DNA of 42,006 nucleotides, from positions 1 through 42,006 of the IMG/VR virus record IMGVR_UViG_3300008448_000198; one strand, 5' to 3'. The position numbers were made by a program, and so were the translations under genes. Position 1 is the first letter of the stretch. Every line of letters begins with the position of its first letter. Origin of the DNA: a virus. Below the pieces are notes generated by a model. The model worked only from the letters and a program-made list of their open reading frames with translations. It had not been told where the DNA came from and searched no databases. This document shows, one piece after another, positions 1-42,006 of this stretch.

Positions 1-894
1 CTTGACTGGGAAGTCGAGAAGGTTCCTGCCTACGCCAACATCAAGGTTGGCAATAAGACGACCAAGGTTGCTGTCGGTAAGTCCGCCCTTGTTCGTAAGA
101 CCGACGGTCGCCTTCTCGACGTTGTCGGCGATGACTGGAACCCTCTGCAGAACGCAGACGCTTTCGAGTTCTTCAACGACTTTATCGCCGCTGGCGATAT
201 GACTATGGACACCGCAGGTTCGATTATGGACGGTCGCCGTGTCTTCGCGCTCGCCAAGGTGAAGGAATCATTCGAGGCAGTCAAGGGTGATCGGATTGAC
301 TCTTATCTTCTCCTCTCGAATCCCCACCTTTACGGTAAGACGATCGACGTTCAGTTCACTCCCATCCGTGTTGTTTGCTGGAACACCCTCTCGCTCGCTC
401 TCTCGTCTGAGACTAAAAACCGAGTGGCGATTTCCCACCGTACCAAGTTCGACGGTGACGTTGTCAAGGAAATGCTCGGCATCGCCAAAGACAAACTGCA
501 GACTTACAAAGAGGCTTCCCAGTTTCTTTCTAAGAAGCGCATGAGCGATGAGACTGCCAAAGAATACTTTAACCGTGTCTTTGGTGTCAAGGGTGCTGGT
601 GTCAAGGCCAAGGCTCTCGATGTTGAACCGGATCCTTCGCGTAACGCCAAGATTGCCTACGACATTCTTGACCAGCAGCCTGGAGCCAAGTTTGCCGAGG
701 GTAGCTGGTGGCAGGGGTTCAACGCCGCTACGTTCATGGTCGACCACGTGATCGGCCGTAACGCAGACAACCGTATGAACTCGGCTTGGTTTGGCTGGGG
801 ACGTAACAAGAAGTCCGAGGCTCTCAAGATTGCCGTTGAAATGGCGGGTAATGATCCTGACATGTCCTCGCGCAAACAGCGGGTTGCTGCCTAA
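1..894 (+). CDS. DUF932 / TIGR03299-like phage protein (5' end outside window)
   Basis: The reading frame is open from the first base, so the true start lies upstream; 297 codons are visible before TAA at 892-894. The protein resembles the DUF932 (phage/plasmid-like TIGR03299) family: a region reading RVVCWNTLSLAL, then a charged helical part, then a C-terminal part with FMVDHVIGRNADNRM and SAWFGWG. Members are common in phages and plasmids, and their biochemical role is unknown to me. An internal ATG at 199 is not a good start because the family-like sequence continues upstream of it. The stop overlaps the next start (TAATG), suggesting translational coupling. By eye the DNA is clearly richer in G+C (about half) than the region after 1470. 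Confidence 0.8.
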   Translation, partial: LDWEVEKVPAYANIKVGNKTTKVAVGKSALVRKTDGRLLDVVGDDWNPLQNADAFEFFNDFIAAGDMTMDTAGSIMDGRRVFALAKVKESFEAVKGDRIDSYLLLSNPHLYGKTIDVQFTPIRVVCWNTLSLALSSETKNRVAISHRTKFDGDVVKEMLGIAKDKLQTYKEASQFLSKKRMSDETAKEYFNRVFGVKGAGVKAKALDVEPDPSRNAKIAYDILDQQPGAKFAEGSWWQGFNAATFMVDHVIGRNADNRMNSAWFGWGRNKKSEALKIAVEMAGNDPDMSSRKQRVAA

Positions 895-1469
895 TGACAC
901 AATACACTGGATCAGGTCCCCTGCCTCAACATATCTACTGTAATGTTGAACGCAGTTTTTTGAGATCTGGTGGGCAACCTGGAACCGAGCCTTGCGTATG
1001 GTTTGGGCTTCGTGCCTATGCTGGACGCGCCTGGGGATGCCATGTTATGCTGGAATGCGGTGCAGTGGTTCGGGACCTACCACTGCACGCGCTCACCAAC
1101 AAAAATGACGCCGACGCTTGGCCGTGGTCGCTGGAAGAGGCCCAGCATTGGGACTGCTACGGCAACGAGTTCAGCCTTGTGCGTTACACTTACTTGCAGG
1201 GCCTTGAGGCTCGAGTTCGATGTGGTGAAGCAGAGCATCTAGGTGAATACCTGTTCACAGCGTGCCCGCTCAATGACGCCTATAGCGCAGAGCCAGAGCA
1301 GAGCAAGGAGTTCAAGTTCTTTTCACTACGTAATGGTCGTTTCTGCGCGCAACCTACCAATCGTGTTCTATTCATTGAGCGATCTTTCACCGACGATACT
1401 GGCTGGCCGTCCGACGTTCAGCGACAGCGCGAGGTGTGGTCCAGTGAAATACACAAAGGAAATTATTGA
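894..1469 (+). CDS. Hypothetical phage protein, 191 aa
   Basis: The start ATG overlaps the upstream stop by one base (TAATG), which supports a coupled two-gene unit with the DUF932 gene. The protein is soluble-looking and rich in Trp, Cys and aromatic residues, with no signal peptide or membrane segment. I do not recognise a family. Base composition matches the upstream gene rather than the AT-rich genes that follow. The stop TGA (1467-1469) sits inside a 24-nt direct repeat (1451-1474) that is repeated around the start of the gene at 1709, and the repeat supplies a start codon immediately after the stop. Confidence 0.7.
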   Translation: MTQYTGSGPLPQHIYCNVERSFLRSGGQPGTEPCVWFGLRAYAGRAWGCHVMLECGAVVRDLPLHALTNKNDADAWPWSLEEAQHWDCYGNEFSLVRYTYLQGLEARVRCGEAEHLGEYLFTACPLNDAYSAEPEQSKEFKFFSLRNGRFCAQPTNRVLFIERSFTDDTGWPSDVQRQREVWSSEIHKGNY

Positions 1470-1474
1470 TGTCC
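1451..1474 (+). repeat. 24-nt direct repeat, copy 1 (RBS plus start codon)
   Basis: This segment is identical to 1691-1714. It contains a Shine-Dalgarno-like AAAGGA and an ATG at 1469. In this copy the ATG opens only a 13-codon frame (1469-1510), which overlaps the start of the membrane-protein gene at 1500. The short frame could be a coupling leader or the remnant of a displaced gene start. Confidence 0.9.
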
Positions 1475-1499
1475 ACCAACCTTTTTCGGGAATTATATT

Positions 1500-1691
1500 A
1501 TGGAATTTAGAGATATTGTAATAAAGCTTGTGGCCACAATTCTAGTTGTGGTTTGGCCGATTGCAATTGTTGCATGCTTTTTCTTTTTCACAACTTTTTT
1601 GACAATTGTGTTTGTTAGTTGGGTGTGGGCTTGGGGTACTCTGCTCGCTTTCAGTTTGGTTGTTGGTCTGCTTTCCTCAATCTGGTCTTAA
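1500..1691 (+). CDS. Small membrane protein, 63 aa
   Basis: The translated product is almost entirely hydrophobic, with two predicted membrane-spanning stretches (roughly residues 8-35 and 40-60) and a short charged N-terminus (MEFRDIVIK). A weak purine-rich site (CGGGAA) precedes the ATG. The gene lies between the two copies of the 24-nt repeat, so it could be an insertion between a gene and its duplicated translation start. No family is recognised. Small two-helix membrane proteins in phages can act in host takeover or exclusion, but nothing here shows that. Confidence 0.55.
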   Translation: MEFRDIVIKLVATILVVVWPIAIVACFFFFTTFLTIVFVSWVWAWGTLLAFSLVVGLLSSIWS

Positions 1692-1714
1692 CACAAAGGA
1701 AATTATTGATGTCC
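1691..1714 (+). repeat. 24-nt direct repeat, copy 2 (RBS plus start codon)
   Basis: Exact copy of 1451-1474. Here AAAGGA at about 1696-1701 and the ATG at 1709 form a well-spaced translation start for the 156-aa gene that follows. This decides the start of that gene in favour of 1709 over upstream in-frame ATGs such as the one at 1619. Confidence 0.9.
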
Positions 1715-2179
1715 CCCGAGAAATCCCAGTATCTTAAAAAGTCTTATCCGAAAATCTTTTCGGAAACTGTAATGTATCCATGTGATGTATCTGCAAATGA
1801 TGGGTGGTTTGTGATCATCGACAATCTTTGTCGGGCGATTCAGAAACACATTGATTCCCGTCAAAGAAATATTGAATGGACTATTCAGTTCAATCAAAAG
1901 ATGGAAACCGCCAGAAATAACAATTGGGAAGACTGGCCTTCGTATAATGCCAGAGAACCCAAACCAGTTGATCAACCAATTGAACAGCTTGTGGCTACAC
2001 AAATCAAAGAAAAGTTTGGTGGGCTTCGTTTCTACTGTAATGGCGGCGACGAGTTTACCGAAGGGTTGATTCAAATGGCCGAAATTATGGCAGAATGCAC
2101 TTGTGAGGTTTGCGGAAAGCCTGGCTCTGCTCGTAATAGTGGTTGGATCAAAACTCTGTGTGATGAACATGACACTTGA
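1709..2179 (+). CDS. Hypothetical protein with CxxC motif, 156 aa
   Basis: The start at 1709 is chosen because AAAGGA sits at the right distance; an upstream in-frame ATG at 1619 would lie inside the membrane-protein gene. The protein contains a motif around IKEKFGGLRFYCNGGD followed by a CEVCGKPG segment that resembles half of a zinc-binding knuckle, ending with KTLCDEHD. Together these look like a small zinc-ribbon-type protein found in phages and plasmids, but I cannot name the family or function. It overlaps the next gene by several bases. Confidence 0.7.
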   Translation: MSPEKSQYLKKSYPKIFSETVMYPCDVSANDGWFVIIDNLCRAIQKHIDSRQRNIEWTIQFNQKMETARNNNWEDWPSYNAREPKPVDQPIEQLVATQIKEKFGGLRFYCNGGDEFTEGLIQMAEIMAECTCEVCGKPGSARNSGWIKTLCDEHDT

Positions 2180-2357
2180 AGAAGCAAAGAAAGTTGTTGA
2201 TATTATGGCTACTGCAGATGGAGGATGTTCCGTTTGCGTGGGTAGTCTTTTTGAAATGTTTCAATCAGAGTTTCCTGAGTTTGTTGTCCATCTTAAGTTT
2301 ATTGACGATGCTGGGTCTCTCATGGGTGTTGTGGAGAAACTATTTGAAATGGAATAA
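2163..2357 (+). CDS. Hypothetical protein, about 64 aa
   Basis: The frame is open further upstream, but the likely start is ATG 2163 (or 2169), which overlaps the end of the preceding gene by 17 bases; longer versions would lie almost wholly inside that gene. The product is acidic and helical, with GGCSVCVGSLFEMF containing a CxxC pair. No family is recognised. No strong ribosome site is seen, so translational coupling to the upstream gene is likely. Confidence 0.5.
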   Translation: MNMTLEEAKKVVDIMATADGGCSVCVGSLFEMFQSEFPEFVVHLKFIDDAGSLMGVVEKLFEME

Positions 2358-2360
2358 ATA
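2353..2360 (+). promoter_or_regulatory. Late-promoter-like element AATAAATA
   Basis: One mismatch from the T4 late consensus TATAAATA, placed 33 bases before the glycosyltransferase start in the short intergenic gap. It overlaps the stop codon of the preceding gene. It is weaker evidence than the seven perfect matches elsewhere in the window. Confidence 0.4.
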
Positions 2361-2392
2361 ATAATACACAATGATTCTGTCGGGATGCTCTC

Positions 2393-5128
2393 ATGAAAAT
2401 TTGCTTTATTGATACGCTTGGATTGCCGTATAACGGAGAAACCGTATACAAACGCGGACTCGGTGGATCGGAATCAGCAACAGCTTACATATCAAAAGAA
2501 CTCCACAAACTAGGATTCGATGTCACCGTCTTCAATAATTGCGAAGACGGTGACATCATGCCAGGAGTTTTCGATGGTGTCAAATATTCTCATATAAGAA
2601 CAATTCCACAAAGTGGATGCGATTGGGATGTTGTCATCGCTCTGAGATCTGTCAGGCCTTTTTGTCAGACACAATTCAACGATAATCTCATTTTCCCAGA
2701 CTTCACCAACATTATGCAGAACGCAAAGTACAAGGTTCTGATGATGCACGATACGTTCTGTGAAGGTGATAATCTGATTGAATATCTGGTCAACACGAAT
2801 CACATTGACGAGATATTCACCCTGAGCGATTGGCATACAAGCTATGTCACGACTTGTAATCATGGGGCAAAACGAAACTTCGAGATTCTTAAAAAGAGAA
2901 TCTTTCAAACGCGTAATGGCGTTGGTGTGATTCCAGAATGGGTTGATATTAAACAGAAAGACCCATTCCACTTTGTCTACAATGCCTCTGTTACAAAGGG
3001 TATGATTCCTCTTGTAACAAAGATCTGGCCAAAGATCGTCGAGTTCGAACCAAGGGCCAAGCTTACGGTCATTGGTGGGTTTTATAGGTTTGGTGAGAAT
3101 GCTTCTCCTGATCAGCAGGAACTTGATTGGAGGAAACTCGTCCAGGATAATCCCCATAACATCAATTTCACTGGGGTAATCTCTCAAAAAGAAATCTCTG
3201 ACATACTTAGATACGCAACATACTTCCTGTATCCATCGGCGTTTCCAGAGACGTTCGGCATTTCGACGCTTGAGGCATTGTGCCATAACGTTACTCCGAT
3301 CACATGTAAGAACGGAGCTCTTGAAGAAACTGCCCTTGATATTTCTTCTTATAAGATCAACTACACCATCGAAAAGAATTGGTCATGCCCTTGGCTGAAT
3401 GAAGAAGAGCAGGTTGAGCACTTTGTCAATCTCGTCAAGTGGGCTATGTCAACCCCATATCTCCAGCAACAGAAAGCATATTCCTGTAATCAAGTTAAGG
3501 GAATCTGTGGGTGGGATACGGTTGCCCTTCAGTGGAAGCAGCATATCTATAATAAGCTTGGCCAGTACCTTCCTGTTAAAGAATACAGAAAGGTCAACAA
3601 GATCAACAAGAAAGTATCAAAGGTTTTCGGGAAAACCTGGGTAAATCAGGTCGAGAAGACCGAACCCAAACAAAAAGAGACCACACAATTTGTTATCGTT
3701 ACCCCAGTATATAATGCCGAGAAATATATTGAGAGATGCATCATGTCCGTTGCTTCTCAGGATTATGATAACTGGGAAATGTGGATTATTGATGACTGCT
3801 CGACAGACAACACTGTCAAAGTTATTGAGGGTGTCCTCAATAACCTGTCGTTATCTATTGAGGATAAGATTTATCTTATAAAGAATAGTAAGAGACAGGG
3901 TGCTGTTAGAAACCAGGTAATGACAATCGTAAACGATATCCACTGTCATGAAGATCAAGTTGTCATGCTTCTGGATGGAGACGATTGGTTAGTAAACGAT
4001 CCCACAATCTTTGACAAGTATAACGCCCTTTATAATGATGGGGCAGAATTCACTTATGGATCTTGCTGGTCGGTCATTGACAATATTCCTCTTATCTCAC
4101 AAGAGTATCCAGAAGAAATCAAGATAACCAAGAATTACAGGCAATATAAATTCAACTGGGGTATGCCTTATACCCACTTCAGAACCTTCAAAGCACAGAT
4201 GCTGCATTCCTTTGTTCTTAGCGCAGGAACATTTCCATTCAAGAATTCTGATGGAGAATGGTATAAAGCAGGAGGAGATAACTCGGTTTTCTATTATATG
4301 ATCGAGGCAGCTAATCCTGACAAGGTTATCTGCGTTCCCGATGTGGTTTATTGTTACAATGATGCAAATCCTCTTTGTGACTATAAAGTCAACAGTGAAG
4401 AACAGAATAAAACAGCTTCAGATATAACCAAAGAGGAAACGCCTGAAAAGTTTTCTGTTATTATTCCAACAATGTGGAGAGCCAAAGAATTTATAAAGAT
4501 AGCTTTGGGTAATTACTGTAATCATCCTCTAGTTGATGAGATTATTCTTATCGATAATGACACTAACAAGACCCCAGATTGGGATATTCTGAACAACCCA
4601 AAGATTAGATCTTTCAAACAAGAAAGAAACATCTTTGTCAATCCTGCCTGGAACTTTGGTGTGGCAGTTGCAAAAAACAATAAGCTCTGTATTGTCAATG
4701 ATGATATTGTTTTTGATCCTAAACTATTCGACAAGGTCTATGAATTAGTTGTGCCACAAAACGGAACTATTGGTATGGTTACTGGTGAAGAAAAGTTTAA
4801 CCACCCACCAACCACAGATGGTTCTATTTCATTCAAAGTGTGGAACATGGGTGATAACACCCATGGGTTTGGACAGCTGATGTTCCTTCATAAGAACAAT
4901 TGGAAACCGATCTTAGATGGATTGAATATCTATTACGGTGACGAATTTATCTTCTATCAAGACATATTAAATAACAGGAAGATTCGTCAGATCTACAATT
5001 TCTTCTATGATACAATTTTTGCAGCAACCACAAGTGATAAGTCTTTGGTAGGCGATGCTCTACTTGAAGAAAATGTAATATTCAATCAATATCTCCAATC
5101 CCTCAGGGGACCTTCAGGGGGAAAATAA
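2393..5128 (+). CDS. Three-domain glycosyltransferase (GT4-like + two GT2-like)
   Basis: This 911-aa protein would transfer sugars from activated donors to a glycan. Residues 1 to about 395 look like a GT-B (GT4-type) enzyme: GLGGSESATAYISKEL near the N-terminus and SAFPETFGISTLEALCHN near the end of the domain. A GT-A/GT2 domain begins near residue 431 (VIVTPVYNAEKYIERC), with WIIDDCSTD and the metal-binding DGDDW near 527. A second GT2-like domain begins near 684 (SVIIPTMWRAKEF) with VNDDIVFDP near 768. The gene ends one base before the start of the next, a related glycan enzyme, so the two probably act together. The target (virion protein, phage DNA or host surface) cannot be read from sequence. 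Confidence 0.85.
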   Translation: MKICFIDTLGLPYNGETVYKRGLGGSESATAYISKELHKLGFDVTVFNNCEDGDIMPGVFDGVKYSHIRTIPQSGCDWDVVIALRSVRPFCQTQFNDNLIFPDFTNIMQNAKYKVLMMHDTFCEGDNLIEYLVNTNHIDEIFTLSDWHTSYVTTCNHGAKRNFEILKKRIFQTRNGVGVIPEWVDIKQKDPFHFVYNASVTKGMIPLVTKIWPKIVEFEPRAKLTVIGGFYRFGENASPDQQELDWRKLVQDNPHNINFTGVISQKEISDILRYATYFLYPSAFPETFGISTLEALCHNVTPITCKNGALEETALDISSYKINYTIEKNWSCPWLNEEEQVEHFVNLVKWAMSTPYLQQQKAYSCNQVKGICGWDTVALQWKQHIYNKLGQYLPVKEYRKVNKINKKVSKVFGKTWVNQVEKTEPKQKETTQFVIVTPVYNAEKYIERCIMSVASQDYDNWEMWIIDDCSTDNTVKVIEGVLNNLSLSIEDKIYLIKNSKRQGAVRNQVMTIVNDIHCHEDQVVMLLDGDDWLVNDPTIFDKYNALYNDGAEFTYGSCWSVIDNIPLISQEYPEEIKITKNYRQYKFNWGMPYTHFRTFKAQMLHSFVLSAGTFPFKNSDGEWYKAGGDNSVFYYMIEAANPDKVICVPDVVYCYNDANPLCDYKVNSEEQNKTASDITKEETPEKFSVIIPTMWRAKEFIKIALGNYCNHPLVDEIILIDNDTNKTPDWDILNNPKIRSFKQERNIFVNPAWNFGVAVAKNNKLCIVNDDIVFDPKLFDKVYELVVPQNGTIGMVTGEEKFNHPPTTDGSISFKVWNMGDNTHGFGQLMFLHKNNWKPILDGLNIYYGDEFIFYQDILNNRKIRQIYNFFYDTIFAATTSDKSLVGDALLEENVIFNQYLQSLRGPSGGK

Positions 5129-6442
5129 ATGAAAAAGATTCTTATTGCTATTCCCACAGCAAGATACATTGAACCAGAGACGTTCAAGTCAATCTATAAT
5201 CTCAACACACCAATTGGATATAGTGTTGACTTCCAGTATTTCTATGGATACAGGGTTGACCAAGTAAGAAATCTTATTGCTGATTGGGCGAAGAGAAACT
5301 CGTTTTCCCATGTATTCTTTGTTGATCATGATATCACTTTCCCTCCTGATACTCTTGAAAGACTCGTCTCTTATGATAAACCTGTAATAAGCGGAGTTTA
5401 TAGACAGAGAAATGAAGAACAACATCTAGAAATCTATAACCAAAATTACGCAAAGACTCCACCCGAGGAACTCTATAATCTCAGGAATTATGTTGATGGT
5501 CATAATGATCTTGTCAGAATTGGTGCTTGTGGATTTGGTTGCGTTCTCGTAAAAACAGAAGTGTTTGGTATTGTTGGATATCCACAATTCGAATATCACG
5601 TTGCCCTTGATCACAATAACACCTTAAGCGAAGATGTGGATTTCTGCAGAAAGGTAAACAACAAAAACCTTTCCGTTTGGTGTGATAGATCTGTTATCTG
5701 TGGACATATTGGTTCAAAAACCTTTGAGGTAATTAAGCCACCACAAGATGTCCTTGAGAAAAACCACTTTAGAGATATTCATGACTCACTAAAACTGCCT
5801 GATGGCCATATCCGATATCTTGAACTGATGGCAAGGAATGGAAGAAACCCAAAAACGATATTCGATATTGGTTCCTGCGTTCTACATTGGTACGATCAGG
5901 CTAGAAGGATCTGGCCTGATGCCAAGGTAATTCCATTTGATGCAATGACAGAAGTTGCTTCTCTCTATGATGCGCAAGGTATTGATGAATATATTGTTGG
6001 TGCTGTTCTGAGTGATACAGATTTAAAGGAAGTAGACTTCTATCAGAATCTCCAGTGGTTTTCTGGAAATTCAGTTTATAGAGAAAATCCAGCGCTGTCA
6101 TCGCTGGCCAGTTCTATCTTTACAGATAATCATATTGTAAAGAAGAAAACGATTACTCTGGACACTCTTGTCAGTATGTATAATCTACCAAAGCCCGATC
6201 TCATCAAGATGGACGTTCAGGGCTCAGAACTTGATATTCTTAGGGGTGCTACGAAGACTCTTGAGAGTTGCACTGATTTGATTCTTGAACTACAAACCAA
6301 AGATTATAATATGGGAGCTCCCCAGGCAACTACGGTAATTGAATATCTCAAGACAATCGGGTTTACCCTTGTCGGAAATTTGCCATTCAATGTTAACGGC
6401 AAAGACACTGATGCCGACTATCACTTCAAAAGAGTTATATAA
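5129..6442 (+). CDS. Glycosyltransferase / FkbM methyltransferase fusion
   Basis: The 437-aa product joins two domains. The N-terminal part (about 1-230) begins IAIPTARYIEPETF and carries FFVDHDITFPPD near residue 62, a GT-A-type donor/metal-binding acidic motif. The C-terminal part (about 240-437) looks like an FkbM-family methyltransferase: KTIFDIGSC as the SAM-binding strand, and IKMDVQGSELDILRGA as the family's typical later motif. An FkbM domain would methylate a sugar or related hydroxyl group. The start follows the previous stop with no gap, which implies coupled translation with the three-domain glycosyltransferase. The acceptor is unknown. Confidence 0.8.
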   Translation: MKKILIAIPTARYIEPETFKSIYNLNTPIGYSVDFQYFYGYRVDQVRNLIADWAKRNSFSHVFFVDHDITFPPDTLERLVSYDKPVISGVYRQRNEEQHLEIYNQNYAKTPPEELYNLRNYVDGHNDLVRIGACGFGCVLVKTEVFGIVGYPQFEYHVALDHNNTLSEDVDFCRKVNNKNLSVWCDRSVICGHIGSKTFEVIKPPQDVLEKNHFRDIHDSLKLPDGHIRYLELMARNGRNPKTIFDIGSCVLHWYDQARRIWPDAKVIPFDAMTEVASLYDAQGIDEYIVGAVLSDTDLKEVDFYQNLQWFSGNSVYRENPALSSLASSIFTDNHIVKKKTITLDTLVSMYNLPKPDLIKMDVQGSELDILRGATKTLESCTDLILELQTKDYNMGAPQATTVIEYLKTIGFTLVGNLPFNVNGKDTDADYHFKRVI

Positions 6443-6445
6443 ATA
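6438..6445 (+). promoter_or_regulatory. T4-type late promoter (TATAAATA) for endolysin
   Basis: Perfect match to the T4 late promoter -10 element. In T4, transcription starts a few bases after this element, here at about 6450-6453. That start falls inside the 5' arm of the hairpin at 6447-6469, so late mRNA would lack most of that arm. Confidence 0.85.
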
Positions 6446-6446
6446 G

Positions 6447-6469
6447 ACCAGTTGTTTATTATAACTGGT
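6447..6469 (+). promoter_or_regulatory. RBS-sequestering hairpin upstream of endolysin
   Basis: ACCAGTT (6447-6453) and AACTGGT (6463-6469) form a perfect 7-bp stem with a 9-nt loop. The 3' arm overlaps the GGTGG ribosome site of the endolysin gene. Transcripts reading through from upstream contain both arms; transcripts from the late promoter would not. Confidence 0.65.
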
Positions 6470-6476
6470 GGAAATC

Positions 6477-6971
6477 ATGGCTAAGAGAGAATTAATTTCA
6501 AAGAACTTCTATTTTGACGAGTTCACATACTCACCGACGGCAGTTGCAAAAAAGATTCCGAATGAACCAAACGTGGAACATTCGAAGAACCTGAAGAATG
6601 TCGTAAGGTATATCGTCCAGCCAGTTAGAGATCATTTCAATAAGCCTGTCAAGGTCAACTCGGGTTATCGATCCGCTGCAGTTAATGCTGCTGTTGGAGG
6701 ATCAAAGACTTCCCAGCATATGGTTGGAGAAGCAGTTGATATTGAAATTGAAGGAGTTCCAAACAAGGTCCTTGCTGATTGGATTGATAAGAATCTAAAT
6801 TACGATCAGTTAATCTTAGAGTTCTATAATCCCATGAAGGGAGTAAACTCAGGTTGGGTCCACGTTTCTTTAAAGAGAACAGGGCTAAATCGCAAATCCA
6901 AGCTTGTGGCCTTTAAAGATGGAAAAACAACTAAATATGAAAAGGTCTCTGATTTTTCAAAGGTGAAATAG
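6477..6971 (+). CDS. Peptidase M15-type endolysin (D-Ala-D-Ala carboxypeptidase-like)
   Basis: A 164-aa zinc peptidase of the M15 (VanY/M15_3-like) fold, expected to cleave peptide cross-links in peptidoglycan at lysis. The diagnostic motif SQHMVGEAVD gives likely zinc ligands His81 and Asp88, with His129 in GWVHVSL as the third; NSGYRS upstream is also typical. No signal peptide is present, so a holin or similar would be needed to reach the wall. ATG 6477 is preferred over GTG 6468 because GGTGG sits 5-9 bases upstream of the ATG and MAKREL is a normal N-terminus. A perfect late promoter and an RBS hairpin lie immediately upstream. Confidence 0.85.
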   Translation: MAKRELISKNFYFDEFTYSPTAVAKKIPNEPNVEHSKNLKNVVRYIVQPVRDHFNKPVKVNSGYRSAAVNAAVGGSKTSQHMVGEAVDIEIEGVPNKVLADWIDKNLNYDQLILEFYNPMKGVNSGWVHVSLKRTGLNRKSKLVAFKDGKTTKYEKVSDFSKVK

Positions 6972-6972
6972 T

Positions 6973-7194
6973 ATGTCAACACCAAAATTTATTTGTGAAG
7001 TGTATAAAGACAATTCCAACGAATGGCGCTGGAGAACAATCGCCCGTAATGGGAATATCGTTGCCGTTTCTCCCGAAGGTTATAAGAACTTTGGAGATGC
7101 CTACGAAATGGCTTCTAAGCTTAACGAGAAAGCTGATATTTGCGTCTTAAAGGAAACTTCTGAAGGAAAAGAATTTCTTTCGGAACATGACTAA
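6973..7194 (+). CDS. DUF1508 (YegP-like) protein, 73 aa
   Basis: The short product has the DUF1508 signature: FICEVYKDNSNEWRWRTIARNGNIVAVSPEGY followed by a helix with a charged tail. The family is small, occurs in bacteria and phages, and has no established biochemical role. A ribosome site (AAGGTGA) lies inside the end of the endolysin gene, one base separates the two genes, and they probably share the late transcript. It ends just before the tmRNA promoter. Confidence 0.8.
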   Translation: MSTPKFICEVYKDNSNEWRWRTIARNGNIVAVSPEGYKNFGDAYEMASKLNEKADICVLKETSEGKEFLSEHD

Positions 7195-7200
7195 AAAGGC

Positions 7201-7231
7201 TTGACAAGCAAGGGTAAATGGGGTATAAATA
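7201..7231 (+). promoter_or_regulatory. Combined sigma-70 and T4-late promoter of the tmRNA gene
   Basis: TTGACA at 7201-7206 is followed, after exactly 17 bases, by TATAAATA at 7224-7231. The first hexamer and TATAAA form a near-consensus sigma-70 promoter, and TATAAATA is the perfect T4 late element. The host holoenzyme and the phage late machinery could both start transcription a few bases downstream, near 7237. Confidence 0.8.
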
Positions 7232-7236
7232 GTCTT

Positions 7237-7525
7237 AATGATAGTGAACTGAGGAAAATTAAAACAAGCAACACTCGGGGGCAGTGCCCGACGGCTCCAC
7301 CAAAAGTACACCAAGTAGGTTCGATGCCACGGAGTTTTTGGTGTACTTTTGATGGGGCCGACACAGGTTCGACTGTTTGTAAATAGGTTCTGAGGCTATC
7401 CGGATGTTCTCCGTTAAACGAACAAAAACACTAAATGCAAACGATAACGACTTTGCATCTGAGTTCCGCCTAGCAGCGTAACCGCAGTGGGTTGGTGGTC
7501 TTCCTAGAAACAGAATAGGCCACAC
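7237..7525 (+). ncRNA. ssrA: Circularly permuted (two-piece) tmRNA
   Basis: tmRNA rescues stalled ribosomes by acting as alanyl-tRNA and then as mRNA for a degradation tag. The order here is permuted. The acceptor piece comes first: T-stem TCGGG/CCCGA (7275-7279 with 7287-7291), then CGGCTCC, A and encoded CCA at 7300-7302. A spacer (7303-7353) contains a perfect 13-bp stem with A7302 (7302-7314 with 7338-7350). The coding piece then begins GGGGCCG at 7354. GGGGCCG pairs with CGGCTCC over 7 bp, including a G-U at the third pair, the alanyl-tRNA synthetase identity element. TGTTTGT (7374-7380) pairs with ACAAGCA (7264-7270) as the long P2 helix. The tag frame at 7437-7481 reads ANDNDFASEFRLAA then TAA. 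The T-loop (GGCAGTG) lacks TTC. The outer ends of the gene are approximate. Confidence 0.92.
7495..7523 (+). other. Conserved-loop hairpin, copy 1 (3' of tmRNA tag)
   Basis: GTGGTC (7495-7500) pairs with GGCCAC (7518-7523), with one G-U. The loop contains TCCTAGAAACAGAA at 7502-7515, identical to the loop of the hairpin at 8102-8129. The stems differ but both pair, so the structure is supported by covariation. It may be the 3' structure of the tmRNA coding piece, a processing or stability signal, or a protein-binding site. Confidence 0.7.
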
Positions 7526-7556
7526 TTATCTTTCAACAACATTAAGAGTAAAACAT

Positions 7557-8087
7557 ATGAACAAATCACTTATTCTCGCTGCAGCTGCGGCTCTTCTATT
7601 CTCTTCTCCAGCTTTCGCACAAAAGGTTTCAGTCGGTTCAACAGACAACGATAAGACCAGAGACTCAGTTTTCGTTGCTGCTGAGTATGCGAAAGATACT
7701 GGTTTCTATGACACCCAAGCAGTTGTTGAGGCTCGTCTTCGTTCCTCCAACCAACACTTTGTAAAGCTTGGCGTTCAGCGTGAACTCGCTACAGATGGCG
7801 TTCTTTCTGTGAGCGGACGCGTGAATCTTGTTCAGGATTTTGGTAAGAACTCTGGCCTCGGTTGGTCGGTTGAACCAACTGCAGCGTTCAAGGTCGCTGA
7901 TGCAAAAGTGACACTTGGTTATGAGTTTGGTGATACGTTCAAATCTGATGCTCGTGCGCGTGTTCGTAATGCTTCTGTAGAAGTGATGTATCCAGTAAGC
8001 TTCGGCGACGTTGGTGTTCTATTCGAAAGCGATATCGGCGATCGTCGTGAGAAGTCTCTCTCACTAGTATACGTGGCTCGCCAGTAG
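7557..8087 (+). CDS. Secreted beta-rich (outer-membrane-like) protein, 176 aa
   Basis: The N-terminus is a clear Sec signal peptide: Lys3, a hydrophobic core of Leu, Ile and Ala, and a likely cleavage after PAFA (about residue 21). The mature part of about 155 residues has alternating polar and hydrophobic stretches, as in small beta-barrels (VVEARLRSS, VTLGYEFGD, VSFGDVGVLFESD, LSLVYVARQ). It lacks a terminal Phe. It resembles small outer-membrane proteins more than any phage structural protein, and I cannot name a family. It sits between the tmRNA and a tRNA, with the same-loop hairpins on both sides, so it looks like part of an accessory cassette. A role in altering the infected cell's envelope, for example excluding other phages, is only inference. 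Confidence 0.7.
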   Translation: MNKSLILAAAAALLFSSPAFAQKVSVGSTDNDKTRDSVFVAAEYAKDTGFYDTQAVVEARLRSSNQHFVKLGVQRELATDGVLSVSGRVNLVQDFGKNSGLGWSVEPTAAFKVADAKVTLGYEFGDTFKSDARARVRNASVEVMYPVSFGDVGVLFESDIGDRREKSLSLVYVARQ

Positions 8088-8101
8088 TAAACTTTGGGAT
8101 G

Positions 8102-8129
8102 GCGGCTATCCTAGAAACAGAAAAGCCGC
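8102..8129 (+). other. Conserved-loop hairpin, copy 2 (3' of secreted-protein gene)
   Basis: GCGGCT (8102-8107) pairs perfectly with AGCCGC (8124-8129). The loop carries TCCTAGAAACAGAA (8109-8122), the same 14 bases as in the hairpin at 7495-7523. A short T-rich stretch (8133-8140) follows, so a weak terminator role is possible. Confidence 0.75.
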
Positions 8130-8140
8130 AACATTTTTAT

Positions 8141-8216
8141 TCCGGTGTAGCTCAGTGGTAGATGCGCCTGCCTGTTAAGCAGGATGTCCTTGGTTCGAAC
8201 CCAAGCTCCGGAGCCA
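8141..8216 (+). tRNA. tRNA-Asn (anticodon GTT), CCA encoded
   Basis: The cloverleaf is readable: acceptor strands 8141-8147 and 8206-8212, anticodon stem CCTGC/GCAGG (8167-8171 with 8179-8183), loop CTGTTAA with anticodon GTT at 8174-8176, T-arm CTTGG-TTCGAAC-CCAAG (8189-8205), and an encoded CCA at 8214-8216. Two oddities are an apparent T-T mismatch at the sixth acceptor pair and an extra T in the 3' strand of the D-stem (GATGC where GAGC would pair with GCTC). It would read Asn codons AAC and AAT. These defects may lower function, but the core bases are intact. Confidence 0.85.
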
Positions 8217-8244
8217 AATTGATTTTAGGAGAATATGGTGATAT

Positions 8245-8499
8245 ATGAGTAAGAAGCTTGACACGATTAAACTAGAACTGGGGATTGATCCCCAGATTAT
8301 TCTAGAGAAGATCGATTATATCGCAAAAAACTGCAACACAACATACAGTGATGCAATTCTTCACTATTGCAAGACAAGCAATACCGAGATTGAAGTTGTT
8401 GCCGAACTTATCAAGAGCAGCCCCAAGATGAAGAATCTTCTTCAGCTGGAGTATGAGTCGGTCAATATGCTACCAAAAACGTCAAGGCTTCCGATTTAA
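8245..8499 (+). CDS. 33: Late transcription co-activator gp33-like
   Basis: The 84-aa product matches the small gp33-type proteins of T4-like phages, which bridge host RNA polymerase and the sliding clamp to activate late promoters. Evidence is the size, the helix CNTTYSDAILHYC, the C-terminal ESVNMLPKTSRLPI, and the T4 gene order 33-59-32. AGGAG lies at 8227-8231, which is 13 bases from this ATG, with a closer weak GGTGA; a five-codon frame at 8235-8252 overlaps the start. The seven perfect TATAAATA sites in this window are the kind of promoter this protein would serve. Confidence 0.75.
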   Translation: MSKKLDTIKLELGIDPQIILEKIDYIAKNCNTTYSDAILHYCKTSNTEIEVVAELIKSSPKMKNLLQLEYESVNMLPKTSRLPI

Positions 8500-8500
8500 G

Positions 8501-9073
8501 ATGACGGGGTTTGACGCTTATCAAAACTTTCTATCGCTCAAACAACACTTTACCTCCGACTCTTATGACTTCTTCAAATACAACGGAAAGCTCAATCTAG
8601 ACAGTTCTAAATTCCAACTACGAAAAGATAGATTCTTTTTCGAGAAATTGGCCAAGAAGAAAGATCTAGTTGGTTTGGTTGTTTCTAATGTCATTGATCA
8701 TAACATCGCTTGGGTTGGTGATCTGTTTTCTGATAAAGCCGAAACCACATATAACAATTGGCTTAAAAGAAAAGAGTCTATCACCTATATCTTTAAGAAT
8801 GACATCAGCAATCTTCTTGTTGATTTCAACCAGAACTTTATTGTACGGGATGGACAACATCCACACCTTCTTAAACTCATCAGGCAAAATAAGATCTCAT
8901 TCGAAACCTTTGTCATTCTTGCAGACATTGTTGGGTTTATCCCCCACTGGAACAAGAACATCAAAGAAAACATTATTTGGCCAATATATTCAAGAAAGTG
9001 CTTGAAGTATAGACCCTTTATAGTATATGATAGAGCTAAGTTCAAAGCTATATTGCGGGAAAAGTTCAAATAA
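8501..9073 (+). CDS. 59: Helicase loader gp59-like
   Basis: The 190-aa protein resembles T4 gp59, which loads the replicative helicase onto gp32-coated forked DNA. Similar features are DAYQNFLSLKQHF near the start, YDFFKYNGKL, RKDRFFFEKLAKK, IAWVGDLFSD, and IRQNKISFETFVILADI. Its position between gp33 and gp32 matches T4. ATG 8501 is preferred over the in-frame ATG at 8453, because the extra 16 residues would overlap the gp33 gene, whose stop ends one base before 8501. Confidence 0.85.
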   Translation: MTGFDAYQNFLSLKQHFTSDSYDFFKYNGKLNLDSSKFQLRKDRFFFEKLAKKKDLVGLVVSNVIDHNIAWVGDLFSDKAETTYNNWLKRKESITYIFKNDISNLLVDFNQNFIVRDGQHPHLLKLIRQNKISFETFVILADIVGFIPHWNKNIKENIIWPIYSRKCLKYRPFIVYDRAKFKAILREKFK

Positions 9074-9090
9074 CCCAGCAATTTGAGTTG

Positions 9091-9098
9091 GATAAATA
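9091..9098 (+). promoter_or_regulatory. Late-promoter-like element GATAAATA upstream of gp32
   Basis: One mismatch from TATAAATA, in the 114-bp gap between genes 59 and 32. Initiation here would begin just before the hairpin at 9106-9122. Confidence 0.4.
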
Positions 9099-9105
9099 TA
9101 TTTTT

Positions 9106-9147
9106 CAGATATCTTTTATCTGATTAATGCGTTCTCCCAAAGGGAAC
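9106..9147 (+). promoter_or_regulatory. Two hairpins in the gp32 leader
   Basis: CAGATA (9106-9111) pairs with TATCTG (9117-9122), and GTTC plus CC around 9131-9137 can pair with GGGAAC (9142-9147) with one bulged T. They lie 41-82 bases before the gp32 start. In T4 the gp32 mRNA carries a structured autoregulatory element at a similar distance, so these are candidates for the same role. I do not see a clear pseudoknot. Confidence 0.4.
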
Positions 9148-9187
9148 ATTTACATACATCGTAACACATCGTATAAGGAACTACCAT

Positions 9188-10105
9188 ATGGTTAATTTTA
9201 AAGATCTAAAAAAGAAGAGCTCATCAAACTTCGAGGCTCTCACAAAAGCCGTCGAGTCGATCAACAAAGGCGGATCCAAGAAAGATGAAAGCTACTGGGA
9301 ACCAACCGTCGATAAGGCTGGTAATGGTTATGCAGTAATTCGTTTTCTTCCAGCACCAAAGGATGAAGACCTTCCATTTGTTCGCATCTGGGATCATGGT
9401 TTTCAGGGTCCAGGTGGATGGTATATTGAGAAATCACTATCAACCCTCAACCAACCCGATCCTCTGGCCGAGTTCAATAGCAAGCTTTGGAACTCGACAA
9501 CTGACGACGACGCTCCTCCTCGTAAACAGGCACGTAAACAAAAGCGTCGCCTCTCTTATATCTCGAACATCTTTGTCGTAACAGACCCAGGTAATCCAGA
9601 TAACGAAGGCAAGGTTTTCCGTTACAAGTATGGCAAGAAGATCTTCGAAAAGATCAACGATGCCATGCATCCCACTGCTCCAGATGAAACGGCATTCAAT
9701 CCCTTTGATCTGTGGGAAGGTGCAAACTTCAAGCTGAAGATCCGTCAGGTCGAAGGTTATCGTAACTACGATAAATCAGAGTTCGTTGACACTGCTGCTC
9801 TTTCGGATGATGACTCGGAACTTGAGGAAATCTGGAACAAGCAACACTCGCTCCAGGAACTTCTTGATCCCAAGAACTTCAAGACCTACGATGAGCTTAA
9901 GCGTCGACTTTCAACTGTTCTCGGTGATACCAAAGTCGCTGACGAGCGCGAGGAAGAAGAGGAAGAAGCTCCTCCACCTAAGCAGAAAGCTGCTCCACAA
10001 TCTAAGTCAAAGGCTTCTGCTCCTAAGAAGCAGGCTGCGGCTGACGATGATGAGGATGAAGACTCGCTTGAGTTCTTTAAACGGATCGCTGAGGAAGATG
10101 AGTAA
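9188..10105 (+). CDS. 32: Single-stranded DNA-binding protein gp32
   Basis: This 305-aa protein is the T4 gp32 homologue, which coats ssDNA during replication, recombination and repair. Visible landmarks are the basic N-terminus (residues 1-30, cooperative binding), KAGNGYAVIRFLPAP, WDHGFQGPGGWYIEKSLSTL, a core OB-fold region with KQKRRLSYISNIFVVTDP, and a very acidic C-terminal tail ending DSLEFFKRIAEEDE, used for partner binding. The Cys and His zinc ligands of T4 gp32 after the WYIE region are missing; the segment reads NQPDPLAEFNSKLWN. AAGGA precedes the ATG, and a strong terminator follows the stop. Confidence 0.95.
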   Translation: MVNFKDLKKKSSSNFEALTKAVESINKGGSKKDESYWEPTVDKAGNGYAVIRFLPAPKDEDLPFVRIWDHGFQGPGGWYIEKSLSTLNQPDPLAEFNSKLWNSTTDDDAPPRKQARKQKRRLSYISNIFVVTDPGNPDNEGKVFRYKYGKKIFEKINDAMHPTAPDETAFNPFDLWEGANFKLKIRQVEGYRNYDKSEFVDTAALSDDDSELEEIWNKQHSLQELLDPKNFKTYDELKRRLSTVLGDTKVADEREEEEEEAPPPKQKAAPQSKSKASAPKKQAAADDDEDEDSLEFFKRIAEEDE

Positions 10106-10110
10106 TACTG

Positions 10111-10139
10111 AAAAGAGGGGCTTTGGCCCCTCTTTTTTT
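10111..10139. terminator. Bidirectional intrinsic terminator between gp32 and the 609-aa gene
   Basis: An 11-bp perfect stem (10111-10121 with 10126-10136) with GGGGC/GCCCC at its core and a TTTG loop. A T-run follows on the plus strand and A bases precede it, giving T on the minus strand. It separates the convergent gp32 and 609-aa genes; the minus-strand gene's stop codon (10138-10140) touches the T-run. Confidence 0.92.
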
Positions 10140-11967
10140 ACATCCCCATTCCATACAGGTTCTTTGGTATAAACTGACTCGTTGCGAGAGGAAGCCTTGG
10201 GCCATCTACTGGATATGGAACTGCTGGCATATTGTTGTTCTTCGCTACAGGTGCAGGCTGGTTCATTACAATGGTATTTGGAGCAGCCATTGGAACCTTA
10301 TACTTCTCAATTAACGCAGCACGATCAATTTCACCCGTAACAGTTTTTGGTGTTATGATTGGATTAATATTCGTGGCGTTTGATGGTGGCTGCATTTTAT
10401 CTAGAATATTTGAAAAGTCTTCCAGAGATATTTGAGATCTGTTGAATCTTGACCCCTTATCACCATAAGTTTTGCCCGTGTTTGGATCGGGCAATGATCT
10501 CCATTCTTTAGCTAACTCAAGCATTGCTGGTTTCTTTGCTGAAGTATCTCCTGATAAGTATTTTCTTAAATTTTCAAACTTTTTGTCATTCATAATAGAG
10601 AAATTGAATATTTGATCCTGTAGATCTCCAGTAAATCTTTCATTTCCAGATATCAGTTTCTGTTTTTTCATTCTATCAATGATGTCTTTAAGAGTATCAG
10701 GAGTGTATTGGTATTTTCCAACAGCAAACATATTGGTGGATTTGCCATCACTCTTCATACTCTGTTCCTTCATAATATCGTTTAATGACATTGATGAAAG
10801 TTCTTTGCCTCTTACTGCAACATATTGCTTAGAACTTGGGTCATATCTATTATAGATATTTGCATCGCCACCCGATTCATACTTTGCAATAAGATCTCCC
10901 AACGATTTGGGGCTAGCAGTCATTCCTCCTGGCTTATAGTCTGGAGCAACAGATGACATAAAAAAATCTATCTTATTTCTTGTTCTGTTAAGAAAAGAAT
11001 CACCAGTTTCTTTTCCAATCTTTTCGGCATCAACATTTTTATTAAAGCTCTTTGCGAATACATCTCCAAGTGCTTCGAAAGCATCTTCACCCACAATTCC
11101 ACCTAAAATCCCCATACCAATCGCGCCGACCAGTGTGCCAACTGGTCCAGCTGCCGAACCACCTATAGCACCTGCCATCATACCCCCACCGACACCACCT
11201 AGCACACCACCCAAAATACTTCCACCAACACCCGCAACTTGTCCTTCTTCGGTTTTAGCTTGGTAATTTCCTTTAAAGAGAGTATCTATACCCTCAACAA
11301 CAGGAGAAATTAGAGGAGATTTGGCTACGTCATCAATTGTTTTGGCTATTCCATCAACAATTGATGATGCGCTATCAAAGGCGTTTTTTCCGAGATCTAA
11401 TAGTTTGCCAGCATTACTGAGTATAAACAATCCTGCAGTTTCTAGAATCATTTTTCCTAAGCCGAATCCCATCTTTTCAGAACTGTCAGCCAAAGCTTCA
11501 GCTGTTCCACCAAGGCCTGCAATCTTTTGATTGCCACCCTCGGCAAGCATTTCGCTATTTTGTGTGGCTAATCTTTGTGAAATATAAAGGCTTCTTTTGA
11601 GAGTCTCGTCGATTGATGTCAACAAAGCTATTGAATGGGCGCAACAATCGTCTTTAAGCGATGGACCATTTATTTTTGTGCTAGATGCATTTGAAATTCC
11701 AAAAAAAGAACTTCCTGAACCAGCAAGTCTTGCTGTTCCGCCGTTTCCTGCATTATTTCGAGAATTGCCACCCAGAGAACCTCCAGTAGCACCAGAGAAC
11801 AAACCGCCCAAAAAGCTACTTCCAGCGCCAAAAAGTGTTCTTCCAATTCCACCACCTCTGGCCGCACCTCTGGCTGTTCCTGCAGCTGCACCTCTAGTAG
11901 CAGCAGCGGCTTTACCAGCCTTTCCTATCTTACCTAGATTACCTACAGCTCTTATTATTCCAAACAT
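10138..11967 (-). CDS. Baseplate hub / tape-measure-like protein with lysozyme-like domain
   Basis: A 609-aa virion protein. Residues 1-90 are Gly/Ala/Arg-rich and low in complexity, about 246-294 form a long Gly-rich hydrophobic stretch like membrane-entering segments of tail proteins, and about 354-535 look like a lysozyme/transglycosylase-type hydrolase. In that domain the likely catalytic Glu is E364 in AKYESGGDAN, followed by FAVGKYQYTPDTLKDII, a common motif in phage muramidases. The C-terminus is Pro-rich. Length matches the T4 tape measure gp29 (about 590 aa), and the gene follows a tube-like gene and a frameshifted chaperone-like gene, the usual place for a tape measure. It may cut peptidoglycan during DNA entry, since the gp5 homologue here lacks a lysozyme domain. 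Tape measure versus hub lysozyme cannot be settled from sequence. Confidence 0.65.
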   Translation of the reverse strand: MFGIIRAVGNLGKIGKAGKAAAATRGAAAGTARGAARGGGIGRTLFGAGSSFLGGLFSGATGGSLGGNSRNNAGNGGTARLAGSGSSFFGISNASSTKINGPSLKDDCCAHSIALLTSIDETLKRSLYISQRLATQNSEMLAEGGNQKIAGLGGTAEALADSSEKMGFGLGKMILETAGLFILSNAGKLLDLGKNAFDSASSIVDGIAKTIDDVAKSPLISPVVEGIDTLFKGNYQAKTEEGQVAGVGGSILGGVLGGVGGGMMAGAIGGSAAGPVGTLVGAIGMGILGGIVGEDAFEALGDVFAKSFNKNVDAEKIGKETGDSFLNRTRNKIDFFMSSVAPDYKPGGMTASPKSLGDLIAKYESGGDANIYNRYDPSSKQYVAVRGKELSSMSLNDIMKEQSMKSDGKSTNMFAVGKYQYTPDTLKDIIDRMKKQKLISGNERFTGDLQDQIFNFSIMNDKKFENLRKYLSGDTSAKKPAMLELAKEWRSLPDPNTGKTYGDKGSRFNRSQISLEDFSNILDKMQPPSNATNINPIITPKTVTGEIDRAALIEKYKVPMAAPNTIVMNQPAPVAKNNNMPAVPYPVDGPRLPLATSQFIPKNLYGMGM

Positions 11968-11969
11968 CT

Positions 11970-12853
11970 TTATGCGTTTCCTTGGTTTTGTTGTTCTAGT
12001 TTCTTGAGATGATCAATCAACATATCAACATAGATGTCTCTTTCATAAGGCACCATATTCTCAATTTCTGTTAAAGAATATTTATGATGCTGCATTAATG
12101 AGAATATCGTCTTATAATAATTTCCAAGATCACCATAACTTACAGTAATGTAAAAAAATCTTCTAACGTCGCGAGAACGATCTTTTTCTCTTTCCCCTGT
12201 GAGTTTTCATACTGAATAACGTACTCCATCTTTGGAGCAGAGTTAAAATAAGTCTTGATCTTCTCAAAAACCTTTGGTGAGAAGTTTTCAATGAACTCGT
12301 TTAATTGTTCCTGTGAATATGTTTTTGGATCATACACATCGTTCTCATCATAGACCGACTTGATTGAGTTTCTCAGATACATCATAAGAATATCATATTC
12401 GTCCATACCATCTTCATATTGCTCAATAACACCAAAGCTTGGGTATTCTAGAATGATACCAACCTTGTCGGTAATTTTGATATCATTTGACACCTTCTTT
12501 TTTGGCTTGACAATCTTGATATCGGCAACATCAACTTCAAACTTATAGGTCTTCTTATCATCCTCGTCAATAAACTGAAGATCAATGATGTTATTAACAG
12601 AAATACCCCTTAGCTGCACGAAGATATACTCGATATCAGCAAGGGTGAGTGAGTCTATGTTGAATTTCTCATCAACACAGCAGTTATTGATAACCTGTTT
12701 GATAGCCTTGGCAATTTCTTTTCTGCTTCTCGTCTGTTGTGCAACGAAAAGAATCTTTTCTTCTTTCACCAGAAACTGTCTGAAGTTTGCAGTTTTTCCT
12801 ATTGAGGGAATCTCAATATCAAATAATGGCTGGGAAATTTTGGGTAGTGACAT
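11970..12853 (-). CDS. Predicted gp26 -1 frameshift fusion product, 294 aa
   Basis: If ribosomes slip by -1 on the seven T bases at 12152-12158, the gp26 protein (residues 1-234) is extended by 60 residues ending NQGNA, with TAA at 11970-11972. The extension contains YGDLGNYYKTIFSLMQHH and ENMVPYERDIYVDMLIDHL. This pattern resembles the second part of tail assembly chaperones, which often contain an aromatic-Glu-Arg motif. The -1 frame has no start codon before ATG 12095, no ribosome site there, and protein-like sequence continues upstream of that ATG, so a fusion explains it better than a separate gene. Confidence 0.65.
12140..12853 (-). CDS. 26: Baseplate hub subunit gp26-like
   Basis: The 237-aa protein resembles T4 gp26-type baseplate hub proteins (Pfam T4_baseplate): LPKISQPLFDIEIPSIGKTANFRQFLVKEEKILFVAQQ at the N-terminus, then SLTLADIEYIFVQLRGISVN, which is a typical core. 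In T4 gp26 takes part in hub assembly. It starts four bases after the end of the tube-like gene, and its stop TAA (12140-12142) lies just past a T7 slippery run, so it is likely also the first part of a -1 frameshift product. It has no membrane segment or signal peptide. Confidence 0.7.
   Translation of the reverse strand: MSLPKISQPLFDIEIPSIGKTANFRQFLVKEEKILFVAQQTRSRKEIAKAIKQVINNCCVDEKFNIDSLTLADIEYIFVQLRGISVNNIIDLQFIDEDDKKTYKFEVDVADIKIVKPKKKVSNDIKITDKVGIILEYPSFGVIEQYEDGMDEYDILMMYLRNSIKSVYDENDVYDPKTYSQEQLNEFIENFSPKVFEKIKTYFNSAPKMEYVIQYENSQGKEKKIVLATLEDFFTLL
12152..12158 (-). promoter_or_regulatory. Candidate -1 ribosomal slippery site (T TTT TTT)
   Basis: On the minus strand the gp26 codons are GAT TTT TTT ACA, giving the heptamer T_TTT_TTT in the exact X_XXY_YYZ register needed for -1 slippage. 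It lies 9 bases before the gp26 stop codon. I see no strong downstream stem-loop. Confidence 0.65.
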
Positions 12854-12857
12854 AATA

Positions 12858-13610
12858 TTAATCCTTTATTAAATTTTCTTCCGAATCATAAAACTCTTTA
12901 CTTGAATGGACAAACTGCATGGTGACAGTAAGTCGTATTGGATCGTTCTGGGAACTCCAGGATGTATCGAAATCAGAAACTGTGAGAGGAAAGCAATCAA
13001 ATACCTTACATTCCATAGCCTTCTGGTTGTACTCATTATAAACGTTGATTCTTAACACTGGGCAAATGTATTCATCTTTGTAGCCAACTAGATACAACTT
13101 ATCCTGGAGAGCTCTTCTCTGATCAACATCATCACTTAAATCAGTAAATTTTGTTGGAGTTTCTACGTTGTGGGGGATAATTAGGTTTACCCAATCATTA
13201 AAGAACTTGATGATGCTAGCTTGTCTGTCCACAAGAAAAACCATTCTCATTGGGTTAAATGTTGGAAGATATGGTTTTTTCTCAATTTGACCGTATCCAT
13301 ACCTCTTGACGTCTTGTGTAAAGAAGTTCTGGCCTGGAACTGTTACAGTCTCACATCTGAGAGTTATATCGTCTAGATTGTCCCTGTAGCTGTCACTATT
13401 AAGTGAAGCTATTTTATATTTTTCTTGTAATCCTTTTGGTATTGCGAACAAACAAACGAATTTGTTATTTTGTAGAATACCGTTTTTTGTTATTTCTGAT
13501 CTGAAGTTTGAGATACCAAACCTAAAGGGTTTCCCCGTCGCCACAATTGTGTCTGTCTGTTCTTCAGATGGAGAGGGTTCGAATTTTGGGGGATTGCTCT
13601 TATCAACCAT
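12858..13610 (-). CDS. 54: Baseplate tail-tube initiator gp54-like
   Basis: This 250-aa protein has the tail-tube (gp19/gp54-like) pattern: a long N-terminal segment, then CETVTVPGQNFFTQDVKRYGYGQIEKKPYLPTFNPMRMVFLVDRQASIIKFFNDWVNLI, and a C-terminal strand region with FDCFPLTVSDFDTSW. In T4 gp54 sits on the baseplate and starts tube polymerisation together with gp48. Its gene precedes gp26 by 4 bases on the minus strand, while gp48 is on the plus strand behind the divergent promoter. The assignment to gp54 rather than gp19 follows from length and from the gp48/gp26 context. Confidence 0.7.
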   Translation of the reverse strand: MVDKSNPPKFEPSPSEEQTDTIVATGKPFRFGISNFRSEITKNGILQNNKFVCLFAIPKGLQEKYKIASLNSDSYRDNLDDITLRCETVTVPGQNFFTQDVKRYGYGQIEKKPYLPTFNPMRMVFLVDRQASIIKFFNDWVNLIIPHNVETPTKFTDLSDDVDQRRALQDKLYLVGYKDEYICPVLRINVYNEYNQKAMECKVFDCFPLTVSDFDTSWSSQNDPIRLTVTMQFVHSSKEFYDSEENLIKD

Positions 13611-13614
13611 GTGT

Positions 13615-14211
13615 TTAGCTTCCTAACTTTCTTCTGCTTTCGGCCCAGACATTCTGTTTGCTCTGCTTGACGAATCTTTCCGTTGGCAGAAATAGACAAA
13701 TATCCCATTCATCTGGTCTTACATACATGAAACTTGATTGCACATGACTACTAAGATATCTTTTAACGCAAGGTTTAAAGAACTTCAGCGTTGACGCCCT
13801 CTGTAGTAGAGAATAGTTCATTTTTAATTTGGTTGTCTCATCATATCTATCGTTGTTGGCATATTCATATAATCCATCCATCAGCTTTGCTCTTAATTGG
13901 GGTGGAAGATAGTGTAGATTGATACCATAGAATCCATTAACAGTTTTCTTAAATGGAAACACGAGAGGAAAGACATCATAGTACGGAAGCTTTTCAGCTG
14001 TTTTTGGATCATAGAAAAACATATACATACTGCCGATAATTGGATTCTTGACGAGCCTAGAGGGATCGCCCTTAAAGAAACTCAAATCGTTGATATTAGA
14101 TAGTTTTGACGCAGTTTCTCTATACCACTTCCTTGATTGTGCTGTTCTGGCTGGATATTGTCCTGCCGACAATCCCCTTCTGATAATTTCGTCAAAAATT
14201 GTTCTGGCCAT
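13615..14211 (-). CDS. Virion protein, possibly gp2-like DNA end protector
   Basis: The protein (about 198 aa from ATG 14211, MARTIFDEII) has a distinctive stretch GSMYMFFYDPKTAEKLPYYDVFPLVFPF, then YGINLHYLPPQLRAKLMDGLYE. I recall similar sequences in T4-like phages, where some are called DNA end protector (gp2). In T4, genes 2 and 4 are neighbours, and here the gene directly follows gp4, which fits but does not prove it. The frame is open to a TTG at 14229, but ATG 14211 gives a better N-terminus. No Shine-Dalgarno of good strength is visible. Confidence 0.45.
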   Translation of the reverse strand: MARTIFDEIIRRGLSAGQYPARTAQSRKWYRETASKLSNINDLSFFKGDPSRLVKNPIIGSMYMFFYDPKTAEKLPYYDVFPLVFPFKKTVNGFYGINLHYLPPQLRAKLMDGLYEYANNDRYDETTKLKMNYSLLQRASTLKFFKPCVKRYLSSHVQSSFMYVRPDEWDICLFLPTERFVKQSKQNVWAESRRKLGS

Positions 14212-14229
14212 ATTAGCTTTCTTGTACAA

Positions 14230-14679
14230 TTACGTTTTAATATTTAGTTCTTTCTCGCCAATTACCATAAACTTCCAGCCCTTAATTTCGCAATACTTCT
14301 GGGCTGCTTTCCACTTAGCTTCATTCACTCCCCATGTAAATACCTCGTTGATGTACGCTTTTGTTGGTTTCCTACCGCTCTTAAGAGGCGGTGGAGGTTT
14401 TTGTTGGCTTTGTGGCTTTACCTCAATCAAATAAGTTTCAACAAGATTGTCTTTTTTTACTTTAATAAGAAAGTCAACGAAGTATCTATGTATCCTGTTG
14501 TCTCTTGGTGATGTGTATGGAATGATCGTTTCCTCTGAAGACCACTCTATGATATTGGGGGTTGAGTCGCAATACATCATGAACTTGAGCTCATAGCTGG
14601 ATCTATAGATAATGTCGCTGACGTTTCCCTTGTATTTCTGTGGGTTGTTTGGTCTAAATCGACCCTTCATCGTTCTCAT
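14230..14679 (-). CDS. 4: Head completion protein gp4-like
   Basis: A 149-aa protein like T4 gp4, which finishes the filled head so it can bind the tail. Shared features are FRPNNPQKYKG near the N-terminus, IIYRSSYELKFMMYCD, WSSEETIIPYTSP, HRYFVDFLIK, and YLIEVKPQ. Read together, E, D and the E-x-K of the last motif resemble a nuclease-type (TnsA/endonuclease-like) core. A second in-frame ATG at 14670 (MKGRFRPNNP) matches the T4 N-terminus better than ATG 14679. A minus-strand AATAAATA element lies upstream at 14708-14715. Confidence 0.85.
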   Translation of the reverse strand: MRTMKGRFRPNNPQKYKGNVSDIIYRSSYELKFMMYCDSTPNIIEWSSEETIIPYTSPRDNRIHRYFVDFLIKVKKDNLVETYLIEVKPQSQQKPPPPLKSGRKPTKAYINEVFTWGVNEAKWKAAQKYCEIKGWKFMVIGEKELNIKT

Positions 14680-14707
14680 ATCACAATCTTTCTTTTGGGG
14701 TGCTCTT

Positions 14708-14715
14708 TATTTATT
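14708..14715 (-). promoter_or_regulatory. Late-promoter-like AATAAATA toward gp4
   Basis: Minus-strand AATAAATA, one mismatch from TATAAATA, about 30 bases upstream of gp4. It lies back-to-back with the plus-strand TATAAATA at 14719-14726, so the hub gene block and the baseplate operon diverge from here. Confidence 0.5.
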
Positions 14716-14718
14716 TGT

Positions 14719-14726
14719 TATAAATA
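14719..14726 (+). promoter_or_regulatory. T4-type late promoter (TATAAATA) of the baseplate operon
   Basis: Perfect consensus in the divergent region, about 33 bases before the gp48 start. A second partial element (TATAAATC) begins near 14735. It probably drives the coupled genes gp48 through the gp7-like gene. Confidence 0.85.
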
Positions 14727-14759
14727 CAAACGTATATAAATCCAAATGGAGTAACAAAT

Positions 14760-15863
14760 TTGGCTCTTGGCACCCTATCTTTGTTGAGCATTTTGGCAGA
14801 TCCTCTAAGAATTAGAGGATTAACTGAAGCCGCATCTGAAATCGAGAAACGCCAACAAACATCAGTTTCCAACAAACAAGAAATTGACAGACTAAGAAGA
14901 GCGAATGCAGAAGCGAATGGCGTTCCAGTCAGAGACCAAGACATACTGTTACCAAGAGATGCTGGGGTGGTCGGAGACACCGTGGGAACGTTAGCTTCAT
15001 ATCCTTCTGATTTGAGCAAGTTTTATATGCGAATGGACTTCAAGAAATATGAAAGACCATCGCCAAATGTTCCTGGAATTACCAAAACAGAATACTCTGT
15101 AGCCTTTCCTCTTCCAACAAATCTGGAAGAAAAGCATGATATTGATTATGAACCTTATGACGCTGATATCGTAGGAGCTGTTGTAAATTCTTTTAATGAA
15201 AAACAAGATTTGACAGTAGCAACTGCAATAAGACCATTGGCTGGTTTTATTCGAAAAGCTGTCCCACAAGGTCAATCCATTATCAATGTTGCCTCTCAAA
15301 AATTGGCAGCTGCGCTTAACCCCAACAAATCAATTGTATTCAACAGCGTAAAATTTAGATCATACTCATTTTCTTGGAACTTTGCGCCTAATAGTGAACA
15401 AGAATCAGAAACTTTGAGAAAAATTATCAGAAAAATCAAATCTTATTCTCTACCAACATACGCAAAGATTTCTGAAAACGGTAATAATGTAGATTACAAC
15501 CTATTTAATTATCCTTATATGGTAAAGGTAAAACTTTATCCTTGGGCATCGCCCCAAATTGTTAATTCTGTTGACCGTGAGATGTTCCAAACAAAACATT
15601 GTGTGATTGATTCAATCTCAATAAATTATTCACCTGAAAATAATCTTTCATTCTTTAACTCTGAAAGAAACTCTCCAACCTTTGTTTCATTAACACTTAA
15701 TCTTACTGAAATTGAGCTATTTACGGGTGAAGATTTCGGTAGAGAAGGTGATTTTATTGATTTGAATATTTTTGAAACTGATATCAATAAAGAGAATACT
15801 AATCAAGGCGTTGAGCAAACTAAAATAGACAGCATTAGCAATACAGCTACTAATACAGGCTAA
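14760..15863 (+). CDS. 48: Baseplate tail-tube cap gp48-like
   Basis: This 367-aa protein (T4 gp48 is about 364 aa) is expected to sit between the baseplate dome and the first tube ring. Characteristic parts are SLSLLSILADPLRIRG at the start, KFYMRMDFKKYERPSP, and the later FRSYSFSWNFAPNSEQESETLRKIIRKIK. The start codon is TTG; GGAG at 14747-14750 lies nine bases upstream, and no ATG fits. The next gene, gp53, begins three bases after its stop. No signal or membrane segment is present. Confidence 0.85.
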   Translation: MALGTLSLLSILADPLRIRGLTEAASEIEKRQQTSVSNKQEIDRLRRANAEANGVPVRDQDILLPRDAGVVGDTVGTLASYPSDLSKFYMRMDFKKYERPSPNVPGITKTEYSVAFPLPTNLEEKHDIDYEPYDADIVGAVVNSFNEKQDLTVATAIRPLAGFIRKAVPQGQSIINVASQKLAAALNPNKSIVFNSVKFRSYSFSWNFAPNSEQESETLRKIIRKIKSYSLPTYAKISENGNNVDYNLFNYPYMVKVKLYPWASPQIVNSVDREMFQTKHCVIDSISINYSPENNLSFFNSERNSPTFVSLTLNLTEIELFTGEDFGREGDFIDLNIFETDINKENTNQGVEQTKIDSISNTATNTG

Positions 15864-15866
15864 TAG

Positions 15867-16748
15867 ATGACAAAACAGTTTTTCGATAGGTTTCCAGTTA
15901 TTCAATACTCTAACAACAACGTTAGAAACATCTTCGCGAGAGTTGTTCTTGATGAGAAGACCAAAGAAACGCCAGAGAACTTTGTCCAGGTAATTCTTCC
16001 TGATCATATGTCACAGCGAGCAGACTTAATCGCCGATTCCTATTACGATTCGCCATATTTTGATTGGTTGTATTTTATTGGAAACGATATTATCGATCCT
16101 TATGATGTCTATCTAGATAACAATTCGTTCCATAATATGATCGTCACAAAATATGGTGATCTGACAATTTCCCAACAAAGGATTGCATTTTACATCAACA
16201 ACTGGAATAATTACCCCGATGATACACTGACAATAGAACAATACGAAGCTGCTTCCAAGAATGTAAAGAAATATTACACCGCACGAATCGATTATGCCAA
16301 CAGAATTCTAGGGTACGAGAGACACAAAAAAGATTGGAAAAAGACCACAAACAAGCTCAGAATATTGACAGTCGACTCAGTTGAGGATCTTGCTGTTGGA
16401 ACTCTAGTGTTTCAGTTTGTTTCGGGCAATCAGGTAGCTTCAGCTGAGATCGTTGATGTAAATGCAACAGATTCTAAGATCACCGTCAAGAATATCACTG
16501 GAGAGTTCGTAACCACAGGCGGAAACGTCATTAATAGATACGGTTCTTCTGATGCATATACAGCAACGGTCATTGAATTACCACACACCGAAGACAACAT
16601 CACAGCAGAAGAAAGTCGTTTCTGGAGTCCTCTGACGTATTTTGACTATGAGAGAGAATTGAATGAGATCAAGAGAAACGTAAAGATCCTCAGAACACAG
16701 GGCATTTCTTCAGTTTACTCTAATCTTGATAAACTTCTGGAACAATAA
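15867..16748 (+). CDS. 53: Baseplate wedge subunit gp53-like
   Basis: The 293-aa protein resembles T4 gp53, a wedge component that binds the hub. Typical is the N-terminal FFDRFPVIQYSNNNVRNIFARVVLDEKTKETPENF, followed by RADLIADSYYDSPYFDWLYFIGNDIIDPYDVYLDNNSFHNMIVTKYGD, which is a strong match. The middle (about 165-245) is a beta-rich segment of the LVFQF-SG-type common in phage tail proteins. The C-terminus resumes a helical family-like part, YFDYERELNEIKRNVKIL. The stop overlaps the next start (TAATG). Confidence 0.88.
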   Translation: MTKQFFDRFPVIQYSNNNVRNIFARVVLDEKTKETPENFVQVILPDHMSQRADLIADSYYDSPYFDWLYFIGNDIIDPYDVYLDNNSFHNMIVTKYGDLTISQQRIAFYINNWNNYPDDTLTIEQYEAASKNVKKYYTARIDYANRILGYERHKKDWKKTTNKLRILTVDSVEDLAVGTLVFQFVSGNQVASAEIVDVNATDSKITVKNITGEFVTTGGNVINRYGSSDAYTATVIELPHTEDNITAEESRFWSPLTYFDYERELNEIKRNVKILRTQGISSVYSNLDKLLEQ

Positions 16749-17995
16749 TGACCATCAAACCAATTCAGGTTAAGAATAAGGGTTCACTGCATATTGAGGT
16801 GTTCGAACTGATCTATGCAAATCAGAACAAACCACCAATAGACCTTATTCCGTTTACAACACAATTAAATATCTATGAGTCTATTTTTGAACCTTGTATA
16901 TCTGCTACAGCTGCTCTCGACGACTCAAGACCTCTAATTGATTATGATATTTTGGCAGGATCTAAAGTTAAAATCAAATATAAAACCTTTGAGGATATCG
17001 ACTATACTGAAATGAATTTTATCATAGACGGTGTCAGTTCAGCTATACCAGGAACAAGAACACAGATATACTTCATTACCATGTTCTCTGAGGAGTCTAA
17101 AAGGGCGGTTGGACTAAGAGTGGGTGAAATATACAATAAAACTTCCCCAGAAAACATGATAAATGACATTCTGAAGAACAAAATCAGAACAAACAAGAAA
17201 TTCTATTTCTCCAAGACAGGCGCTCTCGACACAATGAACTGTTCGAGCCTTTATCCATTTCAGGCTATTGACGCCATCAAGAAAAGATCGGTATCAAGAT
17301 CATATACCTCAAGCACATATATGTTCTTTGAGAATCAAGATGGATATAACTTCATAACACTAGAAGAAATTCTAGACAAGGCAGCAAAGAATCCAAACAT
17401 CACCAGTGGAGATATGGTATTCTATTATGATATTACAGAGCCAAACGACGTTACCAAAAGTTCCTGGAGAAAGATCGAAGTTCTAGAAAAATCAAAACTT
17501 CAATCTCTTATTGATACAATTCAGTTCGGTGGTTTTAAATCTAAGATTATTGCTTATGATATCAACACAGGCCAGCACTATGAATTCGTTTATGACGATG
17601 AGAAAAACGACTTCAAGATATCGGTAAGAAGCGTCAGCTATGAGAAATCTATTACACAGGCTGTTTATCAGAAAGGCGATGAGACAAACAACCTTATCGT
17701 TGCTCCGATAAATAGTGAAAACGATCTTCTTAGAATCAAGAAGGAATTGTTGGCCAGAGCTTACATGACCAAGCTTTCTTCCAACATCATCCGAATGGAG
17801 ATAAACGGAGACAGCAGAATAACTGTTGGAAACGCCGCCCAATTAAATATTCCAAAGATTAACGGCGGAACAGCATACGAGACTAACGAGATTTCCAGCG
17901 GAATATATTTGTTCGCTAAGATACGACACATCATCAGTCCATCTGATCTTTATTATAAGCAGTCGTGTGAGATGATCAAAGCAGGATTTTACTAA
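16748..17995 (+). CDS. 27: Baseplate hub protein gp27-like
   Basis: At 415 aa it is close to T4 gp27 (391 aa), the trimeric hub ring that holds the spike gp5. Family-like parts are SLHIEVFELIYANQNKPPIDLIPFTTQLNIYESIFEPCISATAALDDSRPLIDYDILAGSKVKIKY and ILKNKIRTNKKFYFSKTGALDTMNCSSLYPFQAIDAIKKRSVS. Its gene directly precedes the gp5-like gene and both neighbours share TAATG overlaps, so the hub parts are translated together. No lytic domain is visible. Confidence 0.8.
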   Translation: MTIKPIQVKNKGSLHIEVFELIYANQNKPPIDLIPFTTQLNIYESIFEPCISATAALDDSRPLIDYDILAGSKVKIKYKTFEDIDYTEMNFIIDGVSSAIPGTRTQIYFITMFSEESKRAVGLRVGEIYNKTSPENMINDILKNKIRTNKKFYFSKTGALDTMNCSSLYPFQAIDAIKKRSVSRSYTSSTYMFFENQDGYNFITLEEILDKAAKNPNITSGDMVFYYDITEPNDVTKSSWRKIEVLEKSKLQSLIDTIQFGGFKSKIIAYDINTGQHYEFVYDDEKNDFKISVRSVSYEKSITQAVYQKGDETNNLIVAPINSENDLLRIKKELLARAYMTKLSSNIIRMEINGDSRITVGNAAQLNIPKINGGTAYETNEISSGIYLFAKIRHIISPSDLYYKQSCEMIKAGFY

Positions 17996-18807
17996 TGTTG
18001 GTTGAAAACCTAATTGGATTTATTGGAACCGTCATTAACATTGATGGGGTTTACGAGAATTTCGGCAAAGTTCAGATTAAGATCACTGGGGATCAAGGAT
18101 TAGATCCTTTTCAAGACGATCTACTTTGGGCATCTATCATGGTTCCATCAACAAGCCCCGCTGAAAAGGGTATTGGCGTTACTCCAAACTGGTTAAATGT
18201 AAACACCACAGTATTTGGTGTGTTTCTTGATGGGTCATATAAAAACCTACCAATCATACTTGGGGCATTAAACCAGGATAAACCATCGGGCCAAGGAATA
18301 AGCAAGCTTGCCTCTGGAGACGACATTCCAAGAACTCTTACTGCTGAAGAAAGAAGAATTGGCATTGATCAAAAAAGAAATCCAAGTTATAATAACAATA
18401 AAGTCATCACAACTTCAGCCAAAGAAACGCCTGATGTCATCAATCATATCATTGAGTTAGACGATACTCCCAGTTCTGAGAGAATTCTTGTTAAACATAA
18501 ATCTGGAACATATGTAGAGATTGTGGATAACGGAGACGTTATCATAAAATCGACAAAGAACAGTTATGAAGTTGTTCTATCTGACAAACAAATTGACGTC
18601 TATGGAAACGCAACCATAAACTGTAAACAGAATGCAACCATCAAGGCCAAGAGCATTATACTTGATGGTGAAGTAACAGTTACTAAATCGGTTATTACTA
18701 AGGGTCCTGTAATTTCTAGTAGTGGCGCTGATGGAGTAATAGTTGATGTTTTGGGTAGAACGATTACCGTTAGAGGTGGATTTGTAGAAAGTATTATAGG
18801 TGGATAA
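17995..18807 (+). CDS. 5: Baseplate spike / hub gp5-like (no lysozyme domain)
   Basis: This 270-aa protein has the gp5 layout: an OB-fold N-terminus (FIGTVINIDGVYENFGKVQIKI, with LPIILGALNQD near residue 90) and a C-terminal beta-helix-like repeat region (SERILVKHKSGTYVEIVDNGDVIIKSTKNSYEVVL, then DVYGNATINCKQNATIKAKSIIL). In T4 gp5 a lysozyme domain lies between these parts (T4 gp5 is 575 aa); here it is missing and a short linker is found instead. The lysozyme-like activity of the tail may have moved to the 609-aa protein. Genes on both sides overlap by one base. Confidence 0.85.
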   Translation: MLVENLIGFIGTVINIDGVYENFGKVQIKITGDQGLDPFQDDLLWASIMVPSTSPAEKGIGVTPNWLNVNTTVFGVFLDGSYKNLPIILGALNQDKPSGQGISKLASGDDIPRTLTAEERRIGIDQKRNPSYNNNKVITTSAKETPDVINHIIELDDTPSSERILVKHKSGTYVEIVDNGDVIIKSTKNSYEVVLSDKQIDVYGNATINCKQNATIKAKSIILDGEVTVTKSVITKGPVISSSGADGVIVDVLGRTITVRGGFVESIIGG

Positions 18808-19397
18808 TGACAATTAATATAGAATCAATTAAAAGCATAGAAAATCGTATCAGAACTGCATCTGATTGCCAGTCAATACTTCTTGATATTGAAGTTGCCA
18901 TTAATAAGCAAATTAAATTATTAGAAGAAACCATAAAAACAAGTGATAATCTCAGCAATTTGTTTTCGCCATTAGCAACACTACCAACATCAATCGACGA
19001 TGTCATCAAGATGTTCAAAGATTCAATTTCTAAACAGGCATTAACACAGCTTCAGGGTTCTATTGATCAAGCAAAGCAGATAATTGAATATGCTGAGGCT
19101 CTTGGAGATCTAGTATCAGCTATTGAAGAAGCTTCGTCAAGATTACCCGAATGTTTCGCGCAGGCTCCGGAAGCTTTAACACAATCAATCAAACAGAAAA
19201 TTAATTATAAAGTCGATGATCTTATTGGTCCTGCTCTAGAAAAAGTAAAATCAGCTGCTGAACTTATCAACAATACTATTCCCAATTCAATCAATATAGA
19301 TACATCATCGGCAGAAGCTTTCTCAGAAAGTGTTCGAACATCTTCTATAAATAAAGAATACATCATATCTGAATACGATAGAATTTTCAAAAATTAA
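18807..19397 (+). CDS. Helical structural protein in baseplate operon, 196 aa
   Basis: The protein is almost entirely alpha-helical with regular heptads (for example LLDIEVAINKQIKLLEETIK and LTQLQGSIDQAKQIIEYAEALGDLVSAIEEASS), so it is likely a coiled-coil or helix-bundle baseplate part. It sits between gp5 and gp25 in the tail operon, where T4-like phages often keep a small hub-related protein such as gp28. Sequence similarity to gp28 is not evident to me. The start overlaps the gp5 stop, and nine bases separate it from gp25. Confidence 0.6.
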   Translation: MTINIESIKSIENRIRTASDCQSILLDIEVAINKQIKLLEETIKTSDNLSNLFSPLATLPTSIDDVIKMFKDSISKQALTQLQGSIDQAKQIIEYAEALGDLVSAIEEASSRLPECFAQAPEALTQSIKQKINYKVDDLIGPALEKVKSAAELINNTIPNSINIDTSSAEAFSESVRTSSINKEYIISEYDRIFKN

Positions 19398-19406
19398 GAG
19401 GGATAG

Positions 19407-19829
19407 ATGGCCGATAGATCAGATAAGACCACAAGGGTAAATCCTATCGGGCCGATTTATTCCGATTTTATGTCGAACTTTAATGCCCATCCAAATACTG
19501 GAAAACTTATTACAAAAACAGATGTTGAGGCTGTAAGAAGATCGCTGCGAAATCTAATCCTAACAAACAATGGCGAAAGATTCTATAAACCCAATCTAGG
19601 TTCTGGTATAAGAAATCTGCTGTTCGAACCTGCTACCGAAATGGTAAGAGATAAACTACACACAATAATCACAGATACGATTGAACAGTATGAAAAACGA
19701 ATTGTCCTTAGAAATATCGATGTCAGTGTCATTGATAGTGGAATGGCATACAATATCGACATATACTTTTCAGTGATAAGTAGTTCTGACTTGTTCAACG
19801 TTAATATTAAATTGGATCGCGTACGATAA
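19407..19829 (+). CDS. 25: Baseplate wedge subunit gp25-like
   Basis: The 140-aa protein shows the gp25/GpW-like wedge family pattern: YSDFMSNFNAHPNTGKLITKTDVEAVRRSLRNLILTNNGERFYKPNLGSGIRNLLFEP, then ILRDK-like helices and RNIDVSVIDSGMAYNIDIYF. gp25 connects the wedge to the sheath and is one of the most conserved contractile-tail parts. It is preceded by GAGGGATAG and overlaps the gp6 gene by one base. Confidence 0.92.
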   Translation: MADRSDKTTRVNPIGPIYSDFMSNFNAHPNTGKLITKTDVEAVRRSLRNLILTNNGERFYKPNLGSGIRNLLFEPATEMVRDKLHTIITDTIEQYEKRIVLRNIDVSVIDSGMAYNIDIYFSVISSSDLFNVNIKLDRVR

Positions 19830-21613
19830 TGGCAAACAACAGCATTTCACTTGTTTCGCTGGACTTTGATAGCTTTAAGCAAAGCCTTAAGACATATTTG
19901 GCATCGACCCCCGAGTTTAAAGATTATGACTTTGAGGCTAGCAATATCTCAGTTTTGCTGGACATTCTAGCTTATAACACATACAACAATTCGTTCTATC
20001 TTAATATGATAGCAAACGAGATGTTTCTTGATTCGGCGCAACTTAGAGATTCGGTTATCAGCCACGCAAAACAGCTGAACTATCTTCCCAGATCATACCG
20101 TTCTTCCAGTGCTGATCTTGAAATTACTATTAATTCTAGTGATTCTACGAAGAGAAACATCACCCTACTGAAAGGAACAGGATTTACCAGCAGAATCGGT
20201 TCTAACACTTATCTGTTCACCACCGATCAGAATATTGTATTAACATCAAGCAACAATACTTTCATTGGTGAAATCACCGTATATGAAGGTGATTATATCT
20301 CAGAGAAATATGTCTATTCCGATAGAATCGAAAACAGATATACAATCGAAAACAAGAACGTAGATATTGAGTCTCTCAAAGTTGTTGTGTTGGAAGACAA
20401 CGCATCGGTTGTTGATGAATATACAAGAGCAACATCACTGCTTGATCTTGATGACACAAGTAAGGTTTATTTCGTACAGGCGGGAATAAACGAGAAATAC
20501 GAAATTCTTTTTGGCGATGGCGTTTTAGGTAAAAAACCCAAAAACGATTCTGGGGTTATCATCGAATATAGATTATCTGGCGGAGTTGCTCCGAACGGAT
20601 GCAGAATATTTAGAATCGCAGAACCAATTGACGGGGAAGCTAACGTTTCCATCACCACCCTGTCTGTTTCTTCAGGTGGCGCCGAAAACGAGTCAATCGA
20701 GTCAATCAAATTCAATGCCCCAAGATCATTCTCGGCTCAGGAAAGAGCCGTGACAGCAGAAGATTATGAGAACCTTCTTAAACTTTATTATCCTGAAATT
20801 AATGCCGTGGCAGCTTACGGTGGCGAAGAAGCAAATCCCCCACAATATGGAAAAGTTTTCTTGTCAATTGATCTTAATGATGTTGATGGGCTTCCCAAAA
20901 TTAAAGAAGAACAATATAAACAATTCTTAAGATCCAGATCTACCGTATCAATGGAACCCGTTTTTGTCTCGCCAGACTACACATATCTTTATGTTAATTC
21001 TGCGATTAAGTATAATATCAACAGAACAGGGTTAAGCCCAGAAGATATGAGGACTTTGTTATTAGCTTCTATCATTAATTTCTCATCAACAAACCTTAAC
21101 AAATTTGGTAGAGTTTTTAGATATTCTAAATTTATTTCATCAATTGACTCTACCGACCAGTCAATTATCTCAAACCAAACTGATGTTGAGTTGGCCAAAT
21201 ACCTAACTCCCTCATTGAACATAACACAGAAAATATCAGTTGATTTTAAAACAGAACTGGCTGATGATTTGCCTATATCTGCTGTTGACCATCCAAATGG
21301 AGATAAACACACAATCACCAGCAGTACATTCACCTATAATGGTGTTCGGTGTAATATTGAAGATGATGGCAACGGGATACTTAGAATTATCACCACATCA
21401 TCTGGAAACCATAGATTAGTTACCAATATCGGAACTGTTGACTATGCTTCAGGTAAACTTGAAATTAAGTCATTTAGGATTTCTTCTTATGATGGAAACT
21501 ACCTAAAGATCTATGCAAGAACCAAAAACAAAGATATCGAGTCTTACAAAAACGTCATACTAAATATTCTTGAATCGGACGTTGACCTCAGTATTGAGCA
21601 AGTAAGAGAATAA
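19829..21613 (+). CDS. 6: Baseplate wedge subunit gp6-like
   Basis: This 594-aa protein resembles T4 gp6, which forms the inner wedge ring. The family signature is SLDFDSFKQSLKTYLASTPEFKDYDFEASNISVLLDILAYNTYNNSFYLNMIANEMFLDSAQLRDSVISHAKQLNYLPRS, followed by the AERAV-type region GAENESIESIKFNAPRSFSAQERAVTAEDYENLL typical of gpJ/gp6 wedge proteins. Length is near T4 gp6 (660 aa). TAATG overlaps join it to gp25 before and the gp7-like gene after. Confidence 0.92.
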   Translation: MANNSISLVSLDFDSFKQSLKTYLASTPEFKDYDFEASNISVLLDILAYNTYNNSFYLNMIANEMFLDSAQLRDSVISHAKQLNYLPRSYRSSSADLEITINSSDSTKRNITLLKGTGFTSRIGSNTYLFTTDQNIVLTSSNNTFIGEITVYEGDYISEKYVYSDRIENRYTIENKNVDIESLKVVVLEDNASVVDEYTRATSLLDLDDTSKVYFVQAGINEKYEILFGDGVLGKKPKNDSGVIIEYRLSGGVAPNGCRIFRIAEPIDGEANVSITTLSVSSGGAENESIESIKFNAPRSFSAQERAVTAEDYENLLKLYYPEINAVAAYGGEEANPPQYGKVFLSIDLNDVDGLPKIKEEQYKQFLRSRSTVSMEPVFVSPDYTYLYVNSAIKYNINRTGLSPEDMRTLLLASIINFSSTNLNKFGRVFRYSKFISSIDSTDQSIISNQTDVELAKYLTPSLNITQKISVDFKTELADDLPISAVDHPNGDKHTITSSTFTYNGVRCNIEDDGNGILRIITTSSGNHRLVTNIGTVDYASGKLEIKSFRISSYDGNYLKIYARTKNKDIESYKNVILNILESDVDLSIEQVRE

Positions 21614-24600
21614 TGAACAACTATAAAATCTCACAATATGTTGAAAATCAGTTCCCTGAATTCTACAGAGAAGAGGGACAGAATTTCATTGCATTCATGA
21701 AAGCATATTATGAGTGGCTCGAACTACCCGAAACCACGATGTATAAAACAAGACATCTATTAGAGTGGGCTGATGTTGATAAAACAATTGATCTGTTCAT
21801 TCTATATTTCAAAGAAAAGTATCTTAAGAACATCCAGTTTAATACTGAGTCTAACAAGAAACTTCTAATCAAGAACGCCACCGATCTATATCGCACAAAA
21901 GGCACAGAAAGATCTATCGACCTTTTCTTCAAGCTTGTTTATGGTGTTGATGCTGAAGTTCAATATCCCTCTGAGAGACTATTCAAGCTTTCAGATGGTG
22001 ACTGGGAGACGCCATATTACCTAGAGATAACATACAGCACCGAGAATATCAATTACATTGGAAAACAAATCATCGGATCCGTTTCTGGTGCTACTGCATT
22101 CGTAGAAAAATATATCAGAAGAAGAGCAGGTGTTGGATACGTAAACCTGATCTATATTTCTAACCTTGTTGGTGAATTTATTAAAGGTGAGGATATTGGA
22201 ACTGTTACTTCAGGTGTATCAAGATACACAACCAAGTCAGCAAGGGTTATTGGATCTATCAAGTCAGTAACAATTATTGACAGGGGAAATCAATTTGCTG
22301 TTGGTGATACCGTTTCCTTCACCGATTCTTCTCGTGGGGTTGGTGGGCTTGCCAGAGTCACATCAATTGGAGAAGACACAGGTATTGTCGACTTTATTCT
22401 TCTAGATGGCGGGTGGGGTTATTCACTAAACTCAGAGTCAATTGTTTCTGAGAAAGTACTGGTAGCAAACAATATTGTTGGTAACAACTTCGCATTGATG
22501 GATACAATTATCCAGCCGATGGTTCAGATAACCTTTTCAGGCTTAGCAAACCAGCTTCAAACGGGTGATGTTCTAAGAACATACAATGGCTCAAATAATA
22601 TTGCAAATGGAGTCGTTCTTTCAATTGACCAGGACGTTGGTTCTTCCAACGGAACAGCAGTCGTTTCTTATAGATCGGGTCCATTTACAACAGGAACATA
22701 TTATCTAAACTCAAATACGACAACATTTACTGTTTCGGCACTCGAAGATGTATCAATCAGCGGAAAGCTGATGAATTATCCCAGACATTATGATCTAACT
22801 GTATTAAACGGTTCAGAGTTTTTTCTTAACAATACAGTATATTCTAATAATGATGCATATGGTGTTGTCACCAACGTTGCGGGAAACACCATTTCTGTAA
22901 CAGCATTAAATGGTCAGTTTTCGAACGGAGCGAGTTTAGGAAACACAACCATCACTAACGTTTCAGCAAGACTTGGTATCTATGAAATCAATAAGTCTCT
23001 TAAAAAGTTAAATGTTTCTGAAGCAAACACCCCATCAAGTTATCTAACATCAAGATACATTTACCAGTACGGAACAACCACAAATACTATTTCCTCTGCT
23101 TCTACCCTTATTTCCTCGGTTGATGCAAATACTGCAAACGTAAGCGTATTTCAACTAAGAGGAAATTGGAATCCAAACGCCCCCATCGAAACTGTTGATA
23201 GAGCCTCTGATGGTGTTTTTACATATTCCCAGACCATCACAGGCGGCGATTTCGTAGAGTCTGCAAATGCATTTTGGGTTGCCAGCCTTTCTAATACTAC
23301 ATTTTCTGTTGAAAGAATTTCTGATGGTTCAGGAGCCTCATTCGCAGTTAGTGAAATAGGTGATACAGAATCAGTAATCGTCAACACTGACTTTCTTGCT
23401 GCAAACACAGGAAACAGAAGAAAGAATGCAGGATGGGCAAGGATAACCACCCTCAATCCTAATGCTTCTTCTACTGGGTTTAAATCTGGAGATATTGTAA
23501 CACAAACTCGTGGTTTAATTGACGGTATTAACGTTACATCGAATCTAAATCTTACAACAGGTGTGTGGACATGTACAACAACAAACAGATTTGTTAATGG
23601 TACTTTGGTTACATATCTCGTTTCTCCTGGAAATACCGAACTATCTGGATTGAGCAACGGCCAGTGGTATATGTGTAATGTCATTGATGCGTCATCAATG
23701 ACAATTTATATGCCCGAAAACGGATTAACTGTTAACAGCACAAATGTTCCGAACTTTGGTAATAATGCAGTAAACGAGAGCGGTCACAAATTGGTTGTAG
23801 AAATGTATGGAAGAGTTGCAAATTCTTCCGGAAACGTAATGACGATTGTCGATATATGGCCTGCTGCGCAAGCCCCTACTTCTGGTGGAGAAAGACCGTT
23901 TTCTGCAACATCTGCTGGGGTCATATCAAACGTAAGTTTAGCTTCCAATTCATTAATTCAGTCACAGATTGTATCTGCTACAAATTATACTTCAAATGAT
24001 AGCTTTGACGTCGTTCTTCCCATGAAAGATCTTTTGTTAAGAACAAGATCATTGGGGTTTAAGAAAAACCCTATTGGTTCTTTGTCTTTTATTATCAATG
24101 ACCTTCTAACATACGAGGTTGGTAATATTGGAACTGTTGCATCAATTTCAGCAGAAGATGGTGGTTCAGATTATAACATTGATCCTGAAGTGCTCATTAT
24201 AAACAAAAACATACAGGCTTTAAATTATCATGACTATTCGATAGATATTAGTAACACATCAACTTCATTTGCCGTTGGTGAAAAGGTTTCTCAAACACTA
24301 CCAAACACTTCAGTATATACGTATCAGGTTTCTTGGGGAGTTTTCGAAACTCTTCCTCAATCTTCTGGTAAATACGTATTTGTGGCTGGAGACGGTGGTG
24401 ACGTATCTAATACCGATGATTTCATCTACGCTGTTTCTGAAAGACAGATATTTAACGCTTCTTACGATCTTAAGCCAAGCGAAGGGTTTATCACATTAAC
24501 AACAAACGCAGTTGTTGGAGATCTGGTTCGTTATTTTACCGAAGGCTCAAACGCTGCTGTTCTTGCAAATAATACTGTCTGGAGAGTAAAATCAGTTAAC

Positions 24601-26016
24601 AGCACTGGTGTTGTTCTCGCAAACACAACCAATAATAGCGTATTGGCTGTTCTTACCCAACCAAATACTTATTCTTTCAGCCCAAATACTATTAGCAACA
24701 GTTATATCTTTATTGCATCAAATCCATTTGCCGACAATGCGCTTGTTAGATACGTTGCGGATACAGCAAACACTCCTGTTCTTGGTATCTCTAATAATAC
24801 CACATATTACGTTGTAAATTCAAACTCATCGGCATTAAGATTGTCGTCAACTGTTGGCGGAAGTTTTATTACATTAACAGCTGGACCAACCGAATCTGGC
24901 CACACTTTAGTTCAATACAATACCGCAGCAAATGGCCACAATCTGTTCGTATATCATAACGATTTGCCAAACGCATATAGGGTGACATATCAACTTAATC
25001 CAGGAAACACTGCTCTTACTGGACTGACGGGCGCCACAACATATTATATAAAAGACGCAAATACATCAGGATTCAAACTTACTTCGAGTGTTAACGGAAG
25101 TACAATTAATATTTCTTCGATTGCAGGAAATTCTATCACAACAGGCGGTCACTATTTTGAATGGACGCTTGATACTCCAATCACAGTAGGAGAATTAATA
25201 ACATCAAATGCTGGTGGAACAGCATTGGTTACGTCGACATATATTGCCAGTTCGAATCTCTTCATCACCGTAAAGGATGTTTCTGGAACTATTGCAGTTG
25301 GAAATTATCTTGTTAACGTTGGGGCAACTGGCAACACAACAATCTTGGCTAGTAATCTCCAGCAGGTTATAACTGTAGCAGAGGGTATTGTCAGGAAATC
25401 CAATAGCTCAAATATCACCGTTAAGAGAATCCAGCTTAATGATCTTTGGGATAGTTCTCTAGTTATTCGAGGAGAGTCGACGGGAGCGACAGCTAATATT
25501 TCTCGCATTTCTCCAATATCTAATACATACCAGATTGGTTTAAACGCCGACATTGATGCAGACGTTATTACCGCAGAGGGACAGGTTGCGTCTCTTGAAA
25601 TCGTTGATTCGGGTTATGGTTACACAAATAACGAAATTATCCAATTCGTTTCAGAAGATGGTTTAAGAGCAGGGACGCTCAAAACAGTCTTGGGTGGAGT
25701 TGGTTTGGGTAAGGGATACTACAGATCCTCAAAAGGATTCCTCAGCGACGAATTCTGTATCCAAGATGGCGATTATTACCAAGAATACTCTTATGAGGTT
25801 TTCACGAAGCTTTCCGTTGACAAGTATTCTGATATGTTCAAAAAGGTAATGCATACTGCAGGAACCAAGTTCTTTGGTTCTGTAAAGATTGAAACGGAAG
25901 GAAACATAGAGGCTACACTAACAGAATCAAGTATTAGTGGTGTTTACCTCACCCTCACTGCAGACACAGGATCATTCGCCCTTGCTGGTGTTGCAGCAAC
26001 ATTAACTGTCGCCTAA
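21613..26016 (+). CDS. Giant gp7-like baseplate protein with repeated beta domains
   Basis: The 1467-aa protein lies where T4 gp7 sits (after gp6), but only the first part looks like a known T4-like wedge starter: YVENQFPEFYREEGQNFIAFMKAYYEWLE and IDLFFKLVYGVDAEVQYPSERLFKLSDGDWETPYYLEI. The remainder is beta-rich, with five similar modules built as a Val-Tyr-rich strand, a short loop with GL-N or equivalent, YYV-like strand and an L-x-x-x-x-G ending (roughly residues 660-740, 965-1030, 1040-1110, 1119-1190, and weaker copies). These look like receptor- or glycan-binding decorations. The C-terminal part has GSGYGYTNNEI and a conserved KYSDMFKKVMH end. It is larger than T4 gp7 (1032 aa). Confidence 0.75.
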   Translation: MNNYKISQYVENQFPEFYREEGQNFIAFMKAYYEWLELPETTMYKTRHLLEWADVDKTIDLFILYFKEKYLKNIQFNTESNKKLLIKNATDLYRTKGTERSIDLFFKLVYGVDAEVQYPSERLFKLSDGDWETPYYLEITYSTENINYIGKQIIGSVSGATAFVEKYIRRRAGVGYVNLIYISNLVGEFIKGEDIGTVTSGVSRYTTKSARVIGSIKSVTIIDRGNQFAVGDTVSFTDSSRGVGGLARVTSIGEDTGIVDFILLDGGWGYSLNSESIVSEKVLVANNIVGNNFALMDTIIQPMVQITFSGLANQLQTGDVLRTYNGSNNIANGVVLSIDQDVGSSNGTAVVSYRSGPFTTGTYYLNSNTTTFTVSALEDVSISGKLMNYPRHYDLTVLNGSEFFLNNTVYSNNDAYGVVTNVAGNTISVTALNGQFSNGASLGNTTITNVSARLGIYEINKSLKKLNVSEANTPSSYLTSRYIYQYGTTTNTISSASTLISSVDANTANVSVFQLRGNWNPNAPIETVDRASDGVFTYSQTITGGDFVESANAFWVASLSNTTFSVERISDGSGASFAVSEIGDTESVIVNTDFLAANTGNRRKNAGWARITTLNPNASSTGFKSGDIVTQTRGLIDGINVTSNLNLTTGVWTCTTTNRFVNGTLVTYLVSPGNTELSGLSNGQWYMCNVIDASSMTIYMPENGLTVNSTNVPNFGNNAVNESGHKLVVEMYGRVANSSGNVMTIVDIWPAAQAPTSGGERPFSATSAGVISNVSLASNSLIQSQIVSATNYTSNDSFDVVLPMKDLLLRTRSLGFKKNPIGSLSFIINDLLTYEVGNIGTVASISAEDGGSDYNIDPEVLIINKNIQALNYHDYSIDISNTSTSFAVGEKVSQTLPNTSVYTYQVSWGVFETLPQSSGKYVFVAGDGGDVSNTDDFIYAVSERQIFNASYDLKPSEGFITLTTNAVVGDLVRYFTEGSNAAVLANNTVWRVKSVNSTGVVLANTTNNSVLAVLTQPNTYSFSPNTISNSYIFIASNPFADNALVRYVADTANTPVLGISNNTTYYVVNSNSSALRLSSTVGGSFITLTAGPTESGHTLVQYNTAANGHNLFVYHNDLPNAYRVTYQLNPGNTALTGLTGATTYYIKDANTSGFKLTSSVNGSTINISSIAGNSITTGGHYFEWTLDTPITVGELITSNAGGTALVTSTYIASSNLFITVKDVSGTIAVGNYLVNVGATGNTTILASNLQQVITVAEGIVRKSNSSNITVKRIQLNDLWDSSLVIRGESTGATANISRISPISNTYQIGLNADIDADVITAEGQVASLEIVDSGYGYTNNEIIQFVSEDGLRAGTLKTVLGGVGLGKGYYRSSKGFLSDEFCIQDGDYYQEYSYEVFTKLSVDKYSDMFKKVMHTAGTKFFGSVKIETEGNIEATLTESSISGVYLTLTADTGSFALAGVAATLTVA

Positions 26017-26024
26017 GAATAAAT

Positions 26025-26032
26025 TATAAATA
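26025..26032 (+). promoter_or_regulatory. T4-type late promoter (TATAAATA)
   Basis: Perfect consensus in the 43-bp gap after the gp7-like gene, 28 bases before the small gene at 26060. It would drive the three small accessory genes independently of the baseplate operon. Confidence 0.85.
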
Positions 26033-26059
26033 AACAAAAAATATCTGCTGGAGAAATAA

Positions 26060-26350
26060 ATGTCTGGATTACGCGCCCAAATTAAAGAAATTCTTAAAGA
26101 AAATTCTTCTGATAATATGAACCTCGGAACCGATGAAATTGAGTTTTGGAAGCATCTTAAGGCACATTCTAAAGCGCATAATAGAGGCAACCACAAAAAG
26201 GCACAGAATCATCTTAAAATTGCCCAACTTCTCGCTGCTCAACATTATAATGACACCGAAACAAAGATTGACGGTCGCAAGAGCTCGAAATACGGTATCG
26301 ACGGTGATGTAATTAATCAGTTTAATTCAAGATATGTAGAATTGGGTTAA
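26060..26350 (+). CDS. Hypothetical small protein, 96 aa
   Basis: A small, basic, helical protein with many His and Asn residues (FWKHLKAHSKAHNRGNHKKAQNHLKIAQLLAAQHYND). I do not recognise a family. GGAG lies upstream at a suitable distance, and a perfect late promoter sits 28 bases before the ATG. It is the first of three short genes inserted between the gp7-like and gp8 baseplate genes. Confidence 0.65.
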   Translation: MSGLRAQIKEILKENSSDNMNLGTDEIEFWKHLKAHSKAHNRGNHKKAQNHLKIAQLLAAQHYNDTETKIDGRKSSKYGIDGDVINQFNSRYVELG

Positions 26351-26425
26351 TTGTACCATTCATTCATAGAGACATCTATATTATACCCAAACTTAAAACA
26401 CTAGTCAATCTTTTTTGGAAATAAA

Positions 26426-26887
26426 ATGACAAAATTACAAAAAATAAAAGAATGCATACTAGAGATGCAAAGTGTTGCGAAAGACGAAACTGGTCTTCCG
26501 TTGAAGTATGGGGCTGGATTAAGTCCAGAAGAAAAAGAAAAAAGAGAAGCCCATTTCAGAAGAATGAGAAATAGATCCGATTCTGATCCAGAAGCATATG
26601 AACCAGCCCCTGGAGACATAGGCGCTAAAACGAAACTCAGCAAACACACAAAGGCGGTTAGAGCTCTTATGATGGGGGAAGAATCTAAACTTTCTTTATC
26701 TGCAAAGGCTAAAAAAACTGGTATCTCTCTTTCCACTCTTAAAACGATTTTCAGAAGAGGGATGGCAGCTTGGAAGTCTGGTCATAGGCCTGGAACAACA
26801 CCACAACAATGGGGTCATGCTCGAGTTAATTCATATATAAATAAAGGCAAAACCTATCATACTGCAGATTCAGATTTAAGGAAGTAA
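26426..26887 (+). CDS. DUF5824-like small protein, 153 aa
   Basis: The C-terminal half contains KSGHRPGTTPQQWGHARVNSYINKGKTYHTADSDLRK, a pattern I associate with DUF5824 proteins of phages, in which a helix with GMAAWKSGHRPG precedes the motif. Function is unknown. The N-terminal half is charged and helical, with a segment KYGAGLSPEEKEKREAHFRRM. It overlaps the next gene by one base, and the pair are likely expressed from the late promoter at 26025. Confidence 0.7.
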   Translation: MTKLQKIKECILEMQSVAKDETGLPLKYGAGLSPEEKEKREAHFRRMRNRSDSDPEAYEPAPGDIGAKTKLSKHTKAVRALMMGEESKLSLSAKAKKTGISLSTLKTIFRRGMAAWKSGHRPGTTPQQWGHARVNSYINKGKTYHTADSDLRK

Positions 26888-27168
26888 TGATGTCTAAATT
26901 GTTAGATAGGATTAAGTTATCTCTAGATGAAGCCGAGCATCAGGGAAAGACTGTTACCCTTAACAAACCATCTGCGGGTGATGTAAAGAAGTCTAAAGTA
27001 TATGTTATGGGGCCAAATGGAAAAGTTGTTAAAGTTAACTTTGGTGATAAGAATATGACCATTAAGAAACATATTCCAGGAAGAAGAAAATCGTTCAGAG
27101 CTAGACATAATTGTGATAATCCAGGACCAAAATGGAAAGCAAGATATTGGAGTTGCAAAGCCTGGTAA
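26887..27168 (+). CDS. Small basic protein with RARHxC...PGPKxKARYWSC motif
   Basis: The 93-aa product ends in PGRRKSFRARHNCDNPGPKWKARYWSCKAW. This block with its paired Cys and His recurs in my memory of other large phages' small proteins, but its role is unknown. Its two Cys, one His and basic residues could form a zinc or nucleic-acid-binding unit, which is speculative. The first 50 residues are less conserved and rich in Lys, Gly and Val. The gene overlaps the DUF5824-like gene; a start at 26890 (second Met) is equally possible. Confidence 0.65.
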   Translation: MMSKLLDRIKLSLDEAEHQGKTVTLNKPSAGDVKKSKVYVMGPNGKVVKVNFGDKNMTIKKHIPGRRKSFRARHNCDNPGPKWKARYWSCKAW

Positions 27169-27174
27169 TTATTA

Positions 27175-27182
27175 TATAAATA
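27175..27182 (+). promoter_or_regulatory. T4-type late promoter (TATAAATA) for gp8
   Basis: Perfect consensus 33 bases before the gp8 start. Transcription would begin around 27187-27190, at the end of the 5' arm of an inverted repeat (27181-27188) that pairs with the gp8 start region. Confidence 0.85.
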
Positions 27183-27215
27183 TGTTTGGTATATCATAAT
27201 AAAGAGACAAACATA
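27181..27215 (+). promoter_or_regulatory. Inverted repeat spanning the gp8 leader and start
   Basis: TATGTTTG (27181-27188) pairs perfectly with CAAACATA (27208-27215), an 8-bp stem with a 19-nt loop. The loop holds the purine-rich ribosome site AAAGAGA, and the 3' arm ends on the A of the start codon. Its 5' arm overlaps the late promoter, so only read-through transcripts contain the full stem. Confidence 0.55.
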
Positions 27216-29587
27216 TGGCAACCAGCAAAAAACTCGTAACAAAACAATTTAGCGTCGAGAACGCTAAACAATTCATTTCATCTAATAATGAATTGTTTGT
27301 ATATGTAGCCAAACACACACCATATACAGGAGACGATTCTGTTGCTCCAGATTCTCTAGATTCTGTTAAAGAGAGTCTGTATGATGTATATGATAATATG
27401 ATATTCTCGAAACGAGTTTCTGCAACAAACATGGTTCATATGATTCCAAAGGTGATGTGGACAGCAAACACCGTATATGATATGTTTGATCATAGAGATA
27501 CTTCTCTTTATGAGAAAGATTTCTATGTTGTTACTAATCCTTTTGGTTCTGAATACAATGTATTCAAATGCCTCGATAATGCAGGAGGAGCGAATTCTAC
27601 TGTGGCCCCAACAAGGGTTGGGTCAAATGCAGATCTTCAAGCTATTATCACAGGTGACAACTATATCTGGAAGTATATGTATACTATATCCGACGCAGAT
27701 TGGAATAAATTTTCAACATCAGCATATGTTCCAGTTACTGCTAACTCAACAGTTATTTCTGCAGCTATTCCAGGAACAATTGAAACAATCAAGATCGACG
27801 ATGCTGGAAGAGGGTATAATAACTACATTTTAAACGGAGTTTTTCAATCTTCGGATATTAAAGTTGGTGGTTCTACAACTTCTTACGGAGCACCATCAAG
27901 CGCCTCTTCCACAACCAATTTCTATGCTGGCTGTGTTATGCGTATCACTTCTGGCGGTGGAGTCGACCAATATAAAAGAATTAATTCTTATGAAACGGGG
28001 GGAACCCCAAAGATCTTTGAACTAGATTCGGAGTTTAGTATAGCTCCAGTAGCTGGGGATAGCTATGAAGTATATCCTTATGTTTATGTTTTTGGAGACG
28101 GAAACGAAACAGCGGCTGAGGGTATTGCTATTATTGACCCAAATACTTCAAACTCGGTTTCACGAATCGAAATGTTGAATATCGGAAGAGGTTATAGAAA
28201 CGGCCAGGCATTTGTTGGTATTTCACCACTATATATCCAATATAATTCTGATGGTGGACTCATACAGATGTCTTCTACCATTACTTCTTCAGATAACTTT
28301 ATTGCGGCGGAATTAAGCCCAATGATATCACCACAAGGTGGTCACGGTTCAGATCCATATCAAGAACTATTTGCTAACAAAATTTGTGTTTTCACTAAGT
28401 TCTCAAACACCGAAGCAGGTGTTATCTCTACCAATAATGATTTTAGACAGATAGGTATTATTTCTAACCCTAAGCTGACCAATGTTGATTTGTTCTTCTC
28501 AACAGCCACAGCTGTCGGAACTTTTAGAGTTGGAGAAACCGTAAGACAATTTAAAAATATCAAATTGGCTGGAAACGTAACTGTATCTACGACAGCAAAT
28601 ACCATTACAAAAACTGATGGTGGAAAAATCTCAACAACAATTGCAATTGCAAATGGTGGTATCAACTATGACTCGACATCCAACAATAGTTTGGTAATTA
28701 CGGCTCCTGAGGGTGGTGGGACAACAGCAACTGCTACCTTTATCAACAACGGTTCAGGAACAATTACTTCTGTAACTGTTACAAATCAGGGGACAACATA
28801 TGAGAACGCCCCAACAGTAACCGTTTCAGGCGGATCTAACGCTGTTCTAACTTCCACTTTGGCAAACCCAGAAGTAACTTTTTTTACTGATTCGTTTGTT
28901 GCTGGTGATTATGTCCTTGTTCAAACTGGATCAAATAACTGGATTAACACAGTTTCAAACGTTCCTTTTGATTATCAAATTGTAACCTCAAGCAACGCAT
29001 TGTTCTCTAACACAAATGCCAGAGTTTCAAAACTTGAATTGGGTGCTACTGGTGTCGTAACCTCAGTATCAACAGGACAGATAACGCTTTCTAACGTACA
29101 AGGTATATTCCAAGAAGGTAAAAAAATTGTTGGACTATCAACAGGAGCCACAGGAACTATCAGAACATCAAACTCAATTTTTAATGCAATTGAGTTAAAT
29201 GATAGAAATCCAAATGGATTTGGTGTCATGGTTCAACTAACAAAACTTCTTGGAACTCTGGGAGCTGATAACTTTCGAAATGATGAAAGTATTGTACAAG
29301 AAAATTTAGTATCATATTTTAATGCAAGCGGCACTCTTCACCACATTGAGGTAATTGCTGGTTCGGGTAATGATTTGGCTTATATTACCAATAGAAAAGG
29401 CGTCTTCATAACTGGCAACAATCCAGTTGTTGGAGAAAACAGTGATGGTATTCTGACAAATGTGTCTGCAATTTATCCTGGAGATTTTGTAAGAGACAGT
29501 GGAAAAATCTTATTTAGAGAAAACAATATTCCGATATCAAGAGCATCAAATAAATCAGAGATAGTTAAGATCATTCTGGATTTTTAA
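27215..29587 (+). CDS. 8: Baseplate wedge subunit gp8-like, enlarged
   Basis: This 790-aa protein resembles T4 gp8 (334 aa) in the N-terminal portion (ATNMVHMIPKVMWTANTVYDMFDHRDTSLYEKDFYVVTNPFGSEYNVFKCLDNAGGANSTVAPTRVGSN and DNYIWKYMYTISDADWNKFSTSAYVPV), the part that marks the family. The extra length is beta-rich, with repeated GxGY-type segments (DDAGRGYNNYIL, NIGRGYRNGQAFV, NGGINYDSTS). gp8 connects the wedge to the baseplate periphery. The enlarged body probably forms the outer baseplate surface. Its late promoter and start-region inverted repeat are listed separately. Confidence 0.8.
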   Translation: MATSKKLVTKQFSVENAKQFISSNNELFVYVAKHTPYTGDDSVAPDSLDSVKESLYDVYDNMIFSKRVSATNMVHMIPKVMWTANTVYDMFDHRDTSLYEKDFYVVTNPFGSEYNVFKCLDNAGGANSTVAPTRVGSNADLQAIITGDNYIWKYMYTISDADWNKFSTSAYVPVTANSTVISAAIPGTIETIKIDDAGRGYNNYILNGVFQSSDIKVGGSTTSYGAPSSASSTTNFYAGCVMRITSGGGVDQYKRINSYETGGTPKIFELDSEFSIAPVAGDSYEVYPYVYVFGDGNETAAEGIAIIDPNTSNSVSRIEMLNIGRGYRNGQAFVGISPLYIQYNSDGGLIQMSSTITSSDNFIAAELSPMISPQGGHGSDPYQELFANKICVFTKFSNTEAGVISTNNDFRQIGIISNPKLTNVDLFFSTATAVGTFRVGETVRQFKNIKLAGNVTVSTTANTITKTDGGKISTTIAIANGGINYDSTSNNSLVITAPEGGGTTATATFINNGSGTITSVTVTNQGTTYENAPTVTVSGGSNAVLTSTLANPEVTFFTDSFVAGDYVLVQTGSNNWINTVSNVPFDYQIVTSSNALFSNTNARVSKLELGATGVVTSVSTGQITLSNVQGIFQEGKKIVGLSTGATGTIRTSNSIFNAIELNDRNPNGFGVMVQLTKLLGTLGADNFRNDESIVQENLVSYFNASGTLHHIEVIAGSGNDLAYITNRKGVFITGNNPVVGENSDGILTNVSAIYPGDFVRDSGKILFRENNIPISRASNKSEIVKIILDF

Positions 29588-29607
29588 ATCATCCAATGCT
29601 TTCTTAT

Positions 29608-29639
29608 CTCCATTATAAATAAAAGAAATAATCTTGGAG
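29608..29639 (+). promoter_or_regulatory. Weak anti-SD pairing around the promoter of the DUF4815 gene
   Basis: CTCCA (29608-29612) can pair with TGGAG (29635-29639), the ribosome site. The promoter at 29614-29621 lies between them, so late transcripts would lack the 5' arm. Five pairs could easily arise by chance. Confidence 0.25.
29614..29621 (+). promoter_or_regulatory. T4-type late promoter (TATAAATA)
   Basis: Perfect consensus in the 58-bp gap between gp8 and the DUF4815 gene, 25 bases before the ATG at 29646. TGGAG (29635-29639) provides the ribosome site. Confidence 0.85.
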
Positions 29640-29645
29640 CAATAG

Positions 29646-32600
29646 ATGCCATTAGGTACAGACTTTAACGTTTCTCCCTATTTTGATGACTTTGATCGTC
29701 AAAAGGGTTACAGAAAAATTCTTTTTAAACCTGGCGTTTCTGTTCAGGTAAGAGAACTCAACCAACTCCAAACATTGCTCCAAGATCAGATCGAGCAGTT
29801 CGGTGATAACGTTTTAAAAAGAGGAACAATCGTTGAGGGTTGTGGATTATCGTATTTTCCTGTCTTTCCTTATGTGAAAATTAAAGATAAAGAAACGGAT
29901 GACACTCCTGTTAATGTTTCTACTTATGAGGGAATGTATGTAAGGAACTCTGCCAATCTAGAAGCTCTTGTCGTTACCACAAAGGATGGATTCGAATCAA
30001 CAAATCCAGATCTTAAAACTCTTTATGTAAAATATACCAATTCAGGAAATAATGGAAATACTTTTCAATTTACTGCCAACCAAAACCTAACTGTATACGA
30101 TAAAGCATATCCAATCTTCAACTATGATATTGTTGATGGTTCTAGCGGATTTTCTAATAACGACACAGTTGTTGTCGTTCCAGCTATTGCTATTCAAAAC
30201 TCAACAGGCGGTGCCACATTCCCAGCTGGAGCTTTCACAAACACCCACATCATCACTAATAATGTAGCAAATCTTGAAATTATCGAGGTCGATTCTACCT
30301 CAAATAGCCAGGCGCTTATTCTAAGAGTTAAACCTGTTGCTAACAATCTAAAAACAGCAAACAGTATTCTTTGGACTATCAATCCTGGAGATACCATCAC
30401 AAACCTGTCCAATGTTGGTAATTACGCAAATGTAATCGCCATTGTTGGATCAGGTGCTGAAGCTACTTTGGTGACAGATGCTCTGGGAAAACTTACTTCA
30501 ATCCAGGAAGTGAATCTTGGAAGAGGGTATTATGTCCGCCCACATGTTGCTATCTCAATTACATCTGGCGGTACATCAATTACAAACAACCAGATTAACC
30601 AGGCCAACGTTACTGCACTAAATTATAAAGCTGTTATACGGGTTGCAGAAAACGCAGTTATTCCTGTTGGTACTGGGTACGGAGTTAAGGTCTCCCAAGG
30701 TGTGGTTTATCAGAAAGGATATTTTTCTAGAGTTGAAGAACAAACAGTTGTTGTTGAAAAATATTCCAACACTGGATTTAATTCTGTTGTTGGGTTTGAC
30801 ACCCAAGAACTAATCGTAACATCTAGCCAAGACAGTTCTCTGTTTGATAACGCATCAGGTACCAGAAACCAGTTTGCTCCAGGCGCTGATAGACTTCAGC
30901 TCAACCCACAACTCATTGTTCTTTCACCATCTGAAGCCCAATCAAATACCGACTTCCTTCCAATTATTGAATTTTCGGAAGGAGTTCCATTCCGCCAAAG
31001 AACCCAAACAGTTTATAACGTTGTTGGCGATGAAATGGCGAAAAGAACTTATGAAGAAAGCGGGAATTATGTCATCAACCAATTCTTGGTTATGCCAAAG
31101 GATGATAATGTTTTTGCAGATACTGCTAATACATTTCAAGTAGTTGTTGACCCAGGTACAGCATATATCAAGGGATATAGAATATCTACAACAGGAAACT
31201 TCACTGTTGATGTAGAAAAGGGCAAGAATACAATAAATCTTCCAGCAGCAACATCAAGGATTGCTTATGGATCATTCATTAAAATTAACAATCTTGGTGG
31301 TGTGTTTAGATTTAACTATGGCGATACAGTAGCTCTCTACGATACGGCCAAGTCTTATATCTCAACTATCAGTAACGGAACCAATGCCATCACTGCTCCT
31401 TCTGGCAGTATTATTGGCTATGCAAGAATGAGATCTCTATTGCCTGGAGATAATAACGACGAATATCACCTATATCTCTTTGACATCAAGATGAATTCTG
31501 GTAAGAATTTTGCCGATGTGAAATCAGTTTATTATAATAATATACCCGATAGTGTTACGGCTGTCGCCGACACTATTCTAGATGCTTCATCAAGAACAGT
31601 ATTGATCGATGTTGGGCCAAATTTAAGTGGTCTTCTTGTTAAAAATCAAAAAGCAACAAAATCTGCCAACAATGTCACATACACATATAGAACCTTTACT
31701 TCAAAAGTCTGTGAACCCACTGGTTATTTTACAGTCACAAAAGGTGGAGATGAAACTTTCCCATATTCTGGGACATTGATAAATTCTCAGAAAAAAGAAT
31801 TTATGGTTATTCCTTTAGGTAATTTTCAAGCACAGGCAAATGCTACTGGTTCCATTTCTTTCACAAGCACAACAGCAAACGTTAATGGAACAGGAACTGC
31901 GTTCTTAACTGCTTTCAGATCTGGAGATTATATTAAAGTAGCCAATGCAAGTTCAAACGCAATTGGTAAAATCTTAAACGTTGCTAATAATACTTTCTTG
32001 ACACTTACTGCCAATGCTCCTCTTACAATTGCAGGCAATGGTGTCTTGTATTACCCCAACAATGTTCCGTTGGCGATGACCAGAGACGGAAGAAGTATTG
32101 TAGTTGAAAGTAACGGTTCGATTACTGTGTTCATTGGCAACACAGTTGCTACTACAACAGGCAGTGCTACCACTATGAATGTTATGACTGCATATAATAT
32201 TAAAGCATCCGCAGTAAACCCAGTAGCAAAAAATATCAACAGAGGCATTTTCTCAAGAATCAAACTTGCCAATTGTGGTCCTAGTTCAACTTCTGATATA
32301 TTTGGGCCATGGCCTCTTGGAGTGCCTGACGTGTTTAGGCTCAAAAAGGTTCTAAAAGCCAACGGAGCTTCTGTTGCTCTAACATTTAGTTCTGATACTG
32401 CTGGAGTTTCAAACACCAATGCTTTCATTACTGTTTCTCATCAATTTGCAAACGGAGATTCAGTTGTTTATAGTAACACTTCCGGAGCCGCTATTGGTGG
32501 ACTTGCAAACAATACCACGTATTATGTCGTTTCATCTAACTCTTCTGGAATCAAATTAGCCGCAAGTAGAGCCGACGTTTATACCGGTACAGTAATTAAT

Positions 32601-34967
32601 ATCACATCAGTATCAGGTGGTGGTAACCACACAATCACTGGCGAAAGACTTTACTTTGCCAATGGAACTTCTGGCACAACAGATGTAACAAATGATTTCT
32701 ATGTGGATCATCGTCAAAATGAAGATTTCTTAGACATCTCACATCTTGTAAGAAAACCAAACCCCAGCAGTGTTCTTTCTAGCAATGATGTTCTTCTAAT
32801 TGAATATGATGCATTTACTCCTTCTGGTTCTGGAGTAAAGACAATCAACTCATACACCATTAATGACAGTAATAGCAACGTTTTGTTGGGTAACTCATCC
32901 ATTAACACTCTTGAGATCCCTGAAGTCTGGGGTACAACAGCCTCGGCTGATGTATCGTCAAATGTTGGATATTATGATCTTAGAGATCAGTTTGACTTTA
33001 GACCTTCTGCAGCAAACACAATTCCTCTTGTTTCACAAGCTTCGAACACATCAATTGTTAACCCAACCGTTCCAGCTTATGCAAATAGATTTACTGCATC
33101 TGAGAAGAAATTCCCTCTTAATGACTCTGACCTAACTTCTAACGTCAGTTACTATCTCGGAAGAACCGATAGAGTTGTGGTTGATATAAATGGAAATATT
33201 AAAGTCATTGATGGTTATGATGGTAAAGCAGAAGCTCCACCACCACCAAATGATTCTATCACTCTACAGCTGTTGGAGATTCCTCCATATCCATCACTTC
33301 CAAAGAACCTCAGTCAAGAAACCATTAAACTGGCTGACACTCAGGTTTACAATGGAAAGGGTTCTAAGAGAATCTTTGAATATACTATTGGAGCTCCAAT
33401 TGACGAAAAACAAAGAGAGATTCTGCAAGTAAGAAACTACACCATGAATGATATTGCTGGTCTTGAGAACAGAATTACTTCTCTAGAATATTATGTTTCT
33501 TATACGCTTTCTGAAGTTGTGGCAAAGACAAGATATATTCCATCTTCGGTTGATCCAGGAACAGACCGTTGGAAAATTGGATTCTTTGTTGATCCATTCA
33601 CAAGTTATAACTATTCTGAGGTGTTGGATCCAGAATTTAGCTCAATTATCGAAGACGATATGTTGACTGCTGACATGGTTGAGGATATTCTTGAGTTTAG
33701 ACACGAATCATCACCAAACTCAGGACGTTCTATTTCTTCAATACCATACCAAGAAGTTACTGTGTTTAGGCAAACTGATGCGACTGAATTTCTACCAGTT
33801 ATTGTAGAACCACTACCACCAAATCCAGACGAACCACTACCACCCGATCCACCAGAACCACCCGTACCCACAGTTGTTCAACAGATTACTTCTGAGATCA
33901 AAAACAACAAGAATCTATCTTGGAGCAGAACAGCCCAGGTATACGAAGATTGGGATTTCGTTATGTCAGCAACTTCAGGTCCTGTTGAGATCTATATGAA
34001 TCATAGAGCAAGACAAAATGCTATTGCTGTGTTTCAATCTCAATCGCTAGATGGTCCATTTGTTGAGATAATAAACTCAAACTCAGGAACAGGTATTACC
34101 CAGGCTGACATTAACATTAAAGGTATCTCAACACTTCTCGATGGGGCTGGATATTATAAGCCAGGTGTGACGTTTAGATATACTTCCTTCGTTCCTGATA
34201 CTACAGTTTATTGGTTCAGAGATCATCATAAGATTCTCTTCACACATGACCCAACTGGTGGAATCTACTACAAAGTTAGAGTTTACAAGGGACCAATTAC
34301 AACAAATAATGGTGTTTATGGAAAATACTCATTTAAGATTTTCTATCCAACTGATTCGGTATCAAACAGAACAACAGTTATTTCTGTAAATCCAGACCAA
34401 TATACATATATTGGAGAAGTTATTAGCATCACACCAAATAGAATTGGAATTGGTGGATCAAATATCTCTGATCCAAATAACCAACAAATTTGGACAAGTA
34501 TATTTGGTTCTCAACAGTTACAAAATAACCTTAATTCAACATACTGGTGGACCTCTGGTTACATACATGTAATCAACGTTGTTGGCTTAAAGCCAAATAC
34601 ATATCACAACTTTACCTTTGATGGCGTCGACGCAACATCAAAATGTGTGCAGCTAAGAACAACAACAACCAATACAACTGGTTTGTTGAGTGATGAAAAT
34701 GGCACTATCCAGTTTGAGTTTTATAATGATTATTTCATTGATTGGACAACAGTAACAACAGAATTCGCCGACCAGCGAGTTAGATCAGGGCTAACTCCAG
34801 GCGATAAATCGCTAACAATTTCATCTGCTGATTTTAGTTCTTATGCATATGGTGTTCTGAATGTTGCGCCATGGCTTAATATAACACAAGAAACTGGAGG
34901 TTTCGATTCTGGTTTGAATACTGAGTTTAGAGCACCTCGTTTAGTAGCTGATGCTAATTTCGTTTAA
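29646..34967 (+). CDS. DUF4815-type baseplate/tail protein, 1773 aa
   Basis: The N-terminal 130 residues match the DUF4815 pattern of T4-like marine and rhizobial phages: LGTDFNVSPYFDDFDRQKGYRKILFKPGVSVQVRELNQLQTLLQDQIEQFGDNVLKRGTIVEG. The large central body is beta-rich and contains one module like those of the gp7-like protein near residue 935 (NGDSVVYSNTSG...NNTTYYVVSSNSSGIKL). A Pro-rich linker (about 1387-1410) separates a C-terminal region (about 1415-1773) that looks like a fibre or adhesin, with YEDWDFVMSA near its start. The likely role is a peripheral baseplate or fibre-attachment protein like T4 gp10. The exact homology is uncertain. Confidence 0.75.
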   Translation: MPLGTDFNVSPYFDDFDRQKGYRKILFKPGVSVQVRELNQLQTLLQDQIEQFGDNVLKRGTIVEGCGLSYFPVFPYVKIKDKETDDTPVNVSTYEGMYVRNSANLEALVVTTKDGFESTNPDLKTLYVKYTNSGNNGNTFQFTANQNLTVYDKAYPIFNYDIVDGSSGFSNNDTVVVVPAIAIQNSTGGATFPAGAFTNTHIITNNVANLEIIEVDSTSNSQALILRVKPVANNLKTANSILWTINPGDTITNLSNVGNYANVIAIVGSGAEATLVTDALGKLTSIQEVNLGRGYYVRPHVAISITSGGTSITNNQINQANVTALNYKAVIRVAENAVIPVGTGYGVKVSQGVVYQKGYFSRVEEQTVVVEKYSNTGFNSVVGFDTQELIVTSSQDSSLFDNASGTRNQFAPGADRLQLNPQLIVLSPSEAQSNTDFLPIIEFSEGVPFRQRTQTVYNVVGDEMAKRTYEESGNYVINQFLVMPKDDNVFADTANTFQVVVDPGTAYIKGYRISTTGNFTVDVEKGKNTINLPAATSRIAYGSFIKINNLGGVFRFNYGDTVALYDTAKSYISTISNGTNAITAPSGSIIGYARMRSLLPGDNNDEYHLYLFDIKMNSGKNFADVKSVYYNNIPDSVTAVADTILDASSRTVLIDVGPNLSGLLVKNQKATKSANNVTYTYRTFTSKVCEPTGYFTVTKGGDETFPYSGTLINSQKKEFMVIPLGNFQAQANATGSISFTSTTANVNGTGTAFLTAFRSGDYIKVANASSNAIGKILNVANNTFLTLTANAPLTIAGNGVLYYPNNVPLAMTRDGRSIVVESNGSITVFIGNTVATTTGSATTMNVMTAYNIKASAVNPVAKNINRGIFSRIKLANCGPSSTSDIFGPWPLGVPDVFRLKKVLKANGASVALTFSSDTAGVSNTNAFITVSHQFANGDSVVYSNTSGAAIGGLANNTTYYVVSSNSSGIKLAASRADVYTGTVINITSVSGGGNHTITGERLYFANGTSGTTDVTNDFYVDHRQNEDFLDISHLVRKPNPSSVLSSNDVLLIEYDAFTPSGSGVKTINSYTINDSNSNVLLGNSSINTLEIPEVWGTTASADVSSNVGYYDLRDQFDFRPSAANTIPLVSQASNTSIVNPTVPAYANRFTASEKKFPLNDSDLTSNVSYYLGRTDRVVVDINGNIKVIDGYDGKAEAPPPPNDSITLQLLEIPPYPSLPKNLSQETIKLADTQVYNGKGSKRIFEYTIGAPIDEKQREILQVRNYTMNDIAGLENRITSLEYYVSYTLSEVVAKTRYIPSSVDPGTDRWKIGFFVDPFTSYNYSEVLDPEFSSIIEDDMLTADMVEDILEFRHESSPNSGRSISSIPYQEVTVFRQTDATEFLPVIVEPLPPNPDEPLPPDPPEPPVPTVVQQITSEIKNNKNLSWSRTAQVYEDWDFVMSATSGPVEIYMNHRARQNAIAVFQSQSLDGPFVEIINSNSGTGITQADINIKGISTLLDGAGYYKPGVTFRYTSFVPDTTVYWFRDHHKILFTHDPTGGIYYKVRVYKGPITTNNGVYGKYSFKIFYPTDSVSNRTTVISVNPDQYTYIGEVISITPNRIGIGGSNISDPNNQQIWTSIFGSQQLQNNLNSTYWWTSGYIHVINVVGLKPNTYHNFTFDGVDATSKCVQLRTTTTNTTGLLSDENGTIQFEFYNDYFIDWTTVTTEFADQRVRSGLTPGDKSLTISSADFSSYAYGVLNVAPWLNITQETGGFDSGLNTEFRAPRLVADANFV

Positions 34968-35034
34968 TATGTAATGTATTTTAATATGGCAGATATCTTT
35001 ACTAAATATTCTGTGTAAAATAAGAGAAAAAAGA

Positions 35035-37164
35035 ATGGCACAATATAACTATATTCAAACCTTTTATGCTGATAAAGAAGCTGTTTCTGGTGTATCAGAA
35101 ATTATGCTTACGTCAGTTGATCTTTTCTTTAAATCAAAGCCATATTTTGATGCCAACGTGTCTGGAGCATTTAAACCACAAGTAACCATGTGGCTTTGTC
35201 TTGTTGAGAATGGAATTCCTTTACCAGAAAATAGATTGATCAACTCAACAATATTTGTTGATTGGGATTCTATTTCGGCATCATCAAACGCAAGAGCTTC
35301 CACAACATTCGCTTTCCCAAATCCTATTGCCATTAAGACAGATTCGTATTATGGAATTGTTGTAAAATTCCAGGATTCGGGATTTATATTGTGGGAAAAC
35401 GTAAGAGGCGAAAACGTCGTCGGAGAAACTGGTATTACTCAGGTTATCTCTCCAGGTTCCCAGTCAACAACCGATGGCTTTCTTTATAGATCAGTAACAG
35501 ATGGTGTTGATGCAATTAGATCTTCTGATAGAGATTTAAAATTCTCTATCAAAGCAGCTAAATTTACAGCATCAAACACAACAGTTTATATTGTAAACAA
35601 AGATTATGAATTTTTAACAGTTAACAATATTTCTGGAGGGTTTATTCCAGGCGAACTTGTTTATAAACAAACAGCAAACGCTACTGGAAACGTAACAATA
35701 TCATCAACCAACAATTATATTCTCGGTGACGGAACACTATTTGATAGTCTTTACGAAAGACAGAAAATTATCTTAAATAACGGAACATCAAATGGTGAAT
35801 TTGTTGTAACAAGTATTGTTTCTAATACGGCATTGTATGTCGATAGAATTCCAAACTTTAGTGGTGCTGGTAAATACAAAGCACCTGTTTGCGGAAGAGT
35901 GACTACGTTTTCTAAGGTAGACGGATATCTATATCTAGATGAGTCTAACGCCGCAAATTCTACATTTAAGTTCGATGCATCAGATACATTAGTTGGTTCT
36001 CGCTCGAGCGCGACAGCAAACGTTGTTTCGGTTGACAGATTTAAATTAGATGCTTTCTGTCCAAAACTACTCATCAATAATCCATCAACTGGGACAATTG
36101 GATTAAGTTACAAAGTTGCTTCAGAGGCCAATACCATCGTTGGTGATTTTACCCAATTTTCTCTCAATGATATTAACAGACCATCTCAGAACTCTTATGT
36201 TCTTTCTAAATCACTTGAGGTTGTTGGATCTTCTCTGTATGGAGATGAGAAAAAATCCGCAGTGGCTAAGATTGATCTAGTAGCATTAGCAGCAGATTCT
36301 TTCTCTGCTCCCGTAATTGATTGTGACAATCTAGATTTTATTGTCAAAAGAAATAATATCAATAATAACACCACAGAGAACAGAACATACGTCTCTCCAT
36401 CAAATGCATCTTACACATACACAATCACCGATTATGATACCGAGATTGATAGAAATGGTCTAGCTTCTACAAAATATATTTCAAAGAAAATTAGTTTCAA
36501 TGATGGTTTGTATGCTGAAGATATCAAAGTTTTCTTGACAGCTTATAGACCCTTTGGAACTCAGATCAAGGTTTATGCTAAACTGCATAACACATCAGAT
36601 GTTGATAGCTTTGATAATAAATCTTGGACTCCGCTTGCTCTTGTTCAGAATTCAGATAGATATTCTATTATGGGCAACGAAACGGATATGATTGAATATT
36701 CATACAAACTTCCCCAATATCCAGATGTTCTGCAAAATTTGGGTGAAACTAATACAGCTGAGTTTGGCAATGCAATTATTTTTACATCATCCAGTTTGGT
36801 AGCAAATCTTCAAGAGAATGATGTTGTCAGAATTTATAAACCTGGTTTCTCCGATACAAACCACGAAGTTGCGGTTGTTCTTTCTTCTAACTCAACAACT
36901 GTAACACTCAACAAACAAATCAGAAATACCGATATTGTTGGTGGCCTTGGCCAACCTGCAGTATCAGTTGGAATTGATAAGTTGAAATACAAGAATATTG
37001 CATTCAACAACATCGCTAATGATAACGTATCAAGATATTATACAGCATCTAAGACAGAATTTGATACATTCAATACAATGCAGATCAAGATTGTGTTGTT
37101 ATCTGATTCTACATATAAAATTCCAAAAGTTGATCAACTTCAAGCTGTTGGAGTTAGCGCATAA
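35035..37164 (+). CDS. Virion structural protein, 709 aa
   Basis: A beta-rich protein of the kind found next to DUF4815 genes in T4-like phages. The N-terminus reads YIQTFYADKEAVSGVSEIMLTSVDLFFKSKP, followed by SITINV-type strands, and it contains GFLYRSVTDGVDAIRSSDRDLKFSIKAAKF and, near the C-terminus, KKISFNDGLYAEDIKVFLTAYRPFGTQIKVYAKLHN. No catalytic motif or signal peptide is visible. It probably links baseplate and fibres; other roles, such as a gp11/gp12-like part, cannot be excluded. The end overlaps a CATAAATA sequence that is too close to the next ATG to serve it. Confidence 0.7.
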   Translation: MAQYNYIQTFYADKEAVSGVSEIMLTSVDLFFKSKPYFDANVSGAFKPQVTMWLCLVENGIPLPENRLINSTIFVDWDSISASSNARASTTFAFPNPIAIKTDSYYGIVVKFQDSGFILWENVRGENVVGETGITQVISPGSQSTTDGFLYRSVTDGVDAIRSSDRDLKFSIKAAKFTASNTTVYIVNKDYEFLTVNNISGGFIPGELVYKQTANATGNVTISSTNNYILGDGTLFDSLYERQKIILNNGTSNGEFVVTSIVSNTALYVDRIPNFSGAGKYKAPVCGRVTTFSKVDGYLYLDESNAANSTFKFDASDTLVGSRSSATANVVSVDRFKLDAFCPKLLINNPSTGTIGLSYKVASEANTIVGDFTQFSLNDINRPSQNSYVLSKSLEVVGSSLYGDEKKSAVAKIDLVALAADSFSAPVIDCDNLDFIVKRNNINNNTTENRTYVSPSNASYTYTITDYDTEIDRNGLASTKYISKKISFNDGLYAEDIKVFLTAYRPFGTQIKVYAKLHNTSDVDSFDNKSWTPLALVQNSDRYSIMGNETDMIEYSYKLPQYPDVLQNLGETNTAEFGNAIIFTSSSLVANLQENDVVRIYKPGFSDTNHEVAVVLSSNSTTVTLNKQIRNTDIVGGLGQPAVSVGIDKLKYKNIAFNNIANDNVSRYYTASKTEFDTFNTMQIKIVLLSDSTYKIPKVDQLQAVGVSA

Positions 37165-37166
37165 AT

Positions 37167-37367
37167 ATGACGTATATTAGAGATACAAATGGTGGATTGA
37201 TAGATTCAAACAGAACAGAATTTGCTGAATATATAAAAAAAAGAAACGAAAGAAAAAAAATTAAAGATATTGAGCAGAGAATTAACGATATAGAAACTGC
37301 TATTCTTAATATCAACGAAAAACTGAACACTATTTCGGAGAAAATCATTGGCCTTTCCAATAAGTAA
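37167..37367 (+). CDS. Small coiled-coil protein, 66 aa
   Basis: The second half is a clear heptad coiled coil (IEQRINDIETAILNINEKLNTISEKIIGLS). The first half has a DTNGGLIDSNRTEFAEYIKKR motif. It sits between structural genes, and its end overlaps the next gene, whose TTG start is at 37348. Possible roles are a fibre-attachment or trimerisation factor, but no family is recognised. Confidence 0.7.
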   Translation: MTYIRDTNGGLIDSNRTEFAEYIKKRNERKKIKDIEQRINDIETAILNINEKLNTISEKIIGLSNK

Positions 37368-39051
37368 CGTAAACGTTCTGGTTGATACCTGGGAATCGTT
37401 AGTTATCCGCCATAATGCTATGGCTAGGATTATTACCAATGATGCCATCACAGCTAACGTTTCTATTGCCAGCACAGGCAACTCAACCGTTTCTAAGATC
37501 GCCCAACTTTACGGAACTTTCGGGGCAAACACAATTGTTGCCACTACTGGTCTTAGGGGCGGTAACGTATCGTCAAATGGAACACTAACAATTACATCAA
37601 ACGTAGATGTTTATGTAGCTGCAGCTGCAACTTCATTATTGAAAATTGGTAACAGCACATCTATATCAACAGTAAATAGCGTTGGCGCTTCGTTCAGTAA
37701 TGGAACTGCAAATGCCACCATTTCAACCGAGACGCTTTCGGTCAAGAATGCTTCTGGAAATACCACTGTAAACGCATCTGCGATTGCTCTTGTCAATTCT
37801 ACATCAAACGTATCAATTACCCCTGTTGGTTTAACTGCAGGTAACGTTGTAGCTAACCAGACAGTAATTTCAATCGGTGCAAACGTTGTTGCAAACACAA
37901 CTACTATTCTTGTTGGAAACTCTTCGGTAAACACCACATCAAATAACTCAACTGTTTCAATTGCAAACAGCACAAAGAGTACCGTTATTTCTATTACAGG
38001 AATTTCAACAAACGGCACACTTTTGGTAACAGGAGCAGCAACCTTATCTAACACAATTGCTGTTACGGGTGCTGCCACTCTATCTAATACAGTTGGAGTA
38101 ACAGGCGCGACCACCCTATCAAATACCTTGGCTGTGACGGGTGCTACTACTCTATCAAATACCCTTAACGTTACTGGCGTTGCAAACTTAGCTTCGAACA
38201 CAAACGTATATTCAGCAGCGGCTAATCCTGCTCCTGATTTAACTGTTGGTAACTCCACAAGTGTCTCAGTAATCACATCACTTGGCGCTTCTTTTAGTAA
38301 CAATGCCACAAACACATCAATAAGTAACGAAACCATACTGATTCGTTCTTCCGCAACAGTAAATGCCATCTCAAACTCAAGTGGTCTTTACGTTTCGAAC
38401 TCAACAGTAAGCGCATCTTTAACAAGACTTGGCCTAACAGCTGGTATCGTTGTAGCCAATCAATCACAGGTTTCTGTTGGGGCTAACGTTATTGCCAACA
38501 CAACTACCATCCTTGTTGGAAATAGCTCAATTAACGCTGTTATCAATTCATCTTCGGTTGCAGTTGTCGGTTCTCTTTCTGGTATTACTCTAGCATTAAG
38601 CGGCAACGCTACTATCTCTGGAGCAGCCAACGTTACGGGTAACGTAAACAGCACTGGTATGTTAACCGTAACTGGCAACGTAGTCTCAAACGGAAATCTT
38701 GTATTAAAGACTGATCTGGTTGTGGACGTTTCTGCAAACGCCGACATTGGTGCTGGTACAGGAAGCAATATTCTCATTTACAGATTTGATAAGACGGTTT
38801 TCTCTACTGGTGAGTTTACTGTCCAGATTAAGAAAGGTTCGAACACCCAGATTTCTAAGATCATGTTAGCCCAGAATAATACTTCTGCTGAATTGACGGT
38901 TTATGGTACTGTTAGCTCTCCACCCAGTGGAAACTCTTCTCCGTTGCTTGCTTCATTTACTGCAAACCTAAATAATGCTAACGTTGAGTTGTTTATTTCA
39001 CAGACACAGCCAAACAGTTCTGTTAAACTAGCAGCACAGCTTTTAAGATAG
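37348..39051 (+). CDS. Tail-fibre-like protein with internal duplication, 567 aa
   Basis: The start is TTG at 37348, with GGAG (37337-37340) seven bases upstream and overlap with the preceding gene; the N-terminus SNVNVLVDTWESLVIRHNAMARIITND is typical of T4-like tail or neck proteins. Residues about 98-206 and 298-410 are an imperfect duplication (GNSTS-I/V-S...LTAG...VANTTTILVGNSS). Between them is a run of 12-residue repeats (227-282: VTGAATLSNTIA, etc.), giving a probable beta-solenoid shaft. The C-terminal 110 residues (VDVSANADIGAGTGSN...) look conserved in such proteins. A tail fibre is the most likely role. Confidence 0.75.
   Translation: MAFPISNVNVLVDTWESLVIRHNAMARIITNDAITANVSIASTGNSTVSKIAQLYGTFGANTIVATTGLRGGNVSSNGTLTITSNVDVYVAAAATSLLKIGNSTSISTVNSVGASFSNGTANATISTETLSVKNASGNTTVNASAIALVNSTSNVSITPVGLTAGNVVANQTVISIGANVVANTTTILVGNSSVNTTSNNSTVSIANSTKSTVISITGISTNGTLLVTGAATLSNTIAVTGAATLSNTVGVTGATTLSNTLAVTGATTLSNTLNVTGVANLASNTNVYSAAANPAPDLTVGNSTSVSVITSLGASFSNNATNTSISNETILIRSSATVNAISNSSGLYVSNSTVSASLTRLGLTAGIVVANQSQVSVGANVIANTTTILVGNSSINAVINSSSVAVVGSLSGITLALSGNATISGAANVTGNVNSTGMLTVTGNVVSNGNLVLKTDLVVDVSANADIGAGTGSNILIYRFDKTVFSTGEFTVQIKKGSNTQISKIMLAQNNTSAELTVYGTVSSPPSGNSSPLLASFTANLNNANVELFISQTQPNSSVKLAAQLLR
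38026..38195 (+). repeat. 12-residue tandem repeats in fibre gene
   Basis: The region codes for four to five copies of VTGAxTLSNTxx. The DNA copies differ at synonymous positions, so the repeats are old or kept at the protein level. Confidence 0.7.
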
Positions 39052-39060
39052 GATACTTAA

Positions 39061-40527
39061 ATGGCCGATCAGAGGTTTAAAGCAGATAAAGGTTTACAGG
39101 TTGCGGGTGGTAATGCCGAACTGACAACACAAACCACAATTAGTGGAAACGTAACAGTTAGCAACGTTGCTACCTTTGGTGCTAACGTAACCCTAAACGG
39201 AACAACTACTTTCGGCGCTAATATCACAACAACCTCAAACGGTACGTTGACAATCGGAGCTTCTGACAAGAGAGTAAGAATCTTTGCCGAATCACTTGAC
39301 CTGACAGGTGGTTTCGCATCAACATCAAATAACGCCGATACTGTATTTGGACTTGATGCTGCAAATGCTGGTATTATCGTTAAAACTGGAAATGCAACTG
39401 GAGCAGTAAGAACAATCATTGGATCAAATACTATTGTTGTTACAAACGGCTCAGGAGTTTCTGGTAATATTGGTCTTGTTGTTCCTATTCAAAATGGGTT
39501 GTTCTCAAATACAACTGGTGTATATGTAAACGCTTCTTCGATATCAGACGGAACTCTTGCAATTTCTCGTGGTGGAACTGGTGCTGCTAATGCAAATGCT
39601 GCAATTATTGCTCTTCTTCCAAACACACAAGGAGCAAACGTTGGTCGATTCTTAAAAGCTGAAGCATCTAGTGTTGTTTGGGACCCAGGTGTGCAAGGCC
39701 CAATTGGATTCACTGGATCACAAGGCATTCAAGGTGCTGGATTCACAGGATCTCAGGGCATTCAAGGCGTTGGATTTACGGGATCCCAAGGTATTATAGG
39801 ATTCACTGGATCACAGGGTGCTGGTGTTACAGGATTTACGGGATCTCAAGGTATTATAGGCTTCACTGGGTCTCAAGGTATCCAAGGAGTTGGATTCACT
39901 GGATCTCAGGGTATCCAAGGTGTCGGATTTACGGGATCCCAAGGTATCCAAGGTGTCGGATTTACGGGATCCCAAGGTATCCAAGGCGTTGGATTTACTG
40001 GATCACAAGGCATTCAAGGAGTTGGATTCACAGGGTCACAAGGTATCCAAGGAGTTGGATTTACGGGGTCACAAGGAGCACAAGGGGTTGGATTTACGGG
40101 CTCACAAGGTATTCCTGGCGTCGGATTTACGGGATCTCAAGGAAACATAGGCTTCACTGGATCACAGGGTGCACAAGGCGTTGGTTTCACAGGGTCTCAA
40201 GGTGCTGGTGTTACAGGATTTACTGGGTCTCAAGGTATTATAGGATTTACGGGATCTCAAGGTATTACAGGATTTACGGGATCTCAAGGTATTATAGGCT
40301 TCACTGGGTCTCAAGGTATTATAGGATTTACAGGATCTCAAGGTATCCAAGGTGTCGGATTTACGGGGTCGCAAGGTATCCAAGGCGTCGGATTCACTGG
40401 ATCACAAGGTAATATAGGATTTACTGGATCTCAAGGTATTCAAGGAACATCTGGGGCTCTTATTTTCGTTCAAACTGGAAACCCAGGATCTCAACCTGCT
40501 GGTAGTATCTGGATTTATGCAACATAA
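39061..40527 (+). CDS. Collagen-like tail fibre protein, 488 aa
   Basis: The N-terminal 210 residues ([43 protein letters not shown]...) are a typical fibre-body region. Residues about 212-468 are collagen-like, with 24 copies of GFTGSQG spaced by two to four residues, giving nine- or eleven-residue units such as [11 protein letters not shown] and GFTGSQGII. Such Gly-X-Y regions form triple helices and act as long stalks. The short C-terminal cap ([23 protein letters not shown]) may end the trimer. The stop overlaps the next start, a possible tip or adhesin gene. Confidence 0.85.
39700..40455 (+). repeat. Tandem repeats (33 and 27 bp) coding collagen-like stalk
   Basis: Twenty-four copies of the GFTGSQG codon block. 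Units alternate between 33 and 27 bp, and adjacent copies vary in synonymous codons. Overlapping frames stay open across the array only because of the repetition. Confidence 0.85.
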
Positions 40528-41090
40528 TGGCATCACAATTTTTATATAATATTAGAGGATATAGAAGCGGCGATTGGTCAGCAAACGCAACAAATCTTTA
40601 TGTTGCTAACACCTCATCATCATTTAATCAACTTAGTTCTGTAAATGGAAATGCTTTCTATAGAACATCTGGAGGTGCCTGGAGAAGATTTTATTCTACA
40701 ATGAATAATGGTGGTTATGGTGGTGATCACACATACTCGGATGCAACAGGAACTGTCAGAGGTAGGGCACAGTTTTTCTTTCAAACTGATGGCCTGTTAA
40801 AAATTTATGATACCGAAGATTTACTCATTGGAGACGCGATCTGGGACAGACCAGGAGCTCCAGATGCAGCTGATATACAAATAAAAGCTGAAGTTGCTGA
40901 TGCTACTGGTGGAACTTGGATTGGAACAACGGAAACCTGGTTAGAATTTACTGTTAATAGGTCGTGGACTTTTAGAACAGGCTTCGCTAGTAGTGGTAGT
41001 GGCACGCTCGGGATTGAAATAAGACACGGCCCAACGTCAATACAACTTGACTCTTTTCTTTTGTCTGCTACTGTTAACCATTTTATCTAG
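40527..41090 (+). CDS. Fibre-tip or adhesin candidate, 187 aa
   Basis: A Trp-, Gly- and Ser-rich beta-type protein directly after the collagen-like fibre, overlapped by one base (TAATG). Features include YNIRGYRSGDWSANATNLYVANTSSSFN, GGYGGDHTYSDATGTVRGRAQFFFQTDGLLKIYD, and TWIGTTETWLEFTVNRSWTFRTGFAS. Its position after a stalk gene and its composition suggest receptor binding, or a tip complex built on the collagen stalk. No family is recognised, so the role is inference. Confidence 0.55.
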   Translation: MASQFLYNIRGYRSGDWSANATNLYVANTSSSFNQLSSVNGNAFYRTSGGAWRRFYSTMNNGGYGGDHTYSDATGTVRGRAQFFFQTDGLLKIYDTEDLLIGDAIWDRPGAPDAADIQIKAEVADATGGTWIGTTETWLEFTVNRSWTFRTGFASSGSGTLGIEIRHGPTSIQLDSFLLSATVNHFI

Positions 41091-41144
41091 ATGGCGCGAC
41101 GCTCTAATTCTCAATTTGTTGTTGGTGTAACATTCCCAATTTCA

Positions 41145-41152
41145 TATAAATA
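41145..41152 (+). promoter_or_regulatory. T4-type late promoter (TATAAATA) for gp13
   Basis: Perfect consensus 27 bases before the gp13 start. CCAATT (41136-41141) can pair with AATTGG (41164-41169), which overlaps the GGAGG ribosome site; only transcripts from upstream would include the 5' half. The six-base match could be chance. Confidence 0.8.
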
Positions 41153-41178
41153 AATAATAGAATAATTGGAGGATTTTC

Positions 41179-41919
41179 ATGGCTGTACCAGTTACAAGAG
41201 AAGAATTTAAAGAGTTTTGTCTCAGAAAACTTGGGAAACCTGTAATCGACATTAACGTATCTGATGAACAGGTTGAAGATCGTATCGACGAAGCTTTGAA
41301 ATACTTCCAAGATTATCACTTCGATGGTGCACAGAAAACATATTATAAGGTTCAGGTAACTTCCCAGATGAAGTCTGACCAGTACATTCCTATTCCTTCT
41401 AGTGTAATTGGTGTTACTAGAGTTCTTCCTATTGGTAGTGCTTTCCAATCATCAAACATCTTTAACATCCAGTATCAGATCGCCATGAACGAGATCTGGA
41501 CTCTCACTTCACTCCAGCTTGTTCCTTATTACATGGCAATGGAACATCTTGCTCTTATCCAAGAACTGTTCGTTGGCCAGCAAAGAATCAGATTCAACCG
41601 TCATGAAAATAGACTTTATATTGACACGGAATGGGATAGATTGAGTGAAGGATCCTGGATTGTTGTAGAATGTAGTGCACTTATTGACCCAAACACCTAT
41701 GCTGATGTCTGGGGTGACAGATGGCTCCAGCAATATACATCAGCAAAGATTAAATATCAGTGGGGATCAAACCTCAGCAAGTTCACTGGTCTTTCTCTTC
41801 CTGGCGGAGTCCAGTTTAATGGACAGCAGATTAAGGAAGAAGCTGAAAGAGAAATACTTGATCTAGAATCTAAGATGCTCGATTCGTTCTCACTTCCCCC
41901 AGATATGATGGTGGGATAA
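41179..41919 (+). CDS. 13: Neck protein gp13-like
   Basis: The 246-aa protein resembles T4 gp13, which with gp14 closes the head and joins it to the tail. Family parts are TREEFKEFCLRKLGKPVIDINVSDEQVEDRIDEALKYFQDYHFDGAQKTYYK, YIPIPSSVIGVTRVLPIG, and SAKIKYQWGSNLSKFTGLSLPGGVQFNG. It is shorter than T4 gp13 (309 aa). GGAGG and a late promoter lie upstream, and the gp14 gene begins eight bases after its stop. Confidence 0.88.
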   Translation: MAVPVTREEFKEFCLRKLGKPVIDINVSDEQVEDRIDEALKYFQDYHFDGAQKTYYKVQVTSQMKSDQYIPIPSSVIGVTRVLPIGSAFQSSNIFNIQYQIAMNEIWTLTSLQLVPYYMAMEHLALIQELFVGQQRIRFNRHENRLYIDTEWDRLSEGSWIVVECSALIDPNTYADVWGDRWLQQYTSAKIKYQWGSNLSKFTGLSLPGGVQFNGQQIKEEAEREILDLESKMLDSFSLPPDMMVG

Positions 41920-41926
41920 CGGGTAT

Positions 41927-42006
41927 ATGCCAAATCCATACTTCAATAACTTTACCAATGCTGCAGAACAAAATCTTATTGAAGATCTTGTTGTTGAAAG
42001 CATTGC
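41927..42006 (+). CDS. 14: Neck protein gp14-like, start only
   Basis: Only 26 codons lie in the window. MPNPYFNNFTNAAEQNLIEDLVVESI is the usual gp14 N-terminus of T4-like phages, and the order gp13-gp14 matches T4. The rest is cut by the window edge. gp14 works with gp13 at the head-tail neck. Confidence 0.85.
   Translation, partial: MPNPYFNNFTNAAEQNLIEDLVVESI

Follow-up and report, generated by a model that had tools for sequence, protein, structure and literature searches.

We found that the window, by which we mean the whole 42 kb virus record analyzed here, carries at positions 7237–7525 of the + strand an intact circularly permuted tmRNA gene of the alphaproteobacterial type, as judged by both Rfam and ARAGORN. 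The record is a fragment of the genome of a T4-like myovirus, with genes for gp33, gp59, gp32 and the baseplate. We put the probability at roughly 85% that this is a functional gene owned by the phage, which serves ribosome rescue and tagging through infection; its most likely role is to act together with host SmpB, early as well as late.

In the Rfam covariance search, the check that the initial annotation had proposed, the alpha_tmRNA model (RF01849) matched 7197–7526 of the + strand with 107.9 bits (E 1.1e-28, model positions 1–355), and the tmRNA_permuted model (RF04321) matched 7240–7481 of the + strand with 116.9 bits (E 2.5e-22, model positions 1–213). Both scores are far above the cut-offs of 50 bits for RF01849 and 47 bits for RF04321, and the window tmRNA covers the whole length of the two models. 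ARAGORN, which is independent of Rfam, reported a permuted tmRNA at 7210–7572 with the tag ANDNDFASEFRLAA. Together with the T4-like genes of the virus record, these matches bear out the initial annotation, which had described a phage-borne permuted tmRNA of the alphaproteobacterial type. The parts of the gene and the landmarks around it are the following.

7201–7231, + strand: composite promoter TTGACA-N17-TATAAATA, the single exact match in the window, with a predicted start at about 7236–7238.
7237–7302, + strand: acceptor piece of the permuted tmRNA, from RF01849, RF04321, the pairings and covariation.
7275–7291, + strand: T-arm, within the acceptor piece.
7303–7353, + strand: intervening segment with a hairpin of 12–13 bp, from RNA folding and sequence, presumably removed on maturation.
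7354–7525, + strand: coding piece, with the acceptor 5′ strand, the P2 5′ strand, the tag frame and a 3′ hairpin; the RF01849 match extends to 7526.
7437–7481, + strand: tag reading frame ANDNDFASEFRLAA with stop TAA, from ARAGORN and translation.
8245–8499, + strand: gp33-like coactivator of late transcription, located downstream of the tmRNA (PF16805, 7.8e-10; phrog_254, 2.1e-7).
8453–9073, + strand: gp59-like helicase loader, the synteny anchor (phrog_269, 6.7e-57).

The order of the pieces is permuted, with the acceptor part ahead of the coding part as originally described: the encoded CCA (7300–7302) precedes the acceptor 5′ strand (7354–7360), and the spacer lies in between. The acceptor stem pairs GGGGCCG at 7354–7360 (5′ strand) with CGGCTCC at 7292–7298 (3′ strand), and the discriminator A and the CCA occupy 7299–7302. 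This fit can be read directly in the sequence, and it completes the alanine identity set, which consists of the G-U at the third pair, the A discriminator and CCA. The P2 helix that had been proposed was likewise confirmed from the letters, TGTTTGT at 7374–7380 forming seven pairs, one of them G-U, with ACAAGCA at 7264–7270. The claim that the gene has a tag frame of its own agrees with the ARAGORN tag and with the translation of 7437–7481, in which the alanine resume codon GCA opens a frame encoding ANDNDFASEFRLAA, with a small hydrophobic C-terminus, followed by TAA. Two details needed amendment. The spacer does contain a stem, which in RNA folding is a long hairpin that stacks on the acceptor stem (z = −2.84), but this stem has 12 bp (7303–7314 with 7338–7349) and reaches the 13 bp first given only by including the A of CCA. 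The T-loop, which is closed by the T-stem TCGGG/CCCGA, indeed reads GGCAGTG without TTC, but this is ordinary: across 97 phage copies, loops such as GGCAGTA and GGCGGTA occur most often, and the alpha consensus in Rfam is GGCgGUA. Because it belongs to the commonest class among phage relatives and resembles the alpha consensus, we regard this loop as no anomaly.

The genes in this part of the window follow the order endolysin, tmRNA, a 176-aa ORF, tRNA-Asn, gp33-like, gp59-like and gp32-like SSB genes, and then tail and baseplate genes. No entry of the viral collection searched exceeds 52% identity to the window gp59, which is about 40% identical to those of cultured phages, for example Sinorhizobium phage phiM12 and Caulobacter phage Cr30; in the regions of phiM12 and Cr30 examined there was no tmRNA. 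The tRNA-Asn(GTT) of the window (8141–8216) lies between the tmRNA and gp33, and Cr30 likewise has a tRNA-Asn(GTT), 1.8 kb upstream of gp59. The 176-aa ORF between the tmRNA and tRNA-Asn (7557–8087) has a signal-peptide-like N-terminus (MNKSLILAAAAALLFSSPAFAQ) and looks secreted; searches of PHROG and Pfam and a tblastn search of phages gave no match for it. Upstream of the endolysin gene, 2393–6442 encodes first a double glycosyltransferase of 911 aa and then a protein of 437 aa that has an FkbM-type methyltransferase domain.

The promoter at 7201–7231 has −35 and −10 elements of the sigma-70 type, and its −10 element, TATAAATA, has the same sequence as the late promoter of T4 (PMC2984593). 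Where 2.5 copies of TATAAATA would be expected, the window has nine, every one of them on the + strand, and no shuffle reached nine; the eight other copies lie 22–53 bp upstream of + strand ORFs, the endolysin gene among them. By its copy number, its strand bias and its placement before ORFs, TATAAATA looks like the late promoter of this phage, for which it is a candidate. Late promoters of the T4 type depend for their activity on gp55, gp33 and gp45. Among 70 non-redundant relatives, 37 have exact TATAAATA at the tmRNA start, compared with 10 of 1347 control windows, and 28 have the composite form, compared with 5 of 1347; the control windows come from the same contigs. As the relatives are akin, these counts are not independent trials. 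The composite form was defined as a perfect TTGACA 16–18 nt before TATAAATA, with at most one mismatch in TATAAATA, and the spacer is nearly always 17 nt. By eye, TTGACT and TATACT were noticed, as an unscored observation, in some of the relatives that lack TATAAATA. Overlapping early and late promoters have been reported in RB49 and S-PM2, where they are described as a middle mode (PMC2984593). A limited literature search revealed no description of a composite promoter at tmRNA genes, and within that search its presence at the tmRNA start goes beyond what has been published.

The sequence, the pairings, the tag and the promoter motifs are observed, and from them we infer transcription, processing and tagging. 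A tmRNA is charged with alanine by way of its G-U pair and is delivered by SmpB to stalled ribosomes, which switch to the tag frame, and the LAA end of the tag leads to proteolysis. Infection of the T4 type breaks down mRNA, so that stalled ribosomes are to be expected and rescue would keep ribosomes in use. In the early phase, host RNA polymerase would transcribe the window tmRNA from the sigma-70 promoter, and after the gp55 late sigma factor and the gp33 coactivator take over, the same −10 element, TATAAATA, would serve as the late promoter; the composite promoter thus predicts tmRNA expression both early and late. By analogy with cellular two-piece tmRNAs, host RNase P and 3′ nucleases would cut out the 51-nt hairpin spacer, and the two resulting RNAs would stay joined via the acceptor stem and P2. 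The molecule would then be charged by host AlaRS via the G-U pair and carried to ribosomes stalled on broken mRNAs by the SmpB of the presumed host, on which it would depend, since no SmpB was found in the window, itself only part of the phage genome. The ribosome would switch to the tag frame, append ANDNDFASEFRLAA and terminate, and the LAA end would direct the tagged fragment to host proteases of the ClpXP type. Over the whole infection, the net result would be to return ribosomes to use and to remove protein fragments.

A different emphasis, proposed for phage Melnitz, is that the tmRNA mainly tags host proteins for degradation and so recycles amino acids early in infection (PMC9004378). 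The LAA ends of the tags and the early-type −35 element would fit this proposal. However, tmRNA works on stalled ribosomes and not on finished proteins, and the late promoter element suits continued use during the synthesis of virion proteins; we therefore consider such a main role highly unlikely. The timing of tmRNA expression becomes testable, because the composite promoter predicts early plus late expression, whereas the published view of Melnitz is early only.

At the DNA level, phage records yielded nothing in a near-identity search and just short matches to the acceptor arm or the tag region in a distant search. We therefore used proteins as anchors and assembled 41 gp59-anchored loci from T4-like viral contigs that extend 3.4 kb or more upstream of gp59. 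Plasmids contained no match either. In 25 of the 41 loci, ARAGORN found a permuted tmRNA 0.2–3.6 kb upstream of gp59 and always on the gp59 strand. ARAGORN alone undercounts, as eight of the 15 loci that it left empty hold a tmRNA by Rfam, which brings the total to 33 of 41; of the other eight, the Rfam scan covered all but L080. No tmRNA was seen in about 20% of comparable loci, which indicates that some relatives can do without it. In a separate attempt to trace a host tmRNA with a tag-coding pattern, one bacterial genome scan matched two MAG contigs; both candidates were rejected, as their genomes lack an alpha tmRNA, and none was found in the phylum of one of the two MAGs either.

Pairing of P2 does not follow a single fixed register across phages, and the covariation described here concerns the acceptor and T-stems. 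These were 100% paired in 23 divergent phage copies, a set that is somewhat selected for good pairing, since it leaves out one poorly placed row and loci whose strands could not be placed by a simple motif search. Slid controls of the same set paired in just 46–64%. Two-sided changes numbered 16 in the acceptor stem (shuffle maximum 8) and 30 in the T-stem (shuffle maximum 16), in a shuffle that does not remove the relatedness among the copies, and in several stem columns three or four kinds of pair occur. Each of the 24 phage copies compared has the acceptor G-U pair. The tags of the gp59-anchored set are of 21 kinds, all of which end in AA and 19 in LAA. Complete stem covariation and conserved LAA tag ends indicate that the genes have been selected as working tmRNAs, and the comparisons show a phage gene family that, on the strength of its sequences, is under selection for function. 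This confirms that viral two-piece tmRNAs are frequent among T4-like phages and maintained by selection. The tags, which differ between viruses, offer mass-spectrometry handles on which proteins a phage tags.

The same data bear on two other explanations. In one, the RNA is a decoy that blocks host trans-translation by binding SmpB or else alanyl-tRNA synthetase, as has been proposed for the RNA of mycobacteriophage DS6A, which consists of a tRNA-like domain only (PMC4131195; PMC11915505). Such a decoy would draw on the affinity of that domain for SmpB and on the excess of RNA that the strong composite promoter could yield. Yet a decoy needs no tag frame, and the frame has been retained across phages together with the resume GCA, the stop codon and the LAA end, which makes this role very improbable. 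Although tmRNA genes often serve as integration sites, and a captured-host or integration origin is raised in the Melnitz paper (PMC9004378), we give hardly any credence to a captured host tmRNA or an attachment-site relic, left by integration or imprecise excision at ssrA and devoid of selected phage function, because the two pieces, the CCA, the tag and the promoter are all intact, no integrase is among the window proteins scanned, and the idea is largely refuted by the conservation of a same-strand tmRNA near gp59 in 33 of 41 loci, where the stems show compensatory changes and the tag ends are preserved.

The gp59-anchored loci also differ in the type of tmRNA that they carry. A beta-type tmRNA (RF01850) occupies the same locus in L059, L064, L066, L073, L074, L009 and L063. 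In the gp59 tree, in which the label "none" is wrong for the eight loci with a tmRNA by Rfam, the beta-type loci form two well supported groups separate from the alpha-type loci once the ARAGORN misses are corrected. The gp59 of L072 is identical to that of L074, yet L072 matches RF04321, and the alpha model only in part. Read most simply, this suggests an old locus at which the type of tmRNA follows the presumed host lineage. On balance, we lean towards the wider proposal that, in T4-like phages of hosts with a two-piece tmRNA, a tmRNA at this fixed locus is standard equipment, of alpha or beta type as appropriate to the lineage and in many lineages with a merged sigma-70/late promoter for early-to-late rescue. 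A single locus whose tmRNA is of alpha or beta type depending on the phage clade goes beyond the literature that our limited search retrieved.

Marine T4-like phages have been described with permuted tmRNAs before (PMC9004378), and the window tmRNA is a further member of this group. In Melnitz, a phage of Methylophilales and likewise a T4-like marine myovirus, a permuted alphaproteobacterial-type tmRNA also lies immediately upstream of the gene for the late transcription coactivator (PMC9004378). In contrast, an early promoter and a glutamine riboswitch are reported for the Melnitz tmRNA (PMC9004378), whereas the window has the composite early/late promoter and no riboswitch above the Rfam gathering score. 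Pelagibacter (SAR11) phage HTVC008M carries a permuted alpha-type tmRNA, unannotated in its record (NC_020484, 145103–145414; L204, 8104–8415), which as in the window lies upstream of a gp33-like gene but has the tag ANFNEYALAA and GGTTTGA in place of GGTTCGA; the stretch examined contains no exact TATAAATA. With alphaproteobacterial ssrA (RF01849) the window gene shares all modelled helices, the GGCgGUA-type T-loop, the tag frame and the piece order, and it differs in being virus-encoded and in carrying the T4 late promoter element. The tmRNAs of RcXuper, vB_RpoS-V10, vB_BgoS-Bajun and Cp1R7A-A1 are also permuted, and their acceptor and T-arm are 87–94% identical to those of the window over 34–41 nt, whereas the rest of the gene has diverged and the tags are different. 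Among the regions shown for these four phages, a tmRNA is annotated in Bajun only; the permuted tmRNAs lie at L208 2938–3360 in Rhodobacter phage RcXuper, L209 2935–3361 in Ruegeria phage V10 and L211 1436–1845 in Mesorhizobium phage Cp1R7A-A1. Two loci (L025 and L026, both at 2541–2618) have a phage tRNA with the amber-reading anticodon CTA, called tRNA-Pyl, within about 120 bp downstream of a permuted tmRNA. Marine virus AG-345-O18 (L207) has a manA RNA (6323–6520) and a PhotoRC-II RNA (1556–1640) less than 10 kb upstream of gp59.
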